Part shown: piece after piece, positions 1-64,000 of the stretch
How the letters are laid out: the number at the start of each line of letters is the position of its first letter
Numbering within the stretch: the first letter of the stretch is position 1
Source: Flavobacteriales bacterium
GTDB taxonomy: Bacteria; Bacteroidota; Bacteroidia; Flavobacteriales_F; PHOS-HE28
Length of the DNA stretch: 64,000 nucleotides
Direction of reading: 5' to 3'
Assembly (NCBI GenBank): GCA_019638085.1
Contig: JAHBUL010000015.1
Location: 1 to 64,000 of the forward strand
Program-made: the position numbers and the translations under genes
The notes under the pieces: generated by a model
Told to the model about the DNA's origin: nothing
Seen by the model: the letters and a program-made list of their open reading frames with translations, nothing else
The model's database searches: none

Positions 1-1
1 G

Positions 2-985
2 CTGTTCTTCGGCGTGGCCGACAAGCCGATGCCCATGGCGGTGATGGGCACGCATTTGACGAGCTACAAACCCGGCAAGGCGAAACTGCCGGTGGTGGAC
101 CTGAGCAACTACAGCGTGCGCGATGAGCGGCTGCGCCAAAAGCGGCGACAGGAGCGGGAGAATGATGTGCCTGAGATCCAGGTCAGGGATATACGGGATG
201 TGGGCGAAATGCGCGGATCGTACATGGTGCCGGACATGATAATGGCGGACGCGCCCATGGCGGTCCCCGAGCCACCGATGCCATCCGACGCGGGCAGCGG
301 TACCGGCGATGGTGGTGGATCTGGTCCGGGCCGAGGCAAGGCTGCACTGCCGCCCGAGCTCAAGGCCTTGATGCAGGCCACCACCAACCGTTTCATCGGC
401 ACGGCCAAGTTGCAGTACACCATCACGAGCGGCGACCGCACCAGTACTTGGACGGTGCGTTATGCCAGCGACAGCACCCGCATGGTGATCATCGGCCAAG
501 AGGACAAGCCGCTGCCCTCGGAACACCAACGCGCGTATACCATCGATCGGAAGGCGGGGACCGAAACGATCTACACCCTATTGGCGGACAGCTCCGTGGT
601 CCAGCGGACCGGCCAGCTTGAACGTCGGTACGCATCGCTCTTCCCGGTTGCGTATGCGGATTCGTTGCTCACCGGGAGCAGGAAGCTCCTCGGGCGCTCA
701 ACTGAACACAGGTCCTACGAGATCCCTACTACGCGGCGCGAGTCGTGGGTGGATACGAAGACCCCTTCCCTCTTCCACGATGTGCTGGGCGCGCGCAAAA
801 GCTGGGGTGGTGTGGAGGTCCTCCTGCGCGGCCCCATGATCACCAGCACCGGCGAAGGCATGCCCATGGAGGTGCAATACGAATACCACGGCGGCGAGCA
901 GATGACCATGCGCGTGCTGGAGCTGAATCCCGGCCCGGTGGACCCGAAAGTGTTCGAGATCGGGAAGGACAGTTGGAGGCGGTGA
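2..985 (+). CDS. DUF4412-like protein, 5' end outside the window
   Basis: The reading frame is open to the first base. A GTG at 14 could start it, but the upstream codons (L-F-F-G) look coding, so I treat it as 5'-truncated. The visible part has a charged stretch (about residues 35-60), a Met/Pro- and Gly/Ser-rich linker (about 75-115), and a C-terminal domain of about 200 residues. That domain ends in 'GMPMEVQYEY' and 'DPKVFEI'. The ending resembles the protein at 2259-3047 ('GFPLEFES', 'DPSVFSI'), so both probably share a DUF4412-type fold, a Bacteroidota domain of unknown function often found in exported proteins. No signal peptide can be seen because the start is missing. The assignment rests on the C-terminal resemblance only. 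Confidence 0.6.
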   Translation: MFFGVADKPMPMAVMGTHLTSYKPGKAKLPVVDLSNYSVRDERLRQKRRQERENDVPEIQVRDIRDVGEMRGSYMVPDMIMADAPMAVPEPPMPSDAGSGTGDGGGSGPGRGKAALPPELKALMQATTNRFIGTAKLQYTITSGDRTSTWTVRYASDSTRMVIIGQEDKPLPSEHQRAYTIDRKAGTETIYTLLADSSVVQRTGQLERRYASLFPVAYADSLLTGSRKLLGRSTEHRSYEIPTTRRESWVDTKTPSLFHDVLGARKSWGGVEVLLRGPMITSTGEGMPMEVQYEYHGGEQMTMRVLELNPGPVDPKVFEIGKDSWRR

Positions 986-1010
986 GCGTTTCCTGGAAGA
1001 TCGGGAACTT

Positions 1011-1216
1011 AAGGGAAGTAAGGGAGGTAAGGGAGGTAAGGGAAGTAATGTGGGTAAGGGATGCACCTCCCTCTCCTCCATCGCCTCCATGGCCTCCATG
1101 GCCTCCATCGCCTCCCTGACCTCCATGGCCTCCGTGGCCTCCGTCACCTCCCCGACCTCCATCGCCTCCCTGACCTCCATGACCTCCCGACCTCCATGGC
1201 CTCCGTCACCTCCTGA
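1011..1216. repeat. Inverted arrays of a 9-bp repeat
   Basis: Six 9-bp units of the form AAGGGAGGT run from 1011 to 1064. They are followed directly by about 17 units of the form RCCTCCATG from 1065 to 1216. The second array is essentially the reverse complement of the first (ACCTCCCTT), so the two could fold back on each other. One unit near 1182 is 8 bp long and the others keep the period. The block sits between two plus-strand genes. No gene is supported inside it: the open frames crossing it give only low-complexity Glu/Val/Met or Ser/Met repeats. Confidence 0.85.
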
Positions 1217-1237
1217 TCAAAGTACATCTTTGCACTG

Positions 1238-1633
1238 ATGAACTCCCGCATCCTGATGATGGCCAGCGCCACCGTGATGTCAGCTTTCGGCCTTGTGCTC
1301 TCCTTCGCGCCTGAAGAAGCGATGGCATACTTCCGCCAGCCCACAGCGGGTGCCGTGCCTGTATTGCTGCAGCTCACCGGTGCGCTCTACCTCGGCTTTG
1401 CTTTCATGAACTGGACGGCCAAGGGTTCGGTGTTGGGCGGTATCTACGGCCGGGCGATCGTGCTGGGCAATTTTCTGCACTTCACCATGGGTGCCTTGGC
1501 GCTACTGAAAGTGTCGATCGGACCGAAGGCGGGTCCAAGCTTTTGGGTGCTGGCCGGTGTGTACACGGTGTTCGCGGTCCTGTTCGGCCTTACGCTCTTC
1601 CGGCATCCCGGTGATCCGGAAGGAGCTTCCTGA
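1238..1633 (+). CDS. Small four-helix membrane protein, unknown function
   Basis: This 131-aa protein is very hydrophobic, with about four predicted membrane spans at roughly residues 5-25, 40-60, 70-90 and 100-120. It has a short charged tail (RHPGDPEGAS). I do not recognise a characterised family, but the layout resembles small DoxX-like or DUF-type inner-membrane proteins. A CATCTTTG element at 1225-1232 ends five bases before the ATG and may be its -7 promoter box, which would give an almost leaderless mRNA. The next gene begins 39 bp downstream on the same strand. Confidence 0.7.
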   Translation: MNSRILMMASATVMSAFGLVLSFAPEEAMAYFRQPTAGAVPVLLQLTGALYLGFAFMNWTAKGSVLGGIYGRAIVLGNFLHFTMGALALLKVSIGPKAGPSFWVLAGVYTVFAVLFGLTLFRHPGDPEGAS

Positions 1634-1672
1634 AGGAGTTGCTTTTGAACGCTCTGCTTATCTTCGCTTACC

Positions 1673-2203
1673 ATGTTCTCCCGGATCATCTTCAGCGCAG
1701 GCTTGGCCTTCCTTGGCCAGGGCACTTTCGCTCAGGGTCCGTGCGAGCAGAGCCGCAGCCCCTCGGATTCCGTTGCCATTGTGGAAGCCATCCGCCGGGC
1801 TGAACCTTGGATCGCTGATCAACTTGATGCCATGAAAACCTCGACCGACCCGGCCGAGGTACAGGCTCGGGCAATGGAACTCTCGCAACGCACGGATAGT
1901 TTGGCCCGGCAATTCCGAAAGGTGTTCCCCGACAATGATGAAGGATGGATGCTTTTCGGCATGTACTCGGGCCTCGCTGCCGCATCTGACGCATGCGCAC
2001 CGGGCTTGGCTGCCGTCTACCGTGCCTCTGCCGCAGCTGCCCTGTTCAGTGGCGATAGCCCCTACCGCCCGGAGATGTACCAAGCACTGAATTCCATCTC
2101 GGAACAAGCTTGGTCACTGGCGCGGGCAAAGCGCCCCGAGCGTTCGCAACGGTTGCTGGAAAAGCTGACGGCAGAATACCTCGACCTGATCTTTTCGCTT
2201 TAA
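1673..2203 (+). CDS. Exported hypothetical protein
   Basis: This 176-aa protein begins with a likely signal peptide (about residues 1-21, ending TFAQ). The mature part is helical and Ala-rich, with two or three cysteines (C24 and one near residue 103). No known domain is evident. The composition (many A, E, R) suggests a helical-bundle periplasmic protein. It lies between a small membrane protein and a DUF4412 protein on the same strand and may share a transcript with the former. Function unknown. Confidence 0.65.
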   Translation: MFSRIIFSAGLAFLGQGTFAQGPCEQSRSPSDSVAIVEAIRRAEPWIADQLDAMKTSTDPAEVQARAMELSQRTDSLARQFRKVFPDNDEGWMLFGMYSGLAAASDACAPGLAAVYRASAAAALFSGDSPYRPEMYQALNSISEQAWSLARAKRPERSQRLLEKLTAEYLDLIFSL

Positions 2204-2221
2204 GCCTGAGCCTGTAAGGGC

Positions 2222-2229
2222 TATCTTCG
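2222..2229 (+). promoter_or_regulatory. Putative -7 promoter box (TATCTTCG)
   Basis: TATCTTCG matches the Bacteroidota -7 consensus TAnnTTTG at seven of eight positions. It lies 30 bp upstream of the ATG at 2259. An A-rich run follows just before the gene, as is common in front of start codons in this phylum. No clear -33 TTTG was found at the proper spacing. Confidence 0.4.
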
Positions 2230-2258
2230 CCAACCTAACAAAAAAAACAAGTCCCACC

Positions 2259-3047
2259 ATGCGTTTCGCACTCCCGCTCGTTGCAGCCTTATTGACCCTA
2301 CCTGTTGCTGCGCAGTCCGATGTGCAGCAAAAGGTGATGGAAAGCCTCCAAAAGAACGGGGCCGCACCGGGCTCTGTTGCAACCGATGTGAAGGTGGAGG
2401 ACGATAACGATCCCTTCACACCCAATGAATTCGTGGGCAGCTTCCGCATGGAGATGCACAGCTTCGTAAAGGATGTGGAAACCAAGGAAAGTCCTACGAA
2501 CATGCGCTTCTGGAGCAGCCCGGACATGACACTGATGGCCCTCTCCCCGGAAGGTGCGAAGGGAGCGGAAATAAAGATGCTCACTGACCTGAAAGGCAAG
2601 TGGAGCTACATCTTGATGACCGATGACAAGGGCAACAAGACAGCGATGAAGAGCCCTAAGAAAAAGATCACCTTCAACACCGACGACAGCGAGAAGGACA
2701 ACGGCAAATTCACGGTGACCAAGGAGACCAAAATGATCGAGGGCCACCTGTGTACCAAGGTGATCGGCACCACCGAGGACGGAACCTGGACCGGCTGGGT
2801 GGCCAAGGACCTCGCCATTCAGTTCGGGGATGTGGCCAACAGCATGAGCCGCAGCGCCATGCAGAAGAAGAAGCAGGACTGGCAGGGCCTTCAGGGGTTT
2901 CCGCTGGAATTCGAGTCCGTGGATAAGAAAGGCAAGGAAAAAATGGTGGTCTATGTGAAGGACCTGCAGATCGGAGAAGTGGACCCCAGTGTGTTCTCCA
3001 TTGCCGGATACAAGGTGATGGAGATCCCCGGCATGCCGGGACAGTAG
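2259..3047 (+). CDS. DUF4412 domain-containing exported protein
   Basis: This 262-aa protein has a clear signal peptide (about residues 1-19, ending VAAQ). It is followed by a Lys-rich domain with alternating strands ('FVGSFRMEMHSF', 'KGKWSYILM') and a C-terminal 'VDPSVFSI' signature. The pattern fits DUF4412, a family of exported Bacteroidota proteins without known activity that is structurally akin to outer-membrane lipoprotein-carrier folds. An A-rich stretch and a TATCTTCG box precede the ATG. The C-terminal part resembles the truncated gene at the left edge of the window, so the two may be diverged paralogues. Confidence 0.75.
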   Translation: MRFALPLVAALLTLPVAAQSDVQQKVMESLQKNGAAPGSVATDVKVEDDNDPFTPNEFVGSFRMEMHSFVKDVETKESPTNMRFWSSPDMTLMALSPEGAKGAEIKMLTDLKGKWSYILMTDDKGNKTAMKSPKKKITFNTDDSEKDNGKFTVTKETKMIEGHLCTKVIGTTEDGTWTGWVAKDLAIQFGDVANSMSRSAMQKKKQDWQGLQGFPLEFESVDKKGKEKMVVYVKDLQIGEVDPSVFSIAGYKVMEIPGMPGQ

Positions 3048-3140
3048 GCTGCATCACGCCCCTCCTCACTTTAGCCTTGAACCGAAAGGACCAAGGGGCC
3101 GTCCGGTTACCTTCGCGCGCTTTTTTATGAAGCCGTATGA

Positions 3141-3584
3141 ATGAAGAAGATCGCAGATAGCCGCAAGCTCATTGGTGCCACTTCGGCCACCAAGCTGAAG
3201 GAGCTGAACACCTTGTACAAGGGTCTGATGAAATCCCATCACCCGGACCGCTTTCCGAACGATGAGGAGAAGCGCGAGGAGGCGGAGGAGTTCAGCAAGC
3301 GTCTCATCGATGCGTACAAGTTCCTGGAGAGCATCCATCCGGAAACGCATGCATCCAATGCCGAGGACTTCGAGAAGACCGTTGCCAGCAGCATCACGGA
3401 TTGGCATTACAAGGGGCTCACCCTGCACCTCACCTTCGGTGATGGCAGCACCTACGAGTTTTACGGGGTGCAACCCAAGACCTTCAACAAGTTCGTGGCT
3501 ACGGACGGCAATGTGCGCTTTGCCAAGCGGCACATTTTCAGTGCTTTCACGCACCGCCGCTTAAGCGGTGCCAGTCAAGAGTAG
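3141..3584 (+). CDS. J-domain / KTSC-domain fusion protein
   Basis: This 147-aa cytoplasmic protein has an N-terminal J-domain-like helical hairpin with the HPD motif at residues 34-36 ('HHPDRF'). A C-terminal KTSC-like domain spans about residues 85-137 ('ITDWHYKGLTLHLTF', then 'YEFYGVQPKTFNKF'). J domains stimulate Hsp70 ATPase. KTSC is a short domain found alone or fused to nucleic-acid-related proteins, with no established role. The start at 3141 was chosen because the other nearby ATG (3127) runs into a stop. A TACCTTCG box at 3108-3115 may be its promoter. The domain calls are good; the function is open. Confidence 0.8.
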   Translation: MKKIADSRKLIGATSATKLKELNTLYKGLMKSHHPDRFPNDEEKREEAEEFSKRLIDAYKFLESIHPETHASNAEDFEKTVASSITDWHYKGLTLHLTFGDGSTYEFYGVQPKTFNKFVATDGNVRFAKRHIFSAFTHRRLSGASQE

Positions 3585-3742
3585 GATCGCCTTGAACGGC
3601 ACTGGCGGTGCCATTTCCGGGGTCTACTTCAAGGCTCAGGCCACCAATTTTGGATGATTCTCGTCCTCATGCGGAACAAGATCCAAAACTGTTCGCTCCT
3701 ATCTTGGCCTTCTCTCCCCATAACCCCCCGGTTGTTCCAACC

Positions 3743-6700
3743 ATGCACCAGTTGTTGACCCTATCCTTGCGCGCCTTGGCGATCTTTAGTCTCGTCGTCA
3801 TGGGATCACCTCTTGTTAAAGCTCAACAGTTCAACATTTCCGGTGGCGACATCTCCACGTGCGCCGGTGTGCTGGAGGATACAGGGGGCCCTACCGGCCA
3901 ATACGGCAACAATGAGGATTTCACTGTGACGATTTGCTCGGACGTCCCGGGTGATGCCATCTCCTTGAACTGGGTCGTGTTCGATCTGAGCCAGCAACTG
4001 CCCAATCCGCTGGACCGGATCAGGATCTGGGATGGGAACAGTACAGCGGCCAATTTCATAGGGGAATATACCGGCACGGCACTCCAAGGCTTGATCAGCT
4101 CGTCCAGCATATACAACATCAGTGGCTGCCTTACTGTGCAGTTCACCTCCAATAGTGGTGGGGTGGGCAACTTCGCTGCCGGTATCACCTGCTATACCCC
4201 GTGCGAGCGCCCAACCGCAGTGGCCACGATGTCGGAACCCACACCTGCGCTGATCTGCGTGGGTGAGGAAGTATCCTTTGATGGAACCGGCTCCCATGTT
4301 GCAGCGGGTACGGGATTCTCCTTGGTGGAATACAATTGGAACTTTGATGATGGTACGATCGTGGATTCACCCACCGCCACCCATAGCTGGTCCGAACCGG
4401 GGGAATACGTGGTCCAGTTGAACCTGGTGGATGACAATGGTTGTGTTAACGCCAACGTGGTGGACCTTCAGGTCCTGGTGAGCACCACACCGGTATTCGC
4501 CGGGACCGTGGAAAGCACCGAGACCTGCTTGGGCGCGACCGTGGACCTGAATGCGGTGGTGACACCGGTGACATGGACAGGCATTCCGGAAGCCAATTTC
4601 GGGGACGGGGTCTACCTGCCGGACGACTTGGGTATCCCCTTCACCAGCGAACTGGTCTTCACGCAGTTCGATCCCGGACAAACGGTGACCAGCACCAGTG
4701 ACATCATATCGGTATGTGCGAACATGGAACACAGCTTCCTTGGTGACCTTGTTGTGCAACTCACCTGCCCGGGTGGCCAAACCATGATCATGCACCAGCA
4801 AGGTGGTGGAGGCACCTACATCGGTGGTGCAAATGATAACGATGGTGCCAACCCCCAGCCGGGTGACTGCTGGCAATATTGCTGGAGCCCCACGGCCACC
4901 TTGGGCACTTGGGCCCAGAGTGCGAACAATGGTAGCAGTCCACATGTAATGCAAGGTGGAACCCCTTCCAATAACGCACTGATCCCCGATACCTACTCAT
5001 CAGTACAGCCGTTCACGAACCTGATCGGTTGCCCGCTCAATGGCACATGGACCTTCACCATCACCGACCTTTGGGGAGCGGACAATGGCTTCCTCTGCGA
5101 TTGGTCGTTGAACTTCAACCCGGCCATCATTCCGGATGCCACGCAGTTCACTCCGGTACTCGGTACCGTGATCGATTCCGCAGGCTGGACGGGACCTGCA
5201 TTGGTCACGGACCCAACAAACGCCATGGTGGGCCAGGCCACTCCCACCGGTCCCGGAAGTTATGACTACAATTTCTATGTGACGGACAACTTCGGCTGCA
5301 CCTACGACACGACGATCACGATCACGATCGATCCACAAATGGTCGTAGATGCGGGACCGGGCTTCACACTGTGCAATGATTCCCTGCCCATGGCAGGAGT
5401 GATCACCGCCAACGTGCCATCAGTTCCTGTAACCTATGCTTGGACGCCGACCACGGGATTGGCCGATGCGAGCGACCCTCATACATTGGTGTGGGTGACC
5501 GTTCCAACGTGGTATTTCCTTTCCGTCCATCCCGTTGGCCAACCGGATTGCTCGGTGATGGACAGCGTGTTGATCTATCCTCCTCTCCCACTGGATCCCG
5601 GTGAAGATGGCACCGCGGTCGTCTGTGAATCCTCCCTGATCTTCCTGATGACCGATTCCCTTGGCGGTACGCCTGACCTGGATGGTGTGTGGTCCTCGGC
5701 ACAAGGCACGGAACCCGACAACTTCAACCCGGCAACCCATGTGCCCGGTTCATACACATACACGTACACCGTGGTCACATCCGGAGGATGCACGGCCACT
5801 TCGCAGTTGGAGGTGACGGTAACGCCCGACACGGACCCCACCTGCTGCGGGATCCCCGATGCCGGTGAAGACAACTATTCCTGCGATCTATCCATTGCAC
5901 TGAGTGCAACACCGGGAAATACGGGAGTTGGTGAATGGAGCGGACCTGCCGGTGCCGTTTTCGCCGATGCACTGGCACCCAGCACCATCGTTACCATGCC
6001 TCCCGGAGGTGGTGGTTCGCACTGGTTCTACTGGCGCGAGAACGATGGTGTGTATTGCAATACCGTGGACAGTGTACTGATGACCTTCACGGACGCCATC
6101 GAGATGACCTTCACCACCACTGATGCCGTTTGCTTCACGTACTGCGACGGTACCGCACAGGTGGCCATCACGGGCGGGAACGTAGTGGATGATTTCACCT
6201 ATGCATGGTCAGGTGGCAACGTGGGTAGCACACCGGACAGTGTGAGCGGTCTTTGCGCAGGAAACTACCTGCTTACCCTTACGGACGACAACGGCTGTAG
6301 CGCTACGGACAGCCTCAGCATTGGAGAGCCGGTGCTGTTGCAGATCGATTCAACGGCCAGCCTGCCCGTTACCTGTTCCGGCGATTGCGATGGTCAAGTG
6401 ATGATCTACGATGGTGAAGCCGTGGAATACAGCTTCAATGGCGGTGCAGCGTGGGCCCCCTCGGCAGTGCTGACGGATGCCTGTGAGGGCCTGTACCAAT
6501 TGCGCATCCGCGATGCTGCAGGTTGCATGGGCATCGGCTCCATCATGGTCACCGGCCCTCCCCCTGTGGTGGCGGATTTCGAATGGGGCCCCATTCCTGC
6601 AACGGTGGAAAACCCGATCCTGTACTTCCACAGCACCAGCACAGGTTCCCAGAGCTACCTCTGGGACATCGCCGGCCTGGCCTCCAGTACCAGCATGGAC

Positions 6701-7102
6701 ACTTCGTTCATCTTCAGCAACAAGGAGCCGGGCATCTACCGGGTCTGCCTTACGGCCTACAACTACAACAACTGCCCGGATAGCACCTGCTATGATGTGG
6801 AGATCGAGGATGTGCTGGAGCCGTATATCCCCAATGCTTTCACCCCCAACGGCGACGATAAGAACGATGTGTTCTTCATGAGCACGAACATTCCAACGAT
6901 CACCGATTTCGAAATGCTGATCTATGATCGTTGGGGACAACTGGTCTTCAGCACGCAAGATCCGTATGAGCCGTGGTTAGGCAGCAAGAACAACAGCGGT
7001 GCAGTGCTGGCTTCCGGAGTGTACGTGTACCGGATCCGCTACGAGGTGGCCCGGCTACAGACCAAGCAGGAAATGATGGGGCACGTAACGCTTCTGAAGT
7101 AA
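3743..7102 (+). CDS. Large secreted T9SS type B protein with CUB-like, PKD and P-type domains
   Basis: The start at 3743 (1119 aa) is chosen because it begins a signal peptide ending VKAQ; the open frame runs further upstream without one. Reading from the N-terminus, there is a CUB-like domain (about 30-155), a PKD domain (about 160-250, 'EYNWNFDDG'), a region resembling a proprotein-convertase P-domain (about 290-465), several Ig/SprB-like repeats, a second PKD-like domain, and a gliding-motility-associated C-terminal domain (last ~90 residues, 'YIPNAFTPNGDDKNDVF', 'DRWGQLVF'). That last domain targets proteins to type IX secretion through the type B route. It is likely an adhesin or surface-attached protein. 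The substrate or ligand is unknown. Confidence 0.88.
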   Translation: MHQLLTLSLRALAIFSLVVMGSPLVKAQQFNISGGDISTCAGVLEDTGGPTGQYGNNEDFTVTICSDVPGDAISLNWVVFDLSQQLPNPLDRIRIWDGNSTAANFIGEYTGTALQGLISSSSIYNISGCLTVQFTSNSGGVGNFAAGITCYTPCERPTAVATMSEPTPALICVGEEVSFDGTGSHVAAGTGFSLVEYNWNFDDGTIVDSPTATHSWSEPGEYVVQLNLVDDNGCVNANVVDLQVLVSTTPVFAGTVESTETCLGATVDLNAVVTPVTWTGIPEANFGDGVYLPDDLGIPFTSELVFTQFDPGQTVTSTSDIISVCANMEHSFLGDLVVQLTCPGGQTMIMHQQGGGGTYIGGANDNDGANPQPGDCWQYCWSPTATLGTWAQSANNGSSPHVMQGGTPSNNALIPDTYSSVQPFTNLIGCPLNGTWTFTITDLWGADNGFLCDWSLNFNPAIIPDATQFTPVLGTVIDSAGWTGPALVTDPTNAMVGQATPTGPGSYDYNFYVTDNFGCTYDTTITITIDPQMVVDAGPGFTLCNDSLPMAGVITANVPSVPVTYAWTPTTGLADASDPHTLVWVTVPTWYFLSVHPVGQPDCSVMDSVLIYPPLPLDPGEDGTAVVCESSLIFLMTDSLGGTPDLDGVWSSAQGTEPDNFNPATHVPGSYTYTYTVVTSGGCTATSQLEVTVTPDTDPTCCGIPDAGEDNYSCDLSIALSATPGNTGVGEWSGPAGAVFADALAPSTIVTMPPGGGGSHWFYWRENDGVYCNTVDSVLMTFTDAIEMTFTTTDAVCFTYCDGTAQVAITGGNVVDDFTYAWSGGNVGSTPDSVSGLCAGNYLLTLTDDNGCSATDSLSIGEPVLLQIDSTASLPVTCSGDCDGQVMIYDGEAVEYSFNGGAAWAPSAVLTDACEGLYQLRIRDAAGCMGIGSIMVTGPPPVVADFEWGPIPATVENPILYFHSTSTGSQSYLWDIAGLASSTSMDTSFIFSNKEPGIYRVCLTAYNYNNCPDSTCYDVEIEDVLEPYIPNAFTPNGDDKNDVFFMSTNIPTITDFEMLIYDRWGQLVFSTQDPYEPWLGSKNNSGAVLASGVYVYRIRYEVARLQTKQEMMGHVTLLK

Positions 7103-7148
7103 GACCCAGAACCATCCAGCCGGGCATTCAGTTGATACCAAGGTCTAC

Positions 7149-7173
7149 GATCCGTTCCAAGGGGAACGGGATC
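7149..7173. terminator. Possible hairpin between convergent genes
   Basis: GATCCGTTCC and GGAACGGGATC form a stem of about 10 bp with one bulge and a very short loop. The hairpin lies between the T9SS protein and the convergent mscS and touches the mscS stop codon. There is no long T-tract, so intrinsic termination is only plausible. Confidence 0.35.
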
Positions 7174-8077
7174 ACTTCTCCTTGGCGTTACTGATACTGA
7201 CCGGGATGGAACTCTGCCCGCCGTATAGCTTGATCTCCTGGATATCCGCAGGTAGGCTGAAGCCGTTCGCCTCCAGTGCCTGCTTCACTTCGGTGATCAC
7301 GCTGCCGCGGATCATCAGGGACCGCTTGCGGTAATCCTTGGTCTCCACCCAGAAGCGGACCATCAGGTTCACCGTGCTCACGGCCAGCTCATCAACCGCC
7401 ACGAAGACCTCGTGGGCTTCGTCCTCCACCACCCCATCGCAACTGCGCACGGTCTTCAAGATCAACTCACGCGCGTCGTCGATCTTGTCCTCGTAGGCAA
7501 TGCCCGCCACGAATTCAACGCGAAAGAAGCCGTCCTCGGTGTAGTTGAACACCGGTTTCTTCACCACGTCGCTGTTGGGTATATAGACATCGCGGCCATC
7601 GAATGTCTTCAGCTTGGTATAGCGGAATTCCATGGCCACCACCTTGCCGAAGATGCCTCCCACTTCCACCGTATCGTTCAAGTTGAAGGGGCGGTTGAAG
7701 GAGAGGATGATCCCGGAGATGAAATTCTCGCCGATGTCCTTGAAGGCAAAGCCGATGATGATCGCAGAAGCCCCTGCGGCTGTGATCAACCCTGTCGCGA
7801 TGCCGCCCAGCCCTGCCACGCGCAAGCCGAACATCACCACAATGACACCCAGGACCAGCTTGATGGTCTTGGTCAGGAAATTCGTCATCAGCGGATCTTG
7901 TGATCGCCGCTCGATCACCTTACGGCCCACCCCCGCCAGCTTGTTCGCAAGCAGAAAGCCGACCGCCACAATGAGGATGGCCAGCAGGATCGCCGGTACT
8001 TGGTCCAAGAAAGCATACCAGCTCCGCTGGAAAGAGAGGACCAAAGCGTTGGTAATATCACTGAAGGTGTGTTGCAT
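7172..8077 (-). CDS. mscS: Small-conductance mechanosensitive channel (MscS family)
   Basis: This 301-aa inner-membrane channel opens when membrane tension rises and releases solutes on hypo-osmotic shock. Three N-terminal membrane spans are visible (about 25-45, 65-85, 90-115). The third is the Gly/Ala-rich pore helix ('GLITAAGASAIIIGFAF'). It is followed by the conserved 'GENFISGIILSFNRPF' stretch and the cytoplasmic beta domain with 'VYIPNSDVVKKPVFNYT'. The length is typical of E. coli MscS-type proteins. It is a single-gene unit transcribed toward the T9SS protein. Confidence 0.93.
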   Translation of the reverse strand: MQHTFSDITNALVLSFQRSWYAFLDQVPAILLAILIVAVGFLLANKLAGVGRKVIERRSQDPLMTNFLTKTIKLVLGVIVVMFGLRVAGLGGIATGLITAAGASAIIIGFAFKDIGENFISGIILSFNRPFNLNDTVEVGGIFGKVVAMEFRYTKLKTFDGRDVYIPNSDVVKKPVFNYTEDGFFRVEFVAGIAYEDKIDDARELILKTVRSCDGVVEDEAHEVFVAVDELAVSTVNLMVRFWVETKDYRKRSLMIRGSVITEVKQALEANGFSLPADIQEIKLYGGQSSIPVSISNAKEK

Positions 8078-8282
8078 GGGCTAATGGCTGTGTACGCGTA
8101 CCAGCGTAGGCCCACTTCCCTTTGCACAGGAAGAAGAAAAACGACCACGGCCCGGAACCCGCTCCCGAACGAACAGCCTAAAGCAGAAAAAGTTCAACAC
8201 GCCTGGCCGAAGATGGAAACCCACCGACCGACTGAGGGTGGGCACTACCCACGTTCAGTTCAACTTCCGGGAAGGAAGATGC

Positions 8283-8414
8283 TCAAGACTTTTTGGCTGC
8301 CTTCTTGGCCGGCTTCGCCTTGGCAGGAGTTGCTTCAGCAGCCTCTCTCCACTTTGCGAGTTTCTCAGTGGCCTTGCGCTTGCGAATGGCTTGCGCCCTT
8401 GGATCCTGTGGCAT
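8283..8414 (-). CDS. 43-aa Lys/Ala-rich basic micro-protein
   Basis: On the minus strand an ATG at 8414 opens a 43-codon frame ending in TGA at 8283. The product starts MPQDPRAQAIRKRKATEKLAKW and ends with a PAKAKPAKKAAKKS-type tail. The first half could form an amphipathic helix. The tail resembles histone-H1-like or nucleoid-associated Lys/Ala repeats. It fills most of the gap between mscS and ettA, with no overlapping alternative gene. Codon composition (GCC, AAG, GCA) is like that of neighbouring genes. No Shine-Dalgarno is evident, which is normal here. Function unknown; DNA or RNA binding is inferred from charge only. Confidence 0.6.
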   Translation of the reverse strand: MPQDPRAQAIRKRKATEKLAKWREAAEATPAKAKPAKKAAKKS

Positions 8415-8575
8415 CGTTGTCGATTTGGGCCGCGAATATAGGCTGGATGCGTTGATGGATGATCTTGGATCCAGGCAGCACCCGAATTAAGCGTTGAATA
8501 CTGACGTGCAGCGGTAGTCACGGACTTAACGGCAACATGTCCACGAGCAGTGCGAATGTGACGTATGCGTCGCGA

Positions 8576-10267
8576 TCACCCGCGCACCAGCTTCCGGTAC
8601 TTCAAGCGCTTGGGCACTACATCGCCCACGCGCTTCCTGTAGTTCTCCTCGTAGTCGCTGAAGCTGCCTTCGAACCAGTACACGTTGCTATCCCCTTCGA
8701 AAGCGAGGATGTGCGTGCAGACACGGTCCAGGAACCAACGGTCGTGGCTGATGATAACGGCGCAGCCGCTGTAGTCCTGAATGCCTTCCTCCAGCGCGCG
8801 GAGGGTATTCACGTCCAGGTCGTTGGTCGGTTCGTCAAGCAGCAGCACGTTGCTGCCGTTCTTCAGCGTCATGGCCAAGTGCAGTCGGTTCCGTTCTCCA
8901 CCGGAGAGCACGCCCACCTTCTTGTTCTGGTCCTGGCCGGTGAAGTTGAAGCGTGCCAAGTAGGCGCGGCTGTTCACCAGCGTCCCGCCGATGTCCATCA
9001 TCTCCTGGCTGTTGCTCAGCACTTCCCACACGGTCTTGTCGGGTAACAGGTCCTCGTGGGTCTGGTCCACATAGGCCAGCTGTACGGTCTCTCCCAAAGT
9101 GATGGTTCCACTATCCGGTTTCTCCTCTCCCATCACCATGCGGAACAAGGTGGTCTTACCCGCGCCGTTCGGCCCGATGATGCCTACGATGCCCGCAGGT
9201 GGCAGGGTGAAGCTGATGTCCTCGAAAAGGACACGATCACCAAAAGCTTTCGAGACTCCGTTGAACTCGATCACCTTATCGCCGAGCCGTTGTCCATTAG
9301 GGATGAAGATCTCCAGTTTGGCCTCCTTCTCCTTCACGGTCTCACGCTGCATTTTATCGTAGTTCTCCAAGCGGGCCTTGCTCTTGGTTCGGCGTGCCTT
9401 GGCGTTGCTGCGCACCCATTCGAGCTCTTGCTTCAGTATGCGATTACGCTTGCTCTCGCTCTTCTCCTCGCGCGTCAAACGCTCCGTCTTCTGCTCCAGC
9501 CAATTGGTGTAGTTGCCCTTGTAGGGAATGCCTTCCCCACGGTCCAGTTCCAGGATCCATCCGGCCACGTTATCGAGGAAGTAGCGGTCGTGGGTAATGG
9601 CGATCACGGTTCCCTTGTAGGCGTGCAAGTGTTGCTCCAGCCACGCCACGCTCTCGGCGTCCAAGTGGTTGGTCGGTTCGTCCAGCAGCAGAATGTCCGG
9701 TGCCTGCAACAACAGTCGGCAGAGGGCCACGCGGCGGCGCTCCCCACCGGAGAGCACACTGATCTTGGCGTCCGGCTCGGGGCAGCGCAACGCGTCCATG
9801 GCGATGTCCAGCTTCTGGTCGATCTCCCATGCACCCTGTGCCTCGATCTGATCCTGAAGTGCCCCTTGACGATTGATGAGCTTCTCCATCTTGTCGGGAT
9901 CTTCCAACACCTCCGGGTCCGAGAACTTGTTGTTCACGTCCTCATATTCCTTCAGCAGGTCCATGATGGGCTGCACGCCTTCGCGCACAATGTCGATCAC
10001 GGTCTTGCTTTCGTCCAGCAAGGGCTCCTGCTCCAAGTGACCGATGGTGTAGCCTGGCGTGAGATGAACTTCGCCCTGAAAATCCTTGTCCTTGCCCGCG
10101 ATGATGCGCATCAAGGTGGATTTTCCGGAACCGTTGAGGCCGAGGATGCCGATCTTGGCTCCATAGTAGAAGCCGAGATAGATGTCCTTGAGGATGGTCT
10201 TTCCAGCGGGCAAGGTCTTGCCCACTTTCACCATGTTGTAAATGATCTGCCTTCCTTCTTCTGCCAT
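8576..10267 (-). CDS. ettA: Energy-dependent translational throttle protein EttA (ABC-F ATPase)
   Basis: This 563-aa soluble protein has two ABC ATPase domains and no membrane spans. The first Walker A is 'GLNGSGKST' (about residue 45) with signature 'LSGGERRRVALCRLL' and Walker B 'ILLLDEPTNHLD'. The second set is 'GPNGAGKTT', 'LSGGERNRLHLAM' and 'LLLDEPTNDLD'. The basic inter-domain linker ('NAKARRTKSKARLENYDKM') and the overall length fit EttA, which binds the ribosomal E-site and gates entry into elongation according to ATP/ADP levels. It appears monocistronic. A GACCTTTG box lies about 60 bp upstream of the ATG. Confidence 0.93.
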   Translation of the reverse strand: MAEEGRQIIYNMVKVGKTLPAGKTILKDIYLGFYYGAKIGILGLNGSGKSTLMRIIAGKDKDFQGEVHLTPGYTIGHLEQEPLLDESKTVIDIVREGVQPIMDLLKEYEDVNNKFSDPEVLEDPDKMEKLINRQGALQDQIEAQGAWEIDQKLDIAMDALRCPEPDAKISVLSGGERRRVALCRLLLQAPDILLLDEPTNHLDAESVAWLEQHLHAYKGTVIAITHDRYFLDNVAGWILELDRGEGIPYKGNYTNWLEQKTERLTREEKSESKRNRILKQELEWVRSNAKARRTKSKARLENYDKMQRETVKEKEAKLEIFIPNGQRLGDKVIEFNGVSKAFGDRVLFEDISFTLPPAGIVGIIGPNGAGKTTLFRMVMGEEKPDSGTITLGETVQLAYVDQTHEDLLPDKTVWEVLSNSQEMMDIGGTLVNSRAYLARFNFTGQDQNKKVGVLSGGERNRLHLAMTLKNGSNVLLLDEPTNDLDVNTLRALEEGIQDYSGCAVIISHDRWFLDRVCTHILAFEGDSNVYWFEGSFSDYEENYRKRVGDVVPKRLKYRKLVRG

Positions 10268-10323
10268 GTTACCGGGGGTATTTCAGCGGTGCTGGCAAGA
10301 TCCAGCGCGCTGTTTTGAGCGTG

Positions 10324-10331
10324 CAAAGGTC
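10324..10331 (-). promoter_or_regulatory. Putative -7 box for ettA (GACCTTTG)
   Basis: On the minus strand GACCTTTG matches TAnnTTTG at seven of eight positions, 57-64 bp upstream of the ettA ATG. The same octamer occurs in front of the gene at 20572. Confidence 0.35.
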
Positions 10332-10388
10332 CGTGATCTTTTCCGATCGCGGGAATTTGCGCATTGACGAGCTATTCCAGCCTCGGCG

Positions 10389-11906
10389 TTATGGCGTACT
10401 GAACAGTTCCACACGCTCCCATTCACGGAGCAGTTTCAGCGGGGGCAGGTCCGCTTGGCGCAGTTCATTATCCAACAATACACCTGCGGGCGTTTGACCG
10501 TGTCCTGGTGCCACCACCACGTACAACCGTCGGTCCGGAGTGATGGGGCTTCTCAACAGGTCCGTCCCCTTCTGCTCACAGTCCAGGTAGAAGGCCACGG
10601 GTGCATCCCACGGGAGCTGTACACAGACCCGATCACCCGGACTTGTATTCGTGGCAAACCAAGCCGCCGCCAGTTTCGCTTCCGGGAACCGCTCCACCGT
10701 ATCCCCCTCTCCACGGATACCAAGCCAACCGAACAGTAGCACCACGAACGCTCCGGCCACCAGTGTGCGCTGTGCCTTCGTGAACGTAGGGAGCAATTTG
10801 TCCCGCACCACCTTCAGCAGGTAGAAAAGGCCAATGGCGCTTCCCAAGTGGAACACCAGCAGGCTGAAGGTCCATACGGCAGGAGGGTCCACAACGTGCT
10901 GGATGAGCACGATGGGGACCGTCCCCACCACCAGGGCAAAAAGCAGCAAACGATACTTCAGGCTGATGTACGCGGCATAGATCACACCAATGACCCCGGC
11001 GAACGCCAGTAGAGTGGATGCCGTTCCGGTGAAATACGCCCAGAGATCGAACGCGCGGTCCTGCTGTGTATTCACGAAGGTGGTCCACGTGTGCTCTTGC
11101 ACCGAAGGATGGTGCAGCAATTGGTCCAGACTATGTACCACCACTACCGGTGCATAGAAAAGGAAGACCAGACCGCACGCAAGTACGGCGGAGCCGACCA
11201 ACTTGACCATGCGCCGCCGGATGGTGCTTTGGTAATTGGCCACCAGCATGAACAGTGCCCAGGTGTATACCATCACGGCCGGGTATATCATATCCGGTGT
11301 GGCCCACATGCCTAGTGCAGTGAACGCGGCCATGAGGATCAAGCTGATCACGTTCTCCGATCTCACGAAATGACGTGCTGCCAATAGCGCTGAAATGGTG
11401 AAGAGCCAGACGAGACTGTATCCACGGGCCACAGCGGAATATTCCACCAATGGCCCGCTGACGGCCACCAGGCACAACAGGATCACGGCGATATGGCGAT
11501 TGAACACTGAGCGGGCGAACGCATAACACATGGGCATCACCAGTATACCGGCAACAAGTGCTGGCAGCCTTAAGCTCCAGGCATGCACGCCAAGGATCAA
11601 GGTGGAGAGCCGCGCCAATGCGGAGTAGAGGATCTGATTGCTGGTGAACAGGTAATCGCTGAACAGGAAGCCGAACGACCGGCCCGCATAATGCACATAC
11701 GTAAGGGCCTCGTCGTAGGTAACCGCCTCGTTCATGCGCAGGATGCGCAAGGCCACCCCCACGGCGAGCACGGCGAATACGAAGCGCTTGTGGTTGGTGC
11801 TGGACCTTCGGAACAGCCGGGATAGCGCGGCACGGAAGTCGGCGCGCCACCCTTTCCATCCGGGTTGGCCCTTTCTCCTGCGTCGCCTTGGTGATCCTTC
11901 TGCCAT
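10389..11906 (-). CDS. GT39-like membrane glycosyltransferase
   Basis: This 505-aa protein has an Arg/Lys-rich cytosolic N-terminus (about 1-40) and about ten or more membrane spans. The first periplasmic loop carries 'NEAVTYDEALTY', with the acidic Asp-Glu pair typical of GT-C glycosyltransferases (dolichyl-phosphate-mannose or ArnT-like, family 39), which use polyprenyl-phosphate sugars. The short C-terminal soluble part (about 420-505) probably faces the periplasm. Acceptor and sugar are unknown. A second gene of the same type lies at 28207-29631. A TATTTTTG box on the minus strand at 11962-11969 may be its promoter. Confidence 0.82.
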   Translation of the reverse strand: MAEGSPRRRRRKGQPGWKGWRADFRAALSRLFRRSSTNHKRFVFAVLAVGVALRILRMNEAVTYDEALTYVHYAGRSFGFLFSDYLFTSNQILYSALARLSTLILGVHAWSLRLPALVAGILVMPMCYAFARSVFNRHIAVILLCLVAVSGPLVEYSAVARGYSLVWLFTISALLAARHFVRSENVISLILMAAFTALGMWATPDMIYPAVMVYTWALFMLVANYQSTIRRRMVKLVGSAVLACGLVFLFYAPVVVVHSLDQLLHHPSVQEHTWTTFVNTQQDRAFDLWAYFTGTASTLLAFAGVIGVIYAAYISLKYRLLLFALVVGTVPIVLIQHVVDPPAVWTFSLLVFHLGSAIGLFYLLKVVRDKLLPTFTKAQRTLVAGAFVVLLFGWLGIRGEGDTVERFPEAKLAAAWFATNTSPGDRVCVQLPWDAPVAFYLDCEQKGTDLLRSPITPDRRLYVVVAPGHGQTPAGVLLDNELRQADLPPLKLLREWERVELFSTP

Positions 11907-11961
11907 TCCGCTGCGGACGGTCCCGGATCGATCTCATACGATGCGCAAAGGGGTCCAGCGC

Positions 11962-11969
11962 CAAAAATA
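11962..11969 (-). promoter_or_regulatory. Perfect -7 promoter box TATTTTTG
   Basis: Read on the minus strand this is TATTTTTG, a full match to TAnnTTTG, 56 bp upstream of the GT39 start codon. It lies just inside the short divergent gap shared with murQ. Confidence 0.5.
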
Positions 11970-12014
11970 GAGACCGGACATGAAAGGATGGATCGAGCTT
12001 CGCAACTTCGCAGC

Positions 12015-12842
12015 ATGGAACCCATCGGCAATCCTCGCATCACGGAGTCCCCTTCGCGCTACGATCATTTGGAACAGATGACCACATTGGAACTGCTCCG
12101 TAACATCAACGCGGAGGACCGCAAAGTGGCGGATGCCGTGGCCCAAGCGATCCCCGCGATGGAACCCTTGGTGAACGCCCTAGCGGATCGGATGCAACGC
12201 GGGGGGCGGCTGTTCTATGTCGGTGCAGGCACCAGTGGGCGGCTTGGTATCGTGGATGCCAGCGAATGTCCGCCCACGTTCGGTGTTCCACATGGCATGG
12301 TCGTGGGCCTGATCGCCGGCGGGGATAGTGCGATCCGCAAGGCGGTGGAGTTCGCGGAAGATGATACGGAGCAAGGCTGGAAGGACCTTCAGGAACATGC
12401 GATCGGTACGGATGATTCCGTGATCGGGATCGCCGCCAGCGGTGGCACACCCTATGTGGTGGGCGCCTTGGAACAGGCCCGCAAGGCCGGTGTACTCACA
12501 GCCTGCATCACCTGCAATCCTGGAAGTCCCGTCACGCTGGTTTGTGATCATCCGCTGGTGGCCGTGGTGGGTCCGGAGTTCGTAACAGGAAGCACGCGCA
12601 TGAAAAGCGGTACTGCGCAGAAACTGATCCTGAACATGATCAGCACCAGCGTAATGATCAAGTTGGGCCGCGTGCAAGGGAACCGCATGGTGGATATGCA
12701 ACTGAGCAACCATAAGCTCGTGGACCGCGGCACACGCATGGTGATGGACGGCCTCGGCGTGGACTACGACACGGCCAATGTCTTGCTGAAAAAGCACGGC
12801 AGTGTGCGGAAGGCAGTGGAGGAAGGAAAGTTGAGGGCTTAA
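12015..12842 (+). CDS. murQ: N-acetylmuramic acid 6-phosphate etherase
   Basis: MurQ cleaves the D-lactyl ether of MurNAc-6-phosphate to GlcNAc-6-phosphate plus lactate during peptidoglycan recycling. The SIS domain and family signature 'AGTSGRLGIVDASECPPTFG' are present (about residues 65-85), as are 'GDSAIRKAVEFAEDD' and 'GSTRMKSGTAQKLILNM'. I start at 12015 (275 aa) because 'ITESPSRYDHLEQM' aligns with the usual MurQ N-terminus. An in-frame ATG at 11988 would add nine residues. No MurP or AnmK partner lies next to it. Confidence 0.93.
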   Translation: MEPIGNPRITESPSRYDHLEQMTTLELLRNINAEDRKVADAVAQAIPAMEPLVNALADRMQRGGRLFYVGAGTSGRLGIVDASECPPTFGVPHGMVVGLIAGGDSAIRKAVEFAEDDTEQGWKDLQEHAIGTDDSVIGIAASGGTPYVVGALEQARKAGVLTACITCNPGSPVTLVCDHPLVAVVGPEFVTGSTRMKSGTAQKLILNMISTSVMIKLGRVQGNRMVDMQLSNHKLVDRGTRMVMDGLGVDYDTANVLLKKHGSVRKAVEEGKLRA

Positions 12843-13040
12843 TTAAAGCTGAAACTGGAAACTTGAAAGCTGAAACGGTGCAACGGAGTGGCAGTCGAGA
12901 GCTCGAAGTAGTCAGTTGGCAGTAGGCAGTTGCAGTCAGCCGTATCCGGTCCCGGAACCCTGTACTCGATACGCTATACCCATCGAATTCCATAGTATGA
13001 TCCTCTGTGCTCTCTCCTTACCCTGAGCTCCGTCGAAGGG
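12843..13040. repeat. Low-complexity intergenic repeats and a 20-bp imperfect palindrome
   Basis: The gap between convergent murQ and tamL has no gene. It contains a direct repeat AAAGCTGAAAC (twice within about 30 bp from 12845), then a GCAGT-rich stretch (12910-12937). At 13021-13040 is CCCTGAGCTCCGTCGAAGGG, a GC-rich element whose ends (CCCT...AGGG) pair and which resembles dispersed intergenic elements of other bacteria. No T-tract terminator is evident. Confidence 0.5.
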
Positions 13041-13052
13041 TGGTGAAGAACC

Positions 13053-15326
13053 TTAGAACGGATACCCGATCGCGATATTGAAGACCATGTTGTCAAAGAA
13101 CTTTGGACGGAGGTCATCAAAAACCCAGCGATCGCCTTTGGGCAATGCCGGATTCCGCAAGGGAGTAGCCAAGTCCAACCGCACCACGATCACCTCGGGG
13201 TCAAAGCGCAATCCGAATCCCGCGCCCACGGCCAGTTCGTCCAAGGCGGTGTCCCACCCGAATTTCCCACCGGGTCGTTGAGGATCATCATTGACCAGCC
13301 ATATGTTGCCCACATCCGAGAAAAGCGCGCCCTTGAAGTAACCCGCAATGGTGAACCGGTATTCGGCGTTCGCCTCGAACTTGATGTCGCCTGTTTGGTC
13401 GACCAGCGCATCATCATTCGCCACCGGCACATAGCTACCCGGTCCCACGCTACGGGCACGGAAAGCGCGTAGGCTGTTGGTACCACCGGAGTAGAATTGC
13501 TTCACATAGGGAAGCACCTCGGAATTACCATAAGGAAGACCTGCGTTCACCTGTAACCGAGTGACCAGCATCTCACCCTTCCTGCCCATGGGTTGGTAGT
13601 ATCGGATCTCGGGCCGGAAGCGCACATATTGGGAAAACACCTCTCCGAAAAGCGTATACCCTTCATCCGGCCGACGACCACTGGCACGCATGCCCATGGA
13701 AAGGAGGTTACCCGCCTCATCCACGCCAAGGCTCACCAGCACCCAGCCCTGCAGTGGCTTCTCGTGCTTGCTACTGATCGTGAACGTGTAGCCCGTCCCA
13801 ATGATGAACTGCTGTTCAAAGCTGCGTTGTATGGCGGGGTTCTCATTGAGGAAAGCCGTGAAATCATCCGAGGAGTAGTAGAGGTTATTGTAGCTCACAT
13901 CGATCAGGTTCACTTCATGCCAGATCCGTTGGTTCTGTTTCCAACTGTAGTTCAAGGAAGAGAGATAGGATTCGAGCCCGTACAAGTTGATGCGACGGAA
14001 GATCCCATAGCCGAGATCGATGCGCGAAATGGGGACGGAGGCCCGTGAGGTCCGTAGGAAGCGAAAGGGGACGATGCGTGGGAATTGAAGGGAGATCTTT
14101 CCACCAAGTTCATACGCATTGGTTCCTTTTTGCGCCCCCGCCACCTGGGTCTCAAAATCCCCGTTCAGGTCCGCGCTGAAGATCTCCGCTCCACGAAAGA
14201 GGTCACGGTCCTTGAAGCCTACCCGCAGTCCCGGTCCAACAAAATTGTTGCTCTTTGCGGTAATGTTCAGCTCGGAAAAAAGCGACCAGCGTTTCTGCGG
14301 ATATAGCAGGACATCCGTCTTGAGGATACCGGGACTCACACTATCCTCCGTGAATTGCACTCTCACATTGCGGAAGACGCCATAGCTCTGCAGGTAGCGC
14401 GTGGTGTTGTTCTCCTGTCGCTCCGAGTAGTGCTGCCCTTCCTTCAGGAACACGCCCCGCGTAATGGCCGAAGGGTGATAGTTGTTCAGGTAGTTCACAT
14501 AATACAGGCTATCCACCAAGGTGGTATCGTTCGGTGGCAATAGGGGATCTTGGTCGCCGTGTACATAGACCTTCCCGAGGGTATACTTTCGGAGTGAAGC
14601 TGCATTCGTTTCCGGCTTGAGCCTCAAGACAAGGTCCATGCGATGGTCGCCTACGCTGGTATCAGCAACGAATTCGAGCTGGTCCTCCTTCAGCTTGTAC
14701 CAGCCGTGATTCCTGACCTCGGAAACCACCCTCCGGCGTTCCGATGTCAATTCACCAAGGTCATAGAGGTCGCCGCTCTTGATCGGTGATCCAAGCCGTG
14801 TCCGTGCTATTTGGCGGTGCAGCTCATCCGAGCTGTCTGCATATGCGATGCTGCGTATCCGGTACGGTGTTCCTGCGGATACGGTAAAAGTGACCTGGGC
14901 CTTCCGCCTTTTGCGGTCCACGGTGAACTCGCTTTTCGCGTTGAAATAGCCATGGTTCTCCAGCCGGTTGGCCATGGCCGCAGTGATATCAGGCAAGGGC
15001 ACATCCGTGATATAGACCGGTGCTGATCCGATCTTGTTACGAAGCGTATTGCTGAGCCCCTTGGGCTCCTCCGGTTCCTTGACACTGTTGTGCAGCGCCA
15101 CTGTAGGGCGCATACCCAGCAATACCTTGTTCGGCTCTGGCCGGACCAACCCCTCCAGCTCACGGGTCACCGACTTCCTGTTCTGCACCGGCGCATCGGT
15201 CCATTTAATGGAAAAATCCGTGAACATCGGCTTTTCCTCGGTCGCATACTTCATGCCCGTACATGAGGACAGCAGTCCGATCGCGATCGGCAGGAGCATA
15301 CGGGCTATGGATCCTCTCTCCATCAT
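13053..15326 (-). CDS. tamL: BamA/TamA-family outer-membrane lipoprotein TamL
   Basis: This 757-aa protein begins with a lipoprotein signal (lipobox 'LLSSC', about residue 22), as in the TamL subgroup of Bacteroidota. It continues with POTRA-like repeats (about 90-270) and a C-terminal Omp85 beta-barrel of about 400 residues ending in 'NIAIGYPF' with a terminal Phe. A barrel loop 'LRAFRARSVGPGSY' corresponds to the VRGF/Y region. It overlaps the end of tamB by 4 bp (ATGA), so the two are translationally coupled. The pair is expected to span the envelope and serve in assembly or lipid transfer at the outer membrane. Confidence 0.88.
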   Translation of the reverse strand: MMERGSIARMLLPIAIGLLSSCTGMKYATEEKPMFTDFSIKWTDAPVQNRKSVTRELEGLVRPEPNKVLLGMRPTVALHNSVKEPEEPKGLSNTLRNKIGSAPVYITDVPLPDITAAMANRLENHGYFNAKSEFTVDRKRRKAQVTFTVSAGTPYRIRSIAYADSSDELHRQIARTRLGSPIKSGDLYDLGELTSERRRVVSEVRNHGWYKLKEDQLEFVADTSVGDHRMDLVLRLKPETNAASLRKYTLGKVYVHGDQDPLLPPNDTTLVDSLYYVNYLNNYHPSAITRGVFLKEGQHYSERQENNTTRYLQSYGVFRNVRVQFTEDSVSPGILKTDVLLYPQKRWSLFSELNITAKSNNFVGPGLRVGFKDRDLFRGAEIFSADLNGDFETQVAGAQKGTNAYELGGKISLQFPRIVPFRFLRTSRASVPISRIDLGYGIFRRINLYGLESYLSSLNYSWKQNQRIWHEVNLIDVSYNNLYYSSDDFTAFLNENPAIQRSFEQQFIIGTGYTFTISSKHEKPLQGWVLVSLGVDEAGNLLSMGMRASGRRPDEGYTLFGEVFSQYVRFRPEIRYYQPMGRKGEMLVTRLQVNAGLPYGNSEVLPYVKQFYSGGTNSLRAFRARSVGPGSYVPVANDDALVDQTGDIKFEANAEYRFTIAGYFKGALFSDVGNIWLVNDDPQRPGGKFGWDTALDELAVGAGFGLRFDPEVIVVRLDLATPLRNPALPKGDRWVFDDLRPKFFDNMVFNIAIGYPF

Positions 15327-18300
15327 TCTTCACCATTCGGCACTTTCGGAGTGCCGCGTTCACGCCCGTTGCGCTGCTTCACTCTCTCTGCCTCTTTCTG
15401 CTCCCTGCGCTTCTCTTCGGCCTCCCGTGCAGCGGTTCGGGCACGCTCGTTCTCCTCGAACTCCTTGGTGTACTGGATCGCCACTCCGCTATCGATGATG
15501 TCACCGTCGTAGAGGTCGAAGGCGTTCTCGTAGAAACCGCGCAATCGGTACTTACCGTCCGGCGTCAGTTTGTAATAGACCACGTATTGCGCGTTCCGTG
15601 TGTTCGAGAGATTGCTGGCCTGCTCGTTCTGTTCATCCACACCTACGGACCCACCCACTTCGAAGCTGAGCCTATCGTGGAGGAAGCTCTTGCTCACCTT
15701 ATAGTCCACCGAGGTGCGCTGATAGGTGGAATTCCCCTCGGCCTGATCCACGGTACTCACCCCGAGCGAGATGTCCACACCTTTCACGTACTTGCCCGTC
15801 AGCTTGTTCATCTGGTCCGTGAGTATGCCGTTCACGGAATTGCGCGCTGCGGAAGAGACCAAACCACTGGTGGGTGCTGCATCCGCGTTCTCTGCCGGAA
15901 TGAATGCATTGGTCACCAGCAAGCCGAATACCTGCCGGTTCCGATCATCCGTATTCCCTTTCTGTGAAAGCTGATCCAAGCGTGTGGCCACCATGGGATA
16001 ACTGTTCTTGTATTGCCGATCCAGATCGATCCCGAAATCGATGTCCGGTCGCTCGATGCTTCCATCCACGCTTATGATCACGGAGAACGGCAAGCGCTGC
16101 TGCAGTCGGTTCTCTTGTTCCTGGGATAGGGCCGAACTACCCGCCACCAAGCCATAGGGCGCAGCCTCCGCAGTATAGCGCGCCTTGATGGCGAGCTTCG
16201 CATCCAGCGGATCCCCGTTCCAAGTAATGACGCTCCCTCTTACCAGATCGAAGCGCTTTTTCACCAGACCGTAGAATTCCAAGGTATAGCCACCATCCTC
16301 CACGGTGAACGGCCCTGATAGCGTCATGTCCCCGCTCGCGTTGTAGGTGAAGTACAGATCACCTTCACCCCTGAAGCTTGCCGCATCGCCAGTTGTGGGA
16401 TCAAGGACCACACTGAACTTCGCCGAGTTGTCCACCAATAAGTGCAGGTCCAGCTCGAAGCCCTTGAGCTTGGCCTTGAGCGAATCCTGCAGCATTTTCC
16501 CATCCGAGGCCACACCGGAACTATCCGGTGGGACCTCTCCGTTGGTGAAGAGTACAATGCCCTCGTGGCTTATCATTTTCACTTCGCTCCCGGGCAGCAC
16601 GATGAAGAGATCAGTTCCTTTGAGAACATGGATCTCGCCCTTCAGCTTCGGCAGGTTCGCTGTTCCGGTTATTGTGAGATCCAAGCCAGCCAACACATCG
16701 CCATAGAAGAGGTCGTTATCGCCACGCACGCTGTTCACCAATTGGAAAGCATCCGTGCGGAGCGTGAGGTCCACGCTTGGGTCGGACAGGTCCTTGGTAC
16801 TGATATCGCCGTTCAAGGTGAACGCATTGCCCAGGCTGTCCTTCATCGTGAACTGATCAAGGTGGATCCCGGCATCGTCGAACGTGATGCGTTCCTTTTC
16901 CAGCTTGAAAAGGCTGCGGGTCACGAGCAGCCCGATGCGTGTATTTTCGAAGGTGAGGTCACCGTTCAAAGCGGCCTTTCCCTGAGCCATGTCGAACTGG
17001 ATGTTTCCATTCAACCCACCGGCAAGTTCGTATAGGAAACCCTGGGTAAAGGGGCGGAAGACATCGAGCTCCGTGAAGCCTATGACAGCCTGCCCATGTA
17101 CCTCCGGAGAACTTCCGGAAGCATCCACTGTGGCTGCTCCATCCATCGTGTTCGCTCCGTTCTTCAGCTTCAACGATGCGGTGTACTGTGCCTCTTGTAC
17201 TTCCTGAGCTTTTACATTGAGATCACCCAGCGCATTGCCCAACAGCTGGAGCGCTGCGATGGTCAAGTTGGCATCCAGGCCCGCTCCCTCATCCGTGGGC
17301 AGGTCCACATGGCCGGTAAGCTCACCTTCAACAAAGGGCACGGAATCCTGGGAGGTCACGAAGTTCAACAGCGTACCGAATTGGAATTGATCCAGATCGA
17401 TGCGCGTGGACTTTTCACGGGTGAATATCTGCAACCGTTGCGCTCCGCTGCTGAGGATGAAATTCTCCGCAACAAGGCCATGGTCGGTAAAGTGCAACTT
17501 GTTCGCAGGGTCGGCAGTCCATGGATCACTGTCCAGCACAAGGCCTTCCGGCTCAATATGAAGGGTGGATCCCTGTGCATCGCGCTCCAACGCCATCGTA
17601 ATCACATAGCTGGGTGGGAACTCGCCGTTCTGCACGCGTAGATTGCTTACCAAAGCATCTACCTGGGCCGTGTTCGTGAGCGTTAGCCCGAAGATGCCCA
17701 GTGAATCCCGGGTGATGCTCCGGATCGCGAGCTTTGAATCGAGATCGCTGCCTTTGGCTTTCACGTCCAGGTTCAACTTGTCCACCAGCATGCTGTCGTA
17801 GTTCAGCTCTGGAATATCAATGTTCAACGTGAGCACATCCGCATCGCTGTCGTAATGTCCTTTGAAATTATCGAGCTGGATGCTGTGTAACCCCGGCACC
17901 ACAAGGCCGGTAAGCCAATCGCTTTTCGGCAGTGTAATGGCAAGGTCCATGTACTTACCGGGAGCAGGACTGAAATCGGGATCGGGCTTGAAGTAATTGG
18001 CCAATTTCTCCCTCGTTTTCGTCAGCATGCTGTCCACGGCCACGTTGGTGTGGAAATTCACGGTAAGGCCGTCGCTATCCAGATCCACGGCCGTGCTATC
18101 CTCGCTCAAGTGCGCCTTTAGAATGAACCGTTCGAACTGGAATGCTTGTTCCGTGTTGGAGAGCCGCAGCCCGTCGGCATCCAGCTTCAGGTTTCCCCTT
18201 CCCGAGGTGTCCAGTGCCACCTCCCCTTGGAAGCTCCCTTCCACATCCAGCCTATGCGCCGTGAAGCCCATGCTATCCAGCTGTAATCGCTCCAATTGCA

Positions 18301-20497
18301 AATTCATCTTCATGGCCAAACTGTCGGCCTTTTCCGGCCATTTGCCACGGGCATCCAGTGCCAGCTTAACGGGTGCTGCATCAGTGGTGAGATGAACGAA
18401 CAATGAATCGCCTTGCACATTACCGTCCAGCCTCAAGCTGGAAAGATCAATTCCGTTGAAGCTTAGCTGGGAGGGCACCAAGGTGAGCGAACCCGTTCGC
18501 GAAGAACCGTTCAGGTCCTTGGCATTGGCTGTCAACTGCAGGCTAACGATGCCGATCGTGGTATCGCCGGTGAACCGGCTGATCACAAACTGATCCACAT
18601 TCAAGTTGGCCGCAATATTGTCCGGGAGCTTATCCTTCCAGCCTGAAACTGTTGCAGTCCCCGCAACATCCCCCACATCGCTGTCCACGTTCAAGCGTGC
18701 TTGCATGCTTCCATCCCGCCCCCGTACATGCACCGAGGCGGTAAGCCGATGGGGTGTCACCGTGCCGGATGGAACGAACCCTTGCATCACCTGCCGGAAG
18801 CCTTCACCCAACGTGAACTCTTTCAGGTCCAGATCCAGCTCGGTGCGCGGCCATTGTTCCAGCTGGCTCACACGGCCGGCCAAGTGGATCACCGAGCCCG
18901 CATCGCCGACCACGTCCATCCTTACCGTATCCAACCGTGCCATGGAGCCGGAGGCTTCCACCTTCACATCCCATCGTTCGTTGGTGTTCTCCGGAATGTA
19001 TTTCGCCTCACCGAACTCCGCCAGCAGCGGACGTAACTGCGCTGGGTCCAACGTGGAACGGAGATCCGCCTTGATGGGCACTTGGTCCGGCTTGCGGTAG
19101 AATGCTGTCGGATCTTCCGGGCTTGCCACGGCGTTGAAAGCGATCTGATTCCCGGCCACCTCCACCCGCCCGTTCGCCAGCGCGAACCGCTGCGGCACGG
19201 CATCCAGTTCCACGGCCAAGGAGACGCGTTTGCTTTCGGGACCCAGTTGCAGGGCCACATCCAATTTCCGTGTGTGTACCCGTTCGTTGTTCAGTATCAA
19301 CTCGTGCACGTTCAATCCGATGTTCTGAAGCACCAGTCTCTCGGGGTCGAATAGCTTTTCAGGTTTCGCAATAGTACCGGTGTACATGGCTACCAGCCCG
19401 TCCGTGATCTCCACCGAACGCGCGGTCACATCCCAATCGCGGACGTAAAAGCGGAACCCATCATTCTCCCCGAGCCAAGGCGGGTCCACATGCACGACGT
19501 CCTCCACGTCTGCATGCCGCGTGGACAGCATTCCAAAAACAGGGGATCCAAGTTCGATCTTCTTGAATGCCAGCTGTTGTTTGGACAGGTCCATTCCATC
19601 TACCTTCAAGCTCACCTTGGGTAGGTCCAGCCACAAACTATCGCCCTTCACGATATCCTTCATCGTGAACGCGATGTGCTCAAGGTCAAGCGAACTGAAC
19701 TTGATGTCCATACCCTCCAACGGGTTCTTCAATTCAGGATACGTATCAGGTTCAGGGGCGCCGGATGCCATACGCATATCAGCGCTGACATCCGCAATCT
19801 CCAGATCATCCACATGGAATCGCATGGCTCCGGGATCGAAGGCATCGAAGTCAATATTGAGTGAACCCAGTCGCAGGACCAGCTGCAACTTCGAAGGTTG
19901 CAGGTCCAGGTCAGCATGGATCCGCTCCAGCGAAATGGACCCGATGGAAAAGCCCCACCCTCCTGTTGTATCGGTCTGTTCCTTCACCGCGGAGGTATCC
20001 CCTTTCAGCGCTGTTAGGATGTAGTCGAAGTTGAACACACTATCGCGATCTTGCGTTACCGTTGCTCTCACATCCGCGAGATCCACTGAACTGAGCGAGA
20101 TGTTCTTGTGCAAAAGGGCCGTGAGGCTGGCGCGCGTTCTCAGCGATCCGGCATAGAGCAACGTATCGCCGTTCTGCTGGTGGAGCAGCACACCTTTCAA
20201 ACCGATGCCGATGGGAAAGCGTAGTGCCAAATGCTCCAATTCCACCGGTGCACCGACCTTCTCCTCCAGAAACGTCACTGCCTTGGAGCGTAGCACATTC
20301 TGCACCGGGGGGAGGTAAATAAGCACAGCTACCAGTGCAAGCAGCATAAAAGGCAGCAGGATCAACCACACCAATACCTTGACGATACGCCGCCACAACG
20401 GGCGCCGACGTGGTCGGTCGTTGCGGGCCGGGTTATTTTCGGATGCTGCGGACAGAATGGGTGAAATGTAGGGGCGTGCCGTAAGAAGCTCGAACAA
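15323..20497 (-). CDS. tamB: Translocation and assembly module protein TamB
   Basis: This very long protein (up to 1724 aa) has one N-terminal membrane anchor preceded by Arg residues ('RRRPLWRRIVKVLVWLILLPFM'). It continues with repetitive beta strands of AsmA/DUF490 type and a conserved C-terminal TamB domain (about the last 400 residues, including 'SGDMTLSGPFTVEDGGYTLEFYG'). It is anchored in the inner membrane and reaches across the periplasm to TamL. The start is uncertain. The TTG at 20497 lies inside ATCTTTG, which looks like a promoter -7 box. A TTG at 20398, just before the anchor, is an alternative. The C-terminal tail is rich in Glu, Lys and Arg. Confidence 0.88.
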   Translation of the reverse strand: MFELLTARPYISPILSAASENNPARNDRPRRRPLWRRIVKVLVWLILLPFMLLALVAVLIYLPPVQNVLRSKAVTFLEEKVGAPVELEHLALRFPIGIGLKGVLLHQQNGDTLLYAGSLRTRASLTALLHKNISLSSVDLADVRATVTQDRDSVFNFDYILTALKGDTSAVKEQTDTTGGWGFSIGSISLERIHADLDLQPSKLQLVLRLGSLNIDFDAFDPGAMRFHVDDLEIADVSADMRMASGAPEPDTYPELKNPLEGMDIKFSSLDLEHIAFTMKDIVKGDSLWLDLPKVSLKVDGMDLSKQQLAFKKIELGSPVFGMLSTRHADVEDVVHVDPPWLGENDGFRFYVRDWDVTARSVEITDGLVAMYTGTIAKPEKLFDPERLVLQNIGLNVHELILNNERVHTRKLDVALQLGPESKRVSLAVELDAVPQRFALANGRVEVAGNQIAFNAVASPEDPTAFYRKPDQVPIKADLRSTLDPAQLRPLLAEFGEAKYIPENTNERWDVKVEASGSMARLDTVRMDVVGDAGSVIHLAGRVSQLEQWPRTELDLDLKEFTLGEGFRQVMQGFVPSGTVTPHRLTASVHVRGRDGSMQARLNVDSDVGDVAGTATVSGWKDKLPDNIAANLNVDQFVISRFTGDTTIGIVSLQLTANAKDLNGSSRTGSLTLVPSQLSFNGIDLSSLRLDGNVQGDSLFVHLTTDAAPVKLALDARGKWPEKADSLAMKMNLQLERLQLDSMGFTAHRLDVEGSFQGEVALDTSGRGNLKLDADGLRLSNTEQAFQFERFILKAHLSEDSTAVDLDSDGLTVNFHTNVAVDSMLTKTREKLANYFKPDPDFSPAPGKYMDLAITLPKSDWLTGLVVPGLHSIQLDNFKGHYDSDADVLTLNIDIPELNYDSMLVDKLNLDVKAKGSDLDSKLAIRSITRDSLGIFGLTLTNTAQVDALVSNLRVQNGEFPPSYVITMALERDAQGSTLHIEPEGLVLDSDPWTADPANKLHFTDHGLVAENFILSSGAQRLQIFTREKSTRIDLDQFQFGTLLNFVTSQDSVPFVEGELTGHVDLPTDEGAGLDANLTIAALQLLGNALGDLNVKAQEVQEAQYTASLKLKNGANTMDGAATVDASGSSPEVHGQAVIGFTELDVFRPFTQGFLYELAGGLNGNIQFDMAQGKAALNGDLTFENTRIGLLVTRSLFKLEKERITFDDAGIHLDQFTMKDSLGNAFTLNGDISTKDLSDPSVDLTLRTDAFQLVNSVRGDNDLFYGDVLAGLDLTITGTANLPKLKGEIHVLKGTDLFIVLPGSEVKMISHEGIVLFTNGEVPPDSSGVASDGKMLQDSLKAKLKGFELDLHLLVDNSAKFSVVLDPTTGDAASFRGEGDLYFTYNASGDMTLSGPFTVEDGGYTLEFYGLVKKRFDLVRGSVITWNGDPLDAKLAIKARYTAEAAPYGLVAGSSALSQEQENRLQQRLPFSVIISVDGSIERPDIDFGIDLDRQYKNSYPMVATRLDQLSQKGNTDDRNRQVFGLLVTNAFIPAENADAAPTSGLVSSAARNSVNGILTDQMNKLTGKYVKGVDISLGVSTVDQAEGNSTYQRTSVDYKVSKSFLHDRLSFEVGGSVGVDEQNEQASNLSNTRNAQYVVYYKLTPDGKYRLRGFYENAFDLYDGDIIDSGVAIQYTKEFEENERARTAAREAEEKRREQKEAERVKQRNGRERGTPKVPNGEE

Positions 20498-20556
20498 AGA
20501 TCAGGCCCCATCGTTCATTTCCCACGCGCTTTCATTGCGGTTCCGTCCGCAGAAAT

Positions 20557-20564
20557 GACCTTTG
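20557..20564 (+). promoter_or_regulatory. Putative -7 promoter box (GACCTTTG)
   Basis: GACCTTTG ends eight bases before the ATG at 20572. It matches TAnnTTTG at seven of eight positions. Such short spacing would give a leaderless or near-leaderless transcript. Confidence 0.4.
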
Positions 20565-20571
20565 CAACCCT

Positions 20572-21144
20572 ATGCATGCAATTGAACCCTACTTCAACTG
20601 GCGCCACCTCTACACAGCGGAGGAGGATGTTCGTTCCCCATTCCATGGCACGGAACACAGCGAATTCGAGTTTACCCACGCGGTTTACGACCATGCCTTA
20701 CATCCACAGTGGGAGGCCTTCGGAAGCAGCACCCTTTACCTTAAGGTCCTCTTCGCTGATTACGACGAAGGCTTTGTGATCATGGAGTTCATCGGCGAGT
20801 GGAACGACCTGCTGCACAACGACATCATGTACCTCAAGCGTGACGTGATAGAGCCGATGTTCGCGGAAGGGATCAACAAGTTCATCCTGATCGGGGAGAA
20901 CGTGTTGAACTTCCACGCCGGGGAGGAGGACTACTTTGCGGAATGGTTCGAGGAGGCGATGGATGCGGACGGCTGGATCGCGCTGATCAACTTTCTGCCA
21001 CATGTACGGGAAGACCTGCAAGCCGCAGACCTGGATCAGTATCTGATCTTCGGTGGGAAATTGGATGAAATGCCCTGGCGGGCCTTGGAACCTGATGAAT
21101 TGCTCGCCCGTGTGGATTCCCTTGCGCACAAGAGGCTGAGCTAG
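20572..21144 (+). CDS. Conserved hypothetical cytosolic protein
   Basis: This acidic 190-aa soluble protein starts MHAIEPYFNWRHLY. It is rich in Trp, Tyr, Asp and Glu. Recognisable stretches are 'STLYLKVLFADYDEGFVIMEF', 'NKFILIGENVLNFH' and a late 'LPHVREDLQ'. I recognise the type as a Bacteroidota-restricted conserved protein but know no function for it. The alternating hydrophobic strands and acidic loops suggest a Rossmann-like alpha/beta fold (inference). It is divergent from tamB and convergent with the glycosyltransferase that follows. Confidence 0.72.
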   Translation: MHAIEPYFNWRHLYTAEEDVRSPFHGTEHSEFEFTHAVYDHALHPQWEAFGSSTLYLKVLFADYDEGFVIMEFIGEWNDLLHNDIMYLKRDVIEPMFAEGINKFILIGENVLNFHAGEEDYFAEWFEEAMDADGWIALINFLPHVREDLQAADLDQYLIFGGKLDEMPWRALEPDELLARVDSLAHKRLS

Positions 21145-21171
21145 GCGCCGACGAAGCCTCAGCACTCCGGA

Positions 21172-22305
21172 TCAGGCCCTGCCATTCTCCTCCAGGTCGC
21201 GGAGGTACTGGTTGATGTAGTTTTCCCAGGTCATCATACTTGTCGCATTGTGCGCTGCGATCGCCTTTTGCGTCCATGCTTCATCATCCTCCATCAAATT
21301 GGCTATGGTCTCGGCCAGTGATCGCGGATCGTTGGAGTCCAGCGGATGCCCCACGCGGTTGACATCCCCGAATGTGCTTTCGAATTCCCGGTAGGGAAAG
21401 ATCACAACCGGTGTATAGAGATATAGAGCCTCGCAGGAAGCGGAGAATGCCGCCCACTTGGGGTTCGGGTTAACGAATAGGCGCGACCGTTCGAGGACAT
21501 CCAAGTAAGTCTGTTTTTGAGCCGATATGCCCTTATCCAGATAACCATGGAATTTCATGTTCCGAGGTGCCATTGGGAGATCACTGCGATCCATGCCGAT
21601 CACATGAACGGTCAATTCATTGCGGCCCTCGGCATTCAACACTTCGACCGCTTCCGCCAAGCGTTCAAGGCCTTCCTTGTATTTCCTACTTCCAATGAAC
21701 ACGATCTCCTTGGACGCTCGCTTTCGCTTCAGCAGTTCCTCCCGATCCACTTGCTGAATATCCATGTTCACTACGTTACCGTAGTATTTGACCTTGCTCC
21801 CATGTACGGTCCGCAGGCTTTCCGCAAGATCCGGGAACAAGGCAATGATCATGTCCGCCTTTCTCAAGTTCATACGTTCCTTCAGGATCGTGGGTCGCTC
21901 CAATCTGTCCGGATCCCGTTCATCGAAGTAGGCAATGTGTTGTTCAAAGGTCTGGTCGCAGAACAACGTATAGGGTCTTGTATCGCCGGCCCCGAAGGAA
22001 AAGGTCATGAAAACGCTGTACCCATCGGGGAATCGCGCCAATACCCGGCGGATCTTGGCTTCCACAAAATGACGGTGGACCCGGCTGCGTACAAAAGTGA
22101 ACCGCGTTTGCCTCCCTACCAGTCTGCAACATGTTCGCCATGGCACATCAAAGAGCAATTGAAAAAAACGAGGTGGACCTATGTTCACGTGGTGTACCCG
22201 ATACCCACGGTGCTCCAACGTACGCGTAAAGAAGAACGGCACATTCGACCATGTGCTCGGTTCTCGCGAGTCACCTTGGGAGAATACAATGAAGTCGGGT
22301 TTCAT
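21172..22305 (-). CDS. GT4-like glycosyltransferase
   Basis: This 377-aa protein has the two-lobe layout of GT-B glycosyltransferases. The C-terminal half has 'SKEIVFIGSRKYKEGLERLAEAVEVLN' and 'NMKFHGYLDKG'. It then has the donor-site stretch 'SRLFVNPNPKWAAFSASCEALYLYTPVVIFPYREFE', comparable with the E-x7-E region of family 4. The N-terminal half ('FVRSRVHRHFVEAKIRRVLARFP') is basic and probably binds the acceptor at the membrane. No other polysaccharide genes are adjacent, so the product cannot be named. Confidence 0.75.
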   Translation of the reverse strand: MKPDFIVFSQGDSREPSTWSNVPFFFTRTLEHRGYRVHHVNIGPPRFFQLLFDVPWRTCCRLVGRQTRFTFVRSRVHRHFVEAKIRRVLARFPDGYSVFMTFSFGAGDTRPYTLFCDQTFEQHIAYFDERDPDRLERPTILKERMNLRKADMIIALFPDLAESLRTVHGSKVKYYGNVVNMDIQQVDREELLKRKRASKEIVFIGSRKYKEGLERLAEAVEVLNAEGRNELTVHVIGMDRSDLPMAPRNMKFHGYLDKGISAQKQTYLDVLERSRLFVNPNPKWAAFSASCEALYLYTPVVIFPYREFESTFGDVNRVGHPLDSNDPRSLAETIANLMEDDEAWTQKAIAAHNATSMMTWENYINQYLRDLEENGRA

Positions 22306-22480
22306 GATCGGACTCGACCGGAATTCGATCCCTGTGAACTATGCGAAGGTCAAGGTATCCTTATGAGTTTGGCAAAAATGGACCTGCAGAGGGCACCAAT
22401 GCAAGTGCTACTTGGAAATCGGTATATCCAACAGGTTGCCGGATAGCCTACAATGGCTGTCGAATCCAAGGTGCAGCAGG

Positions 22481-22927
22481 TCACAGCTTCCAGGAGTTCA
22501 ACAATAACCCCAAGACCACCCGGTCGATCGGAAGGTCCACATCTTCTCGGCATGCCTGATCCAAAGGGATCCAACGGAACCGCTGGCCCGGTTCCGCCGC
22601 CTTGCCTTGCGCCAGTGCACCGTTCCCCAACTCTTCGGGATCCTTCACCTCGAACGTGTAATAGATGCTAATGATCTGGTCCTCTGGCCGATAGGCACTC
22701 GGCTGGAAGAAATCCGTGGTGTAGAAGTGACGAGGATGTAAAACATCCTTCCCCATTTCCTCCATGATCTCGCGCTGCAGACAATCCAATGTCCCTTCCC
22801 CAGGCTCCAGCCCCCCGCCAGGAAACTTCGTCACGTGCTGTCCTTGGATCAACTCATCCGAGACCAGAATTCGCTCCGCATGGATCAAGAGCCCATACAC
22901 ACGTATATTGAATCGGGACACGCTCAT
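22481..22927 (-). CDS. NUDIX hydrolase
   Basis: This 148-aa protein carries an intact Nudix box (G-x5-E-x7-REVxEExG type): 'GGLEPGEGTLDCLQREIMEE' followed by MG, about residues 37-58. It hydrolyses a nucleoside diphosphate linked to another group; the substrate cannot be told. The start ATG overlaps the stop of mnmD (ATGA at 22924-22927), so it is translated as the second gene of a two-gene unit. Coupling to a tRNA-modification enzyme hints at nucleotide housekeeping, but that is inference. Confidence 0.88.
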   Translation of the reverse strand: MSVSRFNIRVYGLLIHAERILVSDELIQGQHVTKFPGGGLEPGEGTLDCLQREIMEEMGKDVLHPRHFYTTDFFQPSAYRPEDQIISIYYTFEVKDPEELGNGALAQGKAAEPGQRFRWIPLDQACREDVDLPIDRVVLGLLLNSWKL

Positions 22928-23634
22928 TCGGGGCGAAGCGCTTTCAACATTCTATGTTTTCCGGGTGGACCTTGAACGCGTTCAGCCATCAAACCGGCCT
23001 GTATCATGGCGCGGCGGACATCTCCTTTGGCACAATACGTCACTAAAATTGCACCGGGTCTCATGGCGCGGTGGATCCTCCGGAACACATCCAGCGTCCA
23101 CATGGCGGGCTGTATCGCAGGTGCGAAGGCATCGAAATAGACCAGGTCGAATGCCTCCTTCATCTCCAATTGTTGCACCTCTTGCCGCTCCCAACGGAAC
23201 CTGAATCCATCTTGCAACTCCAGCCATTCACTGTCCGGCAAGCTCATCATGGCCTTGAATCCTTTCTCTTTGCCGGGTGCATTGATCGAAGAAATATGAT
23301 CAGCAGCCATTCGCAAGCGCTGCGGTAGCGGATACGGCTCCAAGGCCAAATAGTCCACTTGCGGGCCGGTCGGTCCACATTCCATCCACGTAAGCAATGC
23401 GTTCAAGCCGGTACCGAGACCGACTTCCAAGATGTCCAGCTTGCTCTTTTCCGTGCTGCGCAGACCTTGCTCGATATACACGTGCCTGCTTTCTGTTACG
23501 GCCCCGAACAACGAGTGGTAATGCTCACCCAAGGCGGGACTGTCCAAGGTGAACGAGCCGTCCTCCGTGCGGACCGGGATCAAGTCCGCAGGCGGGGAAA
23601 ATTCAATGACCTTATTTGGTGTATGCGGTTGCAC
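22924..23634 (-). CDS. mnmD: tRNA 5-aminomethyl-2-thiouridine methyltransferase MnmD
   Basis: This 236-aa protein is equivalent to the methyltransferase half of MnmC and lacks the FAD oxidase half. It completes mnm5s2U at wobble position 34 of some tRNAs. Family marks are 'DGSFTLDSPALGEHYHSLFGAVTESRHVYIEQGL' near the N-terminus, the SAM site 'LDILEVGLGTGLNALLTW', 'YFDAFAP' and 'GAILVTYCAKGDVRR'. The annotated start is GTG at 23634. A TTTACTTTGCG promoter-like element ends two bases upstream. The downstream NUDIX gene overlaps by 4 bp. Confidence 0.9.
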   Translation of the reverse strand: MQPHTPNKVIEFSPPADLIPVRTEDGSFTLDSPALGEHYHSLFGAVTESRHVYIEQGLRSTEKSKLDILEVGLGTGLNALLTWMECGPTGPQVDYLALEPYPLPQRLRMAADHISSINAPGKEKGFKAMMSLPDSEWLELQDGFRFRWERQEVQQLEMKEAFDLVYFDAFAPAIQPAMWTLDVFRRIHRAMRPGAILVTYCAKGDVRRAMIQAGLMAERVQGPPGKHRMLKALRPE

Positions 23635-23664
23635 ATCGCAAAGTAAAGGGCAGTTGGCTGCGCT

Positions 23665-25683
23665 TTACAGCACGCGGATCTCGGTGCGCCTGTTCAAGGC
23701 CTTGTCCTCGTCCTTTTTCGCATTCGGCACAACGGGGACAGTGGGTCCATAGCCTCTGGCCTCCAACCTATCGGGTAGGATACCATGCTCCACCAACCAG
23801 TTCACCACCACCTGCGCCCGCGCTTCACTGAGTTCCTGGTTGGGAATGGACCCGACATCGGTGTCAGTATGCCCTCCCACCTCGATCCGGACACCCGGAT
23901 TGGCCTTCAGGAATTCAGCCAAGCTTTCAAGCTCAGCCGCGGATGAGGCATCCAGCCTATAGCTGCTCGGCTCGAACAGGATGTTTCGCATTATCTCCGC
24001 ACTACCCTTGGTGATCGGCTTCATGTCCATATCCATCCGCACTTCACCTTCCACCTCCTCCACTCGCTCGGAATGAAGCAAGTACCCATCCGCGTTGACA
24101 CGAACGGAATAGCCCGTACCGGCAGGTACCATGGCGGTGTATTTCCCTGTGGCCGGGTCGGTCTTGAAGGTGGCGTTGAATGCGGGTTCCTGAAGGCTCA
24201 TCAGCTCGATGGTCGCATCCACTGGAACCATCATCTTCAAGCCCTTGATAAATCCGATCAGGCGGACAAGCGCTTCGTCCGGCGCCATTGGCACACCACC
24301 TGCTGCGCTCACGAGCATGGCAGATTCCTGCACCCGTGCTTGGCCAGGGAGATCGACCCGGTAGATATCATCCTCACCCATGCCCCCCTGTCGAACACTG
24401 TTAAAATAGCCGCTTGTACCATCTCCATTGAGGACCAGGAACTGATCATCGCCCGGGGAATTGATGGGCCAACCCATGTTCTCCGGTTTCGACCAACGGC
24501 CATTCGAACAGGTTGACTTGAACAGGTCATAACCTCCCATGGAGGTATGGCCTTGGCTCGCGAAATAGATCGTGCTACCATCACCCGGTGCAAAAACACC
24601 CTCCTCATCGTAGGAGGTGTTGATGTCCGGCCCGAGGTTCTCTGCCGCACCCCAATCGCCCGAGGATTCATCCCATGGGCTTCGATAGATATCGCTTCCG
24701 CCCAGTCCGCCCTCACGGCTACTGACGAAGTAAAGCCAATGGCCATCCCCGGAGCGCCAGGCACTGCTCTCTTGCGCACTGCTGTTCACTGATGGGGGCA
24801 ATGGCACGGGTGCGGACCAGGAATCTCCGGAGCGTTCGCTTACATAAAGGTCGCCGCCGTTCTTCTCATCACGGTACAAAATCATGCTATTGCCATCGGC
24901 CCGCATGGAAACAGTGGCATCGTTGCGCGGACCGTTCAATGCTCCGGGCACGGGTTCGGGAGTGGACCACCCATTCGCATGCCACCGACTCTGATAGATG
25001 TCCTCGAACCAAGAGTTGTTGACCTTATTGATCTTGCCACCAGTGGAGTTGGCCCTCCGGCTGGTAAAAAACATGCTGCCCTTACCGTCCAGCAAGGCAC
25101 CATATTCACTCCCCTCCGTATTGATCGATGACCCGACGTTGGTGACTTGCGCCTCAGTAGGTGCATTCATATAGCTCTTCCCGTTGTTGCATTCGGTAAT
25201 GTGCTTGTCCACCATGTTGTATGTGCGATCCGGATCGGGGGTGCGCCGGATGACCTCCCCGTGGCGCTGGAATTCAGCGATCGCCTCGTCCCACTTAGCA
25301 TTCAGCTGCAGGGCATAGCCAAGCAGGAAATGGATCCTGGGCAGATACGGGTCCAGTTCGGAGGCCCGCTTCAGATTTGCCAAGGCAGTGAAAGGGTTGG
25401 GGCCGTTCAACAGGCAAATACCCATCTTCAAGTTCAATTCGGCATTGTCCGGATTGATGGCATAGGCCTCTTGGTATGCAGCCATGGCTGCGGCATGATC
25501 CACACCGCCTTTGAGCGCCCATGCGTCGGCCCTTTTGATGGCGGCCATGGCCTGCTTCAGCTGGGCAGCATCGGTGATGTGGAATTTATCGAACGGAATA
25601 TCCCTCACTTGATCCAAAGGCTGGGCATGGAGCCAGCTGGCTGAAATAATGAGGAAAACGAATAGGGTCGCACGGCTGAACAT
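23665..25683 (-). CDS. OmpA-family protein with TPR and PD40 repeats
   Basis: The start at 25683 (672 aa) is chosen because it begins a signal peptide (MFSRATLFVF, ending LHAQ). The longer frame upstream is basic and lacks one. There are TPR-like repeats (about 30-150) and a PD40/WD40-like propeller (about 180-450) with 'GLGGSDIYRS', 'GGYDLFKS' and 'GGMGEDDIYRVDLPGQ'. A carboxypeptidase-regulatory-like beta domain follows (about 480-550). The C-terminus is an OmpA peptidoglycan-binding domain ('ILFEPSSYRLDASS', 'VGGHTDTDVGS', 'NRRTEIRVL'). This layout is common in Bacteroidota, including PorE-like T9SS-associated proteins. It probably anchors an outer-membrane complex to peptidoglycan. Confidence 0.87.
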   Translation of the reverse strand: MFSRATLFVFLIISASWLHAQPLDQVRDIPFDKFHITDAAQLKQAMAAIKRADAWALKGGVDHAAAMAAYQEAYAINPDNAELNLKMGICLLNGPNPFTALANLKRASELDPYLPRIHFLLGYALQLNAKWDEAIAEFQRHGEVIRRTPDPDRTYNMVDKHITECNNGKSYMNAPTEAQVTNVGSSINTEGSEYGALLDGKGSMFFTSRRANSTGGKINKVNNSWFEDIYQSRWHANGWSTPEPVPGALNGPRNDATVSMRADGNSMILYRDEKNGGDLYVSERSGDSWSAPVPLPPSVNSSAQESSAWRSGDGHWLYFVSSREGGLGGSDIYRSPWDESSGDWGAAENLGPDINTSYDEEGVFAPGDGSTIYFASQGHTSMGGYDLFKSTCSNGRWSKPENMGWPINSPGDDQFLVLNGDGTSGYFNSVRQGGMGEDDIYRVDLPGQARVQESAMLVSAAGGVPMAPDEALVRLIGFIKGLKMMVPVDATIELMSLQEPAFNATFKTDPATGKYTAMVPAGTGYSVRVNADGYLLHSERVEEVEGEVRMDMDMKPITKGSAEIMRNILFEPSSYRLDASSAAELESLAEFLKANPGVRIEVGGHTDTDVGSIPNQELSEARAQVVVNWLVEHGILPDRLEARGYGPTVPVVPNAKKDEDKALNRRTEIRVL

Positions 25684-25762
25684 GGGCGTTGGGACCGCTT
25701 TTTTTACACGGCGCCTGTTCATACGCGATAGGATCCGGGAAGTTCGCGCAAGGCGTGGCGGG

Positions 25763-25770
25763 TACATTTG
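25763..25770 (+). promoter_or_regulatory. Perfect -7 promoter box TACATTTG
   Basis: TACATTTG is a full match to TAnnTTTG, 36 bp upstream of the M42 peptidase ATG. A TTCG at 25743-25746 sits 16 bp upstream as a weak -33 candidate. Confidence 0.5.
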
Positions 25771-25805
25771 ACCCCGCTGGTTAAAATCAGCTCAACGACG
25801 CGAAC

Positions 25806-26960
25806 ATGGCAAAGAAGACGAATGTGAAGAAGACCGCTGGTAAAGCTGGCTCCGCCTCGAAAGCAACCGCAAACAAGAACAAAAGCATCCTCTCAAAGAA
25901 GTCGTTGGACTTCATGGAACTTTACCTGAACAATGCCAGCCCCACCGGCTTTGAGAGCGGAGGTCAACAGCTATGGCTGGACTACATCAGCCCGTGGGTG
26001 GACACGCATTTCACCGACCCGTACGGCACTGCCGTGGGGGTGATCAACCCCTCGGCCAAGTACAAGGTAGTGATCGAGGCGCACGCCGACGAGATCAGCT
26101 GGTTCGTCCATTACATCACCAACGAAGGCTTCATCTACGTTCGCCGGAACGGTGGAAGTGATCATATGATCGCCCCGAGCAAACGAGTGAACATCCATAC
26201 CGATAAAGGTATTGTGAAGGCCATCTTCGGTTGGCCCGCCATCCATGTACGCACCCCGAAGAACGATCCGCCCCCTGCCTTGGATAACATCTTCCTGGAT
26301 TGTGGATGCTCCAGCAAGGAAGAAGTGGAGAAATTGGGCGTGCATGTGGGCTGTGTGATCACCTATGAGGATGAGTTCATGGTATTGAACGACAGCACCT
26401 TCGTAGGCCGCGCCTTGGACAATCGCATGGGTGGTTTCATGATCGCCGAGGTAGCGCGATTGCTGAAGGAGCAAAAGGTGAAACTGCCCTTCGGGCTCTA
26501 TGTGACAAATAGTGTGCAGGAGGAAGTAGGCCTGCGCGGCGCTGAAATGATCGTGGAGCGGATCCGGCCGGACATTGCTCTGGTGACGGATGTGACCCAC
26601 GACACCCAAACGCCCATGATGAACAAGATCCAGAGCGGTGATATTGCCTGTGGCAAAGGACCTGTACTGGCCTACGGTCCGGCGGTACACAACAACCTTT
26701 TGAAAAAGGTAATAGCTGCGGCCGATGGCAACAAGATCCCGTTCCAACGCTCGGCCGTTAGCCGTGCCACCGGAACGGATACGGATGCGTTCGCATACGG
26801 TGCTGCAGGGGTTCCCAGTGCATTGATCAGCCTTCCCTTGCGCTACATGCATACCACGGTGGAAAGTGTGAACCGCCAGGATGTGGAGAACGTGATCAAG
26901 CTTATCCTCGCCACCTTGCGAACATTGAAGGCGAATGAGGACCTTCGATACATCAAGTAA
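25806..26960 (+). CDS. M42-family metallo-aminopeptidase with a basic N-terminal tail
   Basis: This 384-aa protein contains the full set of dinuclear metal ligands and catalytic residues of family M42 (glutamyl aminopeptidase/endoglucanase-M type). They appear as 'EAHADEIS', 'RALDNRMGG', the Glu-Glu pair in 'SVQEEVGLRGAEM', 'VTDVTHDTQ' and 'RYMHTTVESV'. These cytosolic enzymes form large tetrahedral particles that trim peptides. The first about 28 residues (AKKTNVKKTAGKAGSASK...) form a Lys/Ala-rich tail absent from typical family members. It is not a signal peptide. The product could act on peptides imported by the POT transporters at 40-45 kb. Confidence 0.9.
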   Translation: MAKKTNVKKTAGKAGSASKATANKNKSILSKKSLDFMELYLNNASPTGFESGGQQLWLDYISPWVDTHFTDPYGTAVGVINPSAKYKVVIEAHADEISWFVHYITNEGFIYVRRNGGSDHMIAPSKRVNIHTDKGIVKAIFGWPAIHVRTPKNDPPPALDNIFLDCGCSSKEEVEKLGVHVGCVITYEDEFMVLNDSTFVGRALDNRMGGFMIAEVARLLKEQKVKLPFGLYVTNSVQEEVGLRGAEMIVERIRPDIALVTDVTHDTQTPMMNKIQSGDIACGKGPVLAYGPAVHNNLLKKVIAAADGNKIPFQRSAVSRATGTDTDAFAYGAAGVPSALISLPLRYMHTTVESVNRQDVENVIKLILATLRTLKANEDLRYIK

Positions 26961-26971
26961 ATCCTGACCGC

Positions 26972-27673
26972 ATGAGGCTACGCCTCGACGACAATGAGCG
27001 CGGTGCCTTCCACTACCTATTCGGTGGTGTGATCGTGGTGGTCCTATTGAAGGGCGTTGCCTTCATCACCGACCGGCTCGGCCCCACCTTGACACCCGAC
27101 CAAGCGGCACTCCGGTATTTTCAGCAGGGATATCCCCTTTTGCGCGGTGAGATCGCCATGGTGGCAACGCCCACTGGCCTTACCGAACGTTTGGTATTGG
27201 CAGTAGTGCTTGCGGTAGGGGTTGCGTTTGCCTTGGCATTGGTGTTCGTTATTATTGCCACAGCACGTCGTCGCCGTGCAATACGTGCGGCACGTGTGGG
27301 TTTGCTGACCACTCGTGCAGCCTTACTGGCCACCTTGGCTTGGTCGGTATATGCTGCCTTCCTTCTACCGATCAAGGAGACCCGTGCAGAAAAAGGAGAG
27401 TTGATCTTCCGGGAACGGACCTCCATGATCGGGGATATCCCCTGGCCGTTCACGTTGCATGAACATCTGCTGCCGGGATCTGAGGTGCTCTGGATCGAAG
27501 GGGGGAGCGAGCCTCCTGTCCACGGACAACAAGGCATGGCCTGGGTAGATGTGGTGACCACCTCGGGAATAATACGGACCGGGTGGGTTCGAGGCTTTGA
27601 CGGCAAGAGTGAAATGAAGCTCCTTGAAGCATCCAGCGACGCAGCTGCGTCGCTGGAGCGGGAGTTGCGTTGA
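26972..27673 (+). CDS. Membrane protein of unknown function
   Basis: This 233-aa protein has about three membrane spans (about 14-33, 72-97 and 112-131). The loop after span 2 is very basic ('TARRRRAIRAARVG'). A C-terminal soluble domain of about 90 residues may have an SH3-like beta fold ('GMAWVDVVTTSGIIRTGWVRGF'), which would place it outside the membrane. It starts 11 bp after the peptidase and may be co-transcribed with it. The last codons contain a perfect 26-bp palindrome (27632-27657). No family recognised. Confidence 0.68.
   Translation: MRLRLDDNERGAFHYLFGGVIVVVLLKGVAFITDRLGPTLTPDQAALRYFQQGYPLLRGEIAMVATPTGLTERLVLAVVLAVGVAFALALVFVIIATARRRRAIRAARVGLLTTRAALLATLAWSVYAAFLLPIKETRAEKGELIFRERTSMIGDIPWPFTLHEHLLPGSEVLWIEGGSEPPVHGQQGMAWVDVVTTSGIIRTGWVRGFDGKSEMKLLEASSDAAASLERELR
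27632..27657. repeat. Perfect 26-bp palindrome at the 3' end of a gene
   Basis: TCCAGCGACGCAG is followed immediately by its reverse complement, giving 13-bp arms with no spacer. It is inside the coding frame (SSDAAASLE) fourteen bases before the stop codon. Confidence 0.8.
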
Positions 27674-27775
27674 TCGTTTCTTCCAATCATCCGTGTGGTT
27701 CCCTACAATTGGACCGGCCCATGGCCATGGAACGGCCCCAACTCAATACCTTGCCTGACCATCCGCTTCTGCACT

Positions 27776-28210
27776 ATGCGTATACGGTTCATTCCGTCCA
27801 ACGAGACCCACGAACTACGCCAACGCGTGCTTCGCCCCGCACAAACCATCGCTGAGATGGAATGGACGTTTGACCGCGCAGAAGGAAGTTTTCATCTGGG
27901 TACGGAAAAGGACGATGAACTCATTGCCATCGCTTCATTCCTGCGGGAACCGTGCGAACAGCTTCCCGGAAAGCTCCAGTACCGTTTGCGAGGTATGGCC
28001 ATTACGGCTGAGCATCAAGGACAAGGAGTCGGAGCTGCGCTGCTCCGTTCCGGCCTGGAACACCTACACCAATTGAAGGCTGACCTTGTTTGGTGCAATG
28101 CACGCGAAGGGGCATTGGGCTTTTATGGAAAGAAAGGCTTCATCGCCCAAGGTTCGGCCTTCATCATCGAGGGCATCGGCCTCCACCATTTGATGTACCG
28201 CACGCTTTGA
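27776..28210 (+). CDS. GNAT-family N-acetyltransferase
   Basis: The start at 27776 (144 aa) is chosen because 'MRIRFIPSNETHELRQRVLRP' begins the usual GNAT fold; the longer frame upstream is not protein-like. Motif A is visible as 'LRGMAITAEHQGQGVGAALLRSGLEHL' with the acetyl-CoA loop Q-G-Q-G-V-G-A. It is followed by 'WCNAREGALGFYGKKGFIAQG'. The substrate is unknown. Its stop codon overlaps the TTG start of the next gene (TTGA), indicating coupled translation. Confidence 0.87.
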   Translation: MRIRFIPSNETHELRQRVLRPAQTIAEMEWTFDRAEGSFHLGTEKDDELIAIASFLREPCEQLPGKLQYRLRGMAITAEHQGQGVGAALLRSGLEHLHQLKADLVWCNAREGALGFYGKKGFIAQGSAFIIEGIGLHHLMYRTL

Positions 28211-29631
28211 AGGATCAGGCTCGACGATCACACATTTGGCTGCTTCCGGCATTGGTGCTCCTCAACCTGGTGCTGAAGCTCGCATGGGCGGGCGTGAATG
28301 AGTTGGCAGGTGATGAACCCTTCACGGTATACTGGGCACAGCGCCCGCTGGCTGAACTGTCCAGTATGCTACGGACGGAGAACAATCCGCCATTGTATTT
28401 CCTGATCATGCACGGCTGGAGCACACTGGTGCCGTTGGAGCCCACTTGGTTACGGATACCCTCCGTTCTGTTCAGCGCCCTCACCGTATGGCCGCTGTAC
28501 CTGCTGGGGAAGCGCATGGGAGGTACCAGTGTGGCCGTTACTGCCGTACTGCTATTCACCTTCAGCCAGCACAGTTATGCGTTCGCCCATGAAGTGCGGG
28601 CATACAGCCTGCTTACTTTGGGCTGTACGTGGGCTGTCTGGCAATTGGTCCGGCTGGCGGATGATCCCGACCGGCATCCCGCAATTCGCTCCGCCTCCAT
28701 AATCTGGCTCGTGTTGGCGAATGTGCTGGCCACTTGGGCGCACTATTTCGGCTGGTTGATGGTGGGGTTGGAATTGATCCTGGTATTCGCCGTACCCATG
28801 TTGCGGTCTGTTCGGGTAAAAATGCTTGCCGCCGCCGGCATCACCGCATTATGTAGTGTACCCCTCTTGGGGATCCTTTTGGCGCGCGCCGGAAGCAGTC
28901 TAGGGCAAGGCACCTGGTTGAAAGCACCTGGCATCGAGGAGCCATACAATATGATCATGCGATGGGCCAATGCGCCGGTTGTCGCGGTGGTCTTTCTGAT
29001 CTTGGTCACGTATGGTCTAACACGGGTTCGATCGCGTAGCTCAGGTTTGGCCATCCCCCTGCTTTGGTCAGCCCTACCGCTCGTCGGCATGTTCTTGATC
29101 TCGTTCCTTTTCCCCATCTACCTGGACCGCTACCTCTTGTTCGCTTCCATTGGATTCTACTTGCTCGTCGCTGGATCCGCAGGTAGCCTACCGGGAGGCG
29201 AACGGGTACACTGGATGATGTCCGCAGCATGCATTATTGCCATGGCGGTCACCTTCAACCCGTGGAAAGGAAACGACCTGCATCCCTCGAAGGTGGTAGC
29301 CCAAGTGGAGGCATGGCGCGATGGCCACACGGCGGTGATCATTCAACCGGCTTGGTACGACCTTACCTATGCTTGGGCTTTGGACCCGAAGCTTTACACC
29401 GGAGTGGCCCCCGTGGAATTAGCCTTACGCGAACGGTTTGTTATTCCAGTTCCGGGTGCTCAAATGCCCGTGTTGGACAGTACCATCACATCCGTGGTGC
29501 ATGTGGATGCATGGTCATCGCTGACAGACCCTGAGTATTTGGTACTGAACAGCTTGAGGTCCCGGTATGTACAGGTGGATTCCGTGGAAGCCGAACGCAA
29601 GGTCCATCTGCGGCTTTTCCGCAAACGTTGA
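28207..29631 (+). CDS. GT39-like membrane glycosyltransferase, TTG start coupled to GNAT
   Basis: The likely start is TTG at 28207, overlapping the TGA of the GNAT gene. No ATG lies near the N-terminal membrane span, and the frame further upstream is the shadow of the GNAT gene. The 474-aa product has about ten membrane spans. Its first loop 'AGDEPFTVYWAQRPLAEL' carries the Asp-Glu pair expected of GT-C enzymes, followed by 'ENNPPLYFLIMHGW'. It has the same architecture as the gene at 10389-11906. Acceptor and donor are unknown. Confidence 0.8.
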   Translation: MKDQARRSHIWLLPALVLLNLVLKLAWAGVNELAGDEPFTVYWAQRPLAELSSMLRTENNPPLYFLIMHGWSTLVPLEPTWLRIPSVLFSALTVWPLYLLGKRMGGTSVAVTAVLLFTFSQHSYAFAHEVRAYSLLTLGCTWAVWQLVRLADDPDRHPAIRSASIIWLVLANVLATWAHYFGWLMVGLELILVFAVPMLRSVRVKMLAAAGITALCSVPLLGILLARAGSSLGQGTWLKAPGIEEPYNMIMRWANAPVVAVVFLILVTYGLTRVRSRSSGLAIPLLWSALPLVGMFLISFLFPIYLDRYLLFASIGFYLLVAGSAGSLPGGERVHWMMSAACIIAMAVTFNPWKGNDLHPSKVVAQVEAWRDGHTAVIIQPAWYDLTYAWALDPKLYTGVAPVELALRERFVIPVPGAQMPVLDSTITSVVHVDAWSSLTDPEYLVLNSLRSRYVQVDSVEAERKVHLRLFRKR

Positions 29632-29786
29632 GCAGGCATCCGTTTAGATGCATACTCCGTCTTGCCCTCCCGCGCAGTGGCATTCGCACCAACCGCGATC
29701 GAGGCACCGGATCGCACCTGCTTTACGTCAATAGGGCCGTATGGCCCATGCAACGTGGATCATGTACTTTTCGCCCCTCGCTCCAG

Positions 29787-32528
29787 ATGATCAAAACACC
29801 GGTCCTTCTCGCTGCTATCGCCTGTTTACCGGCCACTGCCCAAGTGGTCATCAACGAAGTGAGCACTTCGAACATGAACGGCATTACCGACAGCTTCGGT
29901 GAGCGGGAGGATTGGGTGGAGTTGTACAACACGACCTCAGCCGCGGTGGACCTGACCGGTTGGTATGTAAGCAACAAGGTGAACAACCCGGCCAAGTGGC
30001 CCTTCCCTGCGGGCGCCTCCATCCCGGCGAACGGCTACTTGATGGTGTACTGCAGCAAGCGGAACACTGCAGCCGGAGGTGCATACCACACCAGCTTCAA
30101 ATTGAACCAATCGGACAATGACCATGTGGTGCTCGCCGATCCAAGTGCCACGATCGTGGATGACGTACTTCTGGATCCACGAACCAAATTGGAACATAGC
30201 CGAGGCCGCACCACCGATGGAGCCGCCACTTGGTCGCTCTTCCAAACCCCCACACCGAATGCCCCCAATGTCGGGGCATCCCCGTTCTATGCGCCCCGGC
30301 CGCAATTGAGCCCTGCCGCCGGTTTTTATGGTGGCGCAACGAACGTGACCATGTCCACGACGGATCCCAACAGCACGATCAGGTACACCTTGGATGGCAC
30401 CGAGCCCACGGCAGCTTCAACTGCGTACACCGCCCCTATCTCCATTGCCACTACCACGGTGGTGCGCGCCGCCTGCTTCAGTTCCGCACCTGGTGTTCCT
30501 CCCAGCTTCATTGAAACGAACACGTATTTCATCAATGTTTCCCATACTACTGCGATCTTGAGCATCGCAGGGGATCAGGTGGATGAATTGCTGAACGGGA
30601 ACAATGGCATTGAACCGTACGGGTCATTCGAGTATTTCGGCCCGGACCAGCAGTTGCGCGATGAGGCTACGGGACAGTTCAACAAGCATGGGAATGATTC
30701 CTGGGCATACGACCAACGCGGCTTCGACTATGTCACACGGGACCAAGCCGGCTACAACGATGGGATCCATTACCCCATTTTCCACGCATCCAACCGCAAC
30801 AAGTTCCAGCGGCTGATCATTAAGAGCGCAGCAAACGACAACTACCCTTTCGAAACCGGTGGGGCCTACATACGGGATGCCTACGTACACAGCCTGTCAC
30901 AAGCTGGCGGCCTAAAGTTGGACGTGCGCACGTACGAACCTTGTGTACTCTACATGAACGGTCAATACTGGGGCCTCTACGAGATCCGTGAAAAGTGTGA
31001 CGACAATGACTACACGAAGGAATACTACGACCAGGACCAGTACGACCTGCAATACTTGAAGACCTGGGGTAATACCTGGAGCGAGTACGGTGGGGCCCAA
31101 GCTCAAACCGACTGGGATGCGCTTTTGGCCTATATCATGAGCAACAACATGGGCGACCCTACAGCTTTCGCCTATGTGGATGGGCAATACAACTGGAAGA
31201 GCCTGGTGGACTATGTGGTGCTGAACAGCTACACCGTCTGCACGGATTGGCTGAATTGGAACACCGCTTGGTGGCGGGGTTCCAACCCCGCTGGCGAGCA
31301 CAAGAAATGGGGCTATGTCCTGTGGGACAATGACGCGACCTTCGGGCATTACATAAACTACACCAACGTACCACAAACCACGCCTGATGCGGACCCCTGT
31401 AACGCGGAAGCTTTACCTGACCCCGGCGGGCAAGGGCATGTTCTTATCCTGCAAAAATTCATGGATGAGAATCCCATGGTCCATGATTACTATGTGAACC
31501 GCTATATCGACCTGGGCAATACGCTCTTCAGCTGCGGCACCATGCTCCCCTATTTGGACAGCTTGATCAACTTGATCACACCGGAGATGCCCGGTCAGGT
31601 CGCCCGATGGGGCGGCACGATGGCGGAATGGGAAGGGAATGTGCAGAACATGCGTGACTTCATCGAAGCACGCTGCACCGCCATCCAGGATGGCATGGTG
31701 GATTGCTACAACCTCACCGGACCAGATACGGTCGTTTTCCGTGTGGAGCCTCCTTTAAGCGGAACCATCAAGATCAACTCCATTACACCTGCTGGGTATC
31801 CATTTGCTGGTTTGTATTACGGAGGCATCGCCACCACCTTGCAAGCCAAAGCAGAACCTGATTGGGTGTTCGACCATTGGGAAACGATCCACAGCAGCCC
31901 CAACCCTACCCTCACCGACTCCCTCGTAACCATCAATTTTTCCGGCACGGATACGGTGATCGCACATTTCGCACCTCCGATCAAATATCCTGTGGTACTG
32001 CTGACCGATCCTCCGAACACCGCATCCATACAGTACAATGCGGACCTGTTCACCACCTTCCCTGCCACAGTGGAACGCATTCCGGAATCGATCGATACGC
32101 TCACGGTGATCCCTGCGATGTATTACACCTTCCATTATTGGGAGTTCAAGTACAACACCCCTAACCAGAACGACACCACGCTGAAGACCATTCCTGTGAC
32201 GATCTTCTATCCGGACACCATCATCGCCCATTTGGAGCCGCAGGATTATGCCTACTTCGGGCCCAACGCATTCACACCGAACGGCGACGGCATCAATGAC
32301 ACATGGCGCCCAGTGAACAATGTGGTGGACTTGGATAACTACCTCCTGCAGATCTTCGATCGCTGGGGCAGGGAACTCTTCACCAGCACCGATCCTTTTG
32401 AGGATTGGGATGGAAAGGCGGATGGCAAGACAGTCCCGCTGGGAGTTTATGTGTACCGTGCCAGCATGCAGGATGCCATCACGCTGGAAAGCCACAAAGT
32501 GAAGGGATACGTCACCGTTGTTCCTTGA
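29787..32528 (+). CDS. Secreted CotH-kinase protein with lamin-tail and T9SS type B domains
   Basis: The start at 29787 (913 aa) begins a signal peptide ending ATAQ. Next come a lamin-tail domain (about 20-125, 'VVINEVSTSN', 'DWVELYNTTSAAVDLTGWYV') and a chitobiase/FN3-like domain (about 150-225, 'IRYTLDGTEPTAAS'). A CotH kinase-like domain follows (about 300-590), with 'FQRLIIKSAANDNYPFETGG', 'YWGLYEIREKCDDND' and the acidic 'VLWDNDATFGHYINYT'. Ig/Big-like repeats lead to a gliding-motility C-terminal domain ('YFGPNAFTPNGDGIND', 'DRWGRELF'). CotH proteins are atypical kinases that phosphorylate spore-coat proteins in Bacillus. Here the protein should be exported by T9SS. Substrate unknown. 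Confidence 0.87.
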   Translation: MIKTPVLLAAIACLPATAQVVINEVSTSNMNGITDSFGEREDWVELYNTTSAAVDLTGWYVSNKVNNPAKWPFPAGASIPANGYLMVYCSKRNTAAGGAYHTSFKLNQSDNDHVVLADPSATIVDDVLLDPRTKLEHSRGRTTDGAATWSLFQTPTPNAPNVGASPFYAPRPQLSPAAGFYGGATNVTMSTTDPNSTIRYTLDGTEPTAASTAYTAPISIATTTVVRAACFSSAPGVPPSFIETNTYFINVSHTTAILSIAGDQVDELLNGNNGIEPYGSFEYFGPDQQLRDEATGQFNKHGNDSWAYDQRGFDYVTRDQAGYNDGIHYPIFHASNRNKFQRLIIKSAANDNYPFETGGAYIRDAYVHSLSQAGGLKLDVRTYEPCVLYMNGQYWGLYEIREKCDDNDYTKEYYDQDQYDLQYLKTWGNTWSEYGGAQAQTDWDALLAYIMSNNMGDPTAFAYVDGQYNWKSLVDYVVLNSYTVCTDWLNWNTAWWRGSNPAGEHKKWGYVLWDNDATFGHYINYTNVPQTTPDADPCNAEALPDPGGQGHVLILQKFMDENPMVHDYYVNRYIDLGNTLFSCGTMLPYLDSLINLITPEMPGQVARWGGTMAEWEGNVQNMRDFIEARCTAIQDGMVDCYNLTGPDTVVFRVEPPLSGTIKINSITPAGYPFAGLYYGGIATTLQAKAEPDWVFDHWETIHSSPNPTLTDSLVTINFSGTDTVIAHFAPPIKYPVVLLTDPPNTASIQYNADLFTTFPATVERIPESIDTLTVIPAMYYTFHYWEFKYNTPNQNDTTLKTIPVTIFYPDTIIAHLEPQDYAYFGPNAFTPNGDGINDTWRPVNNVVDLDNYLLQIFDRWGRELFTSTDPFEDWDGKADGKTVPLGVYVYRASMQDAITLESHKVKGYVTVVP

Positions 32529-32579
32529 GGATAGACAGCTTGGTTGCATTCTTTCTGCCGGGGTATCTTCCGCAACCCT

Positions 32580-33503
32580 ATGCGCAACCATCCGCTTCTC
32601 AGTTTCCTTATCCTTGCCTTTGGGATCAGTTGGTCCATCTATGCTATTGCGAAATGGGGGGTCGGCGTTAGCTCCACATTCGGCTGGACGGCGGTCTCTG
32701 CACTTTTCATGTTCGGGCCTGCCTTGGCCGCGATCATCCTTCGGCATGGGCTCAGCATGCCATGGCGTGATCTGGGGGTCGTGCGCGTGGGGATCCGATG
32801 GAAATGGATGGGCTTGGCCGTGTTGATCCCAATGGCCCTACCTCCGCTCACCCTCTTCTTCAACTGGATGATCGGAGATGTACTGGGGATCACAGCGTTC
32901 GGCCACACCGCCGTGACGAAGACCATGGTCCTATCCGTTCTTGAAAAGCAATTGGCGAATTCCGGAACCGCTGCGAACGGGGCCTTGGAAAAGCTTTCCA
33001 GCCTCCCACTTAACGGCATCTCCCTGTTGGTGATCACGTTGATCACAGGGGCCTTGGCAGGGTGTACGGTAAACTTCGCATTCGCCATGGGCGAGGAATT
33101 GGGTTGGCGCGGTATGCTCTATCGCTACACCCAGGGCTGGGGCCTTTGGAAGCACGTCATTTTCACCGGTACGTTTTGGGGGCTGTGGCATGCTCCGTTG
33201 ATCCTGGAAGGCCACAACTATCCGGATCATCCTGGCCTAGGGGTGGCCTTCATGTGCCTGCTGACCACCGCACTGGCACTGCCCTTGGCATGGGTACGGT
33301 TCCGCTCACACTGTGTATGGTCGGCAGGGGTTTTTCACGGCACGGTGAACGGCGTAGCCGGAGCGAGCGTACTGTTCAGCCAAGGCAGTACCAACATGCT
33401 CGGAAGCACGGTCGGCATTTCCGGCATTTTGGGATTGGTCGTCATCGGGACCACGCTATTCCTGTTCGATCACCAATTTCGCAAACAGTTCAACGCAGGA
33501 TGA
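32580..33503 (+). CDS. CPBP-family intramembrane glutamic protease
   Basis: The start at 32580 (307 aa) is chosen because MRNHPLLSFLIL begins the first membrane span. About eight spans are predicted. The family motifs are present: EExxR as 'MGEELGWRGMLYR' (about residue 180), 'FWGLWHAPLIL' and 'AGVFHGTVNG' with the conserved His residues. CPBP proteins (Abi/CAAX Rce1-like) cleave within the membrane. In bacteria they act in bacteriocin immunity, membrane stress or peptide maturation, and the role here is unknown. The stop overlaps the start of the MORN lipoprotein gene (ATGA). Confidence 0.87.
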   Translation: MRNHPLLSFLILAFGISWSIYAIAKWGVGVSSTFGWTAVSALFMFGPALAAIILRHGLSMPWRDLGVVRVGIRWKWMGLAVLIPMALPPLTLFFNWMIGDVLGITAFGHTAVTKTMVLSVLEKQLANSGTAANGALEKLSSLPLNGISLLVITLITGALAGCTVNFAFAMGEELGWRGMLYRYTQGWGLWKHVIFTGTFWGLWHAPLILEGHNYPDHPGLGVAFMCLLTTALALPLAWVRFRSHCVWSAGVFHGTVNGVAGASVLFSQGSTNMLGSTVGISGILGLVVIGTTLFLFDHQFRKQFNAG

Positions 33504-34132
33504 AGGCCTTGTTTTGCTTCATACCGTTCCTAATGGCCTGTGGCTACGAGCCACATCAACAGTTGGTAAAGGACCAGACCGGGCGAGTGCGGGCCGAAGT
33601 GACCCGCGTGGGTGGAAAGAAGGATGGCCCGGTTCGATTTTTCGCTACCAACGGCGACCTGCAAACAACGGGCAAATATGCGCGCGATAGCCGACACGGA
33701 TCATGGACCACTGTGGGCCCCAATGGTGACACCCTATCCATTGTCACGTACCAGTATGGTCGGAAGCACGGCCTCCAAGGGTATTGGGCACCCAACGGCC
33801 AATTGCTCCGATTGGAGCGATTCAAGGATGGTGAACCCGATGGTCAGTTGTACCGGTTCTTCGCGGACGGGAGTCCACGCCAAGTGACATGGTATAAGGA
33901 AGGGGTTCCTAATGGCACCTATGTGGAATGGTACAAAGTTGATAGTACCAGCATCGCGATCACCATGGGTGAATTCACCGAGGGGCTACGTTCGGGCATA
34001 TGGACCCGGATCTATGGCAACGGCCGCGTGAGCAGCCAAGGAATATACAACGACGGTAAAAAAGTGGGACGCTGGCGTAGTTGGGACCCCAATGGCCGTT
34101 TGATCCAAGAGGTTGACCACGGAGTACCCTAG
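33500..34132 (+). CDS. Lipoprotein with MORN-type repeats
   Basis: The start at 33500 overlaps the stop of the CPBP gene and gives a 210-aa lipoprotein (lipobox 'FLMAC', about residue 14). The mature part is made of about six MORN-variant repeats of roughly 22 residues. Examples are 'KDGPVRFFATNGDLQTTGKY', 'HGLQGYWAPNGQLLRLERF' and 'VGRWRSWDPNGRLIQEVDH'. This type is common in Bacteroidota exported proteins (YwqK-like). The role is probably structural or protein-binding. Its coupling to an intramembrane protease is notable but unexplained. Confidence 0.82.
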   Translation: MKALFCFIPFLMACGYEPHQQLVKDQTGRVRAEVTRVGGKKDGPVRFFATNGDLQTTGKYARDSRHGSWTTVGPNGDTLSIVTYQYGRKHGLQGYWAPNGQLLRLERFKDGEPDGQLYRFFADGSPRQVTWYKEGVPNGTYVEWYKVDSTSIAITMGEFTEGLRSGIWTRIYGNGRVSSQGIYNDGKKVGRWRSWDPNGRLIQEVDHGVP

Positions 34133-34150
34133 AGTAGCACCGAGGTCTTC

Positions 34151-35569
34151 CTAGGGCAGCACCTTTCCGGGGTTCATGATTCCTTTGGGATCAAAGAGCT
34201 GCTTGATCCCGCGCATCAGGTCCAGTTGAACGGTATTGAATGCGATGTCCATGTAAGGGCGTTGAACCAAGCCGATGCCGTGTTCACCGCTCAGGGTGCC
34301 CCCCAGGGAAACCGTGTAGGCAAAGATCTCGCGGATGGCCTTGGGTAATTCGTTCTGCCATGCCTTGTCAGGCATGTCTCCCTTGATGATGTTCACATGC
34401 AGGTTACCATCTCCCGCATGCCCATAACACACGCTCTTGAACCCATAGCGGGCACCAACTTCCTTCACCTTCGCCAATAAGTCCGGCAGATGGTACCGCG
34501 GCACCACGGTGTCCTCTTCCTTGTAAACGCTATTACTCTTCACGGCCTCACCCACGCGGCGGCGCATCATCCATAGCGCATCCTTTTCAGATGTAGATTC
34601 CGCGAAGAGCACTTCTTGGCAATCGAACTGTTCCATAACGCCGAGAATGGTTTCACACTCGCGCATCAGGACATCCGCATGGTTCCCATCCACTTCGATC
34701 AGCAGGTGAGCAGCAGTATCAGCAGCGATGGTGAGGTTCACCCCTTCCACAAAGCGGAGCGTCCAATCGATCGCATCGCGCTCCATGAATTCCAGCGCGC
34801 TGGGTGTGATCCCTGCTCGGAACACGGCGCTCACAGCCTCACACGCTTTCTGGGCATCGCGAAAGGGCACGAGCATCAACCGGGTTTCCTTCGGCATGGG
34901 AACAAGGCGAAGCACGGCTTTTGTGATGATACCGAGCGTACCCTCACTACCCACCATTAGGCGGGTAAGGTCGTAGCCCGTGCTGTTCTTCAGGGTGTTG
35001 GCTCCTGTCCAGATCACCTCGCCGCTAGGAAGTACCACTTCCAAGTTCAGCACAAAATCCCGGGTCACACCGTACTTGACAGCCCTTGGGCCACCCGCAT
35101 TCTCAGCCAAATTCCCACCGATACTGCAACTGCCCCGGCTGCTTGGATCCGGCGCGTAATAGAGACCTTTCGCCGCCACGGCCTCTTGCAGCACTTGGGT
35201 GATCACACCGGGTTCAACTGTTACTTGCAGGTTGCGTTCGTCGATCTCCACGATCGCATCCATACGGTCCAGCGTGAGGCCCACACCGCCCCTTACGCTC
35301 AATGCTCCACCGCTCAGGCCTGTGCGTGCGCCAATGGGCGTGATCGGAATGGCATGCCGGGAGCAGAGCTGCACTACTTGGGCCACCTCCTTTGTGGTCC
35401 TCGGCCGCACCGCCACCTGAGGCGGAAAGCTCAGATCCTCGGTTTCATCGTGCCCATAGCGAAGTCTATCCTCCTCGCTGGTGAGTATCGCGTCGGCAGG
35501 TAAAATGCTCCGAAGCTCCTGTAAGAAGCCGTCCGTCAGCATGGGTGCGACATATTTCTCCCGTTCCAT
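34151..35569 (-). CDS. glcD: FAD-linked oxidase, GlcD (glycolate/D-lactate oxidase) family
   Basis: This 472-aa enzyme is of the VAO/PCMH fold. The FAD-binding stretch is 'PITPIGARTGLSGGALSVRGGVGLTLDRMD' (about residues 75-105), followed by 'PDPSSRGSCSIGGNLAENAGGPRAVKYGVT'. The C-terminal cap has 'YGHAGDGNLHVNIIKGD' and 'GTLSGEHGIGLVQRPYM', with the conserved His residues of the FAD-oxidase C domain. It oxidises a 2-hydroxy acid such as glycolate or D-lactate. The substrate is not decided by sequence alone. No GlcE/GlcF partners are adjacent. The gene ends 18 bp from the convergent lipoprotein gene. Confidence 0.88.
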   Translation of the reverse strand: MEREKYVAPMLTDGFLQELRSILPADAILTSEEDRLRYGHDETEDLSFPPQVAVRPRTTKEVAQVVQLCSRHAIPITPIGARTGLSGGALSVRGGVGLTLDRMDAIVEIDERNLQVTVEPGVITQVLQEAVAAKGLYYAPDPSSRGSCSIGGNLAENAGGPRAVKYGVTRDFVLNLEVVLPSGEVIWTGANTLKNSTGYDLTRLMVGSEGTLGIITKAVLRLVPMPKETRLMLVPFRDAQKACEAVSAVFRAGITPSALEFMERDAIDWTLRFVEGVNLTIAADTAAHLLIEVDGNHADVLMRECETILGVMEQFDCQEVLFAESTSEKDALWMMRRRVGEAVKSNSVYKEEDTVVPRYHLPDLLAKVKEVGARYGFKSVCYGHAGDGNLHVNIIKGDMPDKAWQNELPKAIREIFAYTVSLGGTLSGEHGIGLVQRPYMDIAFNTVQLDLMRGIKQLFDPKGIMNPGKVLP

Positions 35570-35742
35570 GATCGCGAAGTTCGGTGGTGTAGGCCAACCT
35601 CTGCGCTCATTTGGAACAAATCCTTACGCAGGTGGATCACCAGATCATTTTCATTCCGGACCTTGTACAGCGAAACTACTCGCACAGCCGGAAGCAGCTA
35701 TCTTCAGGCAGCATTTCATATACCCAATTCCCCCTATCTCCC

Positions 35743-37809
35743 ATGAACCCTTCGATCCCCCTTCTTCTCATAGCCACACTCATAAGTGGAATGCTTCAAG
35801 CCCAGAACATTGGCATCAATGTGAATGGTGCCACACCGGCGGCCTCGGCCTTGCTCGACATTGATGGCGCGGGTCTTCCTGCCAACAACCAGCGAGGCTT
35901 ATTGATCCCGCGCATCGCCCTTACCTCCCGCACCACGGCAGCTCCGGTGGTGGCTCCGGCCGCATCACTTGTGGTGTACAACACAGCCACTGCCGGTGCC
36001 GTGCCGAACAACGTGATGCCGGGCTTCTATTATTGGAACGGCGTGAACCAGTGGCTGCGGATGTTCAGCGGCCATGATGCATGGAGCACGGTAGGCAACT
36101 CCGGCACCACCGCAGGAACCAATTTCATCGGCACTACGGATGCGAGGGACTTTGTGGTGAAGACAGGCGGCAGCGCTGTGGCGAATGAGAGGATGCGGGT
36201 GCTCACCGGGGGACAAGTGGTGGTCAACAAGGCCACGGCGTCTGCAGGAGATGTTTTCAGTGTGTATGCCAACAGCCGGGGAGGTCTCAATAACGGTGTC
36301 GGTCCATTTGCCATAAGCGGATACACGTTTGATGGCTTTGGGGTTTATGGCGATGCGTCGAATGCCAACGGCATTGGCGCACTGGGTAGCAACACAAGCA
36401 CTACAGGAGGATCAGTGGGGGTGCAAGGCGAGGTGGCCTCGCGCAATGGAACGGGTGTAATAGGCCTTGCGAACTATGGGAGCTACCAAATACCGAATGG
36501 GACCAGCGCGGTTGGCGTATATGGACAGGTCAATGGTACGTTGGCCGCCACCGGCCAAGCTGTCGGGGTCGTGGGTATAACGGATGGAACGATGACCACA
36601 GGTGATGCAACCGGGGTAATGGGAGAATCAGCTTCAGCTTTCGGTTCGGGTGTGTTCGGGATCGCTACAAGCACTACAACTACCGGTCTCCCTACAGGCG
36701 TGTATGGCTTGAACAACACGGCCAGGGCAGCAGGCGTTTGGGGTGGTTCACTGAATGTATTGGGTACTGGTGTGATCGGTGTCGGCAACGGTGGCGCAGC
36801 AAATACGCTTGTGAATGGAAGCGGTGGCGCCTTCTCTGCCGCCAACGTTGGCATGTATGCCGTGGCAACAAATCCATCCGGTGGAACGATCGGTGCTTAT
36901 GCACGGGCTACATCTCCCACTGGCACTGGTCTGATCGCGGTGGGAAACAACGTTGCGCCTACCAATTAAGCAAGCGGAACAGGCGCTACCCTCATTGGAA
37001 CCAGCATCGGTGGGTTTGGGATGGGAACCACTGTGTCGCAAGGAGTGGGATTGATCGGCGCGGGAAATAACGCAGCCACAATTTACACGCCGGCACAAGG
37101 TGCCGGCGTAGCTGGTACAGGCAATCGGTATGGTGTGATGGGCTTTGCCCTCATGACCGTGAACACCAACCCGAACAATTCATCCGGTTCTTCAGGTAAT
37201 AATGCTTCCGCAGGTGGATACTTTGAGGTGTTGAACGGAGGAACAGTGCAAACGTGGGCGTATGTGGGCGTTCGCGACAATACCAACACGCTTCGGAAGA
37301 TCATTGGCAATGGAACCGTAAACACCATAGTGACCGATCTGGAGGATAATCTGGTAATGCTCTCCTGCCCTGAAGCACCAGAGAACCTGTTCCAGGACTA
37401 TGGCGCAGGCCAGTTGCTGAACGGCAAAGCACATATCAAGCTGGATCCGATCCTGGCCAAGAACATCATAGTGAACGACCAACACCCGCTCCGCGTGTTC
37501 ATCCAGCTGGAAGGGGATTGCAATGGTGTGTATGTGACCAACAAGACGGGTCAGGGCTTTGATGTAGCGGAGCTGGCGAACGGTACTTCCAATACTCCGT
37601 TCACGTACACCGTGGTGGCCAACCGCGCGGACGAGGTTTTGCCCGATGGCTCAATCTCCCGCTACTCAGCTGAACGTTTCGCTGCAGCGCCTGGTCCGGT
37701 GGAGAAGGAAGTGCTGAAAACGGAAGCCGTGGACCTGAAGGCGGACCAAATGGAGCGTCCGCCGCTGAACCGCCAACCGATCACTCCTGCTCGAAGCCGG
37801 GCTAAGTAG
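35743..37809 (+). pseudogene. Repeat-rich surface protein gene interrupted by an in-frame TAA
   Basis: A signal peptide starts at 35743 (MNPSIPLLLI, ending LQAQ). It is followed by a typical head ('INVNGATPAASALLDIDG') and many Gly/Val-rich short repeats ('GVYG', 'GVIGLAN', 'GVVGITD'). A TAA at 36967-36969 stops the frame after residue 408. The same frame then continues without a break from 36970 to 37809 with more repeats ('ASGTGATLIGTS', 'QGAGVAGTGNRYGVMG'). It ends in a conserved C-terminal domain ('DPILAKNIIVNDQHPLRVF', 'FDVAELANGTSNTPFTYTVV'). The intact gene would code for about 688 residues. One base change (TAA from CAA, GAA or AAA) explains the break. A genuine mutation, a strain variant or a sequencing error are all possible. 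Confidence 0.78.
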
Positions 37810-38006
37810 TGCTGCCAGCGTCACTTGGGCTTCCGTTGCGGTGGTCCATGGCCTGCATGAAGGCTGCTATGGATGCGGTTCGCTGTGTCCGGGGCGGCCC
37901 TGTATCCCACACGAACACCGTTCATGGTGAATGGCCCATGACCATCTGGAATGCAGGGCAGGCCACATTCGCCCTTCCCCTTACTTTGGCCCTTCATCCA
38001 ATAAGC

Positions 38007-40208
38007 ATGAAGAAGATCATCTCCGCCGCAGCATTGCTCCTCCTTTCGGCACCGGCGGCCTTGGCCCAGAAAGAGATCACGAACCAGACCATCTGGTACA
38101 GCAATACCTTCTCAGGCGACTACTTGGCCGGATTGGTCAGCATGAACGATGGGACGCACTACACCACCATGGAATCCGCCACCGGCGGCATGGAAGTGAA
38201 CGCCTACGAATACCGGACAGGCAAAAAGATCAGCACCGTGCTACGCAGTGAAGATCTGATGCTGCCGGGGCAGGATGCGCCTCTTCAGTTCGAAGGCTAC
38301 GAGTTCAGCGGCGACGAAACCCGGTTGATGGTGAGAACGGACATGGAACCGCTCTACCGCTACAGCTACTATGCGTACAACTATGTGTACGACCGCGCAT
38401 CCAAAACAGTGAAGCCGTTAACGGACCCGGAGCAGAGCAAGCAACGCTTGGCCACCTTCAGCCCGGATGGCAAGCGCGCCGCTTTCATGCGCGACAACAA
38501 CCTCTTCGTCGTGGACCTGACGAGCATGAAAGAGACGGCGATCACTACCGATGGTGAGTGGAACAAGGTGCTCAACGGTGCGCCGGATTGGGTGTACGAA
38601 GAGGAGTTCCAGTTCACCCAAGGCTATGTCTGGAGCCCGGACGGAAAGAAGATCCTTTACCTCCGCAGCGATGAAAGCGCCGTGAAGGAATATGACCTTA
38701 CGATGTACAAGGAACAACTCTACCCTACTGAATACCGCTTCAAATACCCCAAGGCCGGCGAGGCGAACAGCTTGGTGAGCCTACATGTATATGACATCGC
38801 AGCCAGCAGTACGGTGGATGTCCCACTGGGTACCACGGAGACCGACATCTACCTGCCCCGCTTCGGCTTCACCAATGAAAGCACGGTGTGGTTCATGCGG
38901 ATGAACCGCCTGCAGAACGAGAAGCTGATCTACACCTCCGATGTCTCAGGTACGCCGAAGGAGCAGGACCTGAAGCTGGTCTACAAGGAGACCAGCCCCA
39001 CCTACATCGAGGTCACCGATGACCTGCACTTCCTCAGCGACGGCAGTTTCCTCCTTACCAACGAGCAGGACGGCTGGAACCACATCGTGTGGAACAGCGC
39101 GGACGGTAAGACCCGGCGCACCATCACACCCGGCGAATACGACGTACTTGCTGTGAAGGGCGTGGATGAAAAAAGCAAACGCGTATTCTTCACCGCCAGC
39201 AAGCTGGACCCCACACAGCAAGAAGTTTGGTCAGTGGGGCTTTCCGGAAAGGGACTCAAGCAGCTTTCGCCCGCCGGTGGCGTGAATGATGCGGACTTCA
39301 GTGCGGGGTTCAAATACTTTATCAACACGCGCAGCACGGCGAATGACCCGGGGGCGATCACCTTGCACGATGGACAAGGAAAACTGGTGAAGACCTTGAA
39401 GGACAACGCCAAGCTGAATACGAACCTGAAGGACTATGCCCTGCAGCCGAAGGAATTCATCACCATTGCAGCAAGTGATGGCTTGGTCTTGAATGCGTGG
39501 ATGATCAAGCCAACTGCATTCGACGCAACGAAAAAGTATCCGGTCTTCATGACGCAGTACAGCGGCCCCAACAGCAACTCCGTGCTGGATCGCTGGGGTG
39601 GCCGCGACCTGCTCTGGCACCAGTTGCTGGCGCAGCAGGGCTACATCGTGGTGTGTGTGGACGGCCGGGGAACCGGCCACCGCGGGCGCGACTTCAGGCA
39701 CATCACATACGGACAGCTGGGGAAATACGAGACAGAAGACCAGATCAGCGCAGCCAAATGGCTGGGGCAGCTCCCGTACGTGGATGCATCGCGCATCGGT
39801 ATACAAGGCTGGAGCTATGGCGGCTATATGAGCTCGCTGTGCATCACCAAGGGAGCCGACACCTTCAAGGCGGCCATTGCCGTGGCTCCGGTGACCAACT
39901 GGCGCTATTACGACAGCATCTATACCGAACGCTATATGGGCCTTCCGCAGGATAATGCCAGTGGATACGACGATAACAGCCCCATCCATCATGTGGCCGA
40001 CCTGAAGGGAAGCTACCTGCTGGTACACGGCTTGGCCGATGACAATGTCCACTACCAGAACAGTGCGGAAATGGCCACTGCCTTGGTGAAAGCGAACAAG
40101 CAGTTCACCGAGATGATGTATCCGGACAAGAATCACGGCATCTACGGCGGTACCACGCGCCTGCATCTCTTTACGCTGATGACTGATTTTCTTCTGGAGA
40201 AGCTTTGA
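38007..40208 (+). CDS. Dipeptidyl peptidase IV (S9B family)
   Basis: The start at 38007 (733 aa) begins a signal peptide ending ALAQ, so the enzyme is exported. The N-terminal DPP IV propeller carries the N-terminus-binding Glu-Glu pair in 'PDWVYEEEFQFTQGYVWSPD'. The C-terminal alpha/beta-hydrolase has 'GWSYGGYMSS' (catalytic Ser), 'GLADDNVHYQN' (Asp) and 'KNHGIYGG' (His). It releases X-Pro or X-Ala dipeptides from peptide N-termini. Three peptide transporters follow directly on the same strand, which fits a pathway for using external peptides. Confidence 0.93.
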   Translation: MKKIISAAALLLLSAPAALAQKEITNQTIWYSNTFSGDYLAGLVSMNDGTHYTTMESATGGMEVNAYEYRTGKKISTVLRSEDLMLPGQDAPLQFEGYEFSGDETRLMVRTDMEPLYRYSYYAYNYVYDRASKTVKPLTDPEQSKQRLATFSPDGKRAAFMRDNNLFVVDLTSMKETAITTDGEWNKVLNGAPDWVYEEEFQFTQGYVWSPDGKKILYLRSDESAVKEYDLTMYKEQLYPTEYRFKYPKAGEANSLVSLHVYDIAASSTVDVPLGTTETDIYLPRFGFTNESTVWFMRMNRLQNEKLIYTSDVSGTPKEQDLKLVYKETSPTYIEVTDDLHFLSDGSFLLTNEQDGWNHIVWNSADGKTRRTITPGEYDVLAVKGVDEKSKRVFFTASKLDPTQQEVWSVGLSGKGLKQLSPAGGVNDADFSAGFKYFINTRSTANDPGAITLHDGQGKLVKTLKDNAKLNTNLKDYALQPKEFITIAASDGLVLNAWMIKPTAFDATKKYPVFMTQYSGPNSNSVLDRWGGRDLLWHQLLAQQGYIVVCVDGRGTGHRGRDFRHITYGQLGKYETEDQISAAKWLGQLPYVDASRIGIQGWSYGGYMSSLCITKGADTFKAAIAVAPVTNWRYYDSIYTERYMGLPQDNASGYDDNSPIHHVADLKGSYLLVHGLADDNVHYQNSAEMATALVKANKQFTEMMYPDKNHGIYGGTTRLHLFTLMTDFLLEKL

Positions 40209-40227
40209 CCGAGCATGTCCTATGCTG

Positions 40228-40283
40228 ACTGTCTTATGTCCAAAGCGGGAACTGCTGAAGACATAAGACTTAGGACATAAGAC
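40228..40283. repeat. 13-bp inverted repeat after the DPP IV gene
   Basis: CTGTCTTATGTCC near 40229-40241 pairs with GGACATAAGACAG near 40271-40283. The interval contains a further partial copy, GACATAAGAC. It could act as a terminator or mRNA-end hairpin between DPP IV and the first transporter. There is no T-tract. Confidence 0.6.
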
Positions 40284-40345
40284 AGCGGCCATGTCAGACA
40301 AAGCCACTTTCTTCTACCTTGGCCCGGTCCAAAAAAGCACCCCCC

Positions 40346-41905
40346 ATGCGTCAACCACCTGACCCCATTGTGGTAGCAGCGAACCAATCCCATCCGAAAG
40401 GGCTCTATCTCCTGTTCTTTACAGAGATGTGGGAGCGCTTCAGCTACTATGGCATGCGTGCCATCTTCATGCTGTTCATGGTGCAGGCGCTGTTCATGTC
40501 GGACTCCGATGCCTCCAACGTTTATGGCAGCTACACCGGGTTAGTGTACCTGACCCCGTTGCTGGGAGGCTACATCAGCGACCGGTTCTGGGGTAATCGG
40601 CGCAGCATATTAATAGGCGGTCTGCTGATGGCCATTGGGCAATTCCTGCTCTTTTTCAGTGCCAGCTTGATCTCTGATTCGGGGCAAAGTGCCGCTGCCA
40701 TTAGTATGATGTGGGGAGGGCTCACCTTCCTGATCATCGGTAACGGATTCTTCAAGCCGAACATCTCCACCATGGTGGGCCAACTGTATCCGGCCAACGA
40801 CCCTCGCATAGACAGGGCCTTTACCATTTTCTACATGGGCATCAACCTCGGGGCTTTGTTCTCTCCCCTGGTGTGCGGCGGCTTGGGCGACACGGGTAAC
40901 ATCTTCGATTTCAAGTGGGGCTTTCTTGCAGCCGGCATCGGCATGTTGATGGGGACCCTCACTTTCGAATTATTGAAGAACAAGTACCTGGTGCATGATG
41001 ACGGAACGCCGGTGGGCATGCCCAAGAAGAAAATGGACATGCAGACGATCCTCACGATCCTTGGATCGGTGGCACTGATCTTCGTGTTGCTCAACTTCAA
41101 GACCTGGTTCAAGTCCGAGATCGACCTCATTGGCTTCCTCATCTACGGTGCGATGATCGCCATGCCGATCGTGATCTTCAGTGACAAATCCTTGATCAAG
41201 GAGGAGAAGCAACGCATCAGTGTGATCTTCATACTGGCCTTCTTCGTGATCTTCTTCTGGGCTTGCTTCGAACAGGCAGGTGCTTCACTCACCCTCTTCG
41301 CCGACCGACAGACCGATCGCCACATTGGCGGCTGGGAGATGCCCGCTTCCTACTTCCAAAGCGTCAACCCGATCTTCATCATCGCGCTGGCACCGCTCTT
41401 CAGCATGTTGTGGGGCTTTCTGGGGAAACGCGGAATGGAACCGTCCTCCCCCTTGAAGATGGCCTTGGGCTTGGCGCTGCTTGCCCTAGGCTATGTAGTT
41501 ATCGCCTTCGGTGTACACGGTGTGGATCCATCCGCCAAGATCAGCATGTGGTGGTTGATCACCTTGTACGGCCTGCATACCATGGGCGAGCTTTGCCTCT
41601 CACCCATCGGCCTTAGCATGGTGAGCAAGCTGGCACCCGTGCGCCTCTCCTCGCTGTTGATGGGCACTTGGTTCCTGGCCAATGCCGCTGCCAATAAGTT
41701 CGCTGGCACGCTCAGCGCACTGATCCCCCCAAGCGCTGAGGACATCAAGGCCGGCATTGTTGAGAAGATCCCCAATTTCCTCGGCTTCGAGATCGACAAC
41801 CTGTTCAGCTTTTTCCTGGTGTTCATCGCCTTGAGCGGATCTGCAGCCATACTACTGCTCGTGATCCATCGCTGGTTGCAGAAGCGGATGCACGGAGTGA
41901 ATTGA
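40346..41905 (+). CDS. POT/PTR-family proton-dependent peptide transporter (1 of 3)
   Basis: The start at ATG 40346 (519 aa) gives the usual short N-terminal tail; TTG at 40319 is an alternative that adds nine residues. About 14 membrane spans are predicted. The N-terminal proton-coupling motif is intact ('FFTEMWERFSYYGMRA', ExxERFxYYG). The PTR signature region 'FFKPNISTMVGQLYP' and late 'LCLSPIGLSMVSKLAPVRLSSLLMGTWF' are also present. It imports di- and tripeptides with protons. It is first in an array of three paralogues after DPP IV. Confidence 0.92.
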   Translation: MRQPPDPIVVAANQSHPKGLYLLFFTEMWERFSYYGMRAIFMLFMVQALFMSDSDASNVYGSYTGLVYLTPLLGGYISDRFWGNRRSILIGGLLMAIGQFLLFFSASLISDSGQSAAAISMMWGGLTFLIIGNGFFKPNISTMVGQLYPANDPRIDRAFTIFYMGINLGALFSPLVCGGLGDTGNIFDFKWGFLAAGIGMLMGTLTFELLKNKYLVHDDGTPVGMPKKKMDMQTILTILGSVALIFVLLNFKTWFKSEIDLIGFLIYGAMIAMPIVIFSDKSLIKEEKQRISVIFILAFFVIFFWACFEQAGASLTLFADRQTDRHIGGWEMPASYFQSVNPIFIIALAPLFSMLWGFLGKRGMEPSSPLKMALGLALLALGYVVIAFGVHGVDPSAKISMWWLITLYGLHTMGELCLSPIGLSMVSKLAPVRLSSLLMGTWFLANAAANKFAGTLSALIPPSAEDIKAGIVEKIPNFLGFEIDNLFSFFLVFIALSGSAAILLLVIHRWLQKRMHGVN

Positions 41906-42060
41906 TGCGAAGTTCAATTGAGTCGGGAGTCTTGAGTTGGAAGTCTTGAGTTCAGAGCTTGGGGCTTGAGTTTGGTGCTTTTAGTCAGTGGTCCGAGGAG
42001 TTTGCAACACGCCAACGCACAACATGTCAATGCCGATTCGCTGTTCCTGTCCTAACCACA
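41906..42060. repeat. Low-complexity intergenic stretch with GAGTCTTGAGTT-type repeats
   Basis: Between the first and second transporter, AGTCTTGAGTT occurs twice in tandem (about 41929-41953). It is followed by further CTTGAG/GCTTG variants up to about 41980. No gene is supported. It is similar in style to the block after murQ. Confidence 0.5.
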
Positions 42061-42072
42061 ACAACATCTGAT

Positions 42073-43671
42073 TTGAGCACTACCACCCGCCCCTCCAAGC
42101 ATCCCAAGGGACTGTACGTCCTGTTCTTCACCGAGATGTGGGAACGCTTCGGATATTACCTCATGCTCGGCATTTTCAGCCTGTACATGATCGATGGCTG
42201 GGACAATGGTGGAATGGGCTTCAGCGCCTTGAAGAAGAGCGACATCTACGGCACCTATCTCGGACTGGTCTATCTCACTCCTTTCGTTGGAGGCTTATTG
42301 GCAGACCGCATTCTTGGTTTCCAGAAAAGCATTCTGATGGGTGGGCTGCTCATGGCATCGGGCTACCTCACGCTCGCCATACACGATGTCAATGCGTTCT
42401 ACATCGGGCTCCTGCTGATCATCCTCGGCAATGGCATGTTCAAGCCGAACATCTCCACGCTGGTGGGTAACCTGTACAACGACGACAGGTACCGGGAGAA
42501 CAAGGACGCGGGCTTCAACATCTTCTACATGGGCATCAACATCGGTGCCTTCGTCTGCAATTTCGTTGCGGCCTACATGCAGATCAACTACGGCTGGGGC
42601 CATGCCTTTGCTGCGGCCGGCATCGGTATGCTACTTGGTGTGATCACCTTCATGAGCGGCAGCAAATGGGTGAAGCACGCCGACGTGATCAAGCCACTGG
42701 AGCCGGGCGATATGAGCACGGGGCGGATCCTGCTGAGCACGCTGGTACCGATGTTCGCGTTCGGTGTGGTGGGCTACCTCATCCCCGGCAACATCCTGGG
42801 CACGGACACCAATGACGCCTTCATCTTCGGCTGCATTCCGGTAGTGGCCTTCTTCATCTATCTGTACGTAAGGGCAAACGCGGAGGACAAGCGCCCCATT
42901 GGAGCATTATTGGCGGTATTCGGTTGCTTGGTGATCTTTTGGGCGGTCTTCCACCAGAACGGCGACGCACTTACTGTATGGGCCAAGGACTACACGAACC
43001 GGGAAATGCCGATGAGCGTCTCCAACGTGGCGGACAAGTTGAACATGGCCGAGACCGTGACGAACAACGGTGCGGAAACCGCCCCGAACAGCGCCCAGTA
43101 TTTCGCCACCATGGCACCGGAGCGCGTGCCTGCTGAAGGTCAAAGCTTGAAGCTCTATTCCACACAGCTTTACCAGAGCATCAACCCGTTCTGGGTAGTG
43201 CTGCTCACGCCGATCATTGTGGGCTTCTGGGGCTTTATGCGAAGCCGAAAAAGAGAACCGAGCACACCCACGAAGATCGCGATCGGCCTGGTGATCACGG
43301 CACTCTCAGCCTTGGTGATGGTGGGCGCGGTAATGGCGACGAACAACTTGGAAAGCAAGGCCAGCAGTTGGTGGCTGATCGCGAGCTACGGCGTGATCAC
43401 GGTGGGTGAATTATGTCTGAGTCCCATGGGCCTATCGCTGGTGAGCAAATTGAGTCCGCCGCGGATCACCGCATTGATGATGGGCGGGTTTTTCCTCAGC
43501 ACCTCCGTAGGCAACAAGCTCAGCGGTATGCTCAGCGGACTGTGGGAAGGCTTTGAGGACAAGAGCTATTTCTTCCTGATGAATTTCGGGCTGGCGCTGG
43601 CTGCGGCATTGATGCTGTTCGCCATGCTCCGATGGCTGCGCGCCGTGATGCGGGAGAAGAACATCCATTGA
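42073..43671 (+). CDS. POT/PTR-family proton-dependent peptide transporter (2 of 3)
   Basis: I place the start at TTG 42073 (532 aa) because 'STTTRPSKHPKGLYVLFFTEMWERF' then aligns with the short tail of the first paralogue. The frame upstream is low-complexity intergenic sequence. The ExxER motif is present, but the following residues read 'FGYYLML' rather than YYGMR, a change at a normally conserved Gly. An insert of about 60 residues lies between spans ('VSNVADKLNMAETVTNNGAE'). The PTR signature 'MFKPNISTLVGNLYN' is intact. The substitution and insert suggest different substrate preference from its neighbours. Confidence 0.88.
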   Translation: MSTTTRPSKHPKGLYVLFFTEMWERFGYYLMLGIFSLYMIDGWDNGGMGFSALKKSDIYGTYLGLVYLTPFVGGLLADRILGFQKSILMGGLLMASGYLTLAIHDVNAFYIGLLLIILGNGMFKPNISTLVGNLYNDDRYRENKDAGFNIFYMGINIGAFVCNFVAAYMQINYGWGHAFAAAGIGMLLGVITFMSGSKWVKHADVIKPLEPGDMSTGRILLSTLVPMFAFGVVGYLIPGNILGTDTNDAFIFGCIPVVAFFIYLYVRANAEDKRPIGALLAVFGCLVIFWAVFHQNGDALTVWAKDYTNREMPMSVSNVADKLNMAETVTNNGAETAPNSAQYFATMAPERVPAEGQSLKLYSTQLYQSINPFWVVLLTPIIVGFWGFMRSRKREPSTPTKIAIGLVITALSALVMVGAVMATNNLESKASSWWLIASYGVITVGELCLSPMGLSLVSKLSPPRITALMMGGFFLSTSVGNKLSGMLSGLWEGFEDKSYFFLMNFGLALAAALMLFAMLRWLRAVMREKNIH

Positions 43672-43673
43672 GG

Positions 43674-43758
43674 GTACAGGTTATTGAGTACCGCAAGCAC
43701 CGGATGCCCGGCAGCCGCCCGGTATTTTACCCTGTACGCGGTACTCAATAACCTGTAC
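43674..43758. repeat. Perfect 21-bp inverted repeat after the second POT gene
   Basis: The left arm at 43674-43694 (GTACAGGTTATTGAGTACCG plus C) is the exact reverse complement of the right arm at 43738-43758. The 43-bp spacer is GC-rich and can form its own small stem (CCGG...CCGG). The element starts right after the TGA of the second transporter. It lacks a T-tract and is longer than most terminators. Confidence 0.85.
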
Positions 43759-43896
43759 CAACCCGGTAACTCCAGTCCCAGCACTCCCCTCATTAGCTTT
43801 CAATCGTTAGACTTGCCCGTCCTAAACACTCAGGCACCAAAAGATCCGCGCTGATCATATCGATCAGTGCCATCAGCATTCCATACCAACCGGCAC

Positions 43897-45546
43897 ATGC
43901 AAACGATCGAGCAGATCCGCGATTTCAAAGGGAAGTACCCGAAGCAGCTTTGGCATTTGGCCGGCAGTGAAATGTGGGAGCGCTTCTGCTTCTATGGCTT
44001 GCGCGGCATGCTGGTGGTCTTCATGGTCAGCGAGTTGGGCCTGGAGTCGAAGGTGGCCAACCTGCAATACGGGGCTATCCAGGCCTTCGTCTATGCCTTC
44101 ACTTTTGTCGGCGGCTTGTTTGCCGACAAGATCCTGGGCTTCCAGCGGTCGTTGTTTTGGGGGGCTGCGATGATGATCCTCGGGGGACTTGTGATCGCCT
44201 TCTCGCCGCACGACCTGTTCTATATCGGAATCTGTTTCACCATTATCGGCACCGGCTTTTTCAAGCCGAACATCAGTACCATGGTAGGCCAGCTCTACCA
44301 TGATGGTGACCCCCGGCGCGATGCGGGTTTCAGCTTGTTCTACTCGGGCATCAATGCCGGCGCCTTGTTAGGCGGATCCCTGATGATATATGTGGGCAAA
44401 GAGCACAGCTGGCGCTGGGCCTTCCTGTTGGTGAGCATTGTCATGACCATCAGCTTGTTGAACTTCTGGTTCTACCGGAAACACATGGGCCCTATCGGGC
44501 TATCACCCTTGGCCGATAGTCACACCCCAAAGTCACGTCGCATTCGGGAAATAGCGGTCTATATCGGCACCCTGATCTCCATTCCCCTGATCTTGATGCT
44601 GGTGACCAACACCCAGTATACCGACCTCTTCATGTACATCATCGGTCCGGCCGCCTTGGCCTATCTGTTGTTGATCATGCGGAAGCTCTCGGATGCCGAC
44701 GGTTCCAAAGGGAGCCCGCTCTGGTTATCGATCAGCGCAGGTCTCGTGGTATTGAACGGTGTTCTGCTCGTACTCGACACCTTGGGCGCAGGAGTGGGAA
44801 CCTTGGTGCAGCAAGTGGCCTGGGCGGCCACGGGGATCAGCCTGATCTTGGCGATGATCAACGGTAATGCCGTACAGAAACGGTTGCATGCGGCCTTGGT
44901 CTTCATCTTCTTCTCCATTGTGTTCTGGGCCTTGTATGAGCAGGCCGGGGGGTCGCTGAGCATATTCGCGCTCAACAACGTGCGCGACAAGCTGTTCGGC
45001 TTCATCACCATCGACCCCAACGTGGTGAACAATGGTGCGAACGCCCTCTTCATTATCATGTTCGCACCATTGCTCGGGCTGCTATGGCTATGGTTGGACA
45101 AGCGCAAGCTCGAGCCAAACTCCGTGGTGAAGTTCGGTCTCGGCTTCCTCTTGCTGGGCGCAGCTTTCTATATCTTCTACAGCACGGTCTACTTTGCCAC
45201 CAGTGATGGTATGACCTCCATGAACGTGTTCGTGCTGGCCTACTTGGTGATCACTTTCGGCGAACTCTGTCTTTCGCCCATCGGTCTTAGCCTGATGACC
45301 AAGCTGAGCCCCCAGCATATCCAAGGATTAATGATGGGTATGTGGTTCTTGGCCAGTGCGTACGGCCAATATGCTGCGGGCCTGCTGGGTGCGGGCATTA
45401 GTGTGGACGATTCCACACCCAATTTGGGCAAGCTGATCGCCTATACCGATGGGTATCATGAGTTCGCACTTTACGGCGTGGTGCTCGGCGTTGCACTGAT
45501 CGCCATATCGCCGTTGGTACGCAAGCTGATGCGGGGCGTGCATTGA
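43897..45546 (+). CDS. POT/PTR-family proton-dependent peptide transporter (3 of 3)
   Basis: The start at 43897 (549 aa) gives MQTIEQIRDFKGKYPKQLWHL, a longer N-terminal tail than in the other two. The ExxER motif appears as 'GSEMWERFCFYGLRG', with Phe in place of the first Tyr. 'FFKPNISTMVGQLYH' and 'LCLSPIGLSLMTKLSP' are intact. About 14 spans are predicted, including the two extra helices typical of bacterial POT proteins. It completes the DPP IV-POT-POT-POT block. The gaps of 150-225 bp between the genes suggest separate promoters or processing, not one tight operon. Confidence 0.91.
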   Translation: MQTIEQIRDFKGKYPKQLWHLAGSEMWERFCFYGLRGMLVVFMVSELGLESKVANLQYGAIQAFVYAFTFVGGLFADKILGFQRSLFWGAAMMILGGLVIAFSPHDLFYIGICFTIIGTGFFKPNISTMVGQLYHDGDPRRDAGFSLFYSGINAGALLGGSLMIYVGKEHSWRWAFLLVSIVMTISLLNFWFYRKHMGPIGLSPLADSHTPKSRRIREIAVYIGTLISIPLILMLVTNTQYTDLFMYIIGPAALAYLLLIMRKLSDADGSKGSPLWLSISAGLVVLNGVLLVLDTLGAGVGTLVQQVAWAATGISLILAMINGNAVQKRLHAALVFIFFSIVFWALYEQAGGSLSIFALNNVRDKLFGFITIDPNVVNNGANALFIIMFAPLLGLLWLWLDKRKLEPNSVVKFGLGFLLLGAAFYIFYSTVYFATSDGMTSMNVFVLAYLVITFGELCLSPIGLSLMTKLSPQHIQGLMMGMWFLASAYGQYAAGLLGAGISVDDSTPNLGKLIAYTDGYHEFALYGVVLGVALIAISPLVRKLMRGVH

Positions 45547-45612
45547 TCCCTAATTTCACGGCCTAAGCTGCGGCACGGTACTTGCCTAACGCCACCAACC
45601 AACAAAGCACTC

Positions 45613-46197
45613 ATGAATTTCTCCGCTCTTCTTCCTCCTGCTTTTGGCAGTTTTCTGATCGCTCTGCTCCTTTCCTCCAGCACGGCCTCGGCCCAGGTTC
45701 CTACGAAGGAATCGCTGGTGAAGTGGACCGACCTCGCCACCGCGCAGGCTGCAGCAAAAAAGGATGGCAAGCCATTGATGATCGATGTATACACCTCATG
45801 GTGTGGACCGTGCCGGATGTTGGATGCCAACACATTTGGCGACAAGCAAACCGCGGAGTACATCAACGCCAATTACCATCCGGTAAAGTTCGACGCCGAA
45901 GGGGGCAAGACGGTGATCTATAACGGCAAGAGCTATTCCAATCCCTCCTACGACCCGGCGCGTAAAGGAGGGCGCAACGGTACCCATGAACTCACCATGG
46001 CGATCGCTCCGGTGAACGGTCGTGTTGCATATCCCACGATCGTGTACATGGACAGCGAGGGCCAGGTGCTCACGCCGGTGCAGGGGTATATGACCCCGGA
46101 CCAGATCGAGCCGATCCTAACCTACTTCGGGGATGGGATCTACAAGAAGCAGGAGTACCCTGAATTCCAGAAGACCTTCGTCAGCAAGAGGAAGTGA
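45613..46197 (+). CDS. Exported thioredoxin-family protein with CGPC active site
   Basis: This 194-aa protein has a signal peptide (about 1-28, ending ASAQ) and one thioredoxin fold. The active site is 'YTSWCGPCRMLDANTF' (CGPC at 64-67). The conserved cis-Pro lies in 'VAYPTIVYMD'. The cis-Pro loop is longer than in cytosolic thioredoxin, as in DUF255-like exported reductases of Bacteroidota. It probably reduces or isomerises disulphides in the periplasm. The next gene encodes another thioredoxin-fold protein on the same strand. Confidence 0.88.
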   Translation: MNFSALLPPAFGSFLIALLLSSSTASAQVPTKESLVKWTDLATAQAAAKKDGKPLMIDVYTSWCGPCRMLDANTFGDKQTAEYINANYHPVKFDAEGGKTVIYNGKSYSNPSYDPARKGGRNGTHELTMAIAPVNGRVAYPTIVYMDSEGQVLTPVQGYMTPDQIEPILTYFGDGIYKKQEYPEFQKTFVSKRK

Positions 46198-46267
46198 GCA
46201 TCCAATATCGTGGACCAACCTTCGAACGTACTGACCGTTCCGCGCTTCGGCCCCAATATCGGCGATC

Positions 46268-46275
46268 TACTTTTG
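46268..46275 (+). promoter_or_regulatory. Perfect -7 promoter box TACTTTTG beside a start codon
   Basis: TACTTTTG is a full TAnnTTTG match and ends four bases before the ATG at 46280. Transcription from it would begin at or very near the start codon and give a leaderless mRNA. A TTCGG about 19 bp upstream is a possible -33 element. Confidence 0.55.
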
Positions 46276-46279
46276 CGCC

Positions 46280-47038
46280 ATGCGGAAAATATGCTACCTG
46301 CTCCTGTTGCTCTCGTTCCCGCTTTCGGCACAGGTACAGAACTGGGACCCCGAGCCGTACAACGGAGATGGCGGGATCCGCTTTAACGACGACCTGGACT
46401 TCTACCTGAACAGCTACACCAAGGACGAGATCAAGGAGATGCGTCATCAGGTGAGCATCTGGCGGATGAACTTCGACAAGATGATCCGGGCCACCATCGC
46501 GGACATCCAAGCTTATAGCGAAGGCAGCAACATGGTACCACGGATGCACGACTTCACTCTGCCGGAAGTACGCGCTGGAGAGCCCTATCATCTTGCTGCC
46601 CACCAAGGAAAGGTCCGGGCCTTCATGTTCGGAAGTATCAGCAACCCACCAGCCCGGGCACAGCTGCCGTACTGGGACAAACTGCTGGCGAAATATGATA
46701 CTTCGGAAGTGGAGCTCTTCGTGATCTATGGTAAGGAACTTCACCCCGGTGACAAGAAGAAGTACAGTGCGTATCCGGTGCCCACTACCATGGAGCAGAA
46801 GTTGAAGTACGCCACGGAATTCGCGCAATTGACCAAACTACCGGTGCTTGTGGACGGTTTGGATGATAAAGTACTGACGGCGTACGGTCGCGTACCCAAC
46901 GGCGCGTACGTGATCGATGCGGACAACCGCCTGATCTTTCGTGGCACGTGGGCGGACAGCCGGAAGATCGAGCATATCCTCGATTACGTGCTAAAGTGGT
47001 ACGCCGACGGAAAGCCCAAGCTGAGGTCGAAGCCCTGA
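46280..47038 (+). CDS. Deiodinase-family thioredoxin-fold protein lacking Sec/Cys
   Basis: This 252-aa protein has a signal peptide (about 1-18, ending LSAQ). Its C-terminal half aligns with iodothyronine deiodinases and bacterial relatives. 'FMFGSISNPP' (117-124) stands where FGSCTUPP/F occurs, 'LFVIYGKELHPGD' where VIYIEEAHASD occurs, and 'LPVLVDGLDDKVLTAYGRVPNGAYVID' matches the PVVVDTMxNxxxxxYxALPERLYVI stretch. The catalytic Sec/Cys position holds Asn122 (codon AAC), and the helper Cys is Ile. It therefore cannot use deiodinase-type selenol or thiol chemistry at that site. The role is unknown, perhaps non-redox binding. An N-terminal helical region (about 40-85) precedes the fold. Confidence 0.72.
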   Translation: MRKICYLLLLLSFPLSAQVQNWDPEPYNGDGGIRFNDDLDFYLNSYTKDEIKEMRHQVSIWRMNFDKMIRATIADIQAYSEGSNMVPRMHDFTLPEVRAGEPYHLAAHQGKVRAFMFGSISNPPARAQLPYWDKLLAKYDTSEVELFVIYGKELHPGDKKKYSAYPVPTTMEQKLKYATEFAQLTKLPVLVDGLDDKVLTAYGRVPNGAYVIDADNRLIFRGTWADSRKIEHILDYVLKWYADGKPKLRSKP

Positions 47039-47100
47039 GCGTACAGTTCGGTGCGATGAAGGAGGCAATAGCAGTGTCCTTCGGATCCCGGCACGCACTT

Positions 47101-48492
47101 CTACACCTGCATCAGCTTCCACCTGCCTTTGCGGAATACGATGGCACAGAATACGGCCAGCAGACTTTCGCTGATCGCAATGGCGACAAAGACCCCTTCC
47201 GGCTTTTGCATCCACATGGCCAGATACCAAGCCAGAGGGATCTCCACAAGCCAGAAACAGACGAGGTTGAGCCAGACAGGCGTCATGGCATCGCCTGCAC
47301 CATTGAAGGATTGTGAGAGCACCATACCATAGGCGTAGAATGCGAAGCCGAGGCTCACTATCCGCAAGGCATTTATGCCGATCCGAGCTACATCCGGCAC
47401 ATCGGTGAAGAAACCCAAGGCTACAGGTGCGATCAGGATCAACAGGATGGCCATGGCGGACATGTAGATCATATTGGCATGGCCGCACAGCCACGCGCTG
47501 CGCTCAGCCCGGCCAGGGCGGTCGGCGCCTAGGTTCTGGCCCACCAAGGTTGTTGCTGCGTTGGCAATGCCCCATGCCGGCAGTAGCGCAAAAACCACAA
47601 TGCGTACGGCAATGGTATACCCGGCCACGGCATCGCTGCCGAAGCCTGCAACAATGCGAATAAGGAAGAGCCAACTAGCAGACGCGATGAGGAACTGTGC
47701 GGAGGCAGCCCCGGAAAGCCGCACGATGTTCACGAATGCTGACCAATTGACCCGCAAATGCTTCCGCACGAGCTTGATCTTGCCCTTCCCATCGAACAGA
47801 TGCCAGCACTGATACACCACCCCAGTACCTCGGCCGATCACCGTTGCAACCGCTGCTCCAGTTACCCCCATGGCGGGTATCGGCCCGAAACCAAAGATCA
47901 GGATCGGGTCCAAAATGATATTGATGATATTGGCCAGCCAGAGTGAGCGCATGGCCAGCGCCGCATTCCCGGCACCACGGAAGATGGCATTGATGCCGAA
48001 GAGCAGCAGGATCACCACGTTGCTCCCCAACATGATGCGCATGAACGGTGTACCGAGCTCCGTTACCCCCGGTGATGCTCCCATCAGCCCTAGCAGCTTG
48101 GATGCATGGAACAGGCCCGGAACAGCGAATAGTGCACCGATGATCAACGCGATGAGTATGCCTTGCACGGCGGATATGTTGGCACCTTCGGTGTCCTTCT
48201 CGCCTATACGGCGTGCTACCACCGCTGTAATTCCTGCACCTATGCCCCATGCGATACTGTACACCAGCATCATCACACCTTCCGTAAGTCCCACCACGGC
48301 AACCGCCTCCACCCCGAGCCTGCTCACGAAGAACACGTCCACCAAGGCGAACAAGGACTCCATGGCCATTTCCAGCACCATGGGAATGCTGAGCAGCACC
48401 ATGGCTCGCCGCAGGCCCATGGCGGTGAAATCACGGTCACCACCACGCATCGCCTCCTTCACCACAGCCCAAGCACCCGCTATTACCGGCAT
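47101..48492 (-). CDS. MATE-family multidrug/Na+ efflux transporter
   Basis: This 463-aa protein has 12 predicted membrane spans in two homologous halves. The first half has 'SIPMVLEMAMESLFALVDVFFVSRLG' and 'GIGAGITAVVARRIGEKDTEGAN'. The second half has 'PAWGIANAATTLVGQNLGADRPGRAERSAW', the conserved Gln-Asn-Gly region of MATE proteins. These exporters use H+ or Na+ gradients to expel cationic drugs. The substrate is unknown. It is convergent with the deiodinase-like gene and divergent from the DUF1573 gene. Confidence 0.92.
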   Translation of the reverse strand: MPVIAGAWAVVKEAMRGGDRDFTAMGLRRAMVLLSIPMVLEMAMESLFALVDVFFVSRLGVEAVAVVGLTEGVMMLVYSIAWGIGAGITAVVARRIGEKDTEGANISAVQGILIALIIGALFAVPGLFHASKLLGLMGASPGVTELGTPFMRIMLGSNVVILLLFGINAIFRGAGNAALAMRSLWLANIINIILDPILIFGFGPIPAMGVTGAAVATVIGRGTGVVYQCWHLFDGKGKIKLVRKHLRVNWSAFVNIVRLSGAASAQFLIASASWLFLIRIVAGFGSDAVAGYTIAVRIVVFALLPAWGIANAATTLVGQNLGADRPGRAERSAWLCGHANMIYMSAMAILLILIAPVALGFFTDVPDVARIGINALRIVSLGFAFYAYGMVLSQSFNGAGDAMTPVWLNLVCFWLVEIPLAWYLAMWMQKPEGVFVAIAISESLLAVFCAIVFRKGRWKLMQV

Positions 48493-48633
48493 GGCATCAA
48501 AGTTGCAACACAGGTGCCCAGATCGGGGAAACGACAGATCTGCGGGCTGTTAATGTTTGGTTAATGTCCGCGATTCCTGCTGATTCTTCCTCGATCTTTG
48601 AACGCTAACATTGGAAAACCTCAACAAACACTC

Positions 48634-49095
48634 ATGAAGAAGCTCATTCTTACCCTTGGCCTCAGTGCTCTCTTTCTCGGGGCCTTCGCTCAAGAAAACA
48701 CAGCCGCTGTCGGTGGCAGCGGTCCCATGCTCTCAGTTGACAAAGAGGTGCATGATTATGGCACCATCGACCAAGGCGCTAACGGCACCTGTGAATTCAA
48801 GGTGACCAATACCGGCGATCAGCCCCTCATCATCAGCAGCTGTAAGGGTAGCTGTGGCTGCACGGTCCCCAAGTGTGAGACGGCGCCCGTGGCGCCTGGC
48901 GCATCCACCATCATCACCGTGAAATACGACAGCAATCGGGTCGGCCCCATCAACAAGAACGTGACCGTTACCAGTAACGCGGTGAACGCCCCCACCAAGA
49001 TCCTTCGGATCAAGGGTGAGGTGAAGGCTACAGCCTCCACAACTCCCACTTCACCGGTGAAGGCCACAAGCCCAATGGCACCGACCTCCAACTAA
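48634..49095 (+). CDS. DUF1573 exported protein
   Basis: The start at 48634 (153 aa) begins a signal peptide (MKKLILTLGL, ending AFAQ). The mature part is a DUF1573 Ig-like domain: 'EVHDYGTIDQGANGTCEFKVTNTGDQPL', 'SSCKGSCGCTVPKC', 'NVTVTSNAVNAP'. It ends in a Thr/Pro/Ser-rich tail. DUF1573 proteins are common periplasmic or secreted Bacteroidota proteins of unknown function with a conserved Cys cluster, here four close Cys. It is followed by a strong terminator. Confidence 0.88.
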   Translation: MKKLILTLGLSALFLGAFAQENTAAVGGSGPMLSVDKEVHDYGTIDQGANGTCEFKVTNTGDQPLIISSCKGSCGCTVPKCETAPVAPGASTIITVKYDSNRVGPINKNVTVTSNAVNAPTKILRIKGEVKATASTTPTSPVKATSPMAPTSN

Positions 49096-49116
49096 GGTCC
49101 GCCCACTTAAAAATGG

Positions 49117-49145
49117 AAAAAGCCACCTCTCGGGGTGGCTTTTTT
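49117..49145 (+). terminator. Intrinsic terminator after the DUF1573 gene
   Basis: AAAAAGCCACC, a 6-base loop and GGTGGCTTTTTT form a GC-rich stem flanked by A and T tracts, 22 bp after the stop codon. This is the clearest rho-independent terminator in the window and may work in both directions. Confidence 0.9.
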
Positions 49146-49369
49146 GCTGCTGATACATTCACGGTTCTCAATGGATCAAGTACCGGTTGGAGAGGAATTC
49201 ATCTTCAACAATTCCGTATGGTTCTCCATGCCAAAAACAATCTACCAGTGCCATTGAACGTACTGCATTCCCGGGTTGAACCTTAAATTCGGGCAAGAAG
49301 GAACATTGAACGGTGGTAGACGTTAAATTCGCAACATTCAAGACCCGACTATTTTACTGCAAGCAACAC

Positions 49370-50659
49370 ATGAGCGAGACCGCGAAGATCATTCTGGAAG
49401 GAAAGGAGTATGAATTCCCGATCGTAGAGGGAAGTGAAGGAGAGAAAGCGATCGACATCAGCAAGTTGCGCGCAGAGACCGGCCACATCACCTTGGATTT
49501 CGGCTACAAGAACACAGGTGCCACTACCAGTGCGGTCACCTTCCTCGATGGCGAGAAGGGCATCCTGCGCTACCGGGGCTATCCAATTGAGCAATTGGCG
49601 GAGAAGGGCAGCTTCCTGGAAGTGTCCTACCTGATCCTGAACGGCGAACTGCCGAACGCCAAGCAATTGCAGGAGTTCGAGGAGAACATCCGCTACCATT
49701 CGCTGGTGCATGAGGACATGAAGCACTTCTTCCAGTTCTTCCCCAGCAATGCGCACCCCATGGGTATCCTCTCGGCGATGATCAATTCGCTGAGTACGTT
49801 CTATCCAAAGAGCCAATCGCCCAACCGTCCAAGCAAGGATGTGGAGCGGACCATATACCGCTTGATCGCCAAGATGCCCACGTTGGCCGCCATCAGTTAC
49901 AAGAACACCTTGGGACATCCTTACATGTATCCGGACAACAGCCTGGGTTACGTGGAGAATTTCCTGCACATGATGTACGGGCTCCCTACGGAGGACTACA
50001 CAGCGGACCCTGTGGTGGTGGATGCCTTGAACAAGCTACTCATCCTGCATGCGGACCACGAGCAGAACTGCAGTGCCAGTACGGTGCGCATGGTGGGGAG
50101 CTCGCAAGCCAACCTGTACAGTGCCGTATCGGCGGGCATCGCCGCGTTGTGGGGCCCTTTGCATGGCGGGGCGAACCAGGAGGTGATCGAGATGCTGGAG
50201 ACCATCCGCAACGATGGTGGTGACATTCAGAAATGGGTGGACAAGGCCAAGGACAGGAACGACCCGTTCCGCTTGTTCGGCTTTGGGCACAGGGTGTACA
50301 AGAACTTTGATCCACGCGCCCAGATCATCAAGAGAAGCAGTGATGAGCTGCTGAAAAAGATGGGGGTGGACGATCCGGTACTGGATATCGCACGCCAATT
50401 GGAGGAGATCGCCTTGAAGGACGATTACTTCATCGAGCGGAAGTTGTACCCCAACGTGGACTTTTACAGTGGTATCATCTACCGGGCCATCGGCATACCT
50501 ACTCGGATGTTCACGGTCATGTTCGCCATGGGCCGTTTACCCGGCTGGATCGCTCAGTGGAAGGAAATGGTGGAGAACAAGGAACCCATCAGCCGCCCAC
50601 GGCAGATCTACACGGGTGCCACGGTACGCGACTACATTCCCATGACACAGCGGAAGTGA
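49370..50659 (+). CDS. gltA: Citrate synthase (type II)
   Basis: The start at ATG 49370 gives 429 aa, the usual length of hexameric citrate synthase; the frame upstream lacks similarity. It condenses acetyl-CoA with oxaloacetate. Active-site regions are 'LLILHADHEQNCSASTVRMVGSS' (substrate His), 'FGFGHRVYKNFDPRA' (second His) and 'NVDFYSGIIYRAIGIPTRMFTVMFAMGR' (catalytic Asp). The N-terminal beta domain typical of the type II enzyme is present. It appears monocistronic, with an AT-rich upstream region of about 220 bp after the DUF1573 terminator. Confidence 0.96.
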   Translation: MSETAKIILEGKEYEFPIVEGSEGEKAIDISKLRAETGHITLDFGYKNTGATTSAVTFLDGEKGILRYRGYPIEQLAEKGSFLEVSYLILNGELPNAKQLQEFEENIRYHSLVHEDMKHFFQFFPSNAHPMGILSAMINSLSTFYPKSQSPNRPSKDVERTIYRLIAKMPTLAAISYKNTLGHPYMYPDNSLGYVENFLHMMYGLPTEDYTADPVVVDALNKLLILHADHEQNCSASTVRMVGSSQANLYSAVSAGIAALWGPLHGGANQEVIEMLETIRNDGGDIQKWVDKAKDRNDPFRLFGFGHRVYKNFDPRAQIIKRSSDELLKKMGVDDPVLDIARQLEEIALKDDYFIERKLYPNVDFYSGIIYRAIGIPTRMFTVMFAMGRLPGWIAQWKEMVENKEPISRPRQIYTGATVRDYIPMTQRK

Positions 50660-50749
50660 TCGGTTGAATTACGCTAAAAGTCCTCTTTCGGTAAAAGCTC
50701 TCCGCGTGATCCGGACATCCTACTTACTTTGCCCCGCATACACTTAACC

Positions 50750-50956
50750 ATGAACATACGCAGGACCATTGGATACGTTATTTGGCTCTTGGCCTTCCTG
50801 ATCCCACTCCAACCGGCGCTGTTGAGCACCGAAGGGATTAGCAATGTGACCGGATTGATCAGCTTTATTGCTTTGGTGATCCTGGTCTTCGTGGGCTATT
50901 TTCTTGTGGATGGTGCCAACGCCGCTGAGAAGGCCAAGGCGCAGCACGGGCACTGA
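50750..50956 (+). CDS. Small two-span membrane protein
   Basis: The start at 50750 gives a 68-aa product with two hydrophobic spans (about 8-28 and 36-57) and a short charged tail (NAAEKAKAQHGH). A TTACTTTG element at 50724-50731 lies 18 bp upstream and resembles the -7 box. I know no family name for it. The short length and clean composition suggest a genuine small inner-membrane protein. It is convergent with the DUF5777 gene. Confidence 0.62.
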   Translation: MNIRRTIGYVIWLLAFLIPLQPALLSTEGISNVTGLISFIALVILVFVGYFLVDGANAAEKAKAQHGH

Positions 50957-51001
50957 TTTTCCTTTTCCGGGCTAATTGCCCACGTGCCAATAAGTCGGTG
51001 G

Positions 51002-51934
51002 TTACTCGGCCATCTCCATCGCCTTGCGCCGAGCTTTTGCCTTTGGGTCGTACAACGTGAACACCCTCGAAATGTTGAAGCCGAAGTGAATGTCGCCGTT
51101 GAAGAAGTCGCCGGTGGTCTCGGTAATGAACGCCCTTTCGAACATCCCGGTACTGTTGGTGAACTGAAGCTGGAACACATGTCCTCCAGTCTCAATGTCA
51201 ACACCCACGGCCACTGAATTGTGGAATGGATCGCGTGGTCCTTGGTCTGGTAACACATAAAAATATTCGCCGGTGATGGCAACCCGCTTGCTCACCTTTA
51301 TGCGACCGGCAGCTCCAATGTTCAAGAGATCATTGTGCTCAGCTTCCGTAGCTACGAGGTTGCGATGCACAACACCAGGCGTTACTTGCAAGCTGATACC
51401 CTCAGAGAATTTACGTCCGATCACCGCTTGGAAATTGTAGGACATCCGGTGGGTGAAGTAATCCTCACGACCCTCCCCGAACCAAGGAACTTGGTCCGCC
51501 TTCAATGTGGTAATGGAGGTTGAAGCGACCAAGGATAATGTCAATGGCGTGGAGCAGCCCTCGTCACATTGGCGGAGCAGTTTGAACTTCAGAAGGCCAT
51601 CCACCGTTTTTTGATAGCTACTGCGCCCGATACCCACCATCAATCGGTCCGTGATGCCATAGTCCAATCCCAATCGAATGGTGGCCTGGTCCAACCCAAA
51701 GAAATTATCGACGCCACCATTGACAAAGCCCATGCGATGGCTGATGCGGAAGTCCAGCACACCATGGGCTACGTTCTCAATGCTATGACCGTTGATCACA
51801 CGGGTCCCTTTGAAACTGGCGTCGGTATAGCTTTTGGTAACGCTGTCCTCGCCGAGTAGCGCCAATAGATCGTCCTGTGCCAGCGCTGGGAAGCAGGACA
51901 AGAGGAGGGCCAGGGCGAGTGTGTGTTTGATCAT
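51002..51934 (-). CDS. DUF5777-family outer-membrane beta-barrel protein
   Basis: This 310-aa protein has a signal peptide (ending ALAQ). The mature part has alternating amphipathic strands ('VLDFRISHRMGFVNGG', 'LGLDYGITDRLMVGIGRSSYQKTVDG', 'QFTNSTGMFERAFITETTGDFFNGDIHFGFNISRVF') that fit a 12- to 14-strand barrel. DUF5777 proteins are Bacteroidota outer-membrane proteins of unknown function. This is the last of five closely spaced minus-strand genes. Its neighbours (YceI, OB-fold, two cytochrome-like lipoproteins) suggest a shared envelope function. Confidence 0.85.
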   Translation of the reverse strand: MIKHTLALALLLSCFPALAQDDLLALLGEDSVTKSYTDASFKGTRVINGHSIENVAHGVLDFRISHRMGFVNGGVDNFFGLDQATIRLGLDYGITDRLMVGIGRSSYQKTVDGLLKFKLLRQCDEGCSTPLTLSLVASTSITTLKADQVPWFGEGREDYFTHRMSYNFQAVIGRKFSEGISLQVTPGVVHRNLVATEAEHNDLLNIGAAGRIKVSKRVAITGEYFYVLPDQGPRDPFHNSVAVGVDIETGGHVFQLQFTNSTGMFERAFITETTGDFFNGDIHFGFNISRVFTLYDPKAKARRKAMEMAE

Positions 51935-51949
51935 CAGATCGTCAGCCGA

Positions 51950-52507
51950 TCAAAGTTTTGCGTACTTGATGTCCACGGAGACCTTGATGCTCTCCGCGAT
52001 CTTCCCCCGCACTACGCCCGGTATGGCGATATCGTGATCCTCCGGTTTCACGTTGAACTCGCTCTTTGCCGTGATCGACCCGTCCTTCGCTACTACGAGC
52101 GTGGCAGAGGTGCTCAACGGCTTTTCAACTCCGTGAATGGTGATCGTTCCTTCCACGCCGACATCATAGGTACCTGGCTTGGTGAGGTCATCACCGTCCT
52201 TCGGGACCAAACGTCCCTTGAAGATCGCTTTCGGGAAGGTGCTGCTCTCCATATAGTTCTCATTGAAATGTTCCTGCATCAATGCTTTCTCGAACTCAAA
52301 GGCCTTTATGAGCGCGGAGAACTGGATCTCACCCGTTGCAGGTATGAGAACGCTGGCGGCCTTGCGCGTCACTGCAGTGATATCCTCCATCGGGGCATGT
52401 GAAAAGAAGGTGATCCCTCCGTCGCGGGAACCATATTTGTCTTGCGCATGTGTCAAGCACGGCAGTAGTGCCAAAGCACCAAAGAGCATCAAGCGGTTGG
52501 TTGTCAT
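51950..52507 (-). CDS. YceI-family periplasmic protein (first paralogue)
   Basis: The start at 52507 (185 aa) begins a signal peptide ending THAQ. The lipocalin-like YceI barrel follows: 'GGITFFSHAPMEDITAVTRKA', 'MQEHFNENYMESSTFPKAIFKG', 'GTITIHGVEKPLSTSATLVV', 'FNVKPEDHDIAIP'. YceI proteins bind polyisoprenoid-type lipids. It is 15 bp upstream of the DUF5777 gene and 11 bp downstream of the OB-fold gene. A paralogue lies at 58101-58676 in front of a two-component system. Confidence 0.9.
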   Translation of the reverse strand: MTTNRLMLFGALALLPCLTHAQDKYGSRDGGITFFSHAPMEDITAVTRKAASVLIPATGEIQFSALIKAFEFEKALMQEHFNENYMESSTFPKAIFKGRLVPKDGDDLTKPGTYDVGVEGTITIHGVEKPLSTSATLVVAKDGSITAKSEFNVKPEDHDIAIPGVVRGKIAESIKVSVDIKYAKL

Positions 52508-52518
52508 CGTTGTTCGTT

Positions 52519-52947
52519 TTAGGGTTGATCGGAATTTCGCGTTCCAGTGAGCGCACATCGCTGCAAGAGAACATCCAGGTTGAATCCGGCGCAAAAGCCC
52601 TTGATCACCACCTCGCTGCCCACCACCGGATCTTCCGTTGGATCAGGGAACTCGCAAACGACCGCGCCAAGTGGGTCGCCGGTTTCGAGGAGTACGCTCA
52701 TTCGGCCATCCGCGGACCGGGTGATGTCCCGCACAATGCCCGTTACCTCGATGACCTTGTCGTTGTATGCCTTGCCGGCCCCGACCTCGTCGGAGGTGAA
52801 CGCATTGAATAGCGCATCGGCTTGGATCTTGGTATCCACGCTCATCCCGGAAGCGCTGGGCACTTCGGCATTGTACATCCGTACCCCGATGTATGCTGCA
52901 ACTGCGACAACGATCAGGGCAATGGGCAGGAGGATCTTCTTCTTCAT
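52519..52947 (-). CDS. Membrane-anchored OB-fold (tRNA_anti-like) protein
   Basis: The start at 52947 (142 aa) gives MKKKILLPIALIVVAVAAYIG, one N-terminal membrane anchor. The soluble part is an OB-fold of the tRNA_anti-like type ('YNDKVIEVTGIVRDITRSADGRMSVLLE', 'VGSEVVIKGFCAGFN'). Two Cys occur near the C-terminus. These proteins are periplasmic in Bacteroidota and of unknown ligand, despite the family name. It starts 5 bp after the preceding cytochrome-like gene ends. Confidence 0.82.
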   Translation of the reverse strand: MKKKILLPIALIVVAVAAYIGVRMYNAEVPSASGMSVDTKIQADALFNAFTSDEVGAGKAYNDKVIEVTGIVRDITRSADGRMSVLLETGDPLGAVVCEFPDPTEDPVVGSEVVIKGFCAGFNLDVLLQRCALTGTRNSDQP

Positions 52948-52952
52948 CGTGA

Positions 52953-53327
52953 TCAATTTTGTTGTGCGCCGCCGTTCACCCACACCGTGATCTTATCGAT
53001 CTCACAATCGGTGAGCTTTCCGTTCGGAGGCATGAATGCCGCACCGCCGGTTTGCTGCACCGCTTGGATCAGCTTACCATTCGTGACCTGGGTCTGCAAA
53101 CCACTGAATGAGGTAAAATCCCCTGTTCCGGAACCGCCCGGAACGTGACATCCTGGAATGGCGCAATTGCTTTGGATGATCGGAAGCACGGAATTGGCGT
53201 ATCCGGTGGAAGTGGTATCGCAGAAGTTCATGGGGTACAGATCCTCCTCTACATCATAGTAGCACCCCGTGCAGAGCGAGGTGATCGCTAACGCGCCAAT
53301 GCAGAGGATGAGCATACCCCGGTCCAT
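52953..53327 (-). CDS. Cytochrome-c-like lipoprotein with a CX4CH motif
   Basis: The start at 53327 (124 aa) gives a lipoprotein signal (lipobox region 'SLCTGC'). A single cytochrome-c-like module follows: 'VLPIIQSNCAIPGCHVPGG', with a CX4CH heme motif in place of CX2CH. A possible distal Met lies in 'AAFMPPNGKLTD', before a terminal helix 'CEIDKITVWVNGGAQQN'. The module is a short copy of those in the next upstream gene. CX4CH sites bind heme in some multiheme cytochromes. Whether heme is attached here is not shown. Confidence 0.8.
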   Translation of the reverse strand: MDRGMLILCIGALAITSLCTGCYYDVEEDLYPMNFCDTTSTGYANSVLPIIQSNCAIPGCHVPGGSGTGDFTSFSGLQTQVTNGKLIQAVQQTGGAAFMPPNGKLTDCEIDKITVWVNGGAQQN

Positions 53328-53334
53328 CTTCGGT

Positions 53335-54090
53335 TCAGTTTTGAGGCGCTCCATCCTGGATCCAGATCAAAAACTGGTCTATCCGGCAATCCGGGAGCAT
53401 GGGCCCGGATGGGGGCATGAAAGGAGATGGTGCTTGATGCTGGATCGCGCCAGCCAAGCGGCCGTCCATTGCAACCGTGTTCAGGTCCGACCAAGTGGAA
53501 AAATCGAGGTCGCCTTGTGGAGTTCCTCCGCTATGGCATCCTTGGCATCGGGCTTGGACCAGTGGGGCTATCGTGCCGGAGTACGTAACGTTCGTGGTAT
53601 CACATCCACTGGAGCAGGAATTGTTCTGGGCACCTTGCTGGATCCATTGGCCGATCAAGGCGATCTGGGCAGCGGTCAAAGGTGCTTGTGGCGGTCGTGG
53701 CATGATCTTGTCCGGATCATCATCGTTGATGGCCTCCCAGAGGTCTCCATCCTGAACGATCCCGCTCTGCATCAAGGAGGCATAGCTGGTGATCTGGATA
53801 TGGTCATTATCGCTGGTGGGCGTGTTGTGGCAACCGGGCACCGCGCAGTTGGAGATCAGCAAGGGAAGGATCTGCTGTTCGAAATAGACAATGCTCGGGT
53901 TGCAGGTGTCCACCGGTTCGGGATCCGTTCCCCCTCCTCCCCCCGTCCCTTGTCCGCTTGGGTTCATCGGATCGATCAAGGGTTCATGCTTGCAGGCGGG
54001 AATGGAAAAAACAACACAAGCGGCGAAGGCCAGAAATAGGCCAGTGGCCACTTTGCGATCATATCGGGCTGTGTGGATCGGCTGACGCAT
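53335..54090 (-). CDS. Lipoprotein with two cytochrome-c-like modules
   Basis: The start at 54090 (251 aa) gives a lipoprotein signal ending 'VVFSIPAC', followed by a Gly-rich linker. Module 1 has 'LLISNCAVPGCHNT' (CX4CH) and 'DPDKIMPRPPQAPL'. Module 2 has 'LVQARCQGCHSGG' (CX2CH) and 'PSPFMPPSGPML'. Each ends in a helix of the form (L/I)IxxWIQxGA. The layout resembles planctomycete-type cytochrome c domains, used in envelope electron transfer. It is the first gene of a five-gene operon, and the gap to the next is about 7 bp. Confidence 0.83.
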   Translation of the reverse strand: MRQPIHTARYDRKVATGLFLAFAACVVFSIPACKHEPLIDPMNPSGQGTGGGGGTDPEPVDTCNPSIVYFEQQILPLLISNCAVPGCHNTPTSDNDHIQITSYASLMQSGIVQDGDLWEAINDDDPDKIMPRPPQAPLTAAQIALIGQWIQQGAQNNSCSSGCDTTNVTYSGTIAPLVQARCQGCHSGGTPQGDLDFSTWSDLNTVAMDGRLAGAIQHQAPSPFMPPSGPMLPDCRIDQFLIWIQDGAPQN

Positions 54091-54205
54091 GGGTTGGCTC
54101 ACCGGTGGTCTGATCGGCAAGTGGTACGAAGATGGAGCAACACTGCGGGAATCACAGCGCCGGATGCGATAGACCGGGAAAAATGGGCGATGAAACCGGA
54201 AGTGC

Positions 54206-54430
54206 TCATCCGATCAAGGCGCTTTGTCCATTTTCGAGCTTGCGAAGCTCCGTAATGCATACGACCAATTGGATGGCATCCAAATGGTTGTGGTACTTCG
54301 ATCCTCGGTTGAATTGTAGAATACGCCCCAGAAGCAGCTTGTGGTCAAGTCTCAAGAGCAGGGCCAGGTCCTTCCTGTCCAGCGCGTCGAGCGGTGAGTG
54401 TTCCTTGGTTCTATTTCCGTCCGTGGTCAT
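54206..54430 (-). CDS. Possible small hypothetical protein (74 aa)
   Basis: An ATG at 54430 opens a 74-codon frame to TGA at 54206. The product is helical and Leu-rich ('LDRKDLALLLRLDHKLLLGRIL', 'HLDAIQLVVCITELRKLENG') with no signal peptide. It looks protein-like and nothing else fills this 440-bp space between the cytochrome operon and the LytTR gene. A longer start at 54454 is possible. No family recognised. It could be a chance frame. Confidence 0.45.
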   Translation of the reverse strand: MTTDGNRTKEHSPLDALDRKDLALLLRLDHKLLLGRILQFNRGSKYHNHLDAIQLVVCITELRKLENGQSALIG

Positions 54431-54529
54431 GATGCACCCGTGTCCTTCATCCACAAAGGAGGTTCATGGCCGGGCCAGCATGAAACCAATGTGGATGAAA
54501 ACGGAAGTTCGGATGATGGACCGGACGCC

Positions 54530-55285
54530 CTATCCCCCAAGCCAGTTCTTGAATGCTGCGGACCGTTCACTGCTCACCACCGCATCATTCGTAAATGGCG
54601 GTTCGAGGACCACCTTCACCCGGCTTTTGCTATAGGCCAGCATCTCCTTGATGCTTTGGAACTGCACGATCAGTTGCCGATTGAGGCGGAAGAACTTCTC
54701 AGGGTCCAGTTGCTTTTCAAGACGGTCCAAGCTCTCGTCCAAGGGCAGGTCCCTGCCTTCCAAAGTGCGCAGAAAGGTGTTCTTGCTTTGCGAATAGATG
54801 TAGGCAATGTCCTTGGGTTCCACCACGCGCAACTTATCGCCGAAGCGGATGAGGAAACGCTTCACCGGAGTGATGGACCGTTGCCCCGCTTGATCGACTC
54901 CTTGGCCGAATTGGGATAGGTTCCGTACAGCCCGCAGGTCCCGGGCACGTGCCAAGGCGGTCGCCAGTTCCTCGCGCTTGATCGGCTTCAACAAATAGTC
55001 CAGCGCATTCACCCGAAATGCCCGCAGCGCATGCTCGTCGTACGCGGTCACGAAGATCACGGGGCATTCCACCTCAACGGAATTGAACACCTCGAAGCTG
55101 TCCCCGTCGGCCAAGCGCACATCAAAGAAGGCGAGGTCCGGCGTTTCGTTGGTCCGGAACCAAGCGACCGCCATTTCCACCGAGGGCAGGTCCGCGAGCA
55201 CTTCGATGCCGGGATCCAATTCCAGCAGCATTTTTCGCATGCGCTTCACGGCAGCAGCCTCGTCCTCTATGATCAACACGTTCAT
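54530..55285 (-). CDS. LytTR-type response regulator
   Basis: This 251-aa protein has an N-terminal receiver domain with acidic pocket (E7, D8), phospho-acceptor Asp55 in 'LAFFDVRLADGDSF', Thr near 79 in 'FVTAYDEHALRAF' and Lys in 'LLKPIKREE'. A C-terminal LytTR DNA-binding domain (about 145-245) carries 'VVEPKDIAYIYSQSKNTFL' and 'FFRLNRQLIVQFQSI'. It regulates transcription when phosphorylated by the kinase encoded just upstream, whose stop codon overlaps its ATG (ATGA at 55282-55285). Confidence 0.92.
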   Translation of the reverse strand: MNVLIIEDEAAAVKRMRKMLLELDPGIEVLADLPSVEMAVAWFRTNETPDLAFFDVRLADGDSFEVFNSVEVECPVIFVTAYDEHALRAFRVNALDYLLKPIKREELATALARARDLRAVRNLSQFGQGVDQAGQRSITPVKRFLIRFGDKLRVVEPKDIAYIYSQSKNTFLRTLEGRDLPLDESLDRLEKQLDPEKFFRLNRQLIVQFQSIKEMLAYSKSRVKVVLEPPFTNDAVVSSERSAAFKNWLGG

Positions 55286-58104
55286 GTTCCGGTCGGCACC
55301 AAAGGTATCCGCACTACAAATTCGGTTTCGGTTCGCTCCACTTCCACCGGGCGCGGGGTCAGTGCCGCATAGCGTTTCCGGATGCTGTCCAGCCCGAAAC
55401 CGGTGGAGCGTGCCGGGGAGCGCCTGGGCCGCAAGGAATTGGCGACCACCAGGAAGCCGGCCGCGGAGGTTATTGAGATACGGACGGGCGCTCCGTGGGT
55501 GGCCACATTGTGCTTGATCGCATTCTCCACCAAAAGCTGCAATGTCAACGGGACCACATTCATGCGCTGGTCCACTTCCGGGATGGAGACCTCCAGGGTG
55601 ATGGCTTCACCGAAGCGCCGTTGCTCCAATCCGAAATAGGTCCGGACCAATCGGAGCTCATCAGCCAGCGGGATGAATGTCTTATCGCGCACTTGCAGGA
55701 TGTTCCGGAAGAACGTGCTGAGGTCCTCCACATGTTGCACGGCCATGTCCGGTTCAGACTCGATCAGCTCCACCAATGTATTGAAGCTGTTGAAGAGGAA
55801 GTGCGGGTCCACCTGGCTGCGCAGGGCCTCCAATTGGAAACGCACCTGCTCCTGCTCCATTTGCTGGCGGTAGCGCAGCCGGCGATCGCGCGACCGGACG
55901 GCCCAAATGGTCAGCAGTACGAACAGGATGACGGCCAAGGTGATCGCCCACCACGTACGCCACCACGGCGGATCCACCTGGACCCGCATGCTCGTCCATT
56001 CCGCACCGGTGGCATCTTCACCAAGGAATGCCCGCACCTGGAAGGTGTACGTACCGGGTGCTAGCGCAGGATAGCTCACTTCCCGTTCACGCGTGCGCAC
56101 GATCCGATCGTTCAAGCCCGAAAGGCGGAATTCGAACCGCACCGCACCGGGGTCGGCGTAATAGGGGGCGGTGAATCTGAACGAGATCCCATTGCGGTCG
56201 TGCTTGGTGCTCCATTCGGCCCGGACCGGAACATGTGTGGCACCGACCAGGACGTCTGTGATCACGGTGGACAGCTTGGGGGCATACCAATGGTCCGATG
56301 CATGGATACGGACCAAACCCTTGTTGCAGGCCAGCCACAGCGCACCGTCCGGGCCTTGGCATACGGCGTTCAACTCGGCCTGCAGGTCTTCCAGGCCCGC
56401 GCGTGCAGTGAGGTCCGTCCAACGTCCCGACGACGGATCGTACGCATCGCATCCCGCACTGCTGAACACCAGGACCCGACGGGCCACCGTGGCCAATGCA
56501 AAGACGTCCCCGTTGAACATCGGGAGGTCACTTCCGGTACAGGTCAACGTGCTATCACCTACCCGGCACAGGCCGGAAGTGGGGCCGATGGCCCAAGCAG
56601 CGCCCGCACTGTCGCGGGCGAGGGAATAATAAGTGCGCGGGCCGGAGGTGGAAACAGCCACCGTTCGTTGACCATCCAGACGAACGACCCCATCTCCGTC
56701 CGTTGCCCCGAGCACCGACCCGTCCGGCAAGGGCAGCACCATGAACATAAAGCCGGTGCCTGGTGCTGCGTACCGTTCCACCCGGCCATTGCTTACGCTG
56801 AACATGCCCGAGAGCGTGGCGGTCCAGACCATGCCACCGCTGGCACGCACCGATAGGACATTGGGGGCCATTGCACCATGGGTGGCGTCAAAATGATCGA
56901 TCCGTCCGTCCGGATGGACCGCGAACAGGCCACTTCCGAAGGTAGCGGCCCAGATGGTGCCGTCCGCCGAAGCATCCAAGGATACGATCGGCGTTCGAGG
57001 GTCCACCAGCAACGGGACCTTCATAAGGTGGGCATCGCCCCTGAACGCCGTGGGATGCGAGAACAATCCATTCGCTGTGGCGAACCAGATCTTGCCGCGG
57101 TCGATGCAAAGGGCGGTGATACGCTTAAGGTCCACTCCTTCGTGGTCGGGGATGATCAACACGGCGGGGTCCGAGCGGTACAAGCGGTCGCTACCGTCAC
57201 ACCACCAAATGGCGCCATCGCGGTCCGCCATCAGATCAATGGCGGGTCGTGCGTCAGGGATCGTGGTTGCGGACGGGTGGTACGGGCTTGTCCGCTCTCC
57301 CTGGTCGAAGAGCAGACAACCGCCCGGTGTCCCGGCCATCCATATCATGCCGTCCAGCTGCAATATCCCCTTCACTGCACCTTGGCAAGCCCCTGCACCG
57401 ATATCGTCCGATACCCCCTCCTGGCCCGGCCTCCAGAGAAATGCGCCCCCACGATCCGTACCTGCCCAAACCGCGCCATCGGGTGTGGCACTGACCGAAA
57501 GCACCAGATTGTCCGGTGCCCCCTGTTCCTCACTGAATACCCGTTGCACCTTCCCTTCGGCACATTCGGCCAATCCTTGGTCCGTGGCGACCACCACATG
57601 GCCGTTCGAGAGCAGGCACAGGTCATTGACATGATCATCCGGCAAACCTTCGATCGCAGTAGGCTTGGAGACCCCGCTGACCGAAAGGACGAGCACTCCC
57701 GCACCATAGGTGCCCAAATAGATCCGGCCTTGCCCGTCCATCACCATGGCCCGCACCACGGACCGCGGCAGGACCGTATCCTGATGGACCGTGTCGCAGC
57801 GCTCCGCTGCGCAACGCAACACCACGCCCGTGCTCAATGCGACGATCACGCCGGTATCGGCCGCTGCCAAGGCGGTTACGCGCGACGTACCCATGTTCAA
57901 GGCCACATCCACGCGGTCGCCATCCAGCCGTAAAAGTCCGCGGTCGCTGCCCGCCCATATCATCCCGTCGCTGTCCTGCACGATGGAGGTAATGGCAGGT
58001 CGCTGCTGACCGACCCTGACGTCCATTGGCCGGGTGAAGGGAAACTGGGCCGATGCGCCGTTCACCAGGACCAGCGCGAGCATTCCGAACAGGATCCTGC
58101 TCAT
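55282..58104 (-). CDS. Two-component-propeller histidine kinase (LytS type)
   Basis: This 940-aa sensor has a signal peptide (ending ASAQ). A large periplasmic beta-propeller follows (about 35-610) with repeated 'xGxIWAGTDRGGxF' blades, then a Y_Y_Y domain (about 620-700, 'GISFRFTAPYYADPGAVRFEFRLSG'). One membrane span lies at about 708-728. The cytosolic part is a LytS-type His_kinase domain with phospho-acceptor His about 768 in 'SQVDPHFLFNSFNTL', N-box 'LLVENAIKHNV' and G-box 'TGFGLDSIRKRYA'. Propeller sensors of this type often detect glycans in Bacteroidota, but the ligand here is unknown. It overlaps both neighbours by 4 bp. Confidence 0.92.
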   Translation of the reverse strand: MSRILFGMLALVLVNGASAQFPFTRPMDVRVGQQRPAITSIVQDSDGMIWAGSDRGLLRLDGDRVDVALNMGTSRVTALAAADTGVIVALSTGVVLRCAAERCDTVHQDTVLPRSVVRAMVMDGQGRIYLGTYGAGVLVLSVSGVSKPTAIEGLPDDHVNDLCLLSNGHVVVATDQGLAECAEGKVQRVFSEEQGAPDNLVLSVSATPDGAVWAGTDRGGAFLWRPGQEGVSDDIGAGACQGAVKGILQLDGMIWMAGTPGGCLLFDQGERTSPYHPSATTIPDARPAIDLMADRDGAIWWCDGSDRLYRSDPAVLIIPDHEGVDLKRITALCIDRGKIWFATANGLFSHPTAFRGDAHLMKVPLLVDPRTPIVSLDASADGTIWAATFGSGLFAVHPDGRIDHFDATHGAMAPNVLSVRASGGMVWTATLSGMFSVSNGRVERYAAPGTGFMFMVLPLPDGSVLGATDGDGVVRLDGQRTVAVSTSGPRTYYSLARDSAGAAWAIGPTSGLCRVGDSTLTCTGSDLPMFNGDVFALATVARRVLVFSSAGCDAYDPSSGRWTDLTARAGLEDLQAELNAVCQGPDGALWLACNKGLVRIHASDHWYAPKLSTVITDVLVGATHVPVRAEWSTKHDRNGISFRFTAPYYADPGAVRFEFRLSGLNDRIVRTREREVSYPALAPGTYTFQVRAFLGEDATGAEWTSMRVQVDPPWWRTWWAITLAVILFVLLTIWAVRSRDRRLRYRQQMEQEQVRFQLEALRSQVDPHFLFNSFNTLVELIESEPDMAVQHVEDLSTFFRNILQVRDKTFIPLADELRLVRTYFGLEQRRFGEAITLEVSIPEVDQRMNVVPLTLQLLVENAIKHNVATHGAPVRISITSAAGFLVVANSLRPRRSPARSTGFGLDSIRKRYAALTPRPVEVERTETEFVVRIPLVPTGT

Positions 58105-58676
58105 TTGCCCTGATCGATCTTGAAGAGCAGATCCACCTTCACCTTGATCACGGCAGCGATCTTCTGTTGCACGATCCGGGGGATGCGGATGTCGTGATCG
58201 GCCAAGGTCACGTCGAAAGAGGAAGTGATCCGGACCCCTTCAGGCGCCACCACCACGGTGCAAGGCACCACCCGTTCCTGCTCAACGCCGTGGATCTTCA
58301 ATGTTCCCTTGGCGCGGACCTGATACGAGCCTGGTTGCGTAAGGTCGACGCCTTCGATGACACGACCGGCGAAGGTTGCCTTGGGCCACTCGCGCGATTC
58401 CAAATAGTTTTCATTGAAATGCTCCCGCTGCATCGGTGAATTGAACCCTTCGAAACCGGTGATCGGCACCTGCACGGCGAAAGTGCGAGCCGCGGGATCC
58501 ACCAATCCGTTACACTGGATGTTCGTGGCCGTGATGGTCTCCAAAGGTGCTTCGCTCAGAAAAGTCACCTCGGAACGCTCGAGCTTGAGCAGGTTCCTGT
58601 CCTGCGCCTTCAGCACCGTTCCGGAGGTGAACAACACCAGCAAGGCCATCGTGCATTTCTCAAAGGCGAAGCGCAT
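58101..58676 (-). CDS. YceI-family periplasmic protein (second paralogue)
   Basis: This 191-aa protein begins MRFAFEKCTMALLVLFTSGTV and has a signal peptide ending LKAQ. The YceI lipocalin fold is visible: 'EVTFLSEAPLETITATNI', 'QREHFNENYLESREWPKATFAG', 'GTLKIHGVEQERVVPCTVVV', 'FDVTLADHDIRIPRIV'. Its stop overlaps the kinase start (ATGA), making a YceI-HK-RR operon. It is a clear paralogue of the YceI at 51950-52507. The linkage suggests that the YceI cargo or its state is what the sensor detects, or that the operon autoregulates (inference). Confidence 0.9.
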   Translation of the reverse strand: MRFAFEKCTMALLVLFTSGTVLKAQDRNLLKLERSEVTFLSEAPLETITATNIQCNGLVDPAARTFAVQVPITGFEGFNSPMQREHFNENYLESREWPKATFAGRVIEGVDLTQPGSYQVRAKGTLKIHGVEQERVVPCTVVVAPEGVRITSSFDVTLADHDIRIPRIVQQKIAAVIKVKVDLLFKIDQGK

Positions 58677-59184
58677 AATGAGCCTAAATTAACGGATCGG
58701 AATGGTCCCGGTTTTTGGTGCATGATCGACTTGGCCATTCCCGTGGAGCGGCGGGCCGGACTTGGCGGACTGAATGCCGCCATCCCCGCCGGAAAGTGAT
58801 CGAGGTCCGGCCTTGTTCTGCTTGGGCCGCTGCCGGCTCAATGGAACTTCCCCGATAGACCTGCCGCGATCCATGCCTTTTTCATTTTCCGGCCACCTTT
58901 CAGGCACCACCTTCCTTGCATCATGATCAACGGTGGCGGCAGGAATGACGAACCCGGAAATCACGAATGGGAACAGGTCTTGATCCTGGAATTGCTGCGA
59001 GTGGCAGGGGCGTTGTCGAACACTTTTCGTGCGATCGGCGGCCCTATTCCGGGAAGACCGGTTACGCCATTCCTTGGCGGTGCTCGGCACGGCGCTCACC
59101 GAGGCCCACCCCGCTTTTGCCATTCCAACCTTGTTCCGGTCTGCCATGCACTTCATGACGCGATGGTCCACGGTATGTTCCGGG
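58677..59184. other. Intergenic region without a supported gene
   Basis: This 508-bp stretch lies between the 5' end of the YceI-HK-RR operon and the 3' end of the next minus-strand gene. Open frames here are rich in Arg, Pro and Gly and lack a signal peptide or recognisable domain, so I do not call them. It should hold the operon promoter. I see only a weak TAATTTAG box on the minus strand at the YceI start. Confidence 0.5.
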
Positions 59185-60366
59185 TCAATGCGCCACCGCG
59201 AAGAGCGTGCAGGCGACCATGCCCCGGTCGTTGCAGAGGCGCAGGTTATAGAAGCCGTTGGCAAGTGTACTTACGTCCACGACTTGCCGGGGTCTCCATG
59301 CCTCCTGAAGCACCGTTCTACCGTCCAGCGTGACCACCTCGACGCGATCCGCGACGGTCAGCGCTTCGGGCATCTTCAATTGAAGATGGTCCGAGGCCGG
59401 AACGGGGAACAAGCGCATGCCGCTATCCTTGAAATGTCCGGCGATCCCCACCCCACTCATTCCCGTCCCCAACTTGATCACCGTGCCGTTCGCGCCAGCA
59501 GCGACCGCCATGCCGTTGCGCACATGGATGGCGAAGAGATCACTGAAGGCGGGGCTGGACATGGCGTTCCAAGAAAGGCCCATGTCCGTGCTTCGCAACA
59601 CGGTGCCATTGGACGCGGCCACGTAGACCACGGAGTCGTTTTCACTGGCCATCCCTCCGAATTCCAAGGCAATGCCGGTATCGATGATATCCCAGGAGAT
59701 GCCACCGTCCGTGGTGCGCGCCATGGTACCGCCTTCCCCGCAGATCAGGCCGGTGAGCGGGGCGCTGCTGAAAAAATGGATGCCGACCCAGTCATCGCCC
59801 ACGGATAAACTGCCCGTTGTCCACGTTGTCCCGGCATCGTTGCTGCGCAGGAAGGTACCGTTCTTGCCGGCAGCGATATGGTCCGTGGCCGAGATGGCCG
59901 CAACGCAGAAAAGACGTTCCGTCGTACCGGAGGATAGCGCGGTCCATGTGAGGCCTTCATCATTGCTGCGGATGATCCAGCCGGACCTTCCCACGGCAAG
60001 AACGGTAGTGCCGTATTGGGCAAGCGCGTGCAGGTCATCCGTTGCCGGGGTGGCAATGGTGGACCATGTCCCGCCATTATCCGCGGAACGTAGAACCACA
60101 CCATCGCTGGCGGCAAGGATCGTCTGGTCATCCAAGCGTAGGAAATCGCGGATGCTTTCCGGCCCCAGGCCCGTTACAGGTGCCCATGTATCCCCTCCGT
60201 CGGTGGTGCGGAAGGCGACACCGTCCTCACCAGCCACGAGGAACCGCTGGTCATCATCCACCAGCACTGACTCGAACTCAGTAAGGCTGCCCGGCGGAAC
60301 GGATATCCGTTGGGCATGTAGCATGGGATATAGGAAGATCGCGAAGGGAAGCAGTAGTTTGCGCAT
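59185..60366 (-). CDS. YCF48/BNR-repeat protein with T9SS type A domain
   Basis: This 393-aa protein has a signal peptide (ending LHAQ) and a propeller of YCF48/BNR-like repeats (about 25-305). Repeated cores include 'FRTTDGGDTWAPV', 'LRSADNGGTWSTI', 'IRSNDEGLTWTAL' and 'LRSTDMGLSWNAM'. The last ~75 residues form a T9SS type A sorting domain ('MRLFPVPASDHLQLKMPEA', 'VDVSTLANGFYNLRL'). It should be secreted and perhaps surface-attached. Such proteins are widespread in Bacteroidota; the biological role is unknown. Confidence 0.88.
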   Translation of the reverse strand: MRKLLLPFAIFLYPMLHAQRISVPPGSLTEFESVLVDDDQRFLVAGEDGVAFRTTDGGDTWAPVTGLGPESIRDFLRLDDQTILAASDGVVLRSADNGGTWSTIATPATDDLHALAQYGTTVLAVGRSGWIIRSNDEGLTWTALSSGTTERLFCVAAISATDHIAAGKNGTFLRSNDAGTTWTTGSLSVGDDWVGIHFFSSAPLTGLICGEGGTMARTTDGGISWDIIDTGIALEFGGMASENDSVVYVAASNGTVLRSTDMGLSWNAMSSPAFSDLFAIHVRNGMAVAAGANGTVIKLGTGMSGVGIAGHFKDSGMRLFPVPASDHLQLKMPEALTVADRVEVVTLDGRTVLQEAWRPRQVVDVSTLANGFYNLRLCNDRGMVACTLFAVAH

Positions 60367-60665
60367 CGTTCGTTGGTTTGGAAGCCGAACCTAGGCCGGG
60401 CCCCATGCAGCAATGCCATCCGGATCGACGAAACGGGAAGATGACCGGACGGAACGGGAAAAGGATCGGGCAAACACCTCGTTCTTCATTGCATCGGTCA
60501 TGCCGGAAAGCGGCCATTACATTGCGCGTTGCTATGGGCACGATAGTCACCTGAGGGCATATTGGTCGCCTCGTGGCCGTTTCGCCGACTGCCCCCGATC
60601 GGCTCCACGACTATATTTGCCGCCCTCATTCCGCGGTTGAGCCGATATCGCCGCAATGAATTCCC
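60367..60665. other. Intergenic region upstream of tRNA-Ser
   Basis: No gene is supported in these 299 bp. They hold the promoter of the tRNA-Ser (box at 60612-60619) and, on the other strand, the promoter region of the T9SS type A gene. Minus-strand open frames running into the tRNA are antisense artefacts. Confidence 0.5.
60612..60619 (+). promoter_or_regulatory. Perfect -7 promoter box TATATTTG for tRNA-Ser
   Basis: TATATTTG is a full match to TAnnTTTG, 46 bp upstream of the tRNA 5' end. It leaves room for a short 5' leader to be removed by RNase P. A TTTC at 60580-60583 is a weak and rather distant -33 candidate. Confidence 0.55.
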
Positions 60666-60752
60666 GGAGAGGTGCCAGAGTGGTCGATCGGGTCTGTCTC
60701 GAAAACAGAAGTGCCCGCAAGGGTACCGGGGGTTCGAATCCCTCCCTCTCCG
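60666..60752 (+). tRNA. tRNA-Ser (anticodon CGA)
   Basis: The acceptor stem GGAGAGG (60666-60672) pairs with CCTCTCC (60745-60751), and the discriminator G is 60752. The anticodon stem TCTGT/ACAGA encloses the loop CTCGAAA, so the anticodon is CGA and the tRNA reads UCG. There is a long variable arm (AGTGCCCGCAAGGGTACC region), as expected of serine tRNAs. The T arm is GGGGG-TTCGAAT-CCCTC. CCA is not encoded; the sequence continues CCGATCG. The T-loop-to-3'-end segment recurs three times downstream at 60897, 61076 and 61242. Confidence 0.95.
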
Positions 60753-60754
60753 CC

Positions 60755-60914
60755 GATCGCCACCCGCGAAGCGGGTGCATGAATGCCGAAGGCCGCGCCC
60801 AAGCTCGCTTGGGAAAGCGTCCTTCGGCATTCATGCGGGACCCGCGCAGCGGGTCGGCGATCGAAGCCTCCCCCTCCGGGAAAGCGCGCCTCGCGCAATC
60901 CCTCCCTCTCCGCC
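60755..60914 (+). repeat. tRNA-Ser 3'-end repeat unit 1 (cloverleaf-like)
   Basis: The first unit ends in AATCCCTCCCTCTCCGCC (60897-60914), identical to the last 18 bases at the tRNA-Ser 3' end (60737-60754). Inside it, CGATCGCC (60754-60761) pairs with GGCGATCG (60856-60863) and encloses three hairpins. These are ACCCGC-gaa-GCGGGT (60762-60776), a 16-bp stem GCATGAATGCCGAAGG/CCTTCGGCATTCATGC (60777-60836) capped by CCCAAG/CTTGGG, and ACCCGC-gca-GCGGGT (60840-60854). The arms can also pair as one long stem of about 36 bp. No protein is supported. Confidence 0.85.
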
Positions 60915-61093
60915 ACCGCTGCCCGCGTAGCGGGCGATGACGCAACCCCGGCCATCGCGGAGCCCGCTCCAAGCGTTGGCCGGGGTTGTGGCATCCAAGG
61001 CCGCGATGCGGTCGCAGCGTTGAAGCCTTCCCCCTTTGGGATGGCCCGCTACAAAGAGCTCCGCCCCATTCGGGCAATCCCTCCCTCTCCGCC
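60915..61093 (+). repeat. tRNA-Ser 3'-end repeat unit 2 (diverged)
   Basis: The second unit again ends in AATCCCTCCCTCTCCGCC (61076-61093). Its hairpins differ in sequence but keep the plan: GCCCGC-gta-GCGGGC (60921-60935), then a 12-bp stem CAACCCCGGCCA/TGGCCGGGGTTG (60943-60988), with CGCTG/CAGCG (60917-60921, 61015-61019) as a possible outer stem that shares one base with the first hairpin. A shared GAAGCCTTCCCC-type block precedes the tRNA-derived end. Conservation of structure more than sequence is notable. Confidence 0.8.
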
Positions 61094-61256
61094 GATAGCC
61101 ACCCGCGAAGCGGGTGCATGAATGCCGAAGGCCGCGCCCAAGCTCGCTTGGGAAAGCGTCCTTCGGCATTCGTGCGGGATCCGCGCAGCAGCTGCAGCGG
61201 TGAAGCCTCTCCGCTGTACGGCGGGAAAGCGCGCCTCGCGCAATCCCTCCCTCTCC
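61094..61256 (+). repeat. tRNA-Ser 3'-end repeat unit 3
   Basis: The third unit is nearly identical to unit 1 for about the first 95 bases (through the 16-bp stem) and diverges afterwards. In the long stem the right arm has G for A (CATTCGTGC), which keeps pairing as a G-U wobble in RNA. It ends with AATCCCTCCCTCTCC (61242-61256) and then TTCC rather than GCC. A TTCATCTTGC element resembling a promoter follows at 61261-61270 before the next gene. Confidence 0.82.
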
Positions 61257-61308
61257 TTCCTTCATCTTGCAGACCGCTTCACCTGCTGAGCGTTTTCTTT
61301 GCGTACCC

Positions 61309-62631
61309 ATGACCCGATCATCGATGACCCGTGCGAGCTATTGGTCCCTGCTCCTTCTTGCATTCGCTTCCTGCACTGCCACTCAGTCTGCGGTCAGCAG
61401 CAACGATGACTACTACTCGCCCAAAGAGCCGCGCTACGATAACCACGTCTATGTGGCCACCGTTCATACCGTGCAGCTCTTCAAGAAGGGCTTTGAACTC
61501 TCACCTGCCATCATGGAATTGGGAAGTCCCGATCCGTTGATCCTCCGGTTCGATGACTTTTCAGCTGATGCGGAGAACTTGTCCTACACCGTCATACACT
61601 GCACTGCCGATTGGGAAGCCAGCGATTTGGCCCCTAGCCAATACATCAATGGAATGCCGACCGACTTCATACCTACGCCCCGGCAAAGCTTCAACACCTT
61701 GAAGCCGTTCCTGGAATATGAGTTGGAGTTCCCGAACGACATGATGCAGCCCACGGTTGCAGGTAATTACCTCATGAAGGTGTATCGGGGGAATGATCAG
61801 GAGGATCTGGTGTTGACGCGAAGATTCTTGGTGTTCGAGAACCGGATCCAAATGGATGCAGGCATCGTGCCTACCCGCGATATCGAGCGCAGGGACAGTG
61901 ACCAGCAGTTGGACCTTACCCTACGCTATCCTGGGATCTCCGTACCGGATCCATTCAGCGACCTGAAGGTGGTGGTATTACAGAACAATCGTTGGGATGA
62001 TGCCCGCACGGGCTTCAAACCCAAGTTCATCCGCGGTGCGGAACTGATATACGACCAACCCAAGGAAGGCTTGTTCCCCGGAGGAAATGAATGGCGTGGT
62101 GTGGATCTGAAGAATACGCGGTACTCCACACTGCGCGTTGCGCGCTTTTTTACCTCGCCGGAAGGATTGGATGAAGCCATCCTACTGCCGGATGAAAAGC
62201 GCGAATACAAAGTGTACTTGGACCTTCCGGACATCAACGGAAAGTACTTGGTCCGCAACGACCTTGTCCAAGGCGACCCGCTCAGTGCCGATTATATCTA
62301 TGTAGATTTCGAACTACCGCGGACGCACGAACAACTCCATGGTGATGTGTACGTGTACGGAGCCGTCAGCGACTTCCAATGCAAGAAGGAATTCCGCTGT
62401 ACTTGGGATGCGGAGAAGAAAGCCTACACCTTACGGGTGCTGGTGAAGCAAGGCTATTTCGATTACGCCTATGCATTCCTGCCTTCAGCAAGCACCATCC
62501 CCGACCTGACCTTGTTCGAGGGGTCACACTACCAAACGGAGAACGACTACGTGGTGCTGGTATACATCCGCGACTACCAGCTGCGTTGTGATCGCTTGCT
62601 CGGACTGAAGTTCCTCAACAGCAAGGGTTGA
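61309..62631 (+). CDS. Type IX secretion system plug protein (DUF5103) lipoprotein
   Basis: The start at 61309 (440 aa) or 61324 (435 aa) begins a lipoprotein-type signal with 'LLLAFASC'; the upstream part of the frame is in the tRNA trailer region. The body matches the DUF5103 family, now described as the T9SS plug protein. Features are 'GSPDPLILRFDDFSADAENLSYTVIHC', 'FNTLKPFLEYELEFPND', 'GNYLMKVYRGNDQEDLVLTRRF' and the C-terminal 'ENDYVVLVYIRDYQLRCDRLLG'. In T9SS this protein blocks the periplasmic side of the SprA/Sov translocon channel when it is idle. Several T9SS cargo proteins are encoded in this window. Confidence 0.85.
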   Translation: MTRSSMTRASYWSLLLLAFASCTATQSAVSSNDDYYSPKEPRYDNHVYVATVHTVQLFKKGFELSPAIMELGSPDPLILRFDDFSADAENLSYTVIHCTADWEASDLAPSQYINGMPTDFIPTPRQSFNTLKPFLEYELEFPNDMMQPTVAGNYLMKVYRGNDQEDLVLTRRFLVFENRIQMDAGIVPTRDIERRDSDQQLDLTLRYPGISVPDPFSDLKVVVLQNNRWDDARTGFKPKFIRGAELIYDQPKEGLFPGGNEWRGVDLKNTRYSTLRVARFFTSPEGLDEAILLPDEKREYKVYLDLPDINGKYLVRNDLVQGDPLSADYIYVDFELPRTHEQLHGDVYVYGAVSDFQCKKEFRCTWDAEKKAYTLRVLVKQGYFDYAYAFLPSASTIPDLTLFEGSHYQTENDYVVLVYIRDYQLRCDRLLGLKFLNSKG

Positions 62632-62638
62632 GCCGGGG

Positions 62639-63673
62639 TCAATATCGCACCACTTTGGCGCTCCGACGCAGCAAGGGCACTTCCACCAGATACGTTCCCG
62701 GTGCCAGATCACTGATATCCAAGAGGCCGTTTGGCGACAGGGTGCCACTGGCCACCAAGGTTCCGCGGATGTTATAGACCAGAAAGGAAACAGGTTCGGT
62801 CAGATGAAGCTCCGGTTTCAATAGACCCGTGGTAGGGTTGGGCCACATCATGAACGATGTATAACCTGTTAGCTCATTCACGGCGGTTGTACAGTCAAGT
62901 ACTTCAGGTAATACCACCGTATTGCTTCCGCTGTTCGGTACACATACGCGATCGTTCACGCTATCGTAGTCCAGATCGGCGGGATTGCTCAGACCAGTGG
63001 AAAGCAGGACGAAGGGCGCTTCGATAAAGCTGCTCTCGAAACGCGTCAGCTGGGCCGGGCTCCAACTGGCCACGATGATCCGGCCTTGGCAATCCAGGGT
63101 GATACCATCGATGTTGCTCAGGTTGGTGGTATAGTTGCTCAGCTCGATGCCGGTATTCCTGTCGTAACTTTTGATCTTCGCACCGCCCCCCCAAAACGCT
63201 ACCCACAAGCGCTCCATGGAAGGGTCCCACACGATGCCGTTAGGCGTATTTCCCGTATTGCTTACCAAGGTCGTGTACGTCAATTGGTCCACATTCACCT
63301 TGAAGATCTTCTTGGCACTGAAGTCCGTGGCATAAAGGAACTCGCCGTCCGTGGTGATACCGTTGAGGAATGATCCACCAAGGTTGAGATTGAACACCTC
63401 TACGGCATCCAATGTGCTGTATCCGCGAATGGAACCACCCATACAGGCGAACAGGGTGTCGCCCATGAGTTCGATGCCATAGGGAGCACCGGGCAAGTTG
63501 GTTGCAAACGGCGTGACCGTGCCGTCATACGCTCGCTGGCTGATGCTGCTATTACCGGTATTACTCACGAAATAACGCTGGCCCTCCGCATCGTGTTCCA
63601 CGCTTTCCGGTCCATTGTACTGGGCCTGAACGGAACAAGAAACGAATAACAGCGCGAGGTATGGGATCTTCAT
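62639..63673 (-). CDS. SMP-30/NHL-like propeller protein with T9SS type A domain
   Basis: The start at 63673 (344 aa) begins a signal peptide (MKIPYLALLF, ending VQAQ). A six-bladed propeller of SMP-30/gluconolactonase or NHL type covers about residues 20-265 ('GPESVEHDAEGQRYFVSNTGN', 'GITTDGEFLYATDFSAKKIFKV', 'NIDGITLDCQGRIIVASW'). A T9SS type A sorting domain forms the C-terminus ('MMWPNPTTGLLKPEL', 'LDISDLAPGTYLVEV'). It is probably an exported binding protein; enzymatic activity is uncertain. It is convergent with the plug-protein gene. Confidence 0.86.
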   Translation of the reverse strand: MKIPYLALLFVSCSVQAQYNGPESVEHDAEGQRYFVSNTGNSSISQRAYDGTVTPFATNLPGAPYGIELMGDTLFACMGGSIRGYSTLDAVEVFNLNLGGSFLNGITTDGEFLYATDFSAKKIFKVNVDQLTYTTLVSNTGNTPNGIVWDPSMERLWVAFWGGGAKIKSYDRNTGIELSNYTTNLSNIDGITLDCQGRIIVASWSPAQLTRFESSFIEAPFVLLSTGLSNPADLDYDSVNDRVCVPNSGSNTVVLPEVLDCTTAVNELTGYTSFMMWPNPTTGLLKPELHLTEPVSFLVYNIRGTLVASGTLSPNGLLDISDLAPGTYLVEVPLLRRSAKVVRY

Positions 63674-63825
63674 GTTTTTCTTTCGGCGGCGCAAGGTATC
63701 GGATCCGCAGTGCCGGAGAAAGAACGAAATGGATGCTTTTCATTGTTGAAATGTGGATGAGTGGAAGCTCGGAACGCACATTGGGGGACTTCGGGTGTTA
63801 GACTTGCACATACACCCATATCAAA

Positions 63826-64000
63826 ATGTCCACCGCTGTCTCCCACGATATCCGTGTAAGTGTCCTATCCCGTTTCGAGGCCGGACAAAGCGACCCCAAC
63901 GAAGGCCGCTTTCTGTTCAGCTATCGTATCACCATTGCCAACCGGGGCCAACGCACCGTGCAACTGCTACGCAGGCACTGGTTCATCGCCGATAGTCTGG
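63826..64000 (+). CDS. apaG: ApaG protein, 3' end outside the window
   Basis: ATG at 63826 opens a frame that runs off the window end. The 58 visible residues (MSTAVSHDIRVSVLSRFE..., 'NEGRFLFSYRITIANRGQRTVQLLRRHWFIAD') match the N-terminal half of ApaG, a small (about 125-130 aa) fibronectin-III-like protein of uncertain function linked to Co2+/Mg2+ resistance. The start is supported by the family's usual N-terminal position relative to 'FxYxIxIxN'. Confidence 0.9.
   Translation, partial: MSTAVSHDIRVSVLSRFEAGQSDPNEGRFLFSYRITIANRGQRTVQLLRRHWFIADSL

Follow-up and report, generated by a model that had tools for sequence, protein, structure and literature searches.

What are the extra copies of a tRNA 3' end that stand in a row behind a serine tRNA gene, and how could they have arisen there? 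The window, by which we mean the whole 64,000-nucleotide stretch of DNA analysed here, contains a single tRNA gene, tRNA-Ser(CGA). A sequence-only reading of the window had reported that the 3' end of this tRNA recurs at 60897, 61076 and 61242, and an exact-match search of the window confirmed it: the 15-nt end AATCCCTCCCTCTCC occurs at 60737, 60897, 61076 and 61242, with the reported spacings of 160, 179 and 166 bp, and at no other position in the window with up to two mismatches. A chance origin was rejected, with 0.23 matches expected at two mismatches or fewer and 0 of 100 shuffles reaching four. The locus has the following features.

60666..60754, + strand: tRNA-Ser(CGA), complete, source of the copied 3' end (ARAGORN; Rfam RF00005, 50.2 bits)
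60752..60911, + strand: unit 1, palindrome, altered T-arm and tRNA 3' copy (palindrome model match 60752-60875)
60777..60836, + strand: long stem of unit 1, arms 60777-60796 and 60817-60836 (inverted repeat I2, 95% complementary)
60878..60902, + strand: altered T-arm of unit 1, T-stem strands flanking a hairpin, no T-loop (sequence and fold)
60897..60911, + strand: tRNA-Ser 3'-end copy 1 (exact match)
60912..61090, + strand: unit 2, with an enlarged T-arm insert (palindrome model match 60912-61034)
60936..60995, + strand: long stem of unit 2, arms 60936-60958 and 60973-60995 (inverted repeat I1, 87% complementary)
61076..61090, + strand: tRNA-Ser 3'-end copy 2 (exact match)
61091..61256, + strand: unit 3 (palindrome model match 61091-61214)
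61116..61175, + strand: long stem of unit 3, arms 61116-61135 and 61156-61175 (inverted repeat I5, 90% complementary)
61242..61256, + strand: tRNA-Ser 3'-end copy 3, with no GCC after it (exact match)
61309..62631, + strand: downstream gene, 440 aa from the ATG at 61309, marker of the syntenic site (homologues behind tRNA-Ser(CGA) in eight genomes)

Each unit opens with a long palindrome and ends in an orphan copy that keeps the 3' T-stem and 3' acceptor strands of the tRNA and has a hairpin in place of the T-loop. The altered T-arm of units 1 and 3 reads GGGA-AA-GCGCGCCTCGCGC-AA-TCCC, while the insert in unit 2 is longer. Units 1 and 3 also have in common a 114-nt repeat (97% identity) that starts within the tRNA tail; unit 2 is built alike, around a long stem of different sequence. 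The trinucleotide GCC joins unit 1 to unit 2 and unit 2 to unit 3 and is missing after unit 3. Folding z-scores are −8.0, −5.7 and −5.7 for units 1 to 3, each beating all 200 shuffles.

The array is not an assembly artefact, a concern raised in the same reading, because copies recur at the syntenic site in other genomes; in genome G013, positions 1-384 of the locus are matched at 89%. When the syntenic site is defined by the same downstream gene and two loci of one genome are counted once, eight genomes carry 3, 2, 1, 1, 1, 0, 0 and 0 tail copies (two mismatches or fewer), so that occupied and empty alleles, from three copies to none, exist at one site. The repeats are real, conserved and much wider than first reported.

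We collected 21 different Ser units of 90 to 230 nt and aligned 19 of them, leaving out one of 127 nt and one of 215 nt. The order of elements begins with GCC, an outer stem, a small hairpin and a long stem often capped by GAGCTTGCTC, continues with a second small hairpin, the partner of the outer stem, GAAGCC and a run of C, and closes with GGGA, the hairpin replacing the T-loop, AATCCC and the acceptor strand. Across the 19 units the consensus fold from RNAalifold contains 37 column pairs, 28 of which show changes on both sides. Pairing holds in 90.1% of cells, as compared to 64.2% in shuffled and 36–42% in slid versions, and 0 of 500 shuffles reach any of five measures. Covariation of this strength also fits a selected terminator, a selected RNA, or template switching in palindromes, and the last of these could mimic part of it.

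A covariance model of the palindrome, R1, built from 13 sequences with the tRNA end left out, was matched 99 times at E ≤ 1e-4, in 35 of the 45 genomes of the genus, one match being the reverse reading of another. The four genomes with full tRNA lists hold 6, 5, 1 and 2 matches, and by a comparison of coordinates made by hand all 14 lie in tRNA-anchored units, directly behind a tRNA or as the next array unit; those that could be typed are Ser or Leu-GAG. Among the 30 matches that were fetched with their flanks, 27 have a called tRNA upstream on the same strand and all 30 begin immediately after a 3' end of Ser or Leu type, whether that of a complete tRNA or of an orphan. At several loci the altered T-arm alone remains and the acceptor part of the copy is missing. 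A dispersed palindrome of the REP type was considered and rejected, the matches being anchored (14/14) or behind a tRNA-type 3' end (30/30) rather than scattered. One palindromic array (L308, G007:C75, around 22277-22396) lies behind the degenerate tail of a tRNA-Ser at a place where no tRNA is called in the vicinity, and may have lost or left its tRNA.

Whether other tRNAs carry their own 3'-end repeats, a question also posed by the sequence-only reading, can be answered in the affirmative. We scanned three genomes for the last 15 paired-end nt of each tRNA within 1500 nt, allowing two mismatches. Downstream copies were found for 8 of the 45 tRNAs of this genome (Asn, Gly-GCC, Leu-GAG, Met, Pro-CGG, Pro-GGG, Ser-GGA and Ser-CGA) and for 2/42 and 3/43 in two relatives; upstream copies and reverse complements were each found for 0 of the 130 tRNAs of the three genomes. 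The 15-mers of tRNAs for other amino acids, a control that may still include real neighbouring tRNAs (25/1888, 16/1642 and 29/1724), predict 0.60, 0.41 and 0.72 tRNAs with a copy, and in the two relatives the counts are small (2 and 3 vs 0.41 and 0.72 expected). Ser-GCT of this genome has degenerate copies in addition. Behind tRNA-Pro(GGG) at another locus (L065, G000:C14) stand three tandem near-complete pseudo-tRNAs, each preceded by a terminator-like hairpin, in which other hairpins replace the anticodon arm and the T-arm.

At two tRNAs of this genome, tRNA-Met and tRNA-Asn, the segment between tRNA and copy encodes a small predicted GIY-YIG protein, an assignment that rests on PF01541 matches; the unit at tRNA-Met is absent in genome G010. 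The window array holds no GIY-YIG gene, and the four PF01541 matches of the genome all lie elsewhere. We sampled 71 GIY-YIG loci of the genus, a subset of the small matches, and found a tRNA at 23 of the 71 and a tmRNA at 6 more (two sets, 20 chosen loci each). After a UvrC gene and a UvrC fragment were dropped, the tree of the remaining 69 small proteins, rooted at its midpoint, divides with support 99/96 into clade A (n = 32) and clade B (n = 37). A tRNA or tmRNA on the same strand within 300 nt accompanies 29/32 genes of clade A and 0/37 of clade B, and the three exceptions in clade A sit at the end of the fetched sequence, with 8 to 78 nt of upstream sequence. The six tmRNA-linked clade A genes (L183, L187, L196, L197, L205, L206) lie about 145–185 nt behind the tmRNA. 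One clade B gene (L075, G000:C23:2922-3143 and flanks) is surrounded by repeated palindromes, GGGATGGCGGGTCAAGCCCGCCATGACGG and GTCACTGCGGGCCC-GACCCGCAGTCCCGG, and clade B may belong to a separate dispersed palindrome system.

Lineages of clade A track their targets. The three Met proteins form one clade and the two Ala-GGC proteins another; the six Leu-CAA proteins group with Leu-TAA, the six Pro-GGG proteins with Val-CAC, and tmRNA with Ser-TGA. The 12 target labels need 14 changes on the tree, as compared to a mean of 25.5 after shuffling. In 20 clade sequences Arg27 and Glu63 are invariant and Tyr5, Tyr16 and Gly18 nearly so, which we take to be the catalytic positions of these GIY-YIG relatives. 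Neither NCBIfam (five proteins tested) nor PHROGs (four tested) has a name for the clade proteins. The solved sequences closest to the clade profile are PDB 1zg2, 1ywl and 7cq2 (E = 9.8e-18, 2.5e-12 and 3.3e-8).

Seventeen chosen tRNA-adjacent GIY-YIG loci were aligned to their own tRNA, and most have the 3' copy; it is absent downstream at L088, L104 and L170. At Leu-CAA (L096, L182) the 5' half of the tRNA is copied instead, upstream of the GIY-YIG gene, with hairpins in the D-loop region as judged by eye. At the tmRNA locus L196 and the Ser-TGA locus L170 the direct repeat is, also by eye, the region just behind the RNA gene. Two further GIY-YIG reading frames (L103, L202) extend into the next tRNA-Leu(CAA) gene. 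At tRNA-Pro(GGG) six genus genomes have a GIY-YIG gene, five of them with the 3' copy, and two others have ORF-less copies. At Ser-TGA a GIY-YIG gene is found in one genome, with no copy of the tRNA 3' end detected. Among the loci examined we saw no Ser unit with both a window-type palindrome and a GIY-YIG gene, and this is the weakest link between the window and the coding loci.

The orphan copies have a further property in common. We assembled 85 different orphan 3' copies, excluding 11 matches to complete tRNAs, and compared them with their tRNAs. A new perfect hairpin of at least 5 bp, absent from the tRNA, is present in 73 of the 85 orphans as compared to 464 of 2000 random 45-mers, rates that describe the family and not a random sample, as the set pools loci of which many were picked for GIY-YIG or Ser matches. 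Judged by eye, the T-arm holds the hairpin in the orphans of Ser, Pro-CGG, Leu and Gly, and the anticodon arm holds it in those of Met. An unbroken T-loop core GTTCRA is present in 186 of the 189 intact tRNAs, as compared to 39 of the 85 orphans; because it is intact in these 39, a mark placed in the T-loop alone does not fit all cases, and 37 of the 39 have a new hairpin. The small hairpin was also considered as a dispersed repeat and rejected, since the Gly-GCC orphan holds the single occurrence of CCTGCCTGCCGNNGGCAGG in the genome.

We favour, with somewhat better than even confidence, the explanation that the window array is a set of three non-coding units, likely the protein-less form of a family of elements that would invade tRNA genes through a small GIY-YIG nuclease encoded by its coding members. 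A nuclease of the clade would cut the tRNA gene, and repair against an allele bearing the element would copy in both the element and a replacement tRNA end. One intact tRNA would thus be kept, and the displaced end would become the orphan copy. Recombination between copies would then expand or shrink the array, and the hairpin in most orphans would mark a broken target, a putative immunity. Units without an ORF would either have lost the gene or depend on nucleases that move them in trans; candidates for such nucleases are the two clade proteins encoded at tRNA-Met and tRNA-Asn of this genome. Among the suggestions of the sequence-only reading, that of relics of repeated recombination at the tRNA points in the right direction, because copy number differs between genomes at one syntenic site and a nuclease gene is present in related arrays.

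The same array might have formed with no mobile element, the palindrome being the signal that ends the tRNA transcript and the units tandem duplications of the 3' end with its terminator. The first palindrome does start where the tRNA ends, a position at which other tRNAs here have a terminator-like hairpin; at several loci a single palindrome is present without an acceptor copy, and at tRNA-Asn the terminator is duplicated along with the tRNA part. We nonetheless consider such duplication unlikely. The Ser palindromes of the window have no T-run, and passive duplication leaves unexplained the hairpins inside 73 of the 85 orphan copies, the duplications of 5' halves, and the GIY-YIG gene that occupies this position at other tRNAs. 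An origin in attachment sites, left by repeated integration of islands or phages through a tyrosine recombinase, was already disfavoured and is highly improbable: the 3' ends of tRNA genes are well-known attachment sites at which insertion regenerates the end of the tRNA, but no tyrosine recombinase gene was found beside the copies, and none of the five PF00589 integrase matches of the genome is on the contig of the window (C7). The units, moreover, are 160–179 nt long without cargo, and at some tRNAs it is the 5' part that is duplicated.

The repeats might instead serve a function like that of rtT. In the tyrT operon of E. coli the tRNA is followed by rtT repeats of about 170 nt, each with the tRNA 3' end, and a trailer of this kind would be transcribed and processed into tRNA-end RNAs, which would serve as small RNAs or as decoys that occupy tRNA enzymes. 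The sequence-only reading drew this comparison, and as to layout it holds, with repeats of similar length that hold the tRNA 3' end; the structure is also conserved and covarying. Beyond layout the likeness fails. The Rfam RtT model (RF00391) has 0 matches in this genome at E ≤ 1, in a search whose control was positive in E. coli, and the window array was therefore rejected as an rtT RNA. It follows a different tRNA, has a palindrome and an altered T-arm, and shares its layout with several other tRNAs. The copies vanish in relatives at the same site, and the altered T-arm is unlike a tRNA substrate, so that we regard an rtT-like function as quite improbable. Matches to other Rfam families besides tRNA were below threshold, for example RF04351 (on the tRNA minus strand) and MIR1437 (on the palindromes), and were taken as chance.

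The preferred explanation, of protein-less units from a GIY-YIG element family, has partial counterparts among known systems. Bacterial mobile DNA favours tRNA genes for insertion, and the elements concerned usually bring an integrase. REP elements, dispersed short palindromes possibly moved in trans by RAYT transposases, resemble the units here in that short palindromes may be moved by a small nuclease in trans, and differ in that the palindromes here stand behind tRNA-type 3' ends and the candidate protein is of the GIY-YIG type. SLX1 cuts branched DNA together with a partner protein, and UPF0213/URI-type GIY-YIG proteins and SLX1 are the closest solved sequences to the clade profile; the partner and the cutting of branched DNA are features of SLX1.

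By analogy we likened the window array to the mORFs of fungal mitochondria and to SegB of phage; for the array, cutting, homing and mobilisation in trans are inferred. In a fungal mORF an endonuclease ORF is flanked on one side by a host gene whose 3' end works and on the other by the old 3' end that was displaced, and cases include atp6 of Allomyces and atp6, atp9, cox2 and nad3 of Glomus, of which Glomus atp9 is GIY-YIG (PMC3630166). The coding relatives described here have the same layout, with an intact host gene, an endonuclease gene and a displaced partial copy, whereas the window array has displaced copies and no endonuclease gene. Further differences are that mORFs occur in mitochondrial protein genes, as compared to chromosomal tRNA and tmRNA genes of bacteria, and that here hairpins lie inside the displaced copy, tandem arrays are formed, and the units of the window lack an ORF. 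SegB of phage T6 is a free-standing GIY-YIG homing endonuclease that lies beside tRNA genes and cuts inside them; tandem amplification of a tRNA segment needs its nuclease activity and recombination functions, and its motif is RAWTSGAAC (PMC13096335). We read this motif on the other strand as GTTCSAWTY, apparently a T-loop-like word, which is matched by 79 of the 189 intact tRNAs, as compared to 9 of the 85 orphans. SegB differs in being a phage gene that amplifies a larger segment with a whole tRNA, as compared to the repeated partial tRNA and putative cutting here.

The sequence-only reading knew of no description of such repeats in Bacteroidota. We likewise found nothing recognisable as chromosomal bacterial tRNA arrays in the literature on GIY-YIG and tRNA or tmRNA genes, homing endonucleases and tRNA pseudogenes (mostly open papers, best matches), and no rtT paper among the best matches, while the phenomenon itself extends far beyond one operon. 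Across Bacteroidota, genes for small nucleases and ORF-less palindromic units of the same layout appear to live on tRNA and tmRNA genes, leaving one intact tRNA. This would give bacterial chromosomes a counterpart of the replacement of host gene ends in mitochondria, and would offer an evolutionary explanation for tRNA-end repeats such as those of E. coli tyrT. It predicts that proteins of about 85 residues would cut at or near the tRNA arm in which the orphan has its hairpin.

Tentatively, the reading may be extended to a phylum-wide group of chromosomal parasites of tRNA and tmRNA genes. SLX1-like GIY-YIG nucleases, each lineage attached to one tRNA, would cut the gene, restore it from a copy of their own of the part that is lacking, and place a palindrome in the displaced part as a mark of self-immunity; protein-less units such as the Ser array would ride in trans, making the system a tRNA-bound equivalent of REP elements with their transposases. 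Coding relatives across Bacteroidota have the same layout, with a gene of 80–90 aa for a predicted GIY-YIG protein inside the unit, sometimes in perfect tandem arrays. The clade profile A1 has matches in 194 of 296 genomes of the phylum and in 103 of 140 genera; among the best 30 A1 loci a tRNA is present at 26 and a downstream 3' copy with at most one mismatch at 14. In genome G300 five GIY-YIG genes follow tRNA-Leu(CAG) at steps of 450 nt, and the tRNA 3' copies recur at the same step, each with an identical inserted hairpin where the stretch was read. A mirror image is seen at L223 (genome G180), where 5' copies lie 315 and 630 nt upstream of the tRNA with a GIY-YIG gene behind each.

When named genomes were searched with the Met-type alignment as the query, 51 loci emerged, from Bacteroidota, Balneolaceae, Rhodothermia, Cloacimonadota and others. 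A tRNA lies upstream on the same strand within 400 nt at 34 of them, further off at 6, and at none of these distances at 11; some of the 17 loci without one within 400 nt are at contig starts. The 3' copy was found at 19 of the 51. Two arrays outside the genus, both at tRNA-Met, mix ORF-less and GIY-YIG units. In that of Alkaliflexus imshenetskii (L255) an ORF-less unit of about 120 nt comes first behind the tRNA, and the GIY-YIG unit after it ends in the same altered tRNA piece; at L246 a 110-nt ORF-less block is repeated behind the GIY-YIG gene with five mismatches. At a further locus (L232, genome G329) a duplicated pair of tRNA-Pro(TGG) and tRNA-Arg(TCT) genes precedes GIY-YIG units, and 3' copies of the tRNA-Arg recur at 358-nt steps.
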